DNA of 46,912 nt, from positions 1 through 46,912 of the forward strand of contig DYGG01000020.1 of assembly GCA_020724775.1 (NCBI GenBank), given 5' to 3'. Position 1 is the stretch's first letter, and the number at the start of each line of letters is the position of its first letter. The notes under the pieces were generated by a model. That model saw only the letters and a list, made by a program, of their open reading frames with translations. It did not search any database and had not been told where the DNA came from. The position numbers and the translations under genes were made by a program. This stretch comes from Ignavibacterium sp. (GTDB lineage: Bacteria; Zixibacteria; MSB-5A5; GN15; PGXB01). Positions 1 to 46,912 of the stretch are shown piece after piece.

Positions 1-49
1 GAGGGCGTCTGCGGGGCACGAAATCTAAAGATATTGACGATGAATTAAT

Positions 50-131
50 GTCGAAACCGTGAGGGTTTCGACCTATAAGGGAATCGTCCCCCGGAGCGGG
101 GTGGTGATGTCAGGATCGCAGGGTTCCTGAC
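50..131. repeat. Palindromic repeat cluster A (REP-like)
   Basis: Three back-to-back inverted repeats lie in the leader of the carboxyltransferase gene. GTCGAAACC (50-58) pairs with GGTTTCGAC (64-72). CCCCG (89-93) pairs with CGGGG (97-101). GTCAGGA (109-115) pairs with TCCTGAC (125-131). The first and third units are followed by GACCTAT or GACCTACG, a tail shared with copies near 4253 and 15340. None has a T-run, so they do not look like intrinsic terminators. Bases 1-49 show no assignable gene: two frames stay open from the window edge, so the tail of an upstream gene could be there, but it is too short to identify. Confidence 0.8.
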
Positions 132-158
132 CTACGAAGAGAGGGTGGATATTACGAT

Positions 159-1709
159 ATGTCGCTTGAAGAAAAACTGAAGAAATTATCGGAGATGCGC
201 GAAGTGGCGCGTCTGGGAGGCGGCGCCGACCGGGTCGAGGCGCAACATAAAAAGGGGAAATTGACCGCCCGGGAACGTCTGGAAATTCTCCTCGACAAGA
301 ATTCCTTCGAAGAATTTGATATGTTCGTAACGCACCGAACCTCCGATTTCGGTCTTGATGACAAGAAGATCCTGGGTGATGGTGTGGTGACCGGATGCGG
401 CACGATTGAGGGACGTCAGGTCTTCGTTTTCTCGCAGGATTTCACCGTGTTCGGCGGCTCGCTGTCGCAGGCTCATGCGGAGAAAATCTGCAAAATAATG
501 GATATGGCGATGAAAGTCGGGGCGCCGGTAATCGGACTCAATGATTCCGGAGGCGCAAGAATACAAGAAGGAGTGGTATCGCTGGGGGGCTATGCTGACA
601 TTTTCCTTCGCAATACGCTGGCATCAGGGGTGATTCCGCAATTTTCGGTCATTCTCGGACCTTGCGCCGGAGGAGCGGTCTATTCGCCGGCGATAACCGA
701 TTTCATTTTGATGGTGAAGAATACCTCATACATGTTTGTCACCGGACCGAATGTGGTCAAGACCGTGACGCATGAAGTGGTGACTTCGGAGGAGTTAGGC
801 GGCGCGGTAGTGCATGCGTCAAAATCAGGGGTGGCGCATTTTGCCTGCGAGAATGAAGCGGAGGCCTTGACAACCTTGCGGAAACTTCTCAGTTATATCC
901 CTCAGAATAATCTCGAAGACCCGCCCTTTGTCGAGACCAATGACCCGTTTGACAGGGAAGATGAAGCCCTTAATACGATTGTTCCGGACAACCCGAATAA
1001 GTCGTATGATATAAAAGACGTGATTCATCACATTGTCGATAACGGCGAGTTTCTGGAAATACAGCCTGATTTTGCGGCGAATATTGTGATAGGTTTTGCG
1101 CGGCTGGGAGGACGCTCGCTCGGGATTATCGCCAATCAGCCGGCGGTGCTGGCGGGAGTGCTGGATATCGCCTCATCGAATAAGGCGGCGCGGTTTATCC
1201 GGTTTTGCGATGCGTTCAATATTCCGCTTTTGACTTTCGAGGATGTCCCCGGGTTCTTGCCGGGGGTGGACCAGGAGCATGGGGGGATAATCAAGAACGG
1301 CGCCAAGTTGCTTTATGCGTACTGCGAGGCGACGGTGCCGAAGGTGACGGTGATAACGCGGAAGGCGTACGGGGGGGCGTATGATGTTATGAACTCCAAG
1401 CATGTCCGCGGCGATATGAATTACGGCTGGCCGACCGCCGAGATTGCGGTAATGGGACCAAAAGGGGCGGTGGAGATCATATTCAAGAAAGAGATTGAGA
1501 AGGCGAAAGACCCTGAAACCGAACTGACCAAGAAGACAGACGAGTACCGGGAAAAGTTCGCCAATCCGTTCATAGCGGCGGCGTATGGGTATCTGGATGA
1601 TATTATCGAGCCGAAGACGACCCGTCCGAGATTGATACGGGCGTTCCAGATGCTGGAGACGAAGAAAGACCAGAACCCGCCGAAGAAGCATGGGAATATA
1701 CCGTTGTGA
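159..1709 (+). CDS. pccB: Acyl-CoA (propionyl-CoA) carboxylase, carboxyltransferase subunit
   Basis: Biotin-dependent carboxyltransferase that moves CO2 from carboxybiotin to propionyl-CoA (or another short acyl-CoA) to give methylmalonyl-CoA, in the cytoplasm. The 516 residues match the usual PccB/MmdA length. Family signatures are visible: the N-terminal [13 protein letters not shown] segment (about 34-46), the oxyanion/acyl-CoA motif [13 protein letters not shown] (126-138), a G-rich stretch [14 protein letters not shown], and the C-terminal carboxylase-domain motif [12 protein letters not shown]. The start follows a GAGAGGGTGG purine run. Biotin carboxylase, biotin carrier, mutase and epimerase genes downstream point to propionyl-CoA metabolism. 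A methylmalonyl-CoA decarboxylase alpha subunit is the main alternative, but no decarboxylase membrane subunits are present. It is separated from its partner subunits by a methyltransferase/nuclease cassette, which is unusual. Confidence 0.93.
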
Positions 1710-1726
1710 AATAAGGGGAAACTGAT

Positions 1727-2878
1727 ATGAGCAAGTTAGAACGCTACGAGAAGGAGCAATTGAATATCGACCTTGACGGTACGCAGAATCGAAAGATGCC
1801 TGACAGAGAATTGATAGTGAATAGGCCGCGAATACTTGAGATAATAGATGCTATGAAAACGTACAACGAGTTATCGCGGATTCGACGCTCCGCACAGGAA
1901 TTATTGAATCAAGTACACGATGCAAGAGATGACCATATGAATTTGTTCAATATTGATTCGAATGGAGAGACCATCAGACTTCGTTCAGGATTCTTGCTGG
2001 AAGAATTACAGAAAATCATAGAGTCGCGGACAATAGAACGATGCAATTACTATATTGAGCACCTACAAAAAGGATTGCTGGAAACAAGGACCAATAAGAT
2101 CAATGACCTCAATCTGAATAGATGGCGAGAGTATAGGGACATATACACAGATAGCTTGTGGATATTGGATAGAAGGGATAGCACGGGTGTTCACTCAGCG
2201 GATTACTGGGGCAATTTCATACCACAGATTCCGCGTCAGTTAATGATGAGATACACCAAACAGGGCGAATGGGTACTGGACGCATTCGCAGGATGCGGTA
2301 CCTCGCTCATTGAAGCCCAGAGACTGGGAAGAAATTGTATTGGTGTGGAATTGCAGAAATCAGTCGCAGATAAGGCTCGAAAGTTGATTTCGTCAGAGCC
2401 AAATGACCATAACGTAGTATGTGAAGTGCATTGCGGGGATAGTCTCTCGGTGGATTACCCCTCATTGTTAAAAGAGCGGGGAGTAAGCAGTATACAGTTA
2501 TTGATTATGCACCCGCCTTATTTTGATATAATTAAGTTTAGCAGCGACCCTCGTGACCTGTCAAATGCTCGCAGCTTGGATTCCTTCCTCTCAATGCTCG
2601 GTCAGGCGGTAGAGAACGCTGCGGCTGTATTAGATAAACACAGGTACTTTGCTTTAGTAATTGGCGACAAGTATTCCAGAGGCGAATGGATACCACTAGG
2701 CTTTCTGGCGATGGATAAGGTTTTGAAGCAGGGATTCACCTTAAAAAGCATTATCGTCAAAAATTTCGAGGAAACAGCAGGTAAGAGAAATCAGCGGGAA
2801 CTATGGCATTATAGAGCACTCGTTGGCGGTTTTTACATTTTTAAGCACGAATACATTTTATTATTTAGGAAAAAATGA
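1727..2878 (+). CDS. DNA (amino) methyltransferase, HPPY type
   Basis: Predicted SAM-dependent DNA methyltransferase (383 aa) that would modify an amino group of adenine or cytosine. Seen directly: the SAM-binding motif I LDAFAGCGTS (184-193), continuing to GRNCIGVEL, and the catalytic motif IV HPPYF (262-266) on its C-terminal side. Motif I therefore precedes motif IV with only about 70 residues between. This is the opposite order to the methyltransferase at 10368-11492. The first 150 residues are helical and charged, and could be the target-recognition or partner-binding part. The His in HPPY replaces the usual D, N or S, so the methylated base cannot be assigned. The nuclease gene follows after 46 bases. 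Codon use is more AT-rich than in the flanking carboxylase genes, suggesting the pair was acquired as a cassette. Confidence 0.85.
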   Translation: MSKLERYEKEQLNIDLDGTQNRKMPDRELIVNRPRILEIIDAMKTYNELSRIRRSAQELLNQVHDARDDHMNLFNIDSNGETIRLRSGFLLEELQKIIESRTIERCNYYIEHLQKGLLETRTNKINDLNLNRWREYRDIYTDSLWILDRRDSTGVHSADYWGNFIPQIPRQLMMRYTKQGEWVLDAFAGCGTSLIEAQRLGRNCIGVELQKSVADKARKLISSEPNDHNVVCEVHCGDSLSVDYPSLLKERGVSSIQLLIMHPPYFDIIKFSSDPRDLSNARSLDSFLSMLGQAVENAAAVLDKHRYFALVIGDKYSRGEWIPLGFLAMDKVLKQGFTLKSIIVKNFEETAGKRNQRELWHYRALVGGFYIFKHEYILLFRKK

Positions 2879-2924
2879 AGTTGATTTGTAGTACTGGCGC
2901 GTAAAGGCATTAAAGGCTATAAGA

Positions 2925-4034
2925 ATGACTACTCACGTATTTATCGTAAACAAGGAATCCTTCCCTTTTCACCTGAAATATTCGTTTGCTGGCACGGGAG
3001 CAGCAGATAAAGCAGAACACATAGGTTTATTAGCTGACATCTGTCGTGTACGAATCGATGACCCAGTGATTTTTTACTTAGAAAGCGTGGGTTTCTACGG
3101 TTTGTTCAAGATAGCTGGAGCCCCGTTCATAGATACAGATGTGCCCACATATCTGGAGTCGGTCATGGGCAAGAAATTAATATATAGAGTTCCAATATCA
3201 CCACATACCGTCTACCCGCTCTTTGTATCGGAATGGGAAGCACTCGACAGGTTACCATTGTATGCCAAAGATGTGATTTGGTCGCTCATTTATAGAAAGC
3301 TTAAGGGGAATAGAGGATGCACGCCCATCACTTTACAGGAATCGGATAATTTGATGAAATTCATTGCCAATATGCGAGGACAGCAGCCAGCATTATCGCT
3401 TTCGGAAGGGGAATACTTTAGATTGGATCCATTCACATTTAAGCTGGAAAAATCCAGTGGTGCACAGCCATACCTTGGACGAATGGAATCAGTCGCGGAC
3501 AAAATGGCTATTATGGAAGCGCTTGATTCTCAAGGTAGGGCGTATGAGGACTACCTACAGGCATATTTCACTGTGAATATAGGACGACTGCCAAAACTCG
3601 ATAGCATCGCTGGGAGAAGTAGTGCGGTCATATGGCTCGGCAATGAGGTGTCCTGCGGAGTAGGCATGCAGAAGATTGATATTTTTACAATTACTTCGGA
3701 CGATAGAGAGAATAGAACTTTTAACCTCATTGAATTAAAATGCATATCTGCTTACCCAAGCATTATTGACCAGCTCCGTCGTTACGTGCTGTGGACTGGA
3801 TCATATATTACTGGGGCGATAAATGCCAACATCCAGCCTATCATTGTAAGTCGTAAGATTGAAAACGGGACCAATAGGATTACCGGCAGACCGCTTAAAC
3901 GGAAAACATTAAGGGACGAAACTGCCGGGGCCTTGATTGAGTTTAACAGAGAAAATCTATCAAAGAAAGTCAAGTGGTTTGAATACTATTTTCAGGATCA
4001 CGACATCTTTTTTGAGGAAGTCTCTTATGAATGA
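2925..4034 (+). CDS. Predicted PD-(D/E)XK endonuclease with N-terminal EVE/PUA-like region
   Basis: Probable restriction endonuclease (369 aa) partnered with the upstream methyltransferase. The C-terminal third holds a nuclease core: D252 in KIDIFTI, E270-x-K272 in LIELK, then Q283 and Y287 in QLRRY. This D / E-x-K / Q..RY layout is that of NucS/RecB-like PD-(D/E)XK nucleases. The first 70 or so residues (HVFIVNK, then DDPVIFYLE and GFYGLFKIAGAPF) resemble an EVE/PUA-like fold, a class that reads modified bases. That assignment is by eye and tentative. The middle (about 80-200) is not recognised. No helicase or ATPase motif is present, so a type II-like or modification-dependent enzyme is more likely than type I or III. 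It shares the AT-leaning composition of its neighbour. Confidence 0.7.
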   Translation: MTTHVFIVNKESFPFHLKYSFAGTGAADKAEHIGLLADICRVRIDDPVIFYLESVGFYGLFKIAGAPFIDTDVPTYLESVMGKKLIYRVPISPHTVYPLFVSEWEALDRLPLYAKDVIWSLIYRKLKGNRGCTPITLQESDNLMKFIANMRGQQPALSLSEGEYFRLDPFTFKLEKSSGAQPYLGRMESVADKMAIMEALDSQGRAYEDYLQAYFTVNIGRLPKLDSIAGRSSAVIWLGNEVSCGVGMQKIDIFTITSDDRENRTFNLIELKCISAYPSIIDQLRRYVLWTGSYITGAINANIQPIIVSRKIENGTNRITGRPLKRKTLRDETAGALIEFNRENLSKKVKWFEYYFQDHDIFFEEVSYE

Positions 4035-4096
4035 GTTCTGCGATTCTTTAAGAGAATAAGGCAGTGACTGTTTTTCGAGCAAAGTATGATTGTGAA

Positions 4097-4295
4097 CGGT
4101 CGGTCTTCAGACCGACCGCGAATTCATGCGGCGGGTCTGAAGACCCGCCGAGCACAGAAGAACCGTCAGGAGGGACTCCTGACGGCGAGAGGAATGGTGA
4201 TTCATCCCCGCCGATGGCGGGGATGAATAAGTCGAAACCGTAAAGGTTTCGACCTACGGAATTTGAAAAAGACCGTCAGGAGGGACTCCTGACGG
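4097..4295. repeat. Palindromic repeat cluster B (six hairpins)
   Basis: The 282-base gap between the nuclease and biotin carboxylase genes is almost entirely hairpins: CGGTCGGTC/GACCGACCG (4097-4105 with 4110-4118); CGGCGGGTC/GACCCGCCG (4129-4137 with 4142-4150); CCGTCAGGAG/CTCCTGACGG (4163-4172 with 4176-4185); ATTCATCCCCGCC with its complement (4200-4212 with 4216-4228); GTCGAAACC/GGTTTCGAC (4231-4239 with 4245-4253); and a second exact copy of CCGTCAGGAG/CTCCTGACGG (4273-4282 with 4286-4295). Stems are 9-13 bp with loops of 3-5 bases. The GTCGAAACC unit also occurs at 50 and 15318. They are REP-like rather than terminators, because no T-runs follow. Confidence 0.9.
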
Positions 4296-4316
4296 CGAGA
4301 ATTAATGGAATCGTAG

Positions 4317-5846
4317 ATGCCTAAGAGAATAAAGAAGATACTGGTTGCTAACCGGGGGGAGATAGCGATACGGGTGATACGGGGATGCCGTGACGCCGGA
4401 ATCGTGTCGGTGGCGGTGTACTCGGAAATAGATAAGACGGCATATCATGTTCGTCTTGCCGATGAAGCTTATTTTATCGGGCAGGCGCCGGCGCGGGAGA
4501 GTTATCTCAATCAGCAGAAGATAATCGAAGTGGCAAAAGAGGCGGGAGCGGATGCGATTCATCCCGGGTATGGCTTTCTTGCCGAGAATGACCAGTTTGC
4601 CGCTCTCTGCGAGAAGAATAGAATTATTTTTATCGGGCCGAAGTCGGAGACGATAGCGCTTCTGGGTGACAAATTGGAAGCGCGGAAAGTGGCACTCAAA
4701 GCGGGACTTCCGGTAATACCGGGGACCGATTTCGATAATAAAGATTTGTCGCAAGTAGAAGAAACAGCAAAGCAGATTGGGTATCCGGTGCTGGTGAAAG
4801 CGGCGGCCGGCGGCGGCGGAAAGGGGATGCGGATTGTGCGGGAGCCGGAGCGTCTCCGGGAATCGGTGGAATCGGCGATTCGTGAGGCTGGTTCAGCATT
4901 CGGGGATGGTCGGGTCTATTTTGAAAAGTATCTCGAGAATCCGCGCCACGTGGAAATCCAGATTTTCGCCGATTCACACGGGCATGCCGTTTATCTCGGA
5001 GAGCGGGAATGCTCGATACAGAGACGGCATCAAAAGGTAATAGAAGAATCGCCTTCGCCGATTATGACCCCGGAATTGCGGGAGAAAATGGGGACAGCGG
5101 CGGTGAATTTGGCGCGGGCATCCGGTTATCTCGGAGCCGGGACGGTCGAGTTTCTGGTCGATAAGAATCGGAGTTTCTACTTTCTGGAAGTGAATACCCG
5201 TCTTCAGGTGGAGCATCCGGTGACCGAGATGGTAACGGGTCTCGATTTAGTTCGGGAGCAGATAAATGTTGCCGAAGGGCATTCGCTTTCATTCCGTCAG
5301 GAAGATATTCAGCCGCGGGGACATGCGGTGGAGTGCCGGATTTACGCGGAGAATCCGCATCAGGATTTTCTACCGTCAACAGGAAAATTAACCGAATATC
5401 GCGAGCCGTCGGGTCCCGGAGTGCGGGTTGATTCCGGCGTGGTTCAGGGGTCGGAGATTTCGATATATTATGACCCGATAATCGCCAAACTGGTGGTCTG
5501 GGGAACGGACCGTGAAGAGGCGATAGCGCGGGCGCAGAGGGCATTGACCGAGTATCGGATTTCGGGAGTGCATACCACAATTGGCTTTGCCTGCTCAATA
5601 TTGCGCTCGGGGGGATTTCGCGCCGGCGAATATTCGACCGGATATGTGGAAGAAGAATTTCCGGACCGGAATTTTGAATGTCCCCAGAGCGACCAGGCGC
5701 AGAAGGCGGCATTTGCGGCGGCGATATTTGATTTTCTGGAGAAAGAGAAAGTGTCGCTGACGATGAAGCGTCGCGGCGAAAAAGCCGGAGGCTGGGTGCA
5801 GTACTACCGCAACCAGAACCTGAGCCGTCTGAGCAAGATGAGATAA
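4317..5846 (+). CDS. accC: Biotin carboxylase subunit of acyl-CoA carboxylase
   Basis: ATP-dependent carboxylation of the biotin carrier, the first half-reaction of propionyl- or acetyl-CoA carboxylase. The 509 residues show the family layout: N-terminal KILVANRGEIAIRVIR (about 7-22), HPGYGFLAEN (82-91), the ATP-grasp glycine loop AGGGGKGM (164-171), HQKVIEESPS (238-247) and the biotin/bicarbonate signature EVNTRLQVEHPVTE (291-304). The final 50 or so residues run beyond the standard AccC end. The biotin carrier follows two bases after the stop, so the two are translationally linked. The gene may serve both acetyl-CoA and propionyl-CoA carboxylase, but its company (mutase and epimerase) favours a propionyl-CoA (pccA-type) role. 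Confidence 0.93.
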   Translation: MPKRIKKILVANRGEIAIRVIRGCRDAGIVSVAVYSEIDKTAYHVRLADEAYFIGQAPARESYLNQQKIIEVAKEAGADAIHPGYGFLAENDQFAALCEKNRIIFIGPKSETIALLGDKLEARKVALKAGLPVIPGTDFDNKDLSQVEETAKQIGYPVLVKAAAGGGGKGMRIVREPERLRESVESAIREAGSAFGDGRVYFEKYLENPRHVEIQIFADSHGHAVYLGERECSIQRRHQKVIEESPSPIMTPELREKMGTAAVNLARASGYLGAGTVEFLVDKNRSFYFLEVNTRLQVEHPVTEMVTGLDLVREQINVAEGHSLSFRQEDIQPRGHAVECRIYAENPHQDFLPSTGKLTEYREPSGPGVRVDSGVVQGSEISIYYDPIIAKLVVWGTDREEAIARAQRALTEYRISGVHTTIGFACSILRSGGFRAGEYSTGYVEEEFPDRNFECPQSDQAQKAAFAAAIFDFLEKEKVSLTMKRRGEKAGGWVQYYRNQNLSRLSKMR

Positions 5847-5848
5847 CA

Positions 5849-6367
5849 ATGGCGAATTCAGAGAATAGATATCTGGTCACCGTAGATGACGTGGAATTTG
5901 ACCTGGCGGTTACCCCGAAAGGGAGCAGTTTCGAGGTTGAATACAACGGCGCCCGCTACAAAGTAGAGGCGCATCGGCTGAGCGACCGGAAATATCTTTT
6001 TAAGATTGATGAGAGTTCCTCGGAGGTGGATCTTTCCCGCAACGGTGGCGGTTACAATATCTATCTGGAAGGAAAAGATATGATAGCCCGGGTGGAGCCG
6101 TATCATCTGGCGGAACTGCGGAAAAAAGCCAGCAAGGCGTTGAGCGGAGCGACAGAGAAAATTGTCCGGGTGCCGATGCCGGGATTGGTCTTGTCGATTG
6201 CCGTCAAGCCGGGGGATAAAGTCAAAAAAGGAATGACCCTGGCGGTGATTGAAGCGATGAAAATGGAGAATCTGATTAGGGCAGCCGCCGACGGAACCGT
6301 CAAAGAGATTTTTGCCGCGCCGGGGAAAGCGGTCGAGAAAAATGAGAATCTCCTGGAGATAGAGTAA
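5849..6367 (+). CDS. Biotin carboxyl carrier protein of acyl-CoA carboxylase
   Basis: Carries the covalent biotin between the carboxylase and carboxyltransferase active sites. The last 70 residues form a biotinyl/lipoyl domain with the canonical EAMKMEN motif, placing the biotinylated lysine at K138. The preceding [12 protein letters not shown] and [11 protein letters not shown] are also typical. The first 90 or so residues are a beta-rich linker domain seen in separate propionyl-CoA/oxaloacetate-type carriers, not the Ala/Pro-rich linker of AccB. The gene begins two bases after the biotin carboxylase stop and ends one base before the GTG start of the mutase, so it belongs to one transcript. 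Confidence 0.93.
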
Positions 6368-6368
6368 C

Positions 6369-7937
6369 GTGCCGGAAAAGAAAGAGACAACCTCCGGCAT
6401 CGAGATTCCGATAATTGCCGAGCCGCACCAGATTGATTTGAAAAAACTGGGGACGCCGGGAGAGTATCCGTACACGCGGGGCATTTATAGAGATATGTAT
6501 CGGGGGCGTCTCTGGACGATGCGTCAGTATGCCGGATTCGGTACCGCCGAAGAGACCAACCAGAGATTCAGATATCTTCTTTCGCAGGGACAAACCGGGC
6601 TTTCTGTGGCGTTCGATTTGCCGACGCAGATCGGTTACGACAGCGACCATCCGATGGCAAAAGGGGAGGTGGGGCGAACGGGAGTGGCGATATCGTCGCT
6701 GGAAGATATGGAGCGTCTTTTCGACAAGATACCGCTGGGGGAGGTATCGACCTCGATGACCATAAATGCGACGGCGATGATTTTGCTGGCAATGTATATC
6801 ACGGTGGCTAAGAAGCAGGGAGTGACCTCAGAAAGAATTTCCGGCACGGTGCAAAATGATATATTGAAGGAGTTTATTGCGCGGGGGACATATATTTTCC
6901 CGCCGGGGCCATCGATGCGGATAATCACCGACATATTCGCCTATGCCAAGGAGTATCTTCCGAAATTCAACACGATATCGATATCGGGATATCATATTCG
7001 TGAAGCGGGAGCGACCGCGGCGCAAGAGGCGGCTTTCACCTTTGCCGATGCGGTGGCGTATGTGGAAGCGGCGCTGGCGGCGGGACTTGATATAGATGAT
7101 TTCGCCCCGCGGTTGTCGTTTTTCATGGCGGCGCATAATAATATATTTGAGGAAGTGGCAAAATATCGGGCGATGCGGCGTCTCTGGGCGCGGATGATGA
7201 AGGAGAAGTTCAAAGCGAAAGAGAGTCGGTCATATCTGTTTCGGTTTCATACGCAGACCGGCGGCTCGACCCTGACCGCACAGCAAGCCGAGAATAATAT
7301 CGTGCGGACAGCGATGCAGGCGCTGGCGGCGGTTTTAGGAGGAACGCAATCGCTTCATACCAACGCCTATGACGAGGCGCTGGCGCTTCCGACCGAGAAG
7401 TCGGCCGAGATTGCACTTCGGACACAGCAGTTGCTTGCCTACGAATCAGGGGCGGCAGACAGCGCCGACCCGCTGGGGGGGAGTTACTTTGTGGAATACT
7501 TGACGGATGAAATGGAAAAGAAAATTTGGACGCTTCTTGCGGAGATTGAGAAAAGGGGTGGGGCGGTCAAGGCGGTGGAGTCGGGGTATTTTAAGAGCGA
7601 AATTGCCCAATCGGCATATAAGTATCAGAAGGAGATTGAAAGCGGGAAGAGAGTAGTGGTGGGAGTAAATAGATTTATATCAGAATCGAAAGAGAGCGCG
7701 GATATTCTGAAAGTAAACCCGGACCTGGAGGAGAAGCAGAGATGTCGCCTGCAGGAGTTGCGAAAAAGACGGGACAATAAGAAAGTGGAGCGGGCGCTTT
7801 CGACGCTGGAGGACGCCGCCCGCGGGAAAGAGAATATCGTTCCGGCGGTGATGGAAGCGGTGGAAAGTTACGCGACTGTCGGAGAAATTTCAGACAGGCT
7901 GAGAAATTTATGGGGAGAATATCATGAGAGGATTTAG
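6369..7937 (+). CDS. Methylmalonyl-CoA mutase, large (catalytic) subunit
   Basis: Catalytic TIM-barrel half of adenosylcobalamin-dependent methylmalonyl-CoA mutase, interconverting (R)-methylmalonyl-CoA and succinyl-CoA. The signature run from [20 protein letters not shown] (about 34-53) through [21 protein letters not shown] is unmistakable, as are [14 protein letters not shown] and [20 protein letters not shown]. At 522 residues it stops where the C-terminal B12-binding domain would begin, so it is the split form needing a separate small cobalamin-binding subunit. That subunit is not in this window. The start is GTG at 6369, one base after the carrier stop; no in-frame ATG lies nearer the conserved N-terminus. 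Its 3' end overlaps the lipoprotein gene by 14 bases. Confidence 0.95.
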
Positions 7938-8439
7938 TCTGCTAACGATTTTTGCCCTGTTGATATTGATGTCGGCATGCTCGGAGCAAGGGGGGGAGTC
8001 AGCGAAGACAAAGGTAGCGCCATCATCAGTGTCAGATTCCATCAATCCGGCTGAAATTCCGATTCGGGAGGCATTGACAGAATTTTTCGGGCGGCTCAAA
8101 GAGGGGGACAAGACCGTGATGTATGAGAATGAATTGACCTATTACCGGTTGGAATATCCGCTGGGCAAATATTATGAACTCGACCGGGTGAAAAATTACA
8201 AGTATGACACTCTCAAAGGAATCGAAATTGACAGCGTGAAGATTATGCAGGATTCGGCAGCGGTCTATTTTCGTATCATATATCAGAATTTGCTGGGGGA
8301 AGAGAAGCAGAGGAAGTATTACCGGATAATGTATTACACCCGCGACCGCTGGATACTGCCGTTCCAGTCCCGCATCAAAGATGAACTGGAGTTTCGTCAG
8401 AGAAAGCGGGAGTATGATTCCGCCACCGCCGGACAGTAA
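7924..8439 (+). CDS. Small lipoprotein of unknown function
   Basis: The 171-residue product starts with a hydrophobic signal (residues 5-18) ending in a lipobox LMSAC, so Cys19 would be lipidated and the protein membrane-anchored. A short Ser/Thr/Lys-rich linker leads to a compact alpha+beta domain (about 45-150), rich in Tyr and ending with a [18 protein letters not shown] segment. Its pattern (helix, then strands with a late Trp) could fit an NTF2/SnoaL-like fold, but that is a guess. The ATG lies inside the 3' end of the mutase gene behind GGGGAG, indicating translational coupling. Its place between mutase and epimerase may be operon carriage rather than a metabolic role. Confidence 0.8.
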
Positions 8440-8451
8440 GAAGATATTTCA

Positions 8452-8853
8452 ATGCCAGAAATTTCACATATAGGGATTGCGGTTCGGAATCTTGACCGCG
8501 CCGTGGAGACCTATTCGCTTTTGTTGCAGAAGAAACCGGAACTGATAAAAGAAGTAGCCGAGCAGCAGGTGCGGATAGCGATATTCCGGTCGTCGGGGGA
8601 AGGACCATCAATTGAACTTCTGGAGCCGCTCAGCGTCGAAAGCCCGGTGGGGAGATTTCTGGACAAACGGGGCGAAGGGATTCATCATATCTGCATTTAT
8701 GTCTCAGGCATTGAGGCGGTGTTGAAAAGACTCAAAGAAAAGGGGGTTCGTCTAATCGACGAGACTCCGCTGGTCGGCGCGGAGGGACATAAAATAGCCT
8801 TTATACATCCGTCATCTTTCTCGGGCGTACTAATCGAACTGGAAGAAAAATAG
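8452..8853 (+). CDS. mce: Methylmalonyl-CoA epimerase
   Basis: Epimerises (S)- and (R)-methylmalonyl-CoA, connecting the carboxylase product to the mutase. The 133 residues are a vicinal-oxygen-chelate/glyoxalase-fold protein with two half-domains. Visible metal-ligand contexts are ISHIGIAVRNLD (His6), GEGIHHICIYV in the second half, and the terminal VLIELEEK with its glutamate. The usual family length is about 130-150. It follows the lipoprotein by 12 bases and completes the carboxylase-mutase-epimerase set. Its stop lies one base from the stop of the convergent minus-strand gene. Confidence 0.93.
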   Translation: MPEISHIGIAVRNLDRAVETYSLLLQKKPELIKEVAEQQVRIAIFRSSGEGPSIELLEPLSVESPVGRFLDKRGEGIHHICIYVSGIEAVLKRLKEKGVRLIDETPLVGAEGHKIAFIHPSSFSGVLIELEEK

Positions 8854-8854
8854 A

Positions 8855-9637
8855 TTACTTATTCGGGGCGTTGATTACCACTCGGGCGGCGCCGCAGCGA
8901 TTGCAGAAGTGGACGTCGTTATGATTGACTCGTCCGCAGGAAGCGCAGCGCCAGAAATTGTGGCTATCGGCTCCGAGGGGGTTGAATGATTTCTGGACAC
9001 GGCGATTGCGGGTGAAGAAAAATATCATAAGTATGATGAGAAGGCCGACCAGGAAGTATTTGAAAATTCCTGCCGAGAAAAGAACTTTTGGGGCAGTGGT
9101 GGCGGTAATATGAAAAGAGCGGATAGACATAAGAAAACTGGGGAAGACGTGATAATAGATATCCGAGGGGGCTTCGGCTATCAGCAAATAGAGCGCCTGA
9201 CGGCCATCGGTCAGACAAACAATGGTTCCGCTGACATATCGGCGAAGTTTGGTCCGTCCATCAATCGCCAGGGTGGCGAAATCGGTCTCGAAATGGGCTT
9301 TGTTCAGGTCGAGTTGATATTTCGGTACTGAATCAATTGCCAGCGGAACCCCCATTTTGCGATAGAGTCCGGCAATTGCCTGTCGTAAGTCGTCCTCGGA
9401 ACTGATCTGATTGCCATCTTCAATAAAATATCTTTTAACAGAGATAAAAATAGGACTCTGGGGAGATTCGGAGATGATGATTTCGTCGGTTCGGGAGGTA
9501 TCCACAAACCATCCGGGCGGCGCCGCCAGAAAACAACTCAGTTTGTCGGAAAAGATATTGCCGGCGTTGTCGTCAATCTGAGCGGCGACCGGCGCTGCCG
9601 CCATAATGGCGACCAGAAATATAAGCAGATAGCGCAT
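8855..9637 (-). CDS. Membrane protein with signal peptide and C-terminal zinc ribbon
   Basis: Unrecognised 260-residue protein with clear topology. It has a signal peptide (residues 1-20, ending AAPVAAQ), an extracytoplasmic domain of about 160 residues, one transmembrane helix (about 191-209, with FKYFLVGLLIILMIFFF), then a cytoplasmic tail with a zinc ribbon, C231-x2-C234 and C245-x2-C248, in the pattern WRCASCGRVNHNDVHFCNRC. The extracytoplasmic part has the look of a PsbP/DUF1795-like fold (AAPPGWFVDTS, then ISVKRYF), but this is not certain. It lies 105 bases downstream of the BlaI-type gene on the same strand. That gap holds no gene. Confidence 0.8.
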   Translation of the reverse strand: MRYLLIFLVAIMAAAPVAAQIDDNAGNIFSDKLSCFLAAPPGWFVDTSRTDEIIISESPQSPIFISVKRYFIEDGNQISSEDDLRQAIAGLYRKMGVPLAIDSVPKYQLDLNKAHFETDFATLAIDGRTKLRRYVSGTIVCLTDGRQALYLLIAEAPSDIYYHVFPSFLMSIRSFHITATTAPKVLFSAGIFKYFLVGLLIILMIFFFTRNRRVQKSFNPLGADSHNFWRCASCGRVNHNDVHFCNRCGAARVVINAPNK

Positions 9638-9742
9638 ATTATAATTATCGGGAAAGTAAGACCGATTCTACACGGGAAAAATAGTTAAAATGGACTGGGA
9701 CAGTTACTTTTGAAGACCGGGCCGGAAGAAGCAGCCCGGGGG

Positions 9743-10111
9743 CTACTTTTTCTTGTAACTCTTTAGGATTCTTGTGGTTATATTGGGAAATTCACGATTA
9801 AGTTCCGAAATGATTTTCTCTGCCGCCATCTGCAAGAAATCCTCGCGGGAGATTACCGGGCGGTAAATGAAGGAATGGCTTGATTTTTCGCGCGTGAGAA
9901 AACCTTTCTGCACCAGGTTGGTGAGGACGGTGGTTACAGTGGTATAGGCGTATTTTCTCTTTTGATTGAGAAAATATTGCAGTCGCTTGGCGGTGATAGG
10001 ACCGTTGTCCCAGAGAATCTGAAGCGCCTGCGCTTCAAGGGGACCGACAAATTTTTCCATTCCCGAAGCATCGGGGTCGAAATGGAAAATTATTCTGTCG
10101 TACGGCGGCAT
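9743..10111 (-). CDS. BlaI/MecI/CopY-family transcriptional repressor
   Basis: 122-residue winged-helix DNA-binding protein. From residue 18 on it follows the BlaI/MecI plan: PLEAQALQILWDNGPITAKRLQYFL (helix 1 and recognition unit), YAYTTVTTVLTNLVQKGFLTREK (recognition helix and wing), and a C-terminal dimerisation helix. Most family members are paired with a BlaR1-type M56 sensor peptidase, and none is nearby. The start shares the TAATG junction with the small membrane protein upstream, so the two are co-translated. An internal ATG at residue 18 is an alternative start, giving a protein closer to the minimal family N-terminus. Confidence 0.88.
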   Translation of the reverse strand: MPPYDRIIFHFDPDASGMEKFVGPLEAQALQILWDNGPITAKRLQYFLNQKRKYAYTTVTTVLTNLVQKGFLTREKSSHSFIYRPVISREDFLQMAAEKIISELNREFPNITTRILKSYKKK

Positions 10112-10266
10112 TAATAGTGATGACGTTTACGCTCCAGCAGCATTTTGGCGCCGAGAGCAATAAGAACGATCGGGACGAGATAGCCCCAGAAGTCACCGCG
10201 GATGATATCGAGGCGCGCCAGCAGAAGCAGGACGCCGGCAATCAGGAAGGCAACTCCCCAGAACAT
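10111..10266 (-). CDS. Mini membrane protein, DUF5668/LiaF-TM-like
   Basis: A 51-residue protein of two transmembrane helices: FWGVAFLIAGVLLLLARLDII, a short turn GDFWGY, and LVPIVLIALGAKMLL, ending in a basic tail ERKRHHY. This matches the two-helix unit found in LiaF-like/DUF5668 proteins. The ATG at 10266 is preferred over the upstream TTG at 10311 because AAGGA sits six bases ahead of it. Its stop overlaps the ATG of the BlaI-type gene, suggesting a membrane protein/repressor pair. A second member of the family is at 38464-38676. Confidence 0.75.
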   Translation of the reverse strand: MFWGVAFLIAGVLLLLARLDIIRGDFWGYLVPIVLIALGAKMLLERKRHHY

Positions 10267-10367
10267 AGAGATTCCTTTCACATGAGATCTTACTTTGAAT
10301 TTAGGCCTCAATTGAATACGGTGTCAATAGGAAAGAAAATGTTAAAAGATCCAGGTTGTTGTCAGTA

Positions 10368-11492
10368 TCACTTCATCGAAAGACAGTTGGTAATTTTCTG
10401 GGTTTCAGGCTTACCCAAATTCGAATTACCGTATTCAGCAAGGTCTATAATGCCCGTAAATGTGTGCCTATTCAGATTTCTGGCGGCCTCTATACAGAAA
10501 TCTGGAACAATGTCTATACCCACGTAATCCCTGCCAAGTTCCTTCGCCGCAACGCAAGTAGTACCTATTCCACAAAATGGGTCCAAAATTATATCACCTG
10601 CGAATTGCTCCTCTTGAACACGCATGAATGAATACATAGCTATAAGTCGATTCGCCAGCGATTTCGGAAAAGGCGCTGGATGACGAGACCGCTTGACATC
10701 AGCAGGGTATAATCTCCAAATCTGCTTGGTTAGATTCATCCACTGAGACTCGGTGACCCTGCTGGCTTCTTTGACTCTGTCCGATAAGATATCCGGTTTG
10801 CCCTCTTTCACAAGCACATTTATAAATTCTATCGTATTCTGTTCATAAAGATTAGGAGGATAAGGATAAGAACCGAACATTTTCTCTGTAGTCTGTTTCT
10901 GCCAAATGAATAGGCTAAATCGCTGGAGAGATGAAATATTTGACAATATAGAATGCTCAATATCATTGTTCAAGTTTTTCACATGCCTGGTATGCTGATT
11001 CTTCATGACCGCTTTGGAGACAGGCATTAAGGGAACATTGATACATAGTTTACCATTTGGCTTTAACACGCGAGCACATTCAATCCACATCTGTAGTAGT
11101 TGAGTCAAGTATTTATCATACTGAGTCTGACCATATTGATTGGCCACACCATAGTCGACTATATTCCAGTAGGGTGGACTGGTAATTATGCATCTTACCG
11201 ATTGGTCGGGGATCAAGCGCATGGCCAAAAGAGCATCACCGCACATTAATCTATTACGAATATCCGAAACTGTAAATTGCTCTACCGGATTTTTTCCACT
11301 ACGTAAGTCTATTATGTTATGTCGTCGGAATAATGACGCAGAGTCTTGTATTTTATTCGGTACATAGACTCGGTGGGAGGGGGCTTCGAGCGTGGGTTTT
11401 TTAATGGATATAGAATGACCTAGGTGCTCGGTAAATAGTTCACCGTTTTTCGTATTGCTGTTAACACGATCCCTTTTTAATTTGCTTTTCAT
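10368..11492 (-). CDS. DNA methyltransferase, TSPPY type (probable N4-cytosine)
   Basis: Predicted SAM-dependent DNA methyltransferase (374 aa from the ATG). Catalytic motif IV is TSPPYW (104-109), followed by a DYG and a KPNGKLCINVP strand. SAM-binding motif I, LDPFCGIGTT (about 303-312) continuing to GRDYVGIDI, sits at the C-terminus after the RHPAPFPKSLANRLI segment. This IV-to-I order is beta class. TSPPY and SPPY enzymes usually make N4-methylcytosine, so that is the likely product. The span of about 180 residues between the motifs would contain target recognition. An in-frame TTG at 11504 could add four residues. It lies 42 bases downstream of the nuclease stop on the same strand, and both genes are AT-richer than the flanking DNA. 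Confidence 0.87.
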   Translation of the reverse strand: MKSKLKRDRVNSNTKNGELFTEHLGHSISIKKPTLEAPSHRVYVPNKIQDSASLFRRHNIIDLRSGKNPVEQFTVSDIRNRLMCGDALLAMRLIPDQSVRCIITSPPYWNIVDYGVANQYGQTQYDKYLTQLLQMWIECARVLKPNGKLCINVPLMPVSKAVMKNQHTRHVKNLNNDIEHSILSNISSLQRFSLFIWQKQTTEKMFGSYPYPPNLYEQNTIEFINVLVKEGKPDILSDRVKEASRVTESQWMNLTKQIWRLYPADVKRSRHPAPFPKSLANRLIAMYSFMRVQEEQFAGDIILDPFCGIGTTCVAAKELGRDYVGIDIVPDFCIEAARNLNRHTFTGIIDLAEYGNSNLGKPETQKITNCLSMK

Positions 11493-11534
11493 TCCCAGAG
11501 TCAACTCAGTTGGTTAGAATTCACATTCTTGCTA

Positions 11535-13064
11535 TTAAACGTCAGTTACAAGGAGTCCATGTTTCTTGAACGATAAGAATTCTTTATAGTCTTTCTTTAA
11601 GAGACCGATTCTTGAATAACGAGCTTTTTCGCCAAACATGCCGGCCACAATGATGCCTCTGACACTACCTTTGCTTTCGAGGAGGTTTCTGTAAACCCAA
11701 CCTATATATCTTAATATTTGCCCGAAAACGGCATCGTCGGCCTCATTGCTTTTAATCTCTACTACCACGATATCGCCACCCTTGCTCTTGCACAAAAGGT
11801 CGATTCGACCTATTGGTGTCGAGAGCTGGCGGCCATCTTTCATCAGTTTCAATCCTGGTTCAAGTTTTTCTAAGCATTTTGCATAGAAGTCTTCAATCAT
11901 TTTTTCCGTTTGTCTCTTCTCTATCACTACCCGTTCTTCTGCAGCCAAGTGTTCAGAATGTTTCCTGATCAGAGACCTTACCTGCTTCTTAGTGGGTGCT
12001 TTCTCGATAGCAAGCATCAAAAATGTAAACCATGATGGTTTCTGTTTCGGATCGCCATAATAGGCGAACCAATCTTCTAAATTTTCGAACAGGCTAATCT
12101 TAAAGTTTGCAAGCTGCTCATTGATTAGGCTGTTGAGCATTTGGGGGTCACGCCCTCGTATCTCAGATGATTCTTCGTCTATAATCAGATAAGAGGGGTA
12201 CGCAAAAAAGGACCTTTGATATGAAATATTTTGATGAATTCGAAGATATCTCTTTCGCACTTTCTTTGATGACTTGTATTTGGTCCTGCCACAGATGGTA
12301 TCAATTATTTCATTTTGCTCTGCTTGATCCAAATCTCTCCAAAGCAGGATGTACTTCGTTATGCGGTCGATGTCATTTTGGGTCGAGGAGAGGTTTATAA
12401 ACAACTCAAATTCACTTATACTCAGCCTATTGTTACACTTCTGTAACACCTGAAGAAGAAATAGGTGAGGTAAAATTCCAGCAAAATTCTCAGAATACTT
12501 GCCTTTGAAAGCCGGATTTGGATATTGGAACTTGGCAATCTGCCCTTCGATAATTGACCTTGGATTTTCAGAATGTATTAGGTCATAGCCGGCGTCCGTT
12601 ATGACTATGCTGGCACCGTCCTTAATCCATAATAGACCCAACCATTCCATTAGAATCTTGCCGATTCTGACGAGTGCTGTTCTATCTTGAAGAGTCCCAT
12701 CTGAGCTATAAGGTTCATAGATGCCCTGATGTTTCATGATATCAAGTATCTTGTCTTGGACTCTTATGTTCCAAGGGAGAGCAGCAAAATCTTCGGCTAT
12801 GACTTCAATCAGTTTTCCCATCGCTTCAACATTTAAGTCGCTGAGTGACCGAGCCTTGGGTACATACCAATAAGTACGGCAGGTAGAATACTCAGACAGA
12901 AACTCTATGAAATGGTCCCTGAACGGAAAGTCCCTTCTTAATGTTGCCTGGGCTCTTTTCCTCAATCTTGCCATCTCGTCTCTACAACTTTTCTTGTTCT
13001 CACAGTTTCCAGGGTTGCTTCTGTAGTTACTGTTAAAATTAACAAATGGATTTAATTTTATCAA
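11535..13064 (-). CDS. Predicted restriction endonuclease with C-terminal NucS-like nuclease domain
   Basis: 509-residue protein. The last 90 residues are a NucS/DUF91-like PD-(D/E)XK domain: GRIDLL with D422, VVVEIK with E436 and K438, and QILRY with Q449 and Y453. Residues about 120-180 (RIGKILMEWLGLL, then ITDAGYDLIHS) look like a winged-helix unit, plausibly for DNA binding. The centre (about 190-400) is helical and not recognised. There is no ATPase motif, so with the adjacent TSPPY methyltransferase it reads as a type II-like system. The reading frame opens at a TTG (13064) directly after a stop codon and lacks a clear ribosome-binding site. The ATG at 12974 (479 aa) is an alternative that leaves all recognisable parts intact. 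Confidence 0.72.
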   Translation of the reverse strand: MIKLNPFVNFNSNYRSNPGNCENKKSCRDEMARLRKRAQATLRRDFPFRDHFIEFLSEYSTCRTYWYVPKARSLSDLNVEAMGKLIEVIAEDFAALPWNIRVQDKILDIMKHQGIYEPYSSDGTLQDRTALVRIGKILMEWLGLLWIKDGASIVITDAGYDLIHSENPRSIIEGQIAKFQYPNPAFKGKYSENFAGILPHLFLLQVLQKCNNRLSISEFELFINLSSTQNDIDRITKYILLWRDLDQAEQNEIIDTICGRTKYKSSKKVRKRYLRIHQNISYQRSFFAYPSYLIIDEESSEIRGRDPQMLNSLINEQLANFKISLFENLEDWFAYYGDPKQKPSWFTFLMLAIEKAPTKKQVRSLIRKHSEHLAAEERVVIEKRQTEKMIEDFYAKCLEKLEPGLKLMKDGRQLSTPIGRIDLLCKSKGGDIVVVEIKSNEADDAVFGQILRYIGWVYRNLLESKGSVRGIIVAGMFGEKARYSRIGLLKKDYKEFLSFKKHGLLVTDV

Positions 13065-13133
13065 TCACAAAATTGTCGTTTATATCGGCGATACTTGCAA
13101 ATATCAGGTTTGTAAGAAAATTATGCTTGTCAT

Positions 13134-14123
13134 TCAGTCCAATTCATTCCGGACTGCAATGATATTTTCTTCCGGCACGGTCGGCTCATAAGTGCAGCCG
13201 GGTCCGAAAATCACCGGTTTGCCGTCATAACGGTCGCGCTGACGGGTCATTTCGTTCTTGATTTCTTCCGGGGAAGCATGGCGAAGCCAGCCGGTATGGT
13301 CAATCCCGCCGATTAAGGCTTTTCCTTTCAGAATTTCCAAGCCGGTATCGAGGGTCGGATTGGTGGGGTGGCTGCTGTCCCAGTTGAACAGATGCGCCGG
13401 ATAATCGGCCAGTTGTTTCAGGAAATTATTGGCGGCGCAGATATGCATGATATTGAGGGCATCGGCTCCGGCGGCGCGAAGAATCCGCAGGTCGTAGGGG
13501 CGGGCGATGGTTTCGTACATCGGGTAACTCATCGCCTCGGAGGTAGCCCACTCGGTGGTTGCCAGAAAGATACCATCGGCGCCGGCGTTACGGAGTTCGG
13601 CAACATATTTTTCAAAAGTGACGGTAATATTCTCGACGGCGGTTATAACTTTTGCTCTATCCTGCTCCAGATGTTGAAGGAGAAGCGACCCCTCGGGCAC
13701 CAGGTCGCCGGCAATGGAGAGGGGAGTAAAGACGGTCATAAAGAGAGGGAGGTTTTTATCGGCGCTTTTTTTTATCAGGCCGACGGCCCGAAGATGCTCG
13801 GCCAGAACCGGCGCGGTTGCAGGAAGCGGCGTGATTTTCTCCCAGTCTGCGAGTTTTTCGACGGCAAATTTCAGTTTCCGATGTTTGCTGAATTCCGATT
13901 TCGACCAGTCCAAACGGTTCCCCCAGTCCTCAACATGATAACTGGCGCGGGGATTGATTTTCATGAAATCCCAGTCGAACTTTTTCTGGTAAGCCAGCAT
14001 CACCTCCGCCAGTTCTTCGGCGGTCGCTTCCCGATGGTAGAAATGCCGCCAGAAGGAGACGGCCGGGCGGTCCGGCTTCTCGCCGGCGATGACCGCTAAA
14101 ATTCTTTCGCGATGAGAAAGCAT
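13134..14123 (-). CDS. URO-D superfamily protein (MtaA/CmuA-like methyltransferase candidate)
   Basis: About 329 residues with the uroporphyrinogen decarboxylase-like TIM barrel: LSHRERILAVIAGEKPDRPAVSFW at the N-terminus and a C-terminal GPGCTYEPTVPEENI. True HemE proteins begin differently and keep an arginine-rich substrate site that I do not see. The motif H-I-C in LNIMHICAAN plus the later GC resemble the H-x-C...C zinc site of corrinoid-linked methyltransferases such as MtaA, so methyl transfer is more plausible than heme synthesis. The ATG at 14123 is chosen because GGAG lies eight bases ahead and it clears the upstream stop by 11 bases; the longer start at 14156 would overlap that gene. 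It probably forms a transcript with the DUF169 gene. Confidence 0.8.
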   Translation of the reverse strand: MLSHRERILAVIAGEKPDRPAVSFWRHFYHREATAEELAEVMLAYQKKFDWDFMKINPRASYHVEDWGNRLDWSKSEFSKHRKLKFAVEKLADWEKITPLPATAPVLAEHLRAVGLIKKSADKNLPLFMTVFTPLSIAGDLVPEGSLLLQHLEQDRAKVITAVENITVTFEKYVAELRNAGADGIFLATTEWATSEAMSYPMYETIARPYDLRILRAAGADALNIMHICAANNFLKQLADYPAHLFNWDSSHPTNPTLDTGLEILKGKALIGGIDHTGWLRHASPEEIKNEMTRQRDRYDGKPVIFGPGCTYEPTVPEENIIAVRNELD

Positions 14124-14134
14124 AAAAGACTCCG

Positions 14135-14911
14135 TTATTTTCCTTCCTTTTCCCAATCATCAAACAATTTGTAGTAATGTTTGGGATATTGGGGAGTGTA
14201 ACGAAGAAAGGTCGGCACCGGGTAGCGGATACCTCCTCTGTGCGTACCTTCAAGACCAAGGATAATCTCTTCTTCTTTGCCGACCGGCAAGGTGAGCGCC
14301 ATCTCGTCATCCTGAGTCTGCCCGAAGACACGGTCGCCGTAACAGGGAAGAATGACCTGCGCCTTTTCGGTTTTCATAGTTTCGATACAGATATCGGCGC
14401 AGTCGAGACGCCCGGAGAATTTGCTGGTGAGATAGCCGCCTTCTTTGTACAGGACGGCGGTCATCAAACGCATAATCTGGGCGGAGTTGCCGTAAACCAG
14501 ATACAGATGCGGGATAAAATCGGCGCGTGAAATCGGAGCGGCGAGGATATATTTGTATTCCTTAAAACTGAATTTGGGGACGGCCGCTTCGGTGCGGGCT
14601 CCAGCCTGCCTTGTTTCGGTGAACATCCCGGCGCACATCTCGCCACAGGAGAAAGTTTCGATTTCCTCGCGAAAGCCGAAGGCGGTAAGGGCGAGCGGGC
14701 AGTTGATATCTTCTTTGCCGACGGCCAGTTGCCAGCCGTAACGGCGGGCCATGGAAAAGGTCTGGCAGATAGCGACCTTGACTTTCAAGTCACGGTTAGG
14801 ACGCTTGGTCCGTTCCGACAGAGGCTCATCATCTTTGACCATACGAACCGCCAGCGGAAAGGTGCCCGGGCGAACATATTGAGCAAGGGCGTCATCTAAT
14901 TTTCTAAGCAT
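14135..14911 (-). CDS. DUF169 family protein
   Basis: 258-residue cytoplasmic protein matching the DUF169 (COG2043) pattern: N-terminal PGTFPLAVRMVKD, then VAICQTFSMARRYGWQLAVGKEDINCPLA with its cysteines, and a C-terminal segment ending PVPTFLRYTPQYPKHYYKLFDDWEKE. Several cysteines (in VAICQ, DINCP, SCGEMCAG, CADIC, LPCYGDRV) could bind metal or a cofactor. The biochemical role of the family is not established to my knowledge. It lies directly upstream of the URO-D-type gene, 11 bases away, which suggests a shared one-carbon or cofactor-linked function; that is inference. Upstream (14912-14930) ATC-rich sequence precedes the ATG. Confidence 0.85.
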   Translation of the reverse strand: MLRKLDDALAQYVRPGTFPLAVRMVKDDEPLSERTKRPNRDLKVKVAICQTFSMARRYGWQLAVGKEDINCPLALTAFGFREEIETFSCGEMCAGMFTETRQAGARTEAAVPKFSFKEYKYILAAPISRADFIPHLYLVYGNSAQIMRLMTAVLYKEGGYLTSKFSGRLDCADICIETMKTEKAQVILPCYGDRVFGQTQDDEMALTLPVGKEEEIILGLEGTHRGGIRYPVPTFLRYTPQYPKHYYKLFDDWEKEGK

Positions 14912-15132
14912 ATCATCTCCTATTGCGAGATTTCTTCTTTATCCTTGATGAAAGCTATACGATGGGGTTGGTTAAGACAAGGAAATTCGGATGGTGAGGG
15001 GTAGCGTCGTTGATTGGGGGAAGCGCGGTGGCTTAGTCCCGGAATGTCAAAACCCACACTCGTTACTCGCGACGGACAGGGAACTCGGGGGGACTTTGAC
15101 CTGCGGGGCTACCTTGATTGATGAAGAGAAGA

Positions 15133-15213
15133 GCGGCAGGTCACAATTTTACGCCGCAAGAGACGGTGATGAGTCTGCTTTGCAGATGGCAGCGTAAAAT
15201 CAGGACCTGCCGC
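15133..15213. repeat. 81-bp element with 22-bp terminal inverted repeats
   Basis: The arms 15133-15154 and 15192-15213 are inverted copies matching at 19 of 22 positions; the only differences are three central bases. Each arm starts GCGGCAGGTC at the outer end and reaches ATTTTACGC at the inner end. The 37-base interior contains a small hairpin, TCTGC/GCAGA. There is no T-run and no coding potential, so this looks like a miniature mobile or REP-type element. Confidence 0.75.
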
Positions 15214-15243
15214 AACGGTAGCAAGAGAAGTGCGTCAGTTCAC

Positions 15244-15413
15244 GCTCCGACAGGAGTCGGAGCTAAGAACTGCCGCAACCGGGGGAATCATCCCCCGCGA
15301 AGGCGGGGGAAGATTATGTCGAAACCGCAAGGGTTTCGACCTACGTCTTGCTTCCCCACGTGCACTACTGGCATGACGGTAGCCCATTGTAGGGGCAGGG
15401 TTCACCCCTGCCC
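15244..15413. repeat. Palindromic repeat cluster C
   Basis: Four hairpins: GCTCCGAC/GTCGGAGC (15244-15251 with 15256-15263), TCCCCCGC/GCGGGGGA (15291-15298 with 15303-15310), GTCGAAACC/GGTTTCGAC (15318-15326 with 15332-15340) and GGGCAGGG/CCCTGCCC (15393-15400 with 15406-15413). The third is the same unit as in clusters A and B, including the GACCTACG tail. In all three clusters a C-rich/G-rich palindrome lies beside the GTCGAAACC unit. Confidence 0.85.
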
Positions 15414-15553
15414 GCGCAGGCTGCCGCCGCCGGCTCGCAGACACCTGCCTAATATCTGAACAGAGTCGCGGGAAGTTATTCAGCCGTATGGCAGTTATGC
15501 CGATAGGAGTGATGATAATCGTCTTTAGGTTACCTGCTTTTTCGGGGAGATAG

Positions 15554-16927
15554 ATGACCGGCAAAATCCTGGTAGTTGATGATGAGCCATCGATGCGCGA
15601 TTTCATGGAGATACTTCTTGCCAAAGAAGGATATGAGGTCGATTCGGCGGAATCGGGGGAGGATGCGGTAAAGAAGACCAGTAAGGGGAACTATGACCTG
15701 GTGATTGCCGATATGATGATGCCGAAAATGAGCGGGCTGGAGCTTCTCAAAGAAGTCAAGAGTTTCAATCCCGACACAGATTTTATCGTGATGACGGCGT
15801 TCGCGTCGGTCGATACCGCAATCGAAGCGATGAAACAGGGGGCGCTCGATTATATCAGCAAGCCGTTCAAAGTCGATGAGATAAGACTGGTGATTGAGAA
15901 ATCAGTCAGCCGCAAGAAACTTAAGAAAGAAAACGAAACGCTCAAAAGGCAGATATACGAGCAGTTTTCCCTGGAGAATTTCATCGGGCAGTCGAACGAT
16001 ATCATCGAACTGAAAAAACTGGTGCAGAAAATCGCGCCGACCGATTCGACGGTTCTGATACGGGGGGAATCGGGCACCGGCAAAGACTTAATCGCGCGGG
16101 CGATACATTCTTTGTCGGAAAGAGCGGCCGGTCCCTTTGTCACCATCAATTGCGCGGCCCTGCCGGAAACGCTTCTGGAGTCGGAACTGTTCGGGTACAA
16201 GAAAGGGTCGTTCACCGGCGCTATCAAAGACAAGGATGGTCTGTTCAAAGTTTCCGATGGCGGAACTTTCTTTCTCGATGAGGTCGGAAATACGTCACCG
16301 GCGATTCAGGTAAAACTGTTGCGGGTGCTGGAAAATAAACAGATTACTCCGGTGGGCGAGACCAAACCGATAGAGGTGGATGTCCGTTTGATAGCGGCGA
16401 CCAACGCCGACCTGGAAGAGGATGTGAAATCGGGGCGGTTTCGCTCCGACCTTTTTTATCGATTGAATGTAATCCCGGTGCATATTCTGCCGTTGCGAGA
16501 GCGGGTGGAGGATATCCCGCTTCTGGTGACTCATTTCGTCGCCAAATATTGCCGTCGGGGCGAACTGGAATTAAAATCGCTCAGTCTGGAAGCGATGAAA
16601 GCGCTGAACAGTTACGACTGGCCCGGCAATGTGCGGGAACTGGAGAACTGCATTGAGCGCGCGGTTCTTCTCTCGAAAGGACAGACTATTGAGATTTCGG
16701 ATTTTCCGGCGAAAGTAAGCGAGGGTCGCAAATCGACGATAGTCTCGCGAGAGAACCCGGAAACGCCGACCCTGGAGTCGATTGAAAAGGCTTATATTTA
16801 TTTTGTGTTAAACCAGGCGCAGGGGAAAAAGTCGAAGGCGGCGGAACTTCTGGGAATCGACAGTTCGACCTTATACCGGAAACTAGAGAAGTATAAACTT
16901 CTCGAAAAGGACAAGAAAGAGTCTTAG
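15554..16927 (+). CDS. Sigma-54-dependent response regulator, PilR-like
   Basis: NtrC-class transcription activator (457 aa) with three domains. A receiver domain (1-120) has the phospho-acceptor D53 and conserved K103. The sigma-54 AAA+ domain (about 143-370) has Walker A GESGTGK (171-177), the sigma-54 contact loop as GSFTGA (218-223) and Walker B LDEVG (241-245). A C-terminal Fis-type helix-turn-helix covers SKAAELLGIDSSTLYRKLEKY. The usual loop is GAFTGA; the Ser form is, from memory, the one in Pseudomonas PilR. Two type IV pilin genes with sigma-54 promoters lie immediately downstream, so pilin control is the likely role. No sensor kinase (PilS) is adjacent, so its partner must be elsewhere. 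Confidence 0.92.
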   Translation: MTGKILVVDDEPSMRDFMEILLAKEGYEVDSAESGEDAVKKTSKGNYDLVIADMMMPKMSGLELLKEVKSFNPDTDFIVMTAFASVDTAIEAMKQGALDYISKPFKVDEIRLVIEKSVSRKKLKKENETLKRQIYEQFSLENFIGQSNDIIELKKLVQKIAPTDSTVLIRGESGTGKDLIARAIHSLSERAAGPFVTINCAALPETLLESELFGYKKGSFTGAIKDKDGLFKVSDGGTFFLDEVGNTSPAIQVKLLRVLENKQITPVGETKPIEVDVRLIAATNADLEEDVKSGRFRSDLFYRLNVIPVHILPLRERVEDIPLLVTHFVAKYCRRGELELKSLSLEAMKALNSYDWPGNVRELENCIERAVLLSKGQTIEISDFPAKVSEGRKSTIVSRENPETPTLESIEKAYIYFVLNQAQGKKSKAAELLGIDSSTLYRKLEKYKLLEKDKKES

Positions 16928-17029
16928 ACGGTTCAATTAACGGTTTAAACATAGTCAATTCTTGAACAGTTTGTGAGACCGCGGCCGGTAACTTAACAAA
17001 ATAGATTTGGCAAGTCGGTTTTTTTCCGG

Positions 17030-17046
17030 CGGGAACGGCTTTTGCC
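17030..17046 (+). promoter_or_regulatory. Sigma-54 promoter of the first pilin
   Basis: The -24 element CGGGAACG and the -12 element TTGC are arranged with the invariant GG (17032-17033) and GC (17044-17045) exactly ten bases apart. It matches the consensus TTGGCACG-N4-TTGCT at GG, ACG and TTGC. Transcription would start near 17057, about 37 bases before the pilin ATG. Confidence 0.65.
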
Positions 17047-17093
17047 CTTAAATGCGGGTACGATTCAGAATTTGAATATAAGAGAGGTGCTGT

Positions 17094-17516
17094 ATGATAG
17101 TAATGAGATCATCCAAGGGCTTCACGTTGATTGAGTTAATGATAGTAGTGGTGATTATAGGGATTCTGGCGACGATGGCGATTCCGCGGTATTTCAATGT
17201 GGTGACGAAGAATAAGCAGGCGGAAGCGAAAATGATACTTAAGCAAATATATACCAATGAAAGGACTTACCGTCAACAAGGTTCCGGTTACTATATACCT
17301 GGGGCGGCCGCGAGCGCGGCCAGTCCGACGGCATTTCAGCAGATTTGGGTGAGCATAATGGCTTCGTCGCGTTATACATACACGATAGCAGGGAATGCCA
17401 ATTCCTTCACGGCCACGGCGACGTCGAGTATTCTTGATGATGACGCTACCGTCGATGTCTGGACGATAGATAATTTTGGAACATTGACTTGCGTGAGCGA
17501 TGATTCCAATTTGTAA
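17094..17516 (+). CDS. Type IV pilin (first paralog)
   Basis: Prepilin of 140 residues. A nine-residue basic leader ends in Gly before the processing site KG/FTLIELMIVVVIIGILA, with the conserved Glu at mature position 5 and a hydrophobic assembly helix. The globular part has a KQAEAKMILKQIYTNERTYRQQ helix, then an Ala-rich region and the C-terminal SILDDDATVDVWTID block shared with the second pilin. It has only one cysteine (in LTCVSDD), so it cannot form the C-terminal disulfide loop its paralog can. Codons include many ATA, GTA and GCG, unlike the paralog, suggesting lower expression or a minor-pilin role. AGAGGT precedes the ATG at 17094; a second ATG at 17103 lacks a ribosome site. Confidence 0.93.
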   Translation: MIVMRSSKGFTLIELMIVVVIIGILATMAIPRYFNVVTKNKQAEAKMILKQIYTNERTYRQQGSGYYIPGAAASAASPTAFQQIWVSIMASSRYTYTIAGNANSFTATATSSILDDDATVDVWTIDNFGTLTCVSDDSNL

Positions 17517-17538
17517 GAGCGAATCAAAGAGCGTTGAC

Positions 17539-17561
17539 AAGGCGCCCCGCGGCGCCTTTTC
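17539..17561 (+). terminator. Intrinsic terminator after the first pilin
   Basis: AAGGCGCC (17539-17546), a CCGC loop, GGCGCCTT (17551-17558), and a short T-run. It lies 22 bases after the pilin stop and separates the two pilins transcriptionally. The remaining bases to 17740 hold no gene that I can support. Confidence 0.8.
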
Positions 17562-17743
17562 TATTTACCGTAATCAAAATTGCATAATGCAAGATTTCTC
17601 GCAAATCACAAAGGGGCAGGATATGGGGAATCAACCAAACCTATTGGCGGAAAGCCACATATCGACAATCCGGGATAAATCTTTCCCTATGCGAGGCGAA
17701 GACTTAACAATCCCATACCGTGAAAAAAAAGAGATTTCGGCGC

Positions 17744-17760
17744 GCGGCAGGGGTTTTGCG
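17744..17760 (+). promoter_or_regulatory. Sigma-54 promoter of the second pilin
   Basis: GCGGCAGG then TTGC, with GG at 17746-17747 and GC at 17758-17759, ten bases apart. The match covers GGCA and G in the -24 box and TTGC in the -12 box. The expected start near 17771 leaves a 48-base leader carrying a strong AGGAGGT ribosome-binding site ahead of the pilin ATG. Confidence 0.72.
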
Positions 17761-17818
17761 AATATATAGCCCGGAAATGAAAACGGAAAACCTGAAAACA
17801 AACCTATAGGAGGTCCCA

Positions 17819-18250
17819 ATGTTTTCCAAGTTTCACAATCGCCAGAAGGGTTTCACCCTTATCGAGTTGATGATTGTGGTGGTCATCATCGGTATTTTGG
17901 CCGCTCTGGCTATTCCCCGTTTCATGACTGCGACCACCAAGTCGAAGCAGTCGGAAGCGAAAGGTATTCTGAAACAGGTTTATACCATGCAGAGAACCTA
18001 TCGCCAGCAGAATAATACTTACTGGGGACAGGGCACCACGGCCAGCGCCGCCGCCCAGAACGCTTTCGCGCCGATTGGCGTGGAGATAATGGGTGCCTCG
18101 ATTTATACCTATACCATTACCACGGCGAACGCCACCAACCTGCTGGTCACCGCGACCTGCTCGATTCTTGATGACGACGCCACCGTCGATACCTGGACGA
18201 TTAACGACCAGGGTCTATTGATCTGCACGTCGGACGACTCGACTACTTAA
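17819..18250 (+). CDS. Type IV pilin (second paralog, probable major pilin)
   Basis: 143-residue prepilin with an 11-residue leader ending KG before FTLIELMIVVVIIGILAALAIPRF. The mature E5 is present. Its body parallels the first pilin: SEAKGILKQVYTMQRTYRQQ, then AFAPIGVEIMGAS, and a C-terminal SILDDDATVDTWTINDQG. Two cysteines (TATCS and LLICTSDD) bracket that block and could form the D-region disulfide. Codons are strongly biased to ATC, ACC, GTC, CTG and CGC-type forms, a sign of high expression, and the AGGAGGT ribosome-binding site is near perfect. I infer this is the main pilus subunit. Confidence 0.95.
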   Translation: MFSKFHNRQKGFTLIELMIVVVIIGILAALAIPRFMTATTKSKQSEAKGILKQVYTMQRTYRQQNNTYWGQGTTASAAAQNAFAPIGVEIMGASIYTYTITTANATNLLVTATCSILDDDATVDTWTINDQGLLICTSDDSTT

Positions 18251-18271
18251 GATTTCGGTGTGAGTGTGTAC

Positions 18272-18300
18272 AAGGCGGCTCTGGTCGAGCCGCCTTTTTT
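18272..18300 (+). terminator. Intrinsic terminator after the second pilin
   Basis: AAGGCGGCTC (18272-18281) pairs perfectly with GAGCCGCCTT (18287-18296) across a five-base loop, followed by six Ts counting the stem end. It sits 22 bases after the pilin stop, mirroring the first pilin. The 174 bases that follow, to 18474, show no gene. Confidence 0.9.
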
Positions 18301-18474
18301 ATTGATATCGTTTCACCTAAGCACATAAAGGGGCACAGGTTAAACCGCAAAAATCTTTTAGAAGGCAGTCAGATTTCCGACAAATCAGCCGAATATATAG
18401 GTATGCCGGCAGTCCGGTCAGAAATTCCGGGCGCCGCCGCCTGACTTAACTTAAAACGAGGTCAAAAGAGCGCT

Positions 18475-20553
18475 ATGGTTAAGCATGATATTGATTACAA
18501 TTATGTCCGGCCGGGGAGGATTCGCCGTTTTTCCGACTGGGCATTGCCGATAGTAGTCGCCATCACCGCCTGCATTCTGTACATCCGGACAGTAGCGCCG
18601 TCACTCTACTGGGGCGACTCGGCCGCTTTTGCGGCAAGCAATTATATCCTGGGGATTCCCCATTCGCCGTCCTTTCCGCTCTATACTCTGGTGGCGCGGC
18701 TGTTCAATCTGATACCAAATGTCACTCCGGCATTTGCTTCCAATCTAATGTCGGTTTTCTTTGCATCCCTTTCGGTGATGCTCTTTTTCATGCTGATAAA
18801 GCAGATGACCGATGTGCCGCTGTTTCTGTCGAGCCGCCGTCGAAAGACTTCCGGGGAGCGTCCCGTTGAGATTAACCGCTCCAATTTCGAATCGGTTGTG
18901 CGCGCCGTCGATACCGAGACGATTTCAAAGCCGGCGGTAGTGATTCTTCCCTGTGTGGCGGCAGCGGTTCTATTTGCGGTGTCGCTGCCGGTCTGGATGG
19001 GAGCGGTGCGGGCGGAAGTATATTCCTTTCATCTTTTTCTGACATTAACCGCGGCGCTTCTGGCTTTCCACGGCACGACCGAAAATAAGAAGCAGATATT
19101 GCTGTTGGGTCTTTTCGTGTATCTGCTCTCATTTGCAAATCACCCCCTGCTGGCGCTCGCTTTTGCTTTGCCGTTCCTCTATCTGCTGGCGATAAATTTG
19201 CCGAATCTCGGATGGAGGCTATCGACTTTCGGAATCCTGGCGCTTTTTCTGGCAATATCATTCTCAATTTATTTCTATCTGCCGATTCGCGCCGCTCAAG
19301 ACCCGGCCATTAACTGGGGACGTCCCGATAATTTTGATTCCTTCTTCTCGGCGATTACCCGCTCTTCCGATATGTCTAACTTTTCTCAGATGACCGCCGC
19401 CCCCGATTACCTGTTTCGTCTGCGGAAATTGGGGAATTTTATGGCCGGTCAGATCGGCTGGCCCCTGATAGGTTTGACCCTGGTCGGATTCTGGGGAATA
19501 TTCAAAGTCTCCCGCCGACTGTTTCTCTTTTTCCCGCTGGCGATTCTTTCCAACCTGGGAATTATCCTCTGGGCGGCTGATTTCAACCCGCGCAATCTTG
19601 ACCTCTTAAATTATCTGGCGCCGCTGACAGCACTTCTTCTGGTAACCAGCGTCGCCGGAGTGATGTATCTTCTCCGAAGCATCATTGTCGCCACGCAGGC
19701 GTCAGTGGCGGTGACCATCGTAATTGGGATATTTATATACCTGGGCTTTCAGGACAATTATGCCAGAGCCGACCTGTCCCGTGTTAACGCGCCGGAAGTA
19801 ATGTGCCGCAATGTCGTCAGGGATATCCCGGCCGGTTCTCTTCTGGTTGCCGCCGAGGATGACCTTCTTCTGCCGCTTTGGTACAGCGCTTTTGTCGATT
19901 CGACCGCCTCGGAACTGAAAATAGTCTCAGCGGGAGCGCTGGTGAACCAGAAATATCGGAAGCAACTGACGGTGCAGTATCCGGAATTGGTCTTTCCGGA
20001 GAATTTCAACGGCGATACCGAATTTCCAGCAGAATCCTTGACAGTAGAGATGTGTCGATTGAATGCGCCACATCGTCCGATTTTTGTCCAGTTCGGGGCG
20101 CCGGGGATAAATCATACCGATATTTCGCCGGCAGGGGTCCTTTTCCGATATAACGCCGGGGACATGTCGGCGGCGGAGGACAAGGAAAGTTACATCAATC
20201 ATATACAGTTGGCGGCGGATATGCTTGCCGGTAATCCCAATGAGACATCGACGATAGACTTTACCGGTCGCTGGCTGTTCAACGCGGCGGTTTTCTATGA
20301 GCGTTCGGGAAAGTTCGGCGGCTCCGAAGTTGCCTGGAAGTTATTTAATAACGCCCTGAATATTGACCGGGAGTCGATCGATATGCGGATTCGTCTGGCA
20401 GTCGGGCTTGCCAAAGCCGGGCGCTTGAAAGAAGCCTTGAAATTCATTTCGGATGCGCTGGAAATCGACCCCAATGACAAAAATAGCCTGGAGTTGGGAC
20501 GCAGCATAGTCAAAGCAATAGAAAAGCAGGGAGCGGTTGCCGCCAATGATTGA
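18475..20553 (+). CDS. DUF2723 membrane protein (GT-C-like) with C-terminal TPR
   Basis: 692 residues with an N-terminal helix (about 23-40) followed by the DUF2723 hallmark loop SLYWGDSAAFAAS...LGIPHSPSFPLY, about a dozen transmembrane helices to residue 430, then a soluble region ending in TPR-like repeats (ALNIDRESIDMRIRLAVGLAKAGR and ALEIDPNDKNSLE). DUF2723 proteins resemble protein O-mannosyltransferase-type GT-C enzymes that use lipid-linked sugars on the periplasmic side. The family motif is normally D-S-G-E-F; here it is D-S-A-A-F (from D48), so the acidic second residue is missing and activity is uncertain. It overlaps the GT2 gene and starts a glycan gene run just after the pilins. 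Confidence 0.82.
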   Translation: MVKHDIDYNYVRPGRIRRFSDWALPIVVAITACILYIRTVAPSLYWGDSAAFAASNYILGIPHSPSFPLYTLVARLFNLIPNVTPAFASNLMSVFFASLSVMLFFMLIKQMTDVPLFLSSRRRKTSGERPVEINRSNFESVVRAVDTETISKPAVVILPCVAAAVLFAVSLPVWMGAVRAEVYSFHLFLTLTAALLAFHGTTENKKQILLLGLFVYLLSFANHPLLALAFALPFLYLLAINLPNLGWRLSTFGILALFLAISFSIYFYLPIRAAQDPAINWGRPDNFDSFFSAITRSSDMSNFSQMTAAPDYLFRLRKLGNFMAGQIGWPLIGLTLVGFWGIFKVSRRLFLFFPLAILSNLGIILWAADFNPRNLDLLNYLAPLTALLLVTSVAGVMYLLRSIIVATQASVAVTIVIGIFIYLGFQDNYARADLSRVNAPEVMCRNVVRDIPAGSLLVAAEDDLLLPLWYSAFVDSTASELKIVSAGALVNQKYRKQLTVQYPELVFPENFNGDTEFPAESLTVEMCRLNAPHRPIFVQFGAPGINHTDISPAGVLFRYNAGDMSAAEDKESYINHIQLAADMLAGNPNETSTIDFTGRWLFNAAVFYERSGKFGGSEVAWKLFNNALNIDRESIDMRIRLAVGLAKAGRLKEALKFISDALEIDPNDKNSLELGRSIVKAIEKQGAVAAND

Positions 20554-21631
20554 AATATCAGTTGTAGTTCCGGTATATAACGAATCCGCCAATCTGCCGC
20601 AGAATTTATTGCGGATGGCAAAGGCTCTTGCCGCCACCGGAAAAGAGTTTGAGATTATTCCGGTTGATGACGGTTCGGTTGACGACACCGCCGAGATAAT
20701 ACGACGGCTTGCCGCGGAAGATTTTCGTTTCCGCTACGCCGGCTACCGTCAGAATGCCGGGAGGGGGAAAGCGATTCGGACCGGTATCAAAGCGGCACAG
20801 GGGAAATATATTCTGACCATTGACTGCGATCTTTCTTATTCCGAAGAATATCTGCCGCTGATGTACCAACTTCTGACGGAAAATCAGGATATCGATTTTG
20901 TTATCGGGTCTCCCTACATGGCGCATGGGAAGACTGAGAATGTCCCGTTCAAACGACTGGCTATATCCAAACTGGGGAATATCATACTCTCGGCCGCGAT
21001 GAGGGGAAAAATCAAGACTTTGACGGGCGTTCTGCGCGGTTATAAGGCGTCGGCAGTCAAAAGACTTGACCTGGAGTCGGACGGCAAGGAGATTCACCTG
21101 GAGATATTATCAAAAGCGATAGCCTCAGGATATAAGCCGCTGGAATTCCCGGCTATTCTGCAGTCGCGCAAAAGGGGAAAATCAAAATTCAAATTCAAGG
21201 CGACGGCGATATCGCACCTGATATTCTCTTTCTTTGAGAGACCGGCGCTGTTGTTTGGAATGATTGGGATGCTTCTGATTGGGCTGGGGCTGGGGATAGG
21301 GATATATCTGATTACTTTGTGGCAGGGGGGGGCCTTGAATCCGGACCGTCCTCTGATGACCTTGATGATTCTATTGCTGGTAGCGGGGCTTCAGATAATT
21401 CTCTTCGGATTCCTGGGAACGCAGATGGTTGCCTTGCGAAAAGAAATCTATAAGATACAGCGAAATCAGCATTCTCTTGAGGATATGCTGGAAAACCGAC
21501 CGGTACCGTCGGAAGAGCAGCCCCGCGTACTGGCGCTTCATAGGACGCCGCCGACGGAACCGTCAAACCGTGAACGGCTTAACGATAGGATGAAGATGAC
21601 CGATGAAAAAACAATTGCTCATAATAAGTAA
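20546..21631 (+). CDS. Family 2 glycosyltransferase with C-terminal membrane anchor (DPM1/GtrB-like)
   Basis: Inverting GT-A glycosyltransferase of about 361 residues. Visible are ISVVVPVYNESANL (4-17), VDDGSVDDT (about 40-48), GKAIRTGIKAAQGKYI and the metal-binding D-C-D in TIDCDLSYSEEYL. Two transmembrane helices (LLFGMIGMLLIGLGLGIGIYLI and LMTLMILLLVAGLQIILFGFLG) and a short coiled tail follow. This is the layout of polyprenyl-phosphate hexose synthases such as DPM1 or GtrB, which would make the lipid-linked donor for a GT-C enzyme like the neighbouring DUF2723 protein. The ATG at 20546 is preferred; a TTG at 20537 would add three residues and sits too close to its GGGAG. Overlaps occur at both ends. 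Confidence 0.88.
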   Translation: MIEISVVVPVYNESANLPQNLLRMAKALAATGKEFEIIPVDDGSVDDTAEIIRRLAAEDFRFRYAGYRQNAGRGKAIRTGIKAAQGKYILTIDCDLSYSEEYLPLMYQLLTENQDIDFVIGSPYMAHGKTENVPFKRLAISKLGNIILSAAMRGKIKTLTGVLRGYKASAVKRLDLESDGKEIHLEILSKAIASGYKPLEFPAILQSRKRGKSKFKFKATAISHLIFSFFERPALLFGMIGMLLIGLGLGIGIYLITLWQGGALNPDRPLMTLMILLLVAGLQIILFGFLGTQMVALRKEIYKIQRNQHSLEDMLENRPVPSEEQPRVLALHRTPPTEPSNRERLNDRMKMTDEKTIAHNK

Positions 21632-22772
21632 TCGCTATCCGGCCGGTCCCAATGACCCGGCTTCCCCCTTCATTTATGACTTCAAGCGCGCTCTGGAAAA
21701 ACGCGGCATAATAGTCGATATAGTCACGCCGTATTATGAACCATATCGAAATGATGTGCGGTTTATCGATGACAGAGTACATCAGTTCCGCTGGTCGGAC
21801 GGGAAGAAAGTTATCTCGCAACTTCCCCTTTATGCGCCGGCATCATGGTTGAAAATCTGGAGATATTTCCATGCTGGGTATAAGATGGCGTGGGAATTTC
21901 ATAAGAAACAGGACTACCAGGCCGTTCTGGCGCTCTGGGCGTTGCCATCGGGACATCTGGCGCGTCGGCTGCATCGCAAATTCGGCGTGCCGTATGCTAT
22001 CTGGGCGCTCGGCTCCGATATTAATTCGTATGCCGCCAAGCCACTGGCCGGTGGATTGATATTAAAGGCGCTTCAAGAAGCCGACCGGCTCTTTGCCGAC
22101 GGGTATGAACTGGCGACCAAAGTGCAGGCACTCGCCGACAAAGAGTGCCGCTTTCTGCCGAGTTTTCATCCTCTTGACCTCGATACGGCGCGCAATCAGA
22201 GCGCCGAAAAGGTCTTCCTTTGCGCCGGTCGATTGGAAAAAGAAAAAGGGGTCATCGACCTGATAGAGGCGTTTCGCCTGATAGCCAACAATCTTCCTGA
22301 CTGGAGGCTGGAGTATATCGGAAGCGGCAGCGCCGAGAAGAAAATCTGGTCGCTGGCGCAGAAATATCAGATACGCAATCAGGTGAAACTGCATGGATAT
22401 CTGGAGCGCCCGGCGTACAACCGGATTTTGCTCGGCGCCAGGATTGTGGTGATACCGTCGCAGTCCGATTCTCTGCCATTGACCTTCGGCGAAGCGATGC
22501 AGGCCGGTAAGCCGGTTATCGTATCGGATGTCGGCGACCTTCCGCTTTTCACTGAGAAGTATCGGGTGGGATTTACTTTCAGGGTCGGTAACATCCAGGA
22601 ACTGGCGGAAAAGATGCTGGAGTTGACTCGCGACAGCAGCAATTACGGCCCGCGCTGTATGAAAGCGGTGGAAGAACTTGACATCGAGAATGCGGCAGCG
22701 GCGATAAAGAATTGGCTGGAAGAAAAGGATACCGGGAAGGAATCGGTGCAATATGCAGGCGCTGGAAAGTAA
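21603..22772 (+). CDS. Family 4 (group 1) glycosyltransferase
   Basis: Retaining GT-B glycosyltransferase of 389 residues, probably using a nucleotide sugar at the cytoplasmic face. The N-terminal domain starts KKQLLIISNRYPAGPNDPASPF, typical of GT4 enzymes for surface glycans. The C-terminal domain has LCAGRLEKEKGVIDLIEAF and the donor-site segment PSQSDSLPLTFGEAMQAGKPVIVSDVGDLP. The E-x7-E signature appears as D-x7-E (DSLPLTFGE). It overlaps the GT2 gene by 29 bases and the next methyltransferase by 20 bases, so the set is translated together. Confidence 0.9.
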   Translation: MKKQLLIISNRYPAGPNDPASPFIYDFKRALEKRGIIVDIVTPYYEPYRNDVRFIDDRVHQFRWSDGKKVISQLPLYAPASWLKIWRYFHAGYKMAWEFHKKQDYQAVLALWALPSGHLARRLHRKFGVPYAIWALGSDINSYAAKPLAGGLILKALQEADRLFADGYELATKVQALADKECRFLPSFHPLDLDTARNQSAEKVFLCAGRLEKEKGVIDLIEAFRLIANNLPDWRLEYIGSGSAEKKIWSLAQKYQIRNQVKLHGYLERPAYNRILLGARIVVIPSQSDSLPLTFGEAMQAGKPVIVSDVGDLPLFTEKYRVGFTFRVGNIQELAEKMLELTRDSSNYGPRCMKAVEELDIENAAAAIKNWLEEKDTGKESVQYAGAGK

Positions 22773-23427
22773 GAAGAGATATTTTGACAATTACTGGCGG
22801 GAGCAACCGACCGAAATAGCCGACCCCCGGGCGCTGGAGAGAGCGTCAATAGTGGAATCGCTTCTGTGTCATAAGGAAGGGCGTCTGCTGGATATAGGCT
22901 GCGGGCGAGGGCTGGTTTTAGAGTATTTTGCGTACCGGGGATATGACGCCGTTGGCGCCGATATCTCGCCGGAAGCAGTGGAGGCTCTGGAAAGTCGCGG
23001 TTTTGAATGCCGTTTATATGATATTGAGACTGATTTCATCTCCGAGAAGTTCGAAATAATACTCTGCCTGGAAGTGCTCCAGCAGTTGTATAACCCCAAA
23101 ACGGCGCTGGGGACAATGAGGGCGGCTCTTGCCGAAGGGGGAGAACTGGTAGTTTCGGTGCCGAATGAGTTTCACCTGGTTTCGCGGTTGAAAGTCTTAC
23201 TGGGAAGGTCGCATCTGGGGCATTTTGACCATTCCCATATTCGTCTATTCTCACCCCGGAGAGCGCGGGAGTTATTTGCAGGAGCCGGGTTAAAAGTGAT
23301 GCGCAAGTCAGATATCAGTATTGCGCCGCCGCGATGGAAATGGTTAGCGGTTTTGTGCCGTCCGTTGGCGCGACTGCTGCCGTCGTTATTCAGTATCTCG
23401 ACCGTCTATGTTCTGGAGGCGCGATGA
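22753..23427 (+). CDS. Class I SAM-dependent methyltransferase
   Basis: 224 residues. Motif I is RLLDIGCGRGLVLEYFA (about 38-54), followed by DAVGADISPEAVEAL (motif II acidic end) and EIILCLEVLQQL (motif IV). The C-terminal part (LFSPRRARELFAGAGLKV) is typical of the UbiE/Methyltransf_11 or 23 group. The substrate is unknown; a methylated sugar or lipid-linked glycan intermediate fits the glycosyltransferase context. The start lies within the end of the GT4 gene and the stop forms ATGA with the next methyltransferase. Confidence 0.85.
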   Translation: MQALESKKRYFDNYWREQPTEIADPRALERASIVESLLCHKEGRLLDIGCGRGLVLEYFAYRGYDAVGADISPEAVEALESRGFECRLYDIETDFISEKFEIILCLEVLQQLYNPKTALGTMRAALAEGGELVVSVPNEFHLVSRLKVLLGRSHLGHFDHSHIRLFSPRRARELFAGAGLKVMRKSDISIAPPRWKWLAVLCRPLARLLPSLFSISTVYVLEAR

Positions 23428-24197
23428 CTTCCGCTGAGCGCACCCGGATGAACGAAAACCTGGGGACATTCTCGGAGCGGTTCCCGGTGCTTTTCGATAC
23501 GGCCGGACGGGAGAAAAAAGCCGACAAGGTTATTGCCGTCTGCCGCCATTTTTCCTTTCGCCCCCTGCATGAGTTGACCTGCCTTGACCTCGGCTCTTCG
23601 ACCGGCATTATGACCGAGCGGTTTGCCCGGCATTTCGGAAAAGTTGTTGCGATTGATGTCGACAAAGTGGGGCTGAGGTCGGGGATGAGCAACAGCCGGA
23701 TGAGCAATATCAGGCATATCTGCACCGATGGAACCAACCTGGCGCTGGCGGATGGTTCGGTAGATGTCGTAATATGCAACCAGATTTATGAGCATGTCGA
23801 TAATCAGCAGGGGCTTTTGGCGGAGATTTACCGTGTCCTCAAGAATGATGGATTCTGCTATTTCGGAGCCGGCAACCGTTTCGTTTTGATAGAGGGGCAT
23901 TACTTTATGCCGTTCCTTTCCTGGCTGCCGCCTCGGGCCGCCGATTTCTATATGAAACTTGCCGGGAAGAAAGAGATATACGATGTCCGCTTGCTGTCGC
24001 TGCGGAGATTAAATAATATGACCCGCGCCTTCTGGCGCCATGATTATACCCGCTTGATTTTTGAGAATCCCACGGCTTTCAATGCTGAAGATGTTGTTCG
24101 CCCCGGCAATATCATCTCCAGGTTGCCAGGGTGGCTTTACGGGATGATTTATCCCCTTTTTCCCGCCTGGGTCTGGGTACTGACCAAGAGAAAATAG
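23424..24197 (+). CDS. Class I SAM-dependent methyltransferase (second)
   Basis: 257 residues from the ATG in an ATGA overlap; the longer frame from 23334 would bury 90 bases in the previous gene and is rejected. Motif I is LTCLDLGSSTGIMTERFA, motif II VVAIDVDKVGL, and motif IV DVVICNQIYEHVDNQQGLLAEIYRVLKNDG. The C-terminus ends in a hydrophobic stretch (GWLYGMIYPLFPAWVWVLTKRK) that may associate with the membrane. It is the last gene of the overlapping glycan run. The substrate is unknown. It is not close in sequence to the preceding methyltransferase beyond shared motifs. Confidence 0.83.
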   Translation: MTSAERTRMNENLGTFSERFPVLFDTAGREKKADKVIAVCRHFSFRPLHELTCLDLGSSTGIMTERFARHFGKVVAIDVDKVGLRSGMSNSRMSNIRHICTDGTNLALADGSVDVVICNQIYEHVDNQQGLLAEIYRVLKNDGFCYFGAGNRFVLIEGHYFMPFLSWLPPRAADFYMKLAGKKEIYDVRLLSLRRLNNMTRAFWRHDYTRLIFENPTAFNAEDVVRPGNIISRLPGWLYGMIYPLFPAWVWVLTKRK

Positions 24198-24224
24198 TCG
24201 AAGTATCGCTGGAGACTATTGATT

Positions 24225-24251
24225 CTGCCTCAAAAAGAGCATTTGAGGCAG
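24225..24251. repeat. Perfect 10-bp inverted repeat
   Basis: CTGCCTCAAA (24225-24234) and TTTGAGGCAG (24242-24251) flank a seven-base loop in the 102-base gap between the second methyltransferase and the GND-repeat gene. No T-run follows on the plus strand. It could be an operator, a weak attenuator or chance. Confidence 0.5.
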
Positions 24252-24299
24252 AGAGCGAGAAAAAATGTTATTGCTACCGGCATTGACCGGCTCTTTATT

Positions 24300-26246
24300 A
24301 TGTATATGCGTTTCTTGACATTTCTGTTAATTCTCATGAGCGGTATGGGAGTAACCGTTGCTCAGAATCTGCCCGACACGGTTTATGAACGTCAGGCTCT
24401 GGAAAAACTGATGGCTCTTATGAATCTTCAATTGACCGACCTGACTTTCCGGGACGATTATACCAAGAAAGATTCTTTCCGGCTGGCGACGGTGGCAAAT
24501 TTGATGCGTCAGCCGTACGGCATGATTCATTTCGTTGAGCAGTTCAAAGACACCTGTCGCAATCAGAAGCCGGAGCCGATATTCTCTTTTGCGCTGGAGC
24601 AAATCGGCAAAGAGACCCAGCAGTTTCGCTGGGAGGCGGCCGACCTGTCGCAGGGAGACAGTCTCGACCGGGGGATGAACCTGTTTTATCGCTCGCTGGA
24701 GTTCAATCGGCTTCTGCGCAAGGCGGATAAGTATCTCTACAAGGTTTTTCCGCCGTCGGCCGACTCGGCCTTCGCCTGGCTGACGCCGGAGGAGAAGAGT
24801 TTTTTGATGAAGCAGTTTAAACAACTTCTTCTGGAAGATACCCTTGACCAGTCCCGTTCCCCCCAGCAGATAGATTCCATTCAGGACGCGGAAGAGGAAT
24901 ATATTAAACAGTTTGTAAGGTTTGGCGCAAAGATACGGAAAGATATAATCGTTTCCGCCGGCGTAGCCGCCGCAATAGAACTGCATCGGGAGATAAATCT
25001 TCTGCTGGATGAAATAAAAGCGGGTCATCTGTCGGCGCGAGGCATACTCTCCGACACCGCGGTTCTGCCGCCGCGCACGGGAATCGCTCAGTATCTGGGA
25101 CGGAAAGAAGGCTGGGCAATTGGCGGTCCCGAAGATAATTACTACAAGGGGGATTCCCATTTCATAATCGATTTTGGCGGAAACGACCGGTATGACCTCG
25201 TTTATAATCCCGATAATCCGCACGGGACGATTATTATCGACCTTGCCGGCAATGATATCTATAACGGTCTGACCGATTTTACGGTTGGCTCCGGCGGCAT
25301 GAATGTGGGACTTCTGTTCGATATTAGCGGCGATGATATTTATTCCGGAAAAGACTTTTCGCTGGGGAGCGGCTTTTTCGGATTTGGATTGCTTTATGAC
25401 GCCGCCGGAAATGACCGGTATTACGGCGATACCCATGTTCAAGGAGCGGCGACTTTTGGAATCGGCTCGATTCTTGATTTGGGCGGCAATGACGTCTACT
25501 CTGCGGCTCTCTACGGACAGGGATTCGGAGGACCGGAAGGAGCCGGATTTATCGTTGATTATCTGGGGAATGACAATTATTTGGCGGGGAATAAGTATAA
25601 AGATGTTTTGCGGTATGATGACCATTATCTCTCTTTGTCGCAGGGGTTCGCCTACGGGTTTAGGCCCTATGTCTCAGGCGGTATCGGCGCCATAATTGAC
25701 TACAAAGGGAATGACAATTACGTTTCAGATATTTTCGCCCAGGGAACCAGTTACTGGTGGGCGCTGGGGATGATATATGATTCCAGCGGCAACGACCAGT
25801 ATGTTTCATATCAGTATGCCCAGGGAGCGGCAACTCATATGACACTGGGGATACTGCTCGACCAGAGCGGCAACGATTTCTACCGAGGAAAGGGATTGAT
25901 GCAGGGATGCGGGCATGACTACTCTTGCGCCATAATGCTTGACCGGTATGGCGATGATATCTACCATGCCGTTGACCTCTCGCAGGGGGCGGGCTCGGCG
26001 AACGGTTTTGGCATTATGCTCGATGCTCGGGGGAATGATGCTTATTATGTAATGAAGACGAATAATACCCAGGGATTCGGTGATGCCCGACGGGATTTTG
26101 GTTCTATCGGGCTCTTTCTCGATTTGAGTGGTACCGACAGATATGATGGTAATGGCGGGGAGAACAGATTCTGGCAGACGCCCTCAAAGTGGGGTGGTGG
26201 ACTGGATGAATTCATATTACCCGATTCGGCGGTGAGCGGCTTATGA
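24300..26246 (+). CDS. Secreted GND-x-Y repeat protein (predicted beta-solenoid)
   Basis: 648 residues from the ATG at 24300, chosen because it starts a clean signal peptide (MYMRFLTFLLILMSGMGVTVAQ); the open frame extends to a TTG at 24219 without one. After the signal comes a helical domain of about 220 residues. Next are 12 repeats of about 30 residues built on G-(N/D)-D-x-Y, such as GGNDRYDL, AGNDIYNG, SGDDIYSG, GGNDVYSA, SGNDFYRG and SGTDRYDG, interleaved with glycine-rich G(A/S)G-x-GFG-x-L-D strands. The acidic GND loops could bind calcium. I do not recognise the family; a right-handed beta-solenoid is predicted from periodicity. It overlaps the HEAT-repeat gene by ATGA. Confidence 0.82.
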   Translation: MYMRFLTFLLILMSGMGVTVAQNLPDTVYERQALEKLMALMNLQLTDLTFRDDYTKKDSFRLATVANLMRQPYGMIHFVEQFKDTCRNQKPEPIFSFALEQIGKETQQFRWEAADLSQGDSLDRGMNLFYRSLEFNRLLRKADKYLYKVFPPSADSAFAWLTPEEKSFLMKQFKQLLLEDTLDQSRSPQQIDSIQDAEEEYIKQFVRFGAKIRKDIIVSAGVAAAIELHREINLLLDEIKAGHLSARGILSDTAVLPPRTGIAQYLGRKEGWAIGGPEDNYYKGDSHFIIDFGGNDRYDLVYNPDNPHGTIIIDLAGNDIYNGLTDFTVGSGGMNVGLLFDISGDDIYSGKDFSLGSGFFGFGLLYDAAGNDRYYGDTHVQGAATFGIGSILDLGGNDVYSAALYGQGFGGPEGAGFIVDYLGNDNYLAGNKYKDVLRYDDHYLSLSQGFAYGFRPYVSGGIGAIIDYKGNDNYVSDIFAQGTSYWWALGMIYDSSGNDQYVSYQYAQGAATHMTLGILLDQSGNDFYRGKGLMQGCGHDYSCAIMLDRYGDDIYHAVDLSQGAGSANGFGIMLDARGNDAYYVMKTNNTQGFGDARRDFGSIGLFLDLSGTDRYDGNGGENRFWQTPSKWGGGLDEFILPDSAVSGL

Positions 26247-27187
26247 TGACAGGATACCGGCAGATATTGTTAGGGCTGGCTTTTCTTATAAGCGTCAGCG
26301 CAGAGAACACGTGGAGCCAGGAGTCCCGCTCCTCTGAGATTGACAGGAAAGTCGATTCGCTGTTTGTGCTGGCGTCATCAGGGGAAGTGATGCATCGGGA
26401 CCTGGTGCAGCCGGCGACAGATTCCCTGGCGGCGATGGGGGCAGCGGCAGTGCCGCGTCTGATTGAAATCTATGACACGCAGGATGCGCGGGAACGTCAG
26501 ACCATAAACAATATACTGGTGAAAATCGGCAAGCCGGCGGTACCGTATCTGGTTAATTCGCTGACGCTTGATAATGCCGAGCAGGTGGGGCGGATTTGCG
26601 CCACATTAGGAGAGATTAAAGACACCTCCGCGGTTGAGGGCTTGATAAAGGCGGTAGTGCATGCCGACTGGCGGGTTCGCTCAGAGGCGGTTGGTTCACT
26701 TGGAAAGATAGGCGACTCACGGGGGAACGGGGCGATGACGTATCTTCTTCTGGATACGGTGGGACTGGTGCGGAAATCGGCGGCGGTCGCGGCCGGTGCA
26801 CTGTTATTTGAGCCGACCGTTAAGACTCTGGTAAATATGCTGGCGGATGATTTTTATGGGGCTCGTCTCTGTGCCCTGGAAGCGCTGGTGAAATTCGGCG
26901 CGCATGTGGTGGATGCGATTGCCGACTCGATAAATTCGGAAAGGGGATTGATTGGTAACCTGGGATGCCTGGCGCTGGGAAGAATCGGCGGCGACAGCGC
27001 CGTTGCGGTTCTGGTGGGGCAACTGGACTCGCCGGATTATATTCGCCGGGCGATGGCGGTGGAAGGTATCTTCGAAACCGGCTCCTCTTTCGGCTGCGGA
27101 TTTGTTGAACTTATGAAAGAGCGAGAAACTCATCCGATAGTGCAGCAGTATATTCGCAAGGTTATGGACAAACATGCTGGGCGATAA
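26243..27187 (+). CDS. Exported HEAT-repeat protein
   Basis: 314 residues with an N-terminal signal (YRQILLGLAFLISVSAENTWSQ) and then tandem HEAT/PBS-lyase-type repeats: AAAVPRLIEIYD, KPAVPYLVNSLTLDN, TSAVEGLIKAVVHADWRVRSEAVGSLGKIGDS, and AVAVLVGQLDSPDYIRRAMAVEGIF. Such repeats form a curved superhelix used for protein binding. No catalytic motif is visible. It starts in an ATGA overlap with the GND-repeat gene, so the two are probably exported partners. Its end overlaps the YprB-like gene by 14 bases. Confidence 0.85.
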   Translation: MMTGYRQILLGLAFLISVSAENTWSQESRSSEIDRKVDSLFVLASSGEVMHRDLVQPATDSLAAMGAAAVPRLIEIYDTQDARERQTINNILVKIGKPAVPYLVNSLTLDNAEQVGRICATLGEIKDTSAVEGLIKAVVHADWRVRSEAVGSLGKIGDSRGNGAMTYLLLDTVGLVRKSAAVAAGALLFEPTVKTLVNMLADDFYGARLCALEALVKFGAHVVDAIADSINSERGLIGNLGCLALGRIGGDSAVAVLVGQLDSPDYIRRAMAVEGIFETGSSFGCGFVELMKERETHPIVQQYIRKVMDKHAGR

Positions 27188-28385
27188 ACTCAACCGTTTC
27201 TCCAGGCAGATACAAAGCCAGCCGGATGCCGTCATTTCCAAACCGGGAACCAACCGTTACCGTCACGCGGCGGAATTTTTCGGCGGCGAACTGGTGAGTT
27301 CCGACGGGGGTGTCTTTGTCAGGATTGTTACCGACTTGCCCTCGCTTTTCTCTCACGGGGATTACCGCCTCGCCGAGGTACTTGAGTATTATCCGGTCAT
27401 GAGCGGGGGGAGAATTCTCAATTGCGGCGATAATTCTCTCGATTTGTCGCGGCTGCTATTCTTTGACATGGAAACAACCGGTCTTTCCGGCGGCTCCGGC
27501 ACCGTTCCTTTTCTTATAGGTTTCGGCTCCCTCTCAGCGTCCGGTTTTCAGGTGCGGCAGTACCTTCTGCCGGACTATCCGGATGAAGCGGCGATGCTGG
27601 AAACGGTGCGTCGTGAGATAACCAAGGATTCCATACTGGTCAGTTATAATGGCCGAGCATTCGACCTTCCGATATTTAGCGACCGTCTGGTACTGCATCG
27701 TATTGAGAGAAACCTGCAGTTTGCCGGGCATATTGACCTGCTTCACCCGGTGCGGCGGTTGTACAAGAGACGTCTTCGTGACTGTTCCCTGGGGAATATC
27801 GAAAGAGAGGTTTTAGGATATTTCCGTTTTGATGACATCCCCGGATATCTGGTGCCATCGGTCTATTTCAACTGGCTGGCGAACGGAGAGACAGAAGAGT
27901 TGCGGCGGGTCAATAAGCATAATCTGGACGATATTGTTTCGATGCTGTTTATCATGCATCATGTGGCGCGACTGGCGGAGAATCCGTCGGGACAGATTCA
28001 ATCCAGCGATGACCTTTATTCATTCTGTCGCATCCTGGAGCGATCCGGCGACAGGGAGGGGCTTTATAATTTGATGGAAGCCTCGTTCGAGATGCTTGAG
28101 CAGGAGAATCGGTTTGATATATTATTCTCGCACGCGCTGTCGTATAAGAGAGGGGCCCAGGTGGAAAAAGCCCATACACTCTGGCTAAAAATTGCACAGA
28201 CGGGGGCGCCGGAGGCGTACCCGGCGCGGCTGGAATTAGCCAAATATTACGAGCATCGCCTGAAAGATTTTGCGGGGGCGCTGAAATTCACTCTGGAGGC
28301 AAGGTCTGAGTGCCCCCAAAGTCCCCGTCATCGGGAGGCAATAGAAAAGCGGATAAACCGTCTCCACCGCAAACTCTCCGGCTAA
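27174..28385 (+). CDS. YprB-like RNase H-fold 3'-5' exonuclease with TPR tail
   Basis: 403 residues. The central domain (about 93-260) has a DnaQ/RNase H-like nuclease pattern: FFDMETTGL with D98 and E100 (Exo I), SYNGRAFDLPIF with D164 (Exo II), and KHNLDDIVSM with H249 and D252/D253 (Exo III). This matches YprB (RNase_H_2) proteins, presumed nucleic-acid exonucleases. The C-terminal 140 residues are helical, with TPR-like units (YKRGAQVEKAHTLWLKIAQ and YEHRLKDFAGALKFTLEA). No signal peptide is present, so it is cytoplasmic despite following two exported proteins. Confidence 0.87.
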   Translation: MLGDKLNRFSRQIQSQPDAVISKPGTNRYRHAAEFFGGELVSSDGGVFVRIVTDLPSLFSHGDYRLAEVLEYYPVMSGGRILNCGDNSLDLSRLLFFDMETTGLSGGSGTVPFLIGFGSLSASGFQVRQYLLPDYPDEAAMLETVRREITKDSILVSYNGRAFDLPIFSDRLVLHRIERNLQFAGHIDLLHPVRRLYKRRLRDCSLGNIEREVLGYFRFDDIPGYLVPSVYFNWLANGETEELRRVNKHNLDDIVSMLFIMHHVARLAENPSGQIQSSDDLYSFCRILERSGDREGLYNLMEASFEMLEQENRFDILFSHALSYKRGAQVEKAHTLWLKIAQTGAPEAYPARLELAKYYEHRLKDFAGALKFTLEARSECPQSPRHREAIEKRINRLHRKLSG

Positions 28386-28423
28386 TATCCTTCTAAAAAA
28401 AACCGTTCTCGGGTCGATAATAA

Positions 28424-28452
28424 GGTCATATGGCGGTTAGGAGCATATGACC
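28424..28452 (+). promoter_or_regulatory. Inverted repeat enclosing the HDOD start site
   Basis: GGTCATATG (28424-28432) and CATATGACC (28444-28452) are exact inverted copies around an 11-base loop. The loop carries the TTAGGAG ribosome-binding site, and the right arm contains the ATG (28447) of the HDOD gene. In RNA it would sequester the start codon in a stem. An operator or chance are alternatives. Confidence 0.45.
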
Positions 28453-29760
28453 CAGGAAATCTTTTACAAGATACTCAACGACCATAAAGAACTCTCGTCG
28501 CTTCCGCAGGTTCTAATGGAAGTGATACGGGTCTCCTGCGAGCAGGATTCCTCCGCCAACGACATTGCCATCATCATCATGAAAGACCCGGCCCTGACGG
28601 CGAAGATTCTTCGGGTCGTCAATTCCCCCTTCTACGGACAGATACGGAAAATTACTACCGTCAATCAGGCGGTGGTGACGCTGGGGATGAGAACGGTGAC
28701 GGCGGTGGCGCTATCGGCATCGATTTACGATAAGATGAACAAGGTCGATTCCTCGATTGACCGGAAGCGCTTCTGGCGTCATTCGCTGGAGGTCGCCATT
28801 GCGGCGCGCCTGATTGCCGAGACCGTAAAATATGAGCCGGCCGAAGAGGCCTTTGTCGCCGGGTTATTGCACGAAATTGGGACGTTGGTTCTGGAAGCGT
28901 CATACCCGGCCGATTTTCGACGAGTCTGGAAATTGATTGAGATGGGGGAAAACCAGACAGCGGTCGAAGAGCGGACCTGGGGCACCAATCATGCCCGGGT
29001 GGGGCAGTTTCTTCTGGACCAGTGGGGAATACCGAAGAATATCGGGGAAGCGGTGGGGAATCATCATACAGTGATAGACCACGGCAACAAACTTCCGGAG
29101 CATCAATTATCACAGATAATCAACTTAGCCAATCAATTATCCAAGTTTCGGGTTTACAATATGCCGCCGCCGGAATCGGCGCAACTGGAGAATCGGGATG
29201 TAATTGCGGCCAATCTGGAACTGAGCAATGCCGCTATCGCCAAGATTGAAGAGCATCTGATAAGCGAGATAATCAAGGAATCGAATTATCTCGAAATTGA
29301 GATAGGGAGTGTGGAAGAGATTCTGGTTGACGCCAATCGGCTTCTATATAAACAGTTTCTGATGGTGGAAAATCTGCTGCGGGAAAACCGGATAATGCAG
29401 CAGCAGATAGCGCGCGACCAGATGAAGAAAGCGGCCCTGGAATCGCTCAAGGCGATCGCCACGACCTTCAGCCATTATATCAACAACGCCACCGCCGCCA
29501 TTCTGGGACGGGCGCAGTTGATGGAACTGGCGATTACCAAGGGGGAGATAATCGACCAGAAAGGAATCGCGGCGCTCTCCGCCGGAACAATCGTGGACGC
29601 CGTCGAGACAATCTCCACCATTCTGGAAGAACTCAAGAAAATGACCGCTTTCGAGACCACCCTTTATCATGACGACACCTATATTCTTGATGTCGAGTCG
29701 AAAATCCGCGAGAAACTGGACAATCTGAACCGCACCCGGGTGCCGGCCGGAATTAATTAA
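28447..29760 (+). CDS. HDOD-domain signalling protein with C-terminal histidine-kinase-like H-box
   Basis: 437 residues, cytoplasmic. Residues about 12-210 form an HDOD domain: LPQVLMEVIRVSCEQDSSANDIAIIIMKDPALTAKILRVVNSPFYG, GMRTVTAVALS, AGLLHEIGTLV and NHARVGQFLLDQWGIP. A linker of about 100 residues with coiled-coil character (YKQFLMVENLLRENRIMQQQIARDQMKK) leads to LESLKAIATTFSHYINNATAAILGRAQLM. This matches the dimerisation/phosphotransfer helix of histidine kinases, with H343 in the H-box position. The protein ends about 70 residues later, with no N, G1 or G2 ATPase boxes. It therefore cannot autophosphorylate and may be a receiver of phosphate or only a dimeriser. Confidence 0.87.
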   Translation: MTQEIFYKILNDHKELSSLPQVLMEVIRVSCEQDSSANDIAIIIMKDPALTAKILRVVNSPFYGQIRKITTVNQAVVTLGMRTVTAVALSASIYDKMNKVDSSIDRKRFWRHSLEVAIAARLIAETVKYEPAEEAFVAGLLHEIGTLVLEASYPADFRRVWKLIEMGENQTAVEERTWGTNHARVGQFLLDQWGIPKNIGEAVGNHHTVIDHGNKLPEHQLSQIINLANQLSKFRVYNMPPPESAQLENRDVIAANLELSNAAIAKIEEHLISEIIKESNYLEIEIGSVEEILVDANRLLYKQFLMVENLLRENRIMQQQIARDQMKKAALESLKAIATTFSHYINNATAAILGRAQLMELAITKGEIIDQKGIAALSAGTIVDAVETISTILEELKKMTAFETTLYHDDTYILDVESKIREKLDNLNRTRVPAGIN

Positions 29761-29824
29761 TCACATTGACAATTTAAAGCAGGAACCGCCTTCCCGTGAA
29801 TAGGGAGGGGCCCTATCGTTTATC

Positions 29825-32236
29825 TTAGATATTCCACCAGTAATTGGCTTTTATCAGGAAAGTATTTACCTGGGGAGTGCGAAAGAGGACTTTAAGGTCG
29901 CGGTTGAAGCGGAAATTATTGATATCACTGTCGTAGCCGTCGCGGGCATGGGTCCAGACGACAAAGACCGCCGAACCGGGGCGGTACTCCCAGCGCAGCA
30001 CCAGATTGACGTTGAGTGATTTGTAGTTGAAATCATTGCGGGCGAAATCTATGGCATAGGAAGCGCTTAATTCTTCGAATCGCTCCGGCGAGGTCAGTTT
30101 CATGAAGCGCTCATAGTCACCGGCAGAAAAGTAAAACTGCGTATAGGACTGGATGGTCAGGTCGCGGGTAAAAGTATAGGTGCTGCGAAGAGTGATACTC
30201 AATTCATCATGTTCGAGATGCCCAAAAACGGGCCAGTTATCCTCTCCGGTACCGACCCAGAAATGGCGGTCACGGGAACTTTCGTAGCCGCCGCCCAGCG
30301 AAAATTCCAGCATGGAAACGGGACGGTAATCGAGCCAGAATTCATAAACACTCCACCTTCCGCTGCGACCGGTACCCCAGATATGGGTCAACTCAAAGAA
30401 ATACCTCTCAGCATGGTTGGTATTCATTCCAATCCAGTAATCCTGACCGCGCGGTTTCAACCAGAGACCGTTGCGACGGGTTTCCAGGTCATCGTATTGA
30501 CGGTCGTCAGTAGAGGCGCCGCTGTACAGCCACCAGCCGTTGGTAAAACCGACATTGCCATTAAACTCCCGTCCGGTATAGATGCGGAAGCCATCCATAT
30601 TCTTATTATGATAGAAGGTGGTGTTAAATCGGAGATATCGGATAAAAGAGAATTTCTTATTGCTGCGCAGATGAATCCAGAATGACCGTCCCCGGGCGGA
30701 ATTGCGGTTGAGATAACCGAGGCGATTCCAGTCCACCCGGCGGTCATAATAGTCAGCCATAACATTGCCGCGGATAACCCGCCCGCCAACTTTTTCGATC
30801 ATCGTGTGCCAGGCGTAACCGCCGGTACCGGGTCCGTTGTTAGTGGCGGCTAAGGTACCGGCCCCAAAATAGTCGTTATTAAGAAAATAGACTCGTCCGT
30901 CGGCGGCGGCGGTGTAGGCGTCGGGACGGTCTTTCTGATTGGCGCTGGTAAACATGCCGCCGATATAGGACAATCCGCCGATATCCTGCTTTAGACGGGC
31001 GACCGTGTAGTTGGCAAGCGGCTCCACGACCGCTTCCTCGGTCGTGGAGGCGGCTACCGGCATATATTTGGTCTTTTCTTCCTGGGTGGTGGCGTTGAGC
31101 AGACCGATAGAAGTGCCGCTTCCGGTTTTGCCGGTCACTTTGAGAGCGCTGAGGATAGTGGTATTGCGCGGGTAATCGACATAATAGGCGGCGCTATCGA
31201 TATTGCCGCGCGGCGGGCGGCCGATACGGCGCGAATAAAAGAGGTTAAAGGCGGGGAGACGAAAAATATCGGAGCCTTCGAGGAAGAACGGTCTTTTTTC
31301 CTCGAACTGAGTTTCATAAGTGCCGAGGTTGATAATCGCTTCATCGGCTTCGACCTGCCCGAAGTCGGGGTTGATGGTGGCATCAAGAGTAAGCGCCGAG
31401 GTCAGTCCCATTTTCAGATCGCCGCCGATATTGGAGACAAAGTCCCGGCCGTTTGAATTTCCGAGACTTTTCGGCTCGGTAATGCCGTAAGAGACAAAGT
31501 AAGGAAGAGTCTCAAGCCGTCCCGGCGGCTCAATACTTTTTATTGCGGTAAGATGACCATAGCGGCTGACACCGACGGCCTCATGACTCGGCACAAACTG
31601 CCAGCGGTTGTCTTCCTTGTTGCGCGGCAGGTGGCGCGACAAATTCAGCCCCCAAACATATTCATTAACCCTGGAAAAGCGAAGCGCCGAGTATGGGATT
31701 TTGAATTCAGCCGTCCATCCCCAGTCGAAGGATTTCACATCGGCGGTCCAGACCGCATCCCAACTATCGTCATCCTGGTCGTTGTTATACAGGAAAATGT
31801 CAGAGAGAACGCCGCTTACATTGACGGCAAAATAGTAGGCAGTGCGATGGTCGTGATGGGAGTCGATACGAACGGCGACCTTGTCCGATTCTGTGAATCG
31901 GTCACGGCGAGTCAGTTGCCGGACGATTTTTTCCGGGTTTCGGTCATAACACCAGAAGCCGACATAAAGGGCTTCATCATCGTACAGGATTTTCACCAGG
32001 GTTGATTCGGTCGCCGGTGCCCCTTCCTCCGGTTCTGTCTGCCGGAAGCCGGTAATCGGTTCTGCCTGACTCCAGGAAGGCTCATCCAGTAGACCATTTA
32101 TATCGATATTTCCGTCCGCGCGAAAGGCATAAGCGGTTTTGACTGTGTCAGCCTGCACCTGCGCCAGAGAGGACGATGCCGAAAAAGAGAATGTGATAAG
32201 CGCGAATAAAGTTAGACCGGGCGTGCAAATTCTCAA
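29825..32236 (-). CDS. DUF5916 outer-membrane protein with N-terminal CBM9-like domain
   Basis: 803 residues. A signal peptide (RICTPGLTLFALITFSFSASSSLAQ) is followed by a CBM9-like beta-sandwich (about 38-220: DGNIDINGLLDEPSWSQAEPITGF, YDDEALYVGFWCYD, WTAEFKIPYSALRFS). Next is a DUF5916 domain (NLSRHLPRNKEDNRWQF, ATINPDFGQVEADEAIINL, EEKRPFFLEGSDIF), then many amphipathic strands up to the end, fitting an outer-membrane barrel. The family function is unclear, possibly polysaccharide or protein processing. The start is TTG at 32236, decided by GGAGGAG six bases upstream. It is a single-gene unit, convergent with the HDOD gene 64 bases away. Confidence 0.88.
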   Translation of the reverse strand: MRICTPGLTLFALITFSFSASSSLAQVQADTVKTAYAFRADGNIDINGLLDEPSWSQAEPITGFRQTEPEEGAPATESTLVKILYDDEALYVGFWCYDRNPEKIVRQLTRRDRFTESDKVAVRIDSHHDHRTAYYFAVNVSGVLSDIFLYNNDQDDDSWDAVWTADVKSFDWGWTAEFKIPYSALRFSRVNEYVWGLNLSRHLPRNKEDNRWQFVPSHEAVGVSRYGHLTAIKSIEPPGRLETLPYFVSYGITEPKSLGNSNGRDFVSNIGGDLKMGLTSALTLDATINPDFGQVEADEAIINLGTYETQFEEKRPFFLEGSDIFRLPAFNLFYSRRIGRPPRGNIDSAAYYVDYPRNTTILSALKVTGKTGSGTSIGLLNATTQEEKTKYMPVAASTTEEAVVEPLANYTVARLKQDIGGLSYIGGMFTSANQKDRPDAYTAAADGRVYFLNNDYFGAGTLAATNNGPGTGGYAWHTMIEKVGGRVIRGNVMADYYDRRVDWNRLGYLNRNSARGRSFWIHLRSNKKFSFIRYLRFNTTFYHNKNMDGFRIYTGREFNGNVGFTNGWWLYSGASTDDRQYDDLETRRNGLWLKPRGQDYWIGMNTNHAERYFFELTHIWGTGRSGRWSVYEFWLDYRPVSMLEFSLGGGYESSRDRHFWVGTGEDNWPVFGHLEHDELSITLRSTYTFTRDLTIQSYTQFYFSAGDYERFMKLTSPERFEELSASYAIDFARNDFNYKSLNVNLVLRWEYRPGSAVFVVWTHARDGYDSDINNFRFNRDLKVLFRTPQVNTFLIKANYWWNI

Positions 32237-32629
32237 GCAACTCCTCCAATGAGTTTTCGGGGGGCGATTTCCTATTTAGTTACGGAAATTTCCGAAGATG
32301 GTTGCGGAGTAATAATTGACGGGAGGGGTAAGATTTGTTATATTGTATGATAGGGTAACCAGGGGATGCTCAACCTCACATGACTTGCCGCCAGAGGACC
32401 TGAAATTTCGTTTTTATGAAACTGATTGCTTATCTTGAAGACTTGGTGAAAGCAATCTGGCATAAGGTTCAGAACGGAATAAGATAGACAAGGATAACTG
32501 ATTTATTCACAAACGGTTGCGCATAGGTTTCCGGAGCGGGAAACATATTCGATTGAAGAATGAATTTACGGCTGACGGCATACCGATTGCGCTGTACCTG
32601 AGGCGGATTAATACCTTTTGTAAGATAGT
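32237..32629. other. Intergenic region between divergent genes
   Basis: 393 bases between the DUF5916 gene (minus) and the large secreted-protein gene (plus). It contains the promoter candidate at 32316-32344 and a weaker one near 32589-32616 (TTGCGC, 16 bases, TAATAC). No coding frame or strong hairpin is supported. Confidence 0.5.
32316..32344 (+). promoter_or_regulatory. Sigma-70-type promoter candidate
   Basis: TTGACG (32316-32321), a 17-base spacer and TATATT (32339-32344). If used it would give a leader of about 280 bases before the secreted-protein ATG at 32630, so a small RNA or a long 5' UTR are both possible. Confidence 0.4.
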
Positions 32630-35377
32630 ATGAGAAACTTCTTTTACTCTCTTGGCATATATTTCACTCTTTTGGTTGTCTTTTCTGTCAGCAATGTCGC
32701 TGTCGCTTCACCGGCGTCTCGCGATTTGCGTCACCAGGCACAGGTAGTGCTGCCAAAGAGTACCCAGAGTCCACCTTTTGAATCGTATATAACGGCGGCA
32801 AAGAGTGCCGATTTTTCCGACTTGCGTCTTTCCGAATCGACCGCCCCGGCCGCTTTTGACCAGCGGCATCTTTCGTTAGTCCGTATCGGCGGCGACCGAA
32901 TGCTGGCGCTCTGGCAGGATGAGCGTCGCGGCAGCGCCAAGATATATGCGCAGATTTTTGACGGAAACGGAGTCGCGGTCGGCAGTAACGTACTGACGCT
33001 CGGCAGGAGTGACGGATATGACCTGCTGGAGCCAAAAGCCTGCAGTGACGGTTCCGGGGGATTTTATCTTGCCTATCGCGACGTGATGACGGGGCGGATA
33101 TATGCCGCCCGGTATAATTCGTCCCTGGCGCAGACTCTTGCCCCGCGCGCGGTCAACGACACCGTTACTTTCAACTATGCGGGACCGTTTGATATCGCCT
33201 GTTTTGCCGACGGACGACTGGTAGTAGTCTGGGAGGAGTACAGTACCGCCAATAATATTGCGATGAAGATTTTCAACACCAACGGCCAACCGGCGACTCT
33301 GACCATTAAGGTCAATGGCGACACCAATGATGCCCATCACTGGTCACCGGCTGTGGCAATCGGCGGTACCGGCAGTATCGCCGTTGTCTGGGAGGATTAC
33401 CGTCAGGGAAACCCCGATATCTTCATGCGTCTTTTCAATTCAGTGGGTGTTCCCAGCGGGGATGATTTCAGCATTATAGAACTTACCTCGGCAGGTTCGG
33501 CTCAATATCTGCCGGATATAGCATACTCATCGGTTGACGGGTACGCCGTCGCCTGGCTGGATAAACGTGCCGACTCGCAGAAAGTTTATCTTCAGCGGGT
33601 GGTGCCGGGGAGCGGTTTAACCGGCGGCAATCGGCTTATTTCAGCCAGTTCACCCGAAGTCAGCGACTGGGATATTTCGCTGGCTATCAGCGCCGCCAAT
33701 AATCTGGTGGCATCATGGGCGGCGGTCGGTATGCTCTCAAATATTATGATTCAGAGATTCTCCTCCGGTTTTGCGCTGAACGGGGCGGCTATTGTCGCCA
33801 ATCAGGAGACAAGCGGCGGTCGCTGGGAAAGTTGTGTCGCTATCGGACCAACCGATAAGATTTTCTGCGGCTGGACTGATGCCCGGGCGCATCACAGCGA
33901 CCTTTATTTGCGGGCATTTACATCGACCGGCGCGGAATTATTCAGCGGAGACAGATTGATTAATGATGATCTGTCGGGCGCGCCTTCAACGGAGCCGGAT
34001 ATTGCCCTGCTTGACGACACGCACGGGGCGGTGGTCTTTACCGACAGCCGGAGCGATGAAGGGGATATTTATCTTCAACCGGTGAGCCGGGACGGTTTAC
34101 TGACGGGCGGAAATCTGAAAGTAAATTCCGATACACCTCCGGCGCTTCAAACGGAGCCATCAATTGCGGCATCATCGTCGCGAATGGCGGTAGTCTGGTC
34201 TGACGGCAGAGCCGTGGGGGGGATATCGGGAAGCCATATTTTTGGACGATTCGGCGACAATTCCGGCGTATTGGAGAATTCTGACTTCATGATTTCGGAT
34301 GAGAATGAACCATCGCCAAAGGTATCGCCGTCGGTGGCTTTATCCGGCGATGTCGGACTGGCGGTATGGATTGAAAAAGGGAATCCTGAAGACCAGGTGA
34401 TAGGCAGGATGATATCTGCCCCTGCCAATACCACCGGCGCCCCGATTCTGATTTCCGACACTTTGCTCGATTTGGCAGTTGTGGGACTTTCAGTTGTCGC
34501 CGACCGGGATGGGAATTTCATTGTCGTTTACCTCACTTATCGACCGGCTGCGACGTTGGTGATGGCGAGATATTCCTCGCAGGGCAATTTTCTCGGAAAA
34601 TCAGTCTATACCAGCGCTCTGTCCGATATCTATATGACAACAATTTCCGCGGCAATCGGCATGACCAATCAATTAGTAGTTCTCTGGCAGGGAGAGGCGG
34701 CCGACCAAAGCCGACATATCTATCTAAGCAAATTTTCCACCGCGGGGGCGGTTTTGACCGCGCCGTTTGAAATTTCGATTCCGGCCGGAGCCAATCCGGA
34801 TGATATTGACGTTTCCGCCGACGCCAACGGATATGCGATAGCGACCTGGACCGATTCCAGAAGCGGTCGCCGGGCAGTTTATTATCAGATGTACAGCGCT
34901 CATCTCAACCCCCGGACGGCGCCGACTCCGGTATCGAGTGTAAATACCGAATATATGATTTCAGCCGCGGCGGCGAGCCGCAACTGGGATGGCTGGATTG
35001 CCTGGGTTGACCCACGTTCCGAGGGGAAGAACACTTATCTTACACAGTTCAACTACCTGGCGACCGACATTGCCGGTCTTGGCGAGGAACTGCTTCCGGA
35101 CCGCTTCTCTCTGGAACAAAATTACCCTAATCCTTTCAATTCAAGCACGACTATCGAGTTCGACCTGCCTTATCGAGGACACGTTCAAATTGATATTTTC
35201 AATCTCCTGGGCGTCAGAATCAGGACTGTTTTAGACCAGACAATCGATGCCGGCCGACATCAGATTTCCTGGGACGGCAGAGATAATGATGGCAAAATTG
35301 TCCCCTCCGGCTTATTTTTCTATCGGATGAAGTCCAACCAATACTCGTCCGTTAGAAAAATGATTCTTCTCAAATAA
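32630..35377 (+). CDS. Large secreted repeat protein with T9SS-like C-terminal sorting domain
   Basis: 915 residues with a signal peptide (FFYSLGIYFTLLVVFSVSNVAVASP). The body consists of repeated beta units with the recurring core W-x-D-x-R-x(3)-x-D-I-(Y/F) and an adjacent RxF (LWQDERRGSAKIYAQIF, VVWEDYRQGNPDIFMRLF, AVVFTDSRSDEGDIYLQPV, TWTDSRSGRRAVYYQMY), consistent with one or more beta-propellers. The last 88 residues (828-915) are a FlgD-like/Por-secretion tail with NYPNPFNSSTTIEFDLP, NLLGVRIRTV, WDGRDNDGKIVPSGLFFYR and a final basic MILLK. That tail targets proteins to type IX secretion in Bacteroidetes, and is also common in related phyla where the export route is unproven. No enzyme motif is seen. 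Confidence 0.88.
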   Translation: MRNFFYSLGIYFTLLVVFSVSNVAVASPASRDLRHQAQVVLPKSTQSPPFESYITAAKSADFSDLRLSESTAPAAFDQRHLSLVRIGGDRMLALWQDERRGSAKIYAQIFDGNGVAVGSNVLTLGRSDGYDLLEPKACSDGSGGFYLAYRDVMTGRIYAARYNSSLAQTLAPRAVNDTVTFNYAGPFDIACFADGRLVVVWEEYSTANNIAMKIFNTNGQPATLTIKVNGDTNDAHHWSPAVAIGGTGSIAVVWEDYRQGNPDIFMRLFNSVGVPSGDDFSIIELTSAGSAQYLPDIAYSSVDGYAVAWLDKRADSQKVYLQRVVPGSGLTGGNRLISASSPEVSDWDISLAISAANNLVASWAAVGMLSNIMIQRFSSGFALNGAAIVANQETSGGRWESCVAIGPTDKIFCGWTDARAHHSDLYLRAFTSTGAELFSGDRLINDDLSGAPSTEPDIALLDDTHGAVVFTDSRSDEGDIYLQPVSRDGLLTGGNLKVNSDTPPALQTEPSIAASSSRMAVVWSDGRAVGGISGSHIFGRFGDNSGVLENSDFMISDENEPSPKVSPSVALSGDVGLAVWIEKGNPEDQVIGRMISAPANTTGAPILISDTLLDLAVVGLSVVADRDGNFIVVYLTYRPAATLVMARYSSQGNFLGKSVYTSALSDIYMTTISAAIGMTNQLVVLWQGEAADQSRHIYLSKFSTAGAVLTAPFEISIPAGANPDDIDVSADANGYAIATWTDSRSGRRAVYYQMYSAHLNPRTAPTPVSSVNTEYMISAAAASRNWDGWIAWVDPRSEGKNTYLTQFNYLATDIAGLGEELLPDRFSLEQNYPNPFNSSTTIEFDLPYRGHVQIDIFNLLGVRIRTVLDQTIDAGRHQISWDGRDNDGKIVPSGLFFYRMKSNQYSSVRKMILLK

Positions 35378-35402
35378 TTTACTCCTGAGGAGGGAGCCGG
35401 AG

Positions 35403-37652
35403 ATGTTTCATTTCAAACTTTCCCTCATACTGCTTGTCTCGATTTTAGTCGCCTTGTCGGTGGCGCAGGCTCAACCGCCGATTCAGGTAGTCCCCTTCTG
35501 GCAGTCGGCGGAAGAAGATGTCTATTCCACCGGAATGGTCTGGCGGGATATGAACCGGGATGGGTATATCGATGTCTGCTTCTCCAATGGAAATGATATC
35601 GTAAGAGCCCGCAATTTTATCTACCTATCGCGATACGGAACGCTCCCGGCAAGCGGCTCCTGGTTTTCGAATGATGTTGAATATTCGGGGCATTGTGCGG
35701 TCGGAGATATTGATGACAACGGATTTCCGGAACTGGCCGTTTCGAATTTTCTGGGACAGGGGGGATTTCTGACCGCTAATCGTATGGCGCAATATTCTAA
35801 TCCTTTTGGAATTCCGGGAGTGGTCCCGTCCTGGCGCAGCGCCGACAGTATGAACAGTTTCTCCTGCGCTTTCGGCGACCCGGATGGCGACGGCGACCTC
35901 GACCTGGCGGTCGCCACCGGCGAGGGGTATAATGCGGTCAGGCAACGTGACCGTATCTATTTTAACGCGGGCGGGAGTCTTGCCACCCTTCCCGGCTGGC
36001 AGACAAACGCGCTGACGCAAGCGATGGATGTTACCTGGGGTGATGTCGATAACGACGGCGACCTGGATTTGGCTTTCTGCTATGATGACGATGCCACCGC
36101 CGTCTATTATAACCACAACGGCGTTCTGGAATCATCTCCTTCATGGCAGTCGAATATTGTCGAATCGGGGAACACTCTGATATTCGGAGATGTCAACAAT
36201 GACGGCTGGCTCGACCTGATTGTCGCCTATAATTTTCAACTGGGTGGAAACGGCTTTTTTCGCGTCTATTTCAATAATGGCGCCGGAATGTTAAACAGCA
36301 GTCCCGGCTGGGAATCCTCGGACGGCGGTTATGGTTCAGCCGTGGCGCTTTATGATTACGATAACGACGGGGATGATGACCTTGCTGCCGGAAGATGGTG
36401 GGATGAGCCGCGCCTTTATGAAAATATCGGGGGGACATTTACCGGCAGTCCGGTCTGGCAGGCGGCTCTTTCGATGGTCGTAGAAGAATTTGCCTGGGTC
36501 GATATAGACGGGGATGGGGTGGAGGAATTTTCCGAAACAATTTATGCTGATGGGAAGAAGTTGTTTTATACCGAAAGACATCCGCTTTTCTCGCTTGATT
36601 CAGTCCTGGTCGATGGCGCCATTCTTCCGATAAATCAATATTGCTCCGACCCAATATCTGGATGGGTATCGCTGGCGTCGGCGCCGCTCGATTCGATAGT
36701 TCTGCATTACAAATACTCATTTAAGAATGACCTGACCGTGGCTAACTGGGATACCTATAATTTCGCTTTTGCCAATACCCGCCGGCCTTTTGTCGATTTT
36801 TATGCCGATACAACTTTCGGCTGGGCGCCGCTTCAGGTCAACTTCAGTGACAGTTCCCTCGGGGCAACTGACTGGCACTGGCAATTTGGGGACGGCGCCG
36901 TAGCGACGGTACCGACCCCAACGCACACTTATCTGGATGGCGGGGCTTTTGATGTCTCGCTCCAAAATCTCCTCCCTGACGGGCCTCATAATCGCACCAG
37001 GATGAAGATGATAATTACATTCGCCGACACCATTTCGTTCCCGAGCCTGATTGTTGCGCCGGGAGAAACGGTGAAAATTCCGGTGCGGCTTCGTAACTGC
37101 CACCCGATGAAACGCATTGTTCTTCCGATTTCGTATGCCGGGAGCATCGATTTGACCTTCACCGCCTATGACACGGTCGGCTGTCGCTCTTCGTATTTTG
37201 ACCAGGTTCAGTTAGCCAATTATGTTCCGGCGGAGAAGAAACTCGCCTTTATCCTGGTGCCAAGCCTGAGCGGCGCGAAGCCGGAATTGCCTCCCGGTGA
37301 CGGTCCGGTTATCAATCTCTATTTCCAGCATTCAGGGGGAAGCGGGGTCGGCACGCTTGATTCTTCCACGGTGCAGGGAAAGACGCTCTCTTTTGAAGCC
37401 GGTTACGTCACTTATCTGCCTTATGTGAAGAAGGGATTCTTGACCGACACGCAGTATGCCAGGGGGGATGCCAATCATGACGGCAAAATCAACATTCTTG
37501 ATGTTACCTATATCATCGCTTACCTGTTTAAGTCAGGACCGCCGACCGGCTTGTATGAAGGGGACGCCGATGCCAACGGAAAGATAAATATTCTGGATGC
37601 GACTTATCTTATCAGTTTTCTCTATAAAGGGGGACCGCCGCCGCAGGGGTGA
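35403..37652 (+). CDS. Secreted FG-GAP/PKD protein with cohesin-like region and C-terminal dockerin
   Basis: 749 residues. After the signal peptide (KLSLILLVSILVALSVAQAQ) come seven calcium-type FG-GAP/VCBS motifs: DMNRDGYIDV, DIDDNGFPEL, DPDGDGDLDL, DVDNDGDLDL, DVNNDGWLDL, DYDNDGDDDL and DIDGDGVEEF, as for one seven-bladed propeller. A PKD domain follows (DFYADTTFGWAPLQVNFSDSS, WHWQFGDG). Next is a beta-sandwich region (about 540-680, SLIVAPGETVKIPVRLRNCHPM) that resembles a cohesin. The last 62 residues (688-749) are a dockerin with two loops, GDANHDGKINILD and GDADANGKINILD. The gene follows the preceding one by 25 bases behind GAGGAGGGAG, so both probably share a transcript. Confidence 0.88.
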   Translation: MFHFKLSLILLVSILVALSVAQAQPPIQVVPFWQSAEEDVYSTGMVWRDMNRDGYIDVCFSNGNDIVRARNFIYLSRYGTLPASGSWFSNDVEYSGHCAVGDIDDNGFPELAVSNFLGQGGFLTANRMAQYSNPFGIPGVVPSWRSADSMNSFSCAFGDPDGDGDLDLAVATGEGYNAVRQRDRIYFNAGGSLATLPGWQTNALTQAMDVTWGDVDNDGDLDLAFCYDDDATAVYYNHNGVLESSPSWQSNIVESGNTLIFGDVNNDGWLDLIVAYNFQLGGNGFFRVYFNNGAGMLNSSPGWESSDGGYGSAVALYDYDNDGDDDLAAGRWWDEPRLYENIGGTFTGSPVWQAALSMVVEEFAWVDIDGDGVEEFSETIYADGKKLFYTERHPLFSLDSVLVDGAILPINQYCSDPISGWVSLASAPLDSIVLHYKYSFKNDLTVANWDTYNFAFANTRRPFVDFYADTTFGWAPLQVNFSDSSLGATDWHWQFGDGAVATVPTPTHTYLDGGAFDVSLQNLLPDGPHNRTRMKMIITFADTISFPSLIVAPGETVKIPVRLRNCHPMKRIVLPISYAGSIDLTFTAYDTVGCRSSYFDQVQLANYVPAEKKLAFILVPSLSGAKPELPPGDGPVINLYFQHSGGSGVGTLDSSTVQGKTLSFEAGYVTYLPYVKKGFLTDTQYARGDANHDGKINILDVTYIIAYLFKSGPPTGLYEGDADANGKINILDATYLISFLYKGGPPPQG

Positions 37653-37669
37653 GAGAAAGATAAACTCAG

Positions 37670-38467
37670 TTATTTCTGGAAGGGGAAGAAGAGGGCGGAG
37701 AAATCCTGAAAGAAGTGGGCGATGATAGGAGCCCAGATGCCTCCTGTCCGGAGGAATAAGACGGCGAACATAGCCCCGTAGATAGTCAAGAGAATAAATC
37801 CTCCCAAGCCTTGATATGCGTGCCCGGAACCGAAGGCGAGCGATGAAATTATCACCGGCAGGAGCCATCCTCTGGTATTCCCGAAGATTTTAATACGGGT
37901 CAGGAGGTAGCCGCGGAAGGCGGCCTCTTCACAGAAGCCAGCAGTAAAAGAGACCAGCACCCAGACTATCCGCTCGGCATTGTTTCTGGGTAGAATCAAT
38001 TCCAGTTCCCCCGGGATTTCCAATCCGATTTGAGCGAGAAGCAGCGCCAGAAGCGACAGCAGGAGATTGGATACCAGAAGAAAGGCGAATGCCCAGAAGA
38101 AGTCGAGCAGCCGAAGGCGACGGAAGCCAATTCCGGCCAGGCCGGTCTTTTCCCGGTAAACGGTGAGATAAATCAGAAGAAATGCTCCCCACCAGGTCAG
38201 CATCGTCGGCAAATAGATAAAATAGATGGGCGATTGCGCCAGAAGGCTCAGGGTTTCGGTGGGGTCGCCGACCAGAAGAAGCGAACTTGCCGGCATGAAG
38301 ACCAGAAGGAAAAAGAGGGTCAGATAAGAGAGCAGACTTTTCTGAAAAGCCGGCTCCGCCGGTTTTTCCGTTGGCTCGGGATAAACGACGTCATCGGCAG
38401 GGACTCTTATGAGACGGTCATTGTCCTCATCCGCCGGCGGTAATTGGTCGTCGAAACGGTCATTCAT
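37670..38467 (-). CDS. CPBP-family (CAAX/Abi) intramembrane protease
   Basis: 265-residue multi-spanning protein. The first 45 residues are an acidic cytoplasmic tail, followed by about seven transmembrane helices. The three family motifs are present: E180-E181-x3-R185 in CEEAAFRGYLL, H216 in FGSGHAYQG, and H251 with D255 in AHFFQDFSA. Such glutamate/histidine metalloproteases cleave within membranes; the substrate here is unknown. The ATG overlaps the stop of the mini membrane protein gene (ATGA), so the two are co-translated. Its stop is 17 bases from the convergent dockerin-protein gene. Confidence 0.9.
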   Translation of the reverse strand: MNDRFDDQLPPADEDNDRLIRVPADDVVYPEPTEKPAEPAFQKSLLSYLTLFFLLVFMPASSLLLVGDPTETLSLLAQSPIYFIYLPTMLTWWGAFLLIYLTVYREKTGLAGIGFRRLRLLDFFWAFAFLLVSNLLLSLLALLLAQIGLEIPGELELILPRNNAERIVWVLVSFTAGFCEEAAFRGYLLTRIKIFGNTRGWLLPVIISSLAFGSGHAYQGLGGFILLTIYGAMFAVLFLRTGGIWAPIIAHFFQDFSALFFPFQK

Positions 38468-38676
38468 CCGGGAAACTGGTCTTTCTTACTGCGGGAAAAC
38501 GACCCGATAATCAGCGCCAGCCCGACAATTATCATGATTATCGGCCAGATAACCTTGAATCCGGGTATAATGCCGAGATTGATAAGCAGGAAGAGAATGC
38601 CGATTCCAAGGACAATCAGTCCCCCAATCATCATTCCCGACCGCTCCTCCTGTCCCTTATTCTCCATATTAGTCAT
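38464..38676 (-). CDS. Mini membrane protein, DUF5668/LiaF-TM-like
   Basis: 70 residues: a short polar N-terminus (TNMENKGQEERSG), then two transmembrane helices (MMIGGLIVLGIGILFLLINLGII and VIWPIIMIIVGLALIIGSF) and a basic tail. It shares its layout with the protein at 10111-10266. The ATG at 38676 is chosen because GAGGT lies five bases upstream; a GTG start at 38688 would fall within that ribosome-binding site. It is coupled to the CPBP protease gene by a four-base overlap and is a possible partner or substrate of it. Confidence 0.78.
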   Translation of the reverse strand: MTNMENKGQEERSGMMIGGLIVLGIGILFLLINLGIIPGFKVIWPIIMIIVGLALIIGSFSRSKKDQFPG

Positions 38677-38725
38677 ATCGTACCTCACTTTGTTATTATT
38701 GTTTTCGGCATTATGCCTGAATCGG

Positions 38726-38753
38726 TTGACAACAGTTCTCTATATGTTAAATT
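38726..38753 (+). promoter_or_regulatory. Sigma-70-type promoter of the radical SAM gene
   Basis: TTGACA (38726-38731), a 16-base spacer and TAAATT (38748-38753), about 40 bases before the ATG at 38793. The -35 box is a perfect consensus match and the arrangement fits the divergent gene pair. Confidence 0.6.
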
Positions 38754-38792
38754 TAACGAAAAGTTACCGTCGAGAAAGATAAAACTGGTTTT

Positions 38793-39569
38793 ATGGCAGC
38801 ACCACCGCTTAAGCTGAAGCCGAGAATCATCTATGGACCGGTCAATTCGCGACGGCTCGGCTCCTCCCTCGGTCTGAATATTCTTCCTTTTCGATATAAA
38901 GCCTGCCCGTTTAACTGTCTTTATTGCCAGTACGGTTTTACCGGCGCCAGAGGTTACACTCTTTCATTGGAAGAGAAGGAACTTCCTACCGAAAGTGATG
39001 TCACACGCGCGCTGGAAGAAGCCCTCATCGAATATCCGCTGGTCTCATACCTTACGTTTTCAGGCAACGGCGAGCCGACCCTTCATCCCCAGTTCTCCCG
39101 AATGGTCGATGCTGTAAAACATGTTCGTGACAGAGTCAACCCGGAAATCAAAGTTGCGATTCTCTCCAATTCCGCCCTTGTCGGAATAGAAGCGGTTCGC
39201 GAAGGGCTAAGGAAACTGGATATCCGCTATATGAAGTTGGATGTCGGCGATGAGGAATTATTTCGGAGGTTTAACCGACCTCATCCTGAAATTGATTATG
39301 AGACGATTCTCAACGGGTTGAAATCGCTGGGGGATATCACAATTCAATCGCTTTTTGCGGGAGGTCCCAATGGCAACGCGGGGGAGAAAGCGGTCGAAGC
39401 CTGGATAAGCCGAATTGCGGAGATTAAACCGCGGGAATGCCATATTTATTCGCTGGACCGTCCTGCCGCCGACCGAACCCTGACCCCGCTTTACCGGGAC
39501 GACCTGGAAAAAATAAAGTATCAAGCGGAAAAGTTGAGCGGTGTTACCGTGAAGGTATTCGAAAGATAA
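38793..39569 (+). CDS. Radical SAM protein (COG0731-like)
   Basis: 258 residues. The [4Fe-4S] motif is C38-x3-C42-x2-C45 in ACPFNCLYCQYG. It is followed by YLTFSGNGEPTLHP (SAM-binding GGE-like segment), IAILSNSALV-type strands and a MKLDVGDEELFRRFNRP region. This fits the COG0731 group related to wyosine-synthesis TYW1, which bacteria use for unknown reactions. The C-terminus (IKPRECHIYSLDRPAADRTLTPL) is also group-typical. It stands alone behind its own promoter. The 169 bases after it hold no gene. Confidence 0.87.
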   Translation: MAAPPLKLKPRIIYGPVNSRRLGSSLGLNILPFRYKACPFNCLYCQYGFTGARGYTLSLEEKELPTESDVTRALEEALIEYPLVSYLTFSGNGEPTLHPQFSRMVDAVKHVRDRVNPEIKVAILSNSALVGIEAVREGLRKLDIRYMKLDVGDEELFRRFNRPHPEIDYETILNGLKSLGDITIQSLFAGGPNGNAGEKAVEAWISRIAEIKPRECHIYSLDRPAADRTLTPLYRDDLEKIKYQAEKLSGVTVKVFER

Positions 39570-39738
39570 AACGGAAATATATGCTCCGGGGCGCTAAAAG
39601 AGACCAATCTCAATAATTTCTCCTTCAGAAGTGACTCATGTGATATGGAAGGGTTCACAGGGTCATATGCGGCTGTGAGCCGGATGCAATAGACAGAAAC
39701 GCTTTTTGCTCTTTCCTTGGCAGAAAAAAGGAGAGAGT

Positions 39739-40254
39739 ATGGCGCGAAGAGTATTGGGGGCATACGACTGGGTTACGTCAAAAGGCGGGGGTGACTCTGA
39801 CAATTCATTATCCCGATATCGCCCTAATCCCCTTCAGCAAAAGATAATAGCCGCGGTAGAAGGAGCGCTGGCGCGGCTGCCGTCGGTGGAGAAAGAGATT
39901 GTCGAGCGATATTTTTATCAGGGGCAGACGATTCGGGAGATTTCGGAGTCGCTCCAGTGCGCGGTCGGTTCGGTGGAGCGAAGACGTCAGAATGCCATCC
40001 GCAAGTTGCGGAATTATTTATCTCCATTTGTGGAAGAGTATTTTGGCATCAAAGTGCGCGACTTTGCCAGATGCCTTATCTGCGATTCACCCTTTCGTTT
40101 CGAAATAGAGAATCTTATTCTCCACAAACCGGCGAAGGAGAACTGGAAGAGGGTGCTGCGCAGTCTCCGAGAGGATTATAACCTTGAAGTAAAAGCGCCT
40201 CAGACTATTGTGAGTCATATCAAGTTTCATCTGGAGGAGGATAACCATGGATAA
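39739..40254 (+). CDS. Sigma-70 region 4-like HTH protein with C-terminal Cys/His domain
   Basis: 171 residues from the ATG at 39739, supported by GGAG six bases upstream; the open frame continues to a TTG at 39706 without a ribosome site. Residues about 45-92 resemble sigma-70 region 4 (ALARLPSVEKEIVERYFYQGQTIREISESLQCAVGSVERRRQNAIRKLR), but regions 1-3 are absent, so it is not a full sigma factor. The C-terminal part has C112-x2-C115 (ARCLICDSPFRFEIENLI) and later histidines (VSHIKFH), which may bind a metal. Its last eight bases overlap the ribbon-helix-helix gene. I infer a DNA-binding regulator, target unknown. Confidence 0.75.
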   Translation: MARRVLGAYDWVTSKGGGDSDNSLSRYRPNPLQQKIIAAVEGALARLPSVEKEIVERYFYQGQTIREISESLQCAVGSVERRRQNAIRKLRNYLSPFVEEYFGIKVRDFARCLICDSPFRFEIENLILHKPAKENWKRVLRSLREDYNLEVKAPQTIVSHIKFHLEEDNHG

Positions 40255-40501
40255 TAAGCAGCCTTCATTGAAAGTGCGGGGAGAACATTGCCTGACAGTA
40301 TTTGTTTCTTATGAATTTAAGGAGCGATTGACAAAACTGGCGAGCCGTCACGACCGGACGATGGCCGATATGGTGCGGACACTGCTTCGAATCGGCATAC
40401 CGGTGCTGGAAGGGCTCACCGAGGCGGAGGAAGAGATGCTCAAAGAATATACCGCTTTTTTTCGTAAGTTCAGGAAAATGCGCGAGTTGAAGGAATTATA
40501 A
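40247..40501 (+). CDS. Ribbon-helix-helix (CopG-like) small DNA-binding protein
   Basis: 84 residues. A strand HCLTVFVSYEFKERLTKLASRHDRTMADMVRTLLRIGIPVLEGL follows the CopG/Arc strand-helix-helix plan, with a basic N-terminus and an acidic-then-basic C-terminal helix (TEAEEEMLKEYTAFFRKFRKMRELKEL). It overlaps the preceding HTH gene by eight bases, so the two are made together. No toxin gene is adjacent, which argues against a simple antitoxin. The lpx promoter lies 24 bases after its stop. Confidence 0.75.
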   Translation: MDNKQPSLKVRGEHCLTVFVSYEFKERLTKLASRHDRTMADMVRTLLRIGIPVLEGLTEAEEEMLKEYTAFFRKFRKMRELKEL

Positions 40502-40525
40502 TCGTGCAGAAAGGGCATTTTTCCC

Positions 40526-40554
40526 TTGAAAATAACTTGTCAAATTTTTATAAT
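40526..40554 (+). promoter_or_regulatory. Near-consensus sigma-70 promoter of the lpx operon
   Basis: TTGAAA (40526-40531), exactly 17 bases, then a perfect TATAAT (40549-40554). The expected start near 40561 leaves a leader of about 14 bases before the lpxC-fabZ ATG at 40575, with only a weak AGG as a ribosome-binding site. Confidence 0.75.
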
Positions 40555-40574
40555 GGATTTTTACAGGCAATTAT

Positions 40575-41966
40575 ATGTACGCAAAGCAAAGGACTATTCG
40601 CCGGCCGATATCGTTAGAAGGAATCGGGTTGCACACCGGCAATGTCACCCGGATTACCTTTAAGCCGGCTCCTGCTGACAGCGGTGTTCGGTTCATTCGC
40701 GCCGACCTGCCGGGGCGCCCTTCGGTGATGGCGAATATCGACTATGTGGTGGATATTTCGCGCGGGACGACTCTGGCTAACGGGGATGCCAAAGTGCATA
40801 CTGTTGAGCATGTCCTGGCGGCAATTTCGGGGCTTCAGTTGGACAATCTTGATATCGAACTGGCGTCCAATGAGCCGCCGGTGGGGGATGGCTCGGCTCT
40901 GCCGTATGTTGAAAAAATTCTGGAAGCGGGAATCGAAAATCAGGATGCCGAACGCCGCTACCTGGAGATTGACAGTACCATGATACATTCGGAGCCGGAG
41001 CGGGGAGTTGATATCGTGGTGACCCCATCCGATACGTTTCGCATTACCTTCATGATAGATTACAAAAATCCGGCGTTGGGGACGCAGTATACGACACTTA
41101 TGGACCTTGATACCGAGTTCGCCACGGAATTCGCGCCGGCGCGGACATTCTGTTTTCTATCGGAAGTGGAATACCTGAAACAGAAAGGTCTGATAAAAGG
41201 CGGCGGACTTCAGAACGCCGTCGTCATATATGACTCCGATCAGGGACAGGTGGAAGTTGACCGGATTAGAAGGGCGCTCGATTTGAAAGATGAGGCGTTT
41301 ATCGGGCAGACGGGCATCATCAATGATATTCCTCTCCGCTTTCCCAATGAGCCGGTGCGTCATAAGGCGCTGGACCTGATTGGCGACCTTTTTTTGATAG
41401 GAGTGCCGATAAAAGGGCATATTCTGGCGGCGCGCTCCGGTCATAAAGCCAATGTGGAACTGGTAAAGAAAATCCGGGCGTTTTACGAGAAAAAACAACT
41501 GGCGAAAAAGTATAAGAAGGCGAATCTGGAGCCTTTTCTCGACATCGAAGGGATAATGCGAATAATGCCGCACCGGTATCCGTTTCTTCTGATAGACAAG
41601 GTACTTGACCTGGAGCCGGAGAAGCGGGTGGTGGCCATAAAGAATGTGACATTTAACGAACCGTTTTTCACGGGCCATTTTCCGGGGCATCCTATCATGC
41701 CGGGTGTGCTTATAATTGAAGCGATGGCTCAGGCGGGGGGAATTCTTCTATTGAAAGCGGTGCAGGAGCCGGAGACCAAACTGGTCTATTTTATGTCGCT
41801 GGACAATGTCAAGTTTCGCCGTCCCGTTCGACCGGGAGACACTCTAAGATTTGAACTGGATATGGTGGCGTTTCGGAGAAGCGCCTGCAAGATGAAAGGG
41901 AAGGCTTTTGTGGATGATGCCGTAGTTGCTGAAGCGGAGATGATGGCCATGGTGGTGGACCGATGA
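40575..41966 (+). CDS. lpxC-fabZ: Bifunctional UDP-3-O-acyl-GlcNAc deacetylase / 3-hydroxyacyl-ACP dehydratase
   Basis: Fusion of 463 residues. The N-terminal part (about 1-305) is LpxC, the committed zinc deacetylase of lipid A synthesis: [26 protein letters not shown] with zinc ligand H79, and [13 protein letters not shown] with the second metal/catalytic residues. The C-terminal part (about 320-463) is FabZ, the hot-dog dehydratase of fatty acid elongation: [17 protein letters not shown] and [20 protein letters not shown] with the active-site His and Glu. This fusion is characteristic of Bacteroidetes/Chlorobi and relatives. The stop overlaps the lpxA start as ATGA. Confidence 0.96.
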
Positions 41967-42736
41967 GAACTATTCATCCTACCGCCGTAATCGACCCCAA
42001 AGCGGAATTGGGAGAGAATGTGCAGGTCGGTCCCTATTCGGTAATCGAGGCTGAAACTAAAATTGGTGACAGTGTTTCGATCGGGGCACACTGCTATATT
42101 GCCGCTTATACCGAGTTGAAACCGCATGTGACGGTATTTCATGGCGCCGTATTGGGGACGATTCCCCAGGACCTGAAATTCAAAGGGGAGAAGACCCATC
42201 TGGTGATAAACGAGCATACCACCATCCGGGAATATGTAATGATAAACCGCGGCACGGTACAGCACGGAGAGACAACAATCGGCAAAGACTGCTTTATAAT
42301 GGCGTATGCGCATGTGGCTCACGACTGTATCATCGGCAATAATGTAATAATGGCGAATGCCGTCAATCTTGCCGGACATGTGGAAATCGGCGACTATGCC
42401 ATAATCGGCGGGGTGGTGCCGGTGCATCAATTTGTAAAAATCGGCGCGCACTCGATGATTGGCGGCGGTTTCCGGGTGCCGCAGGATGTTTGCCCTTTTT
42501 CGCTTGCCGCCGGATATCCTTTGAAAATAGTCGGCTTGAATCAGGTGGGGTTGCGCCGTCGCGGCTTCAAACCGGATACACTGCATACTCTGGAGAAAGC
42601 CTTCAAGATTCTATTCTACTCCGGTCTGAATACCTCACAGGCGGTGGAGAGAATTAAGACAGAAGTCCCCTCGATTGACGAAATCAAACTGATTTTGGAT
42701 TTTATCAAGAACTCCAGTCGGGGTTTAATCAAATAG
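41963..42736 (+). CDS. lpxA: Acyl-ACP--UDP-N-acetylglucosamine O-acyltransferase
   Basis: First step of lipid A synthesis: transfer of a 3-hydroxyacyl chain to UDP-GlcNAc. The 257 residues show left-handed beta-helix hexapeptides from IHPTAVIDPKAELGENVQVGPY on, LKFKGEKTHLVI, the catalytic region MAYAHVAHDCIIGNN with H120, VHQFVKIG and the C-terminal helical tail (LNQVGLRRRGF). Length and motifs are standard. It overlaps lpxC-fabZ by four bases. Confidence 0.96.
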   Translation: MRTIHPTAVIDPKAELGENVQVGPYSVIEAETKIGDSVSIGAHCYIAAYTELKPHVTVFHGAVLGTIPQDLKFKGEKTHLVINEHTTIREYVMINRGTVQHGETTIGKDCFIMAYAHVAHDCIIGNNVIMANAVNLAGHVEIGDYAIIGGVVPVHQFVKIGAHSMIGGGFRVPQDVCPFSLAAGYPLKIVGLNQVGLRRRGFKPDTLHTLEKAFKILFYSGLNTSQAVERIKTEVPSIDEIKLILDFIKNSSRGLIK

Positions 42737-42797
42737 CCTCATAACCTGTAGGCGAAGGCGGAGGGGATGTTTTGGACCCTCTTACAATCAATACAAT

Positions 42798-43772
42798 ATG
42801 AATAATATCAGGACAGCCGTGGTCGGTGTGGGGCATCTGGGGCGTCATCATGCCCGATGGTACCATCATATAAAAGAATCGACTCTGGTCGGAGTATATG
42901 ATACCGACCGGGAGAAAAGCCGTCGGGTAGCGGAAGAATTTGGTGTAAAGTCGTTTGAGCGGATGGAAGAAATTGTTGGTGAAGCGGAAGCGGTTTCGAT
43001 AGCAGTGCCGACCAGCGCCCATGCGGAAGTGGCGGAGTGGTTCATAAATGCCGGGCTCCACTGTCTCATCGAGAAACCGATTGCCTCGACGGTGGCGGAA
43101 GGGGAAAGAATTATTAAGGCGGCGCAGGCAAAAAACCTGGTGCTGGCGGTGGGGCATATAGAGCGTTTCAATCCGGCGGTTCAGGCGCTGAAGTCGTTTG
43201 AAATCAAGCCGCGCTTTATTGAGGCGCATCGCCTGGCGGCCTTTGACCCTCGGGGGACCGATGTAGCGGTGGTACTGGACCTGATGGTGCACGATATCGA
43301 ACTGTCGCTTCATTTTATCAAATCTCCCGTGGCGCGCCTTGAGGCCTCGGCGGTCTCTGTTATCTCCGACAACGCCGATATCGCCAACGCCCGAATTACA
43401 TTCGAGAACGGCGCCGTCGCCAATCTGACCGCCAGCAGGATTTCGCTTCGCCCGATGCGGAAACTTCGCATCTTTCAGAAATCAGGATATTTCTCTCTTG
43501 ACCTGGCGGAAAAACAGGCGGATATCTACCGTTTAGCCGATGAGACCACGGCAACCGAAGTCGGCATGCGTGTTCCTCTGGGAAAATCGGGGAGAGAGAT
43601 TCTGTACAACAAAGCGGGAGCCAAAGATGAAGATATGCTCTGCCGGGAGTTGACTGATTTTTTGGGTGCCATAAGGGAGCGACGATCTCCTGAAGTCACC
43701 GGCGAAGCCGCCATAGAGGCGCTTCGGGTGGCAAATGAAATTGTCCGCATCGGCGGCAACCTGGCGGGATGA
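42798..43772 (+). CDS. Gfo/Idh/MocA-family oxidoreductase
   Basis: NAD(P)-dependent sugar oxidoreductase, 324 residues. The Rossmann motif is VVGVGHLGRHHARWY (8-22), the catalytic-lysine motif is EKPIAS (K93), and GHIERFNPAV follows at about 138. The C-terminal domain carries VVLDLMVHDIELS. It sits between lpxA and lpxB. In Acidithiobacillus a family member at this position (GnnA) starts synthesis of 2,3-diamino sugars for amide-linked lipid A, but its aminotransferase partner GnnB is not here. A role in lipid A or LPS sugar modification is therefore suggested by context, not shown. Confidence 0.85.
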   Translation: MNNIRTAVVGVGHLGRHHARWYHHIKESTLVGVYDTDREKSRRVAEEFGVKSFERMEEIVGEAEAVSIAVPTSAHAEVAEWFINAGLHCLIEKPIASTVAEGERIIKAAQAKNLVLAVGHIERFNPAVQALKSFEIKPRFIEAHRLAAFDPRGTDVAVVLDLMVHDIELSLHFIKSPVARLEASAVSVISDNADIANARITFENGAVANLTASRISLRPMRKLRIFQKSGYFSLDLAEKQADIYRLADETTATEVGMRVPLGKSGREILYNKAGAKDEDMLCRELTDFLGAIRERRSPEVTGEAAIEALRVANEIVRIGGNLAG

Positions 43773-43773
43773 A

Positions 43774-44907
43774 ATGTCTCGTTCTTTTGATAATCTTCTG
43801 AAATCATCTAAGTCTCTTTTTGTCTCAGCCGGTGACCCGTCGGGGGATATTGCCGGATTTCATTTGCTGAAAGCGCTCCGGGAGGATGATGATAATTTGT
43901 CCTTTTTCGGACTGGGTGGGCGGAGGATGAAACAGTTAGGGCAAGAGCAGAAGGTCGAAAGTGAAAAACTGGCGGTGCTGGGGTTCTGGGAGGTTGCCCG
44001 GAGATTCCGGTTTTTCCAAAAACTTTTGAGCGACACGGTCGGAGAAATTGTGCAGCGTCGCCCCAAAGTGATCATACTTATTGATTATCCCGGATTCAAT
44101 CTGCGTCTTGCCGAAAGAATAAAATATCTGAATATCCCGATTATCTATTATGTTTCGCCTCAAATCTGGGCATGGGGCGGCAAGAGAATGAAGCAGATAA
44201 AGAGGCTGGTTGACCGAATGCTGGTGATACTTCCCTTTGAGAAAGAATTGTATGAAGGCTCCGGGGTAAGATGCAACTTTGTGGGGCATTATCTACTGGA
44301 TGATATGGAGAGCCGCTTTATAAAAGCCCCTTATAAACCGGAGTCCGACTTGATTACCCTGCTCCCTGGCTCCCGACCACAGGAAATAGAAAAGATGCTT
44401 CCGGTTCTGTTAGAGACGGCGGCGATTTTGTCGGAGCAAGGGGAATATCGCTTTGCCGTTGCGGGAATTGAAGGGAAATTCGATTACGGGTCGTATCTGA
44501 AAAATTGCGGCACAGAGATTGAGTTAAGACTGGGCAAAACAAGAGCATTGATAGCAGAGAGCCGTTTGGTGATAACATCGTCGGGCACCGCCACATTGGA
44601 GACAGGCATAATTGGCAGGCCGATGGTAGTGATTTATAAGACCGGCTGGTTGACCTATCTGATTGCGCGGCGTCTGGTGACCCTGGATAAAATTGCGCTG
44701 ATTAATATAACCGCCGGAGAAAAACTGGCGCCGGAATTGATACAAAACGAGGCCTCGGCGAAGAAGATTGCGACCGAAGCGCTGAGAATCTTATCTGACG
44801 GAGAACAGACCGCCCGGATAATCGAGCAGATGCACCGTTTGACCGACCGGCTCGGTACGCCGGGAACAGGGAAACGGGCGGCGGAGATTGTGGGAGAATA
44901 TCTCTGA
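43774..44907 (+). CDS. lpxB: Lipid-A-disaccharide synthase
   Basis: GT19 enzyme joining UDP-2,3-diacylglucosamine and lipid X. About 377 residues from the ATG two bases after the oxidoreductase stop; the longer frame from 43735 would overlap that gene by 38 bases. Motifs: SLFVSAGDPSGDIAGFHLL, LGFWEVARRF, IDYPGFNLRLAERIK, YYVSPQIWAWGGKRMKQIKR, LLPGSRPQEIEKMLPVLLE and SSGTATLETG. The product is the tetra-acylated disaccharide phosphate used by LpxK downstream. The stop shares bases with the waaA start (TGATG). Confidence 0.95.
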   Translation: MSRSFDNLLKSSKSLFVSAGDPSGDIAGFHLLKALREDDDNLSFFGLGGRRMKQLGQEQKVESEKLAVLGFWEVARRFRFFQKLLSDTVGEIVQRRPKVIILIDYPGFNLRLAERIKYLNIPIIYYVSPQIWAWGGKRMKQIKRLVDRMLVILPFEKELYEGSGVRCNFVGHYLLDDMESRFIKAPYKPESDLITLLPGSRPQEIEKMLPVLLETAAILSEQGEYRFAVAGIEGKFDYGSYLKNCGTEIELRLGKTRALIAESRLVITSSGTATLETGIIGRPMVVIYKTGWLTYLIARRLVTLDKIALINITAGEKLAPELIQNEASAKKIATEALRILSDGEQTARIIEQMHRLTDRLGTPGTGKRAAEIVGEYL

Positions 44908-46160
44908 TGCTGACTTTGTACAAGGCGTTTACGTTTCTGGTCCATTATATCACGTTACCCTATACGGCGCTGGCGGCGCTTTTTGGCTCGCGCAAATGGC
45001 GCAATCGGCTGGGGTTCCATAAAATAAGAAGAGTGGACAAAAGCGCGCCGGTGGTCTGGCTGCATGCTTCATCGATGGGGGAAGTCAATGTCCTGGCGAC
45101 CTTAGCGGCTCAGATAAAAAGCCTGGCGCCGTTGTCTGATATCTATGTGACGGTGATGACCGTCACCGGATTAGAGAGGGCGGAAAAAAGTATAAATGAT
45201 GCCATCGGAATCGGATATCTCTCTCTGGATTATCGCGCGCCGATTGAGAGGTTTCTCTGCCTGGTGAAGCCGTCAGTGGCGGTGTTCATCGAGACAGAAA
45301 TCTGGCCCAATCATATCTGCCTTCTGGGTGAGCGAAAAATTCCGGTTGTTCTGGCAAACGGACGTCTGTCGGAGAAAGCCCATCGGCGCTATTTGCGGGT
45401 GAAATCGGGAATGCGCCAGGTTCTGTCTAATTATGCGGAGATGGACCTGCAGACTGACGCCGATGCCACCCGTTTTGTCGAAATCGGCGCCGACCCGGAT
45501 AAAATTGAAGTATTGGGGAGTCTCAAATTCGATACTCCAACGAGAAACCTGCCTGAATCGGAAAGAAAAGCATTGCGGGAGCAGTTGCCGTTTTCAGCGG
45601 GAGCGAGGATTTTCATAGCCGGCTCGACCCGAAACGGCGAGAATGAAGTAATCTTCGATGTTTATCAGAAACTGAAGCAAGAATTTCCGGAATTGAAACT
45701 TCTCCTGGTACCGAGGCACCTGGATAAGATTCCGCAGATTGTAGTGTCGGCGGAGAGTCGCGGTCTGAGGTATCTCTTACATTCGAAAGTGGCGCCGGAG
45801 TCAAGCCCGGTTGACGCCGTCATAGTCGATAAGATGGGCATCCTCAACGACCTCTACCAAATTTGCGACATCGCTTTTGTCGGCGGCACTCTGAGCGATA
45901 TTGGCGGACATAATATTCTCGAACCGGTCTGGGCGGGAATTCCGGTGCTGTACGGTCCCTCCTTATTCAACGTGGGCGACAGTTCCCGCTATATCCTGGA
46001 AAATGGTTTCGGCGAAATGATAAAAGACGGCGAAGAACTCAGGGAGAGGCTTCGCGCTTTTCTCTCGGGAGAAAAGGCGTATCGCCGTCGCAATGAGTTG
46101 ACCCAGGAATCCTCCCGGGCATATCGCACGGCGCGGAAGATTGTGAAATATCTGAAATGA
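44907..46160 (+). CDS. waaA: 3-deoxy-D-manno-octulosonic acid transferase
   Basis: GT30 enzyme adding Kdo to lipid A precursors at the inner membrane. 417 residues with an N-terminal membrane segment, the acceptor motif VWLHASSMGEVN with the catalytic Glu at 59, FIETEIWPNHI, VLANGRLSEKAHRRY, IFIAGSTRNGENEVI, LLVPRHLDKI, AFVGGTLSDIGGHNILEPVWAG. Its start overlaps the lpxB stop and its end overlaps lpxK, fitting one translated unit. Confidence 0.95.
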   Translation: MLTLYKAFTFLVHYITLPYTALAALFGSRKWRNRLGFHKIRRVDKSAPVVWLHASSMGEVNVLATLAAQIKSLAPLSDIYVTVMTVTGLERAEKSINDAIGIGYLSLDYRAPIERFLCLVKPSVAVFIETEIWPNHICLLGERKIPVVLANGRLSEKAHRRYLRVKSGMRQVLSNYAEMDLQTDADATRFVEIGADPDKIEVLGSLKFDTPTRNLPESERKALREQLPFSAGARIFIAGSTRNGENEVIFDVYQKLKQEFPELKLLLVPRHLDKIPQIVVSAESRGLRYLLHSKVAPESSPVDAVIVDKMGILNDLYQICDIAFVGGTLSDIGGHNILEPVWAGIPVLYGPSLFNVGDSSRYILENGFGEMIKDGEELRERLRAFLSGEKAYRRRNELTQESSRAYRTARKIVKYLK

Positions 46161-46912
46161 TGGAAAAAATCTGGCGGGATATTCTTGGCAACCGTCGCAA
46201 CCCCCTGTTTTTGCCCCTTCTATTTGTTCTATGGGTGGTATCCCTTGTATATCGTCTGGGGCTGTTTATTAATTCGTCGATAACTGCATCAGCGGTGAAA
46301 CTGGAAGTGCCGGTTATTTCTGTCGGGAATCTGACTCTGGGCGGCACCGGCAAAACGCCGATGGTAATCGAGATTGCCTCATATTTTATCAAGAAGGGAA
46401 AGAGAGTCGGAATCGCGTCGAGCGGCTACGGCAGAAGAGCGAAGGGTCACGTATCAGGGACCGGTCGGGACATGGCGACGCACAGTCCGGAGACGGTTGG
46501 AGATGAACTTCTGATGATGGCGGAGAGACTGCCCAATGCCTTATTTTCCGTAGCCGGAAGCAAGACGGAAGCGGCGCGGCTTGTTGTTGAGAAACATCAG
46601 CCGGACTTGATTTTGATTGATGACGGTTTTCAGCATCGGCGCTTAGCGCGAGATATTGACCTGCTTTTGATTGACGCCAGCAGCGATATTCGCAAGGAGC
46701 CGCTTTTTCCTCTGGGACGATGTCGCGAGCCATTATCCGCCATAAAGAGAGCCGACCTCGTCATACTGACTCGCGCTGAGGCAAGAACGGCAGAGGGATT
46801 TGACTGGATAAAAGAGAAATATGCCAGAGAATTGATTCCGGTTTCATTTGAGTGGAAGACGGTTAAGTCCGACAAAGAATCTTTCCCGGTCCAGACGTTG
46901 GCGGAGAACCCG
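46157..46912 (+). CDS. lpxK: Tetraacyldisaccharide 4'-kinase (3' end beyond window)
   Basis: ATP-dependent 4'-phosphorylation of the lipid A disaccharide at the membrane. 252 codons are open to the window edge with no stop; the family is usually about 320-350 residues, so the last quarter is cut off. A hydrophobic N-terminal helix (LFLPLLFVLWVVSLVYRLGLF) precedes the P-loop VGNLTLGGTGKTP, then SSGYGRRAKG, VGDELLMMAERL, ILIDDGFQHRRLARDIDLLLID and PLGRCREPLSAIKRADLVILT. Two adjacent ATGs (46157 and 46160) overlap the waaA stop; either may be used. Confidence 0.93.
   Translation, partial: MMEKIWRDILGNRRNPLFLPLLFVLWVVSLVYRLGLFINSSITASAVKLEVPVISVGNLTLGGTGKTPMVIEIASYFIKKGKRVGIASSGYGRRAKGHVSGTGRDMATHSPETVGDELLMMAERLPNALFSVAGSKTEAARLVVEKHQPDLILIDDGFQHRRLARDIDLLLIDASSDIRKEPLFPLGRCREPLSAIKRADLVILTRAEARTAEGFDWIKEKYARELIPVSFEWKTVKSDKESFPVQTLAENP

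Follow-up and report, generated by a model that had tools for sequence, protein, structure and literature searches.

A putative type II-like restriction-modification pair, probably acquired horizontally, in the pccB-accC junction of a Zixibacteria propionyl-CoA operon

Results

A methyltransferase and a nuclease gene separate two carboxylase subunits

The window, that is, the whole stretch of 46,912 nucleotides analyzed here, is contig C49 of genome G000 (3.07 Mb). Between pccB and accC, where a sequence-only reading had placed a DNA methyltransferase and a nuclease, the two ORFs were indeed found (Table 1). All operon and cassette genes are on the plus strand, 17 bp separate the pccB end from the methyltransferase start, and the ORF list contains no further plus-strand gene between the nuclease and accC. 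As no rho-independent terminator-like site was detected on the plus strand of the nuclease-accC gap and promoter-like sites did not exceed chance, read-through from pccB into the pair is plausible, and judging from the sequence the pair could plausibly be transcribed together with the operon.

Table 1. Genes and repeats at the pccB-accC junction of the window
Feature	Position	Strand	Evidence and remarks
pccB, propionyl-CoA carboxylase carboxyltransferase subunit	159-1709	+	Pfam Carboxyl_trans 2.4e-205; host operon gene 5′ of the insertion
N6-adenine/N4-cytosine DNA methyltransferase	1727-2878	+	Pfam N6_N4_Mtase 2.6e-18; PADLOC MTase_II
EVE + NucS-like PD-(D/E)XK nuclease (predicted), 369 aa	2925-4034	+	Family profile matches; residues invariant in 7 homologs
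Palindromic REP-like repeat cluster	4091-4295		Between nuclease and accC; not cassette-specific
accC, biotin carboxylase subunit	4317-5846	+	Pfam CPSase_L_D2 2.4e-77, Biotin_carb_N, Biotin_carb_C; host operon gene 3′ of the insertion
BCCP, biotin carrier gene	5849-6367	+	ORF
Methylmalonyl-CoA mutase subunit	6369-7937	+	ORF

The cassette differs in composition from the operon and is absent from relatives

Both cassette genes have a GC content of 0.43, compared with 0.51-0.54 in pccB, accC, BCCP and mmcA, and their GC3 is 0.44-0.48, compared with 0.58-0.64 in the same four genes; the earlier remark that the pair is more AT-rich than its flanks thus holds for both measures. The tetramer AGCT occurs seven times in the 2.3 kb cassette versus five times in the remaining 41.9 kb of the window, being about 25-fold commoner in the cassette (p 6.6e-7), which is a second sign of foreign origin, independent of GC.

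The nuclease was not found in any of the 59 relatives searched, most of which have the operon, and which include the same-genus genome G001, whose PccB is 96% identical to that of the window. The pccB-accC gap was measured in 50 genomes of the phylum, the window among them, and spans 2-34 bp in most relatives; that of G001 consists of 461 bp of palindromic repeats with no restriction-modification (R-M) genes. Hence either this lineage gained the cassette or G001 lost it, and the composition of the cassette makes gain the simpler of the two. The comparison across related genomes, among which the cassette is not a general feature of the junction, together with the foreign composition and the short junction in most relatives, supports the suggestion of the sequence-only reading that a cassette was recently inserted here.

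That reading had also described palindrome clusters before pccB and after the nuclease. Seven inverted-repeat pairs do lie at 4091-4295, but upstream of pccB there is one perfect inverted repeat only (50-72), for which "cluster" is generous. One palindrome type is present in 14 copies in this genome and in 2-13 copies in each of five relatives, and it also occurs at the cassette-free junction of G001. The palindromes are dispersed genome-wide repeats and no part of the cassette, and were rejected as marks of the cassette or as insertion boundaries.

Predicted domains of the two proteins

The nuclease alone had no match of its own in Pfam or PADLOC and, as had been proposed, no ATPase domain match, and it matched NucS weakly (E 0.006). 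A family profile built from seven homologs matched the PH1033 EVE structure in its N-terminal part (E 2e-5, profile positions 40-103) and NucS further downstream (E 0.004, positions 270-335). Individually, three of the seven family members matched Pfam EVE (best 5e-5), and three matched Pfam NucS_C (best 0.029). In the alignment, D252, E270, K272, Q283, Y287 and W290 are invariant in the seven homologs; the first three had been named as the residues whose loss would argue against a nuclease, and no such loss was seen, so the catalytic residues of the predicted nuclease are intact. An AlphaFold model made from four sequences was poor (mean pLDDT 47.9), and the resemblance of its N-terminus to PH1033, YTHDF2 and the EVE-HNH enzyme VcaM4I in Foldseek agrees with an EVE domain as a weak pointer of little weight, for the N-terminus only. 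The profile matches support the anticipated architecture of a predicted N-terminal EVE domain followed by a candidate NucS/EndoMS-like core. At a weak level of similarity, this core shares with the C-terminal core of the mismatch endonuclease NucS/EndoMS the succession of D, E-x-K and Q, whereas the N-terminus matches EVE in place of the NucS N-terminal DNA-binding domain, and a methyltransferase lies alongside.

The methyltransferase was matched over its full length by PADLOC MTase_II (PDLC03351, 9.7e-148 over 25-383). Its motif I (DAFAGCGT) precedes motif IV (HPPY), and DxFxGxGT and HPPY are invariant in eight homologs. In the phylum, relatives of this enzyme adjoin other nucleases: a PADLOC REase_II/ICEA-like protein (8e-38) in G067, and a different, unclassified protein of 280-300 aa in G109 and G119. 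Exchange of nuclease partners is typical of type II systems, and the relatives with other restriction enzymes are what would be expected of such a system. From the ICEA-like partner in G067, which we presume to be related to NlaIII, CATG might be guessed as the target; CATG is mildly depleted in the window (0.71), which neither supports nor refutes the guess. Among plasmids and phages, homologs of the methyltransferase were limited to one partial Fusobacterium match, with none in phages.

The pair recurs in unrelated contexts

Besides the window, the methyltransferase-nuclease pair was found in four unrelated contexts, with different flanking genes in each, a distribution that would suit a mobile type II-like R-M unit. 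The methyltransferase directly precedes the nuclease in the same direction on three contigs, one from Desantisbacteria (L002; nuclease 48% identical), one delta-proteobacterial (L003; 34%) and one viral (L116; 39%), while about 0.5 kb separates the two genes in G120 (L110; 36%). On the viral contig, positions 677-2582 of the minus strand, beside the R-M pair, hold a CBASS-like oligonucleotide cyclase, a 2TM/SLATT effector (both by PADLOC models) and a 167 aa ORF, and the other ORFs of the contig look phage-like by eye. This contig was the only viral source of nuclease homologs; none was found in annotated phages, and plasmids yielded a single Halobaculum orphan (26% identity).

Family members with no adjacent methyltransferase were found at L113 and L007, in G100 and the Halobaculum plasmid. 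As a separate observation, two genomes related to each other (L113, 4001-4987; L006, 818-1801) carry a stand-alone EVE-NucS-like protein with no methyltransferase, next to a gene that is conserved between them; the L006 copy is broken by stop codons.

Inserts at the pccB-accC junction

Inserts of more than 400 bp were present at pccB-accC in 10 of the 50 genomes measured. Apart from the pair in the window, they comprise an Mrr protein (G028; Pfam 2e-33), a DUF559/REase_MTES_1575 protein (G017), an HNH protein (G023), a Y1 transposase (G107), ORFs with no family (G007, G011, G021 and G027) and, in G001, palindromes only. By eye, the insert in G011 resembled a PD-(D/E)XK protein, but neither Pfam nor PADLOC supported this, and it was therefore left out of the nuclease count.

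Within the same operon, the tightly coupled accC-BCCP and BCCP-mutase junctions had no inserts. Loose junctions did, between the mcm large subunit and the B12 subunit in 5 of 30 cases and between the hydrolase and pccB in 3 of 38, with a TIR protein, an SLFN_AlbA_2 protein and another Y1 transposase among the cargo; these junctions are not significantly poorer in inserts than pccB-accC (p 0.10). At the mutase large subunit-B12 subunit junction, the inserts at L149, L151 and L152 have a GC content of 0.31-0.36 and include an SLFN_AlbA_2 protein and two ORFs of 356-359 aa that are related to each other, one of which was scanned and showed no Pfam family. As a control, the nuo operon was inspected in 25 genomes of the phylum and had no insert >400 bp at any nuo junction. 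Its loosely spaced junctions gave 0 of 92, compared with 9 of 39 for pccB-accC (p 9e-6), a comparison that treats genomes as independent, draws partly on draft genomes and has a single operon as its control, possibly a more strongly constrained one.

These inserts make pccB-accC a strong lead for, rather than an established case of, a recurrent insertion hotspot. The junction may well be a neutral loose gap that accepts any gene, with the enrichment in nucleases reflecting what is mobile, a view compatible with any reading of the pair. It agrees with the inserts at the other loose junctions and their lack at tightly coupled ones, and sits less easily with the empty loose nuo junctions, although nuo may be the more constrained operon. 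More tentatively, the propionyl/methylmalonyl-CoA operon might be a specific intra-operon defence hotspot in the phylum, in which single defence genes or pairs would repeatedly settle between subunits, chiefly at pccB-accC, and be expressed from the metabolic transcript. Like the defence islands and core-gene defence hotspots known from E. coli and P. aeruginosa (PMC10121019, PMC10250203), the junction holds varied defence-type genes in one conserved slot; unlike in those, the slot here separates the genes for two subunits of a single enzyme within a metabolic operon, and the cargo is one or two genes.

Other traces of restriction in the window

A second AT-rich (GC 0.41-0.42) putative R-M pair lies at 10368-13064 on the minus strand. 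It pairs an N6_N4 methyltransferase (PADLOC MTase_II 4.5e-60) with a protein of 509 aa in which an AlwI-like part (RE_AlwI 7.5e-6) is joined to NucS_C (4e-10); the nuclease of this pair is absent from 29 relatives. Relative to expectation, the tetramer frequencies in the window (1-46912) are 0.13 for GATC, 0.16 for AGCT, 0.34 for GGCC and 0.09 for CTAG. G001 shares the avoidance of GATC and GGCC, and partly that of AGCT (0.41); in more distant relatives GATC ranges over 0.53-0.96 and GGCC over 0.74-0.99, and CTAG is low in all. This avoidance may have been left behind by prolonged exposure to restriction.

Discussion

We consider it likely that the cassette is a horizontally acquired, two-gene type II-like R-M unit in the pccB-accC junction of the methylmalonyl/propionyl-CoA operon. 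The methyltransferase would mark the host genome at a short DNA target, and the EVE-NucS-like nuclease would cut DNA that lacks the mark, with the EVE domain as a likely reader of DNA or of a base; we infer the shared target, the cleavage activity and the EVE role from sequence. As in type II systems with N6/N4 amino-methyltransferases, a methyltransferase with SAM-binding and catalytic motifs adjoins a separate nuclease gene, the two are conserved as a pair, and neither protein has an ATPase/helicase or specificity subunit domain; the patchy distribution and the swapped nuclease partners are likewise type II-like. What differs is the nuclease, an apparent fusion of EVE and NucS-like parts that by itself matches nothing in Pfam or PADLOC. 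Our literature search found no paper joining Zixibacteria with restriction-modification.

The EVE domain is the hallmark of modification-dependent enzymes (PMC7641849, PMC7897488), and the nuclease could therefore instead need a modification, in keeping with the modification-sensing system suggested by the sequence-only reading. If the system were type IV, or type II and IV at once, EVE would bind a modified base in the invader and trigger the nuclease, and a methyltransferase mark that EVE does not read would shield the host. EVE-PD(D/E)XK fusions have been catalogued as putative type IV enzymes, and a shielding methyltransferase has been proposed for EVE-associated systems (PMC7641849). The present nuclease shares with those fusions, and with VcaM4I (PMC7897488), an EVE and a nuclease domain in one chain, and at the sequence level its EVE match indicates the modified-base reader expected of type IV; VcaM4I has an HNH core, whereas the core here appears NucS-like. 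The N-terminal fold resemblance to PH1033, YTHDF2 and VcaM4I would fit as well but comes from a low-confidence model, and the orphans in G100 and the Halobaculum plasmid make a modification-dependent role possible for the wider family. However, unlike in those type IV enzymes, the partner methyltransferase is conserved: the four closest nuclease homologs all have it beside or near them, and orphans occur among distant members only. This favours protection of the type II kind over a pure type IV function. Nucleases of other families are likewise partnered by the same methyltransferase, and we judge the modification-sensing alternative unlikely. We consider it very improbable that the pair belongs to the operon and serves the host in regulation or repair, combining methylation with a NucS-like nuclease of the mismatch repair family, since the position of the pair on the pccB strand, 17 bp from that gene, is outweighed by the absence of the nuclease from all 59 relatives, the foreign composition of the cassette, and the recurrence of the pair among unrelated neighbours, which on a viral contig include CBASS-like genes.

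Should the junction pattern hold, loose joints of metabolic operons would be places to find defence genes that island-based searches miss. With its dedicated methyltransferase, an EVE-NucS nuclease would be intermediate between type II (protected-site) and type IV (modification-dependent) restriction, and its EVE domain would thus allow one to test directly how either class could yield the other.

Follow-up and report, generated by a model that had tools for sequence, protein, structure and literature searches.

What kind of protein is specified by a gene whose product repeats an acidic glycine turn 12 times, and why is this gene translated together with one for a HEAT-repeat protein? We addressed this question for gene A (648 aa; positions 24,300–26,246 including the stop codon, + strand), which lies in a 46,912 nt stretch of DNA from a Zixibacterium (hereafter, the window) and whose assignment rests on its reading frame, its repeats and the conservation of the family in its phylum. 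The explanation that we favor, and to which we give even chances of being correct, is that the products of both genes form an exported solenoid–HEAT complex, probably stabilized by Ca2+, with a conserved column of residues for binding or catalysis; both the metal and the role are predictions.

Repeat units and predicted fold of protein A

Gene A starts at the ATG in position 24,300, which opens a signal peptide (residues about 1–22, positions 24,300–24,365, + strand) recognized in the sequence; a longer frame (24,219–26,246) begins with TTG. A hydrophobic N-terminus occurs in 75 of the 76 homologs examined. Residues 26–250 (24,375–25,049, + strand) make up a domain that is helical in an AlphaFold2 model, as had been proposed in an earlier reading of this DNA (the first-pass annotation), and whose P72 is invariant across paralogs. 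This domain is followed by a predicted beta-solenoid of 12 D-x-x-G-x-D-x-Y coils (residues 271–636; 25,110–26,207, + strand), delimited from the model and the motif count.

The 12 D-x-x-G-x-D-x-[YF] units start at residues 291, 314, 341, 367, 393, 420, 467, 494, 521, 548, 575, and 608, with spacings of 23, 27, 26, 26, 27, 47, 27, 27, 27, 27, and 33 residues, that is, mostly 26–27; by comparison, 10,000 composition shuffles of A contained at most three units (mean 0.12). The 12 near-regular repeats of the first-pass annotation are therefore real, although their proposed GND-x-Y center only holds in part: it is exact in nine of the 12 turns of A (GDD occurs in two and GTD in one), whereas among 372 motif cells from 31 orthologs D6 and G4 were present in 100%, Y8 in 99% and D1 in 97%, and the Asn of GND in only 43%, so the conserved signature is D-x-x-G-x-D-x-Y. 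All 12 turns are kept across three phyla, and a Q-G ladder can be seen in the sequence of most coils. Identity between units averages 28%, or 14% without the four motif residues (units 6, 11, and 12 trimmed to about 27 residues for the calculation), indicating that the repeat is old and diverged.

The AlphaFold2 model of A, built from 31 orthologs, is a beta-solenoid with a mean pLDDT of 88.1 and a pTM of 0.90, and a second model, made for an A-HEAT fusion that shares 39% identity with the window protein, shows the same strand pattern. According to PMC11795689, AlphaFold2 over-predicts beta-solenoids for perfect repeats; at 28% identity, the units of A are unlike those for which the program invents solenoids. 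We are thus confident in the prediction that A is a beta-solenoid, as anticipated by the first-pass annotation. The best solved fold found with VIA-align was region IV of MpAFP (PDB 3p4g; Z 18.6, rmsd 3.1 Å, 261 residues, 16% identity), followed by TibA (Z 14.4, 5.2 Å, 244 residues) and SRRP (Z 12.2, 4.0 Å, 266 residues); with Foldseek alone, the match to MpAFP was not significant (E 0.68). Pectate lyase A (1jrg; Z 7.5, rmsd 3.9, 215 residues) scored lower, and the RTX-type structure 9p0c was a weak match (Z 4.7, rmsd 4.2, 145 residues). Sequence searches of solved structures with A, or with its alignment, returned nothing meaningful, and a viral fold library returned nothing better than E 0.8.

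Region IV of MpAFP is described in PMC3492233 as a right-handed Ca2+-bound beta-helix with the repeat xGTGNDxuxuGGxuxGxux, belonging to a 1.5-MDa surface adhesin. Like A, it has one acidic G-N-D turn per coil and, as predicted for A, an extended beta-helix, but its coils have 19–21 residues, as opposed to 26–27 in A, and its sequence match to A is not significant. The Thr/Asx ice face of MpAFP was not found in A, because Thr precedes the turn Gly in 1.6% of the 372 cells and Asn in 43%, which leaves A without a Thr/Asx array. The RTX beta-roll (PF00353) would likewise resemble A in its Asp-bearing Gly turns and, probably, in its use of calcium. However, the RTX nonapeptide GGxGxDxUx occurs zero times in A, in agreement with the first-pass annotation, and RTX proteins, according to PMC6891781, leave the cell by the type I route with a signal at the C-terminus and have no N-terminal signal peptide, contrary to the hydrophobic N-terminus of A and its homologs. 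The MpAFP-like turn chemistry and the two invariant rows of Asp make bound cations likely in A. Judged by its model, the solenoid of A represents a new type of repeat among acidic-turn beta-helices.

Comparisons with family collections point in the same direction, and bear out the first-pass view that no described family has this layout, since no characterized repeat family matches A by sequence. Pfam searches with A (E up to 10) and with 31 orthologs (E up to 0.1) gave no family; A also matched no NCBIfam model and none of the PADLOC defense families (E up to 0.001), and PHROGs had no family for A or its HEAT partner. The HEAT partner showed a weak similarity to PADLOC HEAT-ARM_XIII (E 1.6e-4). 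Our literature search found no description of such a solenoid–HEAT pair.

Pairing and fusion with the HEAT protein

The HEAT-repeat gene (314 aa; 26,243–27,187, + strand) adjoins gene A, with which it shares the ATGA overlap of stop and start codons (26,243–26,246) noted in the first-pass annotation, and has a single homolog in the genome. Its product matches PF13646 (E 6e-22; 78 bits against a curated cut-off of 27.7), in agreement with a fold search of the fusion model, whose 50 listed matches were HEAT-like or other helical-repeat chains and so concern the HEAT half. The partner is thus a true HEAT superhelix, as are the HEAT_2 and PBS-lyase-like proteins (PF13646, PF03130; e.g., CpcE/CpcF), from which it differs in its export and in its link, by proximity or fusion, with a beta-solenoid; NCBIfam lyase-type models scored far below their cut-offs with it. 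A hydrophobic N-terminus was found in 73 of 74 HEAT partners and, given the signal peptide of A, both proteins are exported.

In 75 of the 80 named loci, HEAT is the gene that immediately follows A, with the same orientation; these 80 are the best of 186 loci that encode a relative. Four of the other five (L084, L086, L090, and L103) end 63 to 373 bases after A, and the fifth (L053) is interrupted by a run of 100 N, seen at the same place in L013. Likewise, HEAT was next to A in 29 of 30 loci from a genome search, a set that shares genomes with the 80 named loci. Clustering of 23 loci across phyla yielded one cluster present in 23/23, corresponding to the A-HEAT frames, and other clusters that include antisense frames. 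The homologs of A are therefore nearly always accompanied by HEAT, as the first-pass annotation would predict, although some paralogs of A have no HEAT neighbor.

Both genes are also found fused in frame. In the phylum labeled WOR-3/TA06, all 20 fetched loci that had been picked for long frames encode single A-HEAT polypeptides, and among 12 loci picked for shorter frames a separate HEAT neighbor was present in three and none was found in nine. From the Eisenbacteria-labeled phylum, two of 15 fetched loci encode single polypeptides of 964–966 aa and 10 contain separate A and HEAT neighbors; of the remaining three, two run into the end of the contig and the third is a paralog with a putative PDZ domain. 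A partial A-HEAT fusion occurs in CP070766 (G005). This single-contig record is joined by 100-N runs (L013, L043, L044, L053) and contains A in three pieces, one of them continuing in frame into HEAT; an interpretation as three copies of A subjected to phase variation was rejected, because the pieces are cut by the 100-N gaps.

No hydrophobic segment or second export signal was present in the eight fusion linkers checked, whereas 73 of 74 separate HEAT proteins begin with one, so A and HEAT most likely meet outside the cytoplasm. The model of the natural fusion L144 (964 residues, built from 50 rows that include 21 fusions) has a pLDDT of 88.6 and a pTM of 0.83, with a low-confidence linker at residues 645–690. 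Since A accounts for some 63% of the fusion, a HEAT domain that floated freely would be expected to bring the pTM lower; the value of 0.83 suggests that in the model HEAT has a preferred place. In 37 loci, the correlation of distances between A and HEAT (r 0.93) was the highest among neighbor pairs, although just slightly above that of HEAT and RNase_H_2 (0.91); A and RNase_H_2 showed 0.88, and pairs with HDOD, 0.75–0.80. Together, the near-constant adjacency and the natural in-frame fusions indicate that A and HEAT very probably work as one exported complex, giving strong support to the association put forward in the first-pass annotation.

Distribution and genomic neighborhood

The A family was found in 104 of 110 genomes of the host phylum with at least 80% completeness, six having no match, and in 75 of 78 high-quality genomes; these and the following genome tallies include paralogs as well as A. 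It was also present in 57 of 60 relatives (whole genomes), in 15 of 16 genomes of the Eisenbacteria-labeled phylum, and in 43/60 and 56/80 genomes, from overlapping samples, of the WOR-3/TA06-labeled phylum. Named contigs with the family belong to Candidatus Zixiibacteriota, and others are labeled Eisenbacteria, TA06, WOR-3, and Calditrichaeota; plasmid records contained no match. The genome containing A has a paralog with an in-frame TAG (L032, contig C47 of G000, 15,055–16,086), whose copy in sister genome G001 (L033) is open and encodes 716 aa. Another paralog (L156, 3,284–5,980) has an extra N-terminal stretch before the helical domain and the solenoid, with a weak match to a PDZ family (PF17820, E 2e-4) that lies below the curated cut-off.

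Gene order in the window is a sigma-54 response regulator (15,554–16,927, + strand; PF00158, E 7e-70; in 36/80 loci), two type IV prepilins, five genes (some of them of the glycosylation and methyltransferase types), A, HEAT, an RNase_H_2 (YprB-like) gene (27,174–28,385, + strand; PF13482, E 4e-37; in 52/80 loci), and an HDOD gene (28,447–29,760, + strand; PF08668, E 7e-59; in 45/80 loci). Also near the A-HEAT pair are genes for a DUF5916/CBM9-type protein (29,825–32,236) and for an FG-GAP protein that also has PKD and dockerin domains (35,403–37,652). In the WOR-3/TA06-labeled phylum, an M6-peptidase-like gene is found just upstream of the fusion in four of six loci (L194–L197), preceded by a PDZ gene in two of the six (L195 and L197); the domain scan covered both PDZ genes and, for the M6 cluster, a single representative. 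In locus L199, the fusion is immediately followed by a gene with an MlaD domain (PF02470, E 5e-11) and has, upstream, the start of a PilC/GspF-like gene and a two-component pair, recognized by eye with no family search. Neighboring genes thus differ between phyla, and only A and HEAT are constant.

A conserved column and the candidate roles of the probable complex

Conservation outside the turn motif was examined in two alignments, one with 34 sequences of A that come from three phyla and average 37% identity per column with the window protein, and another with 14 family members that included paralogs, some without a HEAT neighbor. Six sites stood out, all in the + strand. R455 (25,662–25,664), H513 in coil 8 (25,836–25,838) and the Tyr of Y485-W486 in coil 7 (25,752–25,757) were invariant in both alignments (34/34 and 14/14), with W486 in 32/34. 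For H539-D540 in coil 9 (25,914–25,919), both residues were present in 34/34 and D540 also in 14/14, with H539 changed to W in some paralogs; N568 in coil 10 (26,001–26,003) was conserved in 32/34, and R598 in coil 11 (26,091–26,093), in 34/34. In coils 7, 8, and 9, respectively, W486, H513, and D540 precede the first Asp of the next turn by eight residues, so by their register they should stack. Since paralogs without a HEAT neighbor keep residues of the column, it is not simply a docking face for HEAT. Conservation and register suggest that R455, Y485/W486, H513, H539-D540, N568, and R598 could form a putative binding or catalytic site common to the superfamily.

The exported complex that we favor would be assembled as follows. 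A and HEAT would be its two halves, each crossing the inner membrane by its own signal peptide. In A, some 12 coils would make up a rigid beta-solenoid, in which the two acidic residues of every D-x-x-G-x-D turn would stack as parallel rows of Asp along one edge, presumably requiring cations, most likely Ca2+. The HEAT superhelix, whose association with A is supported, may dock on the solenoid as a protein-binding or assembly arm, and the column would provide the site for binding or catalysis. Within this bacterial order, the frequent location of the complex beside the sigma-54 regulator and major prepilins would make a role in the envelope or linked to pili the likeliest.

Alternatively, A may be an enzyme with a beta-helix fold whose substrate is a polysaccharide or peptide of the envelope; the conserved column would then be its active site (R-Y/W-H-D) and HEAT, its targeting arm. 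We regard this reading as rather doubtful. It agrees with the invariance of R455, Y485, H513, and D540 in the 14 members, paralogs without HEAT included, with the M6-peptidase-like and PDZ genes preceding fusions in the WOR-3/TA06-labeled phylum, and with the weak PDZ match of one paralog; however, A matches no enzyme family in Pfam or NCBIfam, pectate lyase A scores only Z 7.5, and the neighboring genes vary by phylum.

Regular solenoids often serve as spacers, and the Q-G ladder of most coils looks structural, as expected if A acted passively in the envelope, as a scaffold or adhesin, and its conserved residues did no more than hold the fold. This is unlikely, in that both length and sequence are variable in ordinary spacers and adhesins, whereas in A the turns, and also residues outside the repeat such as GHD and R598, are kept in all three phyla.

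It is similarly improbable that A is an exported, Ca2+-dependent factor for the tip or assembly of type IV pili, functionally equivalent to PilY1 and chaperoned by HEAT. The window contains two prepilin genes (17,094–17,516, PF07963 E 6e-10; and a second copy at 17,819–18,250, PF07963 E 2e-11; both + strand), which are the two best of nine PF07963 matches in the genome, although five genes separate them from A. Among the 55 loci with 2.5 kb of upstream sequence, a prepilin in the same strand was present within 3 kb upstream of A in 26, against 0/61 on the downstream side, and the PilC/GspF-like start and two-component pair seen by eye in L199 fit the same idea. Conversely, the upstream link is found in 23/32 loci where A has at least 47% identity and in only 3/23 below this value, and no prepilin was found near A in 14 loci scanned from the Eisenbacteria- and WOR-3/TA06-labeled phyla; the pilin link of A is not ancestral. 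PilY1-type proteins (PF05567), which are Ca2+-dependent pilus proteins, are exported repeat proteins encoded near pilins, as A is in this bacterial order, but PF05567 is unmatched in A (E up to 10), whose predicted fold is a solenoid; a search for PilY1 gave 0/21 with controls also silent, and has no bearing on its absence.

Finally, an ice-binding or RTX protein like MpAFP is disfavored and highly improbable, because A shares with its closest solved fold the GND turn, but neither the Thr/Asx array nor the coil length, and lacks the RTX nonapeptide.

Tentatively, the favored solenoid–HEAT complex could stand for a larger group of enzymes or receptors, exported beta-solenoids stapled by metal that would form a new superfamily with no characterized counterpart and be core to three or more bacterial phyla. 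The invariant R-Y/W-H-D column on successive coils would then be the active site, and HEAT, separate in some phyla and fused in another, would deliver substrates or partners. The natural fusions allow two hypothetical genes to be treated as a single defined complex, and the residues of the invariant column make a short list for testing. The near-universal presence of this unannotated family in the high-quality genomes of an uncultured phylum indicates that it probably does something central there.
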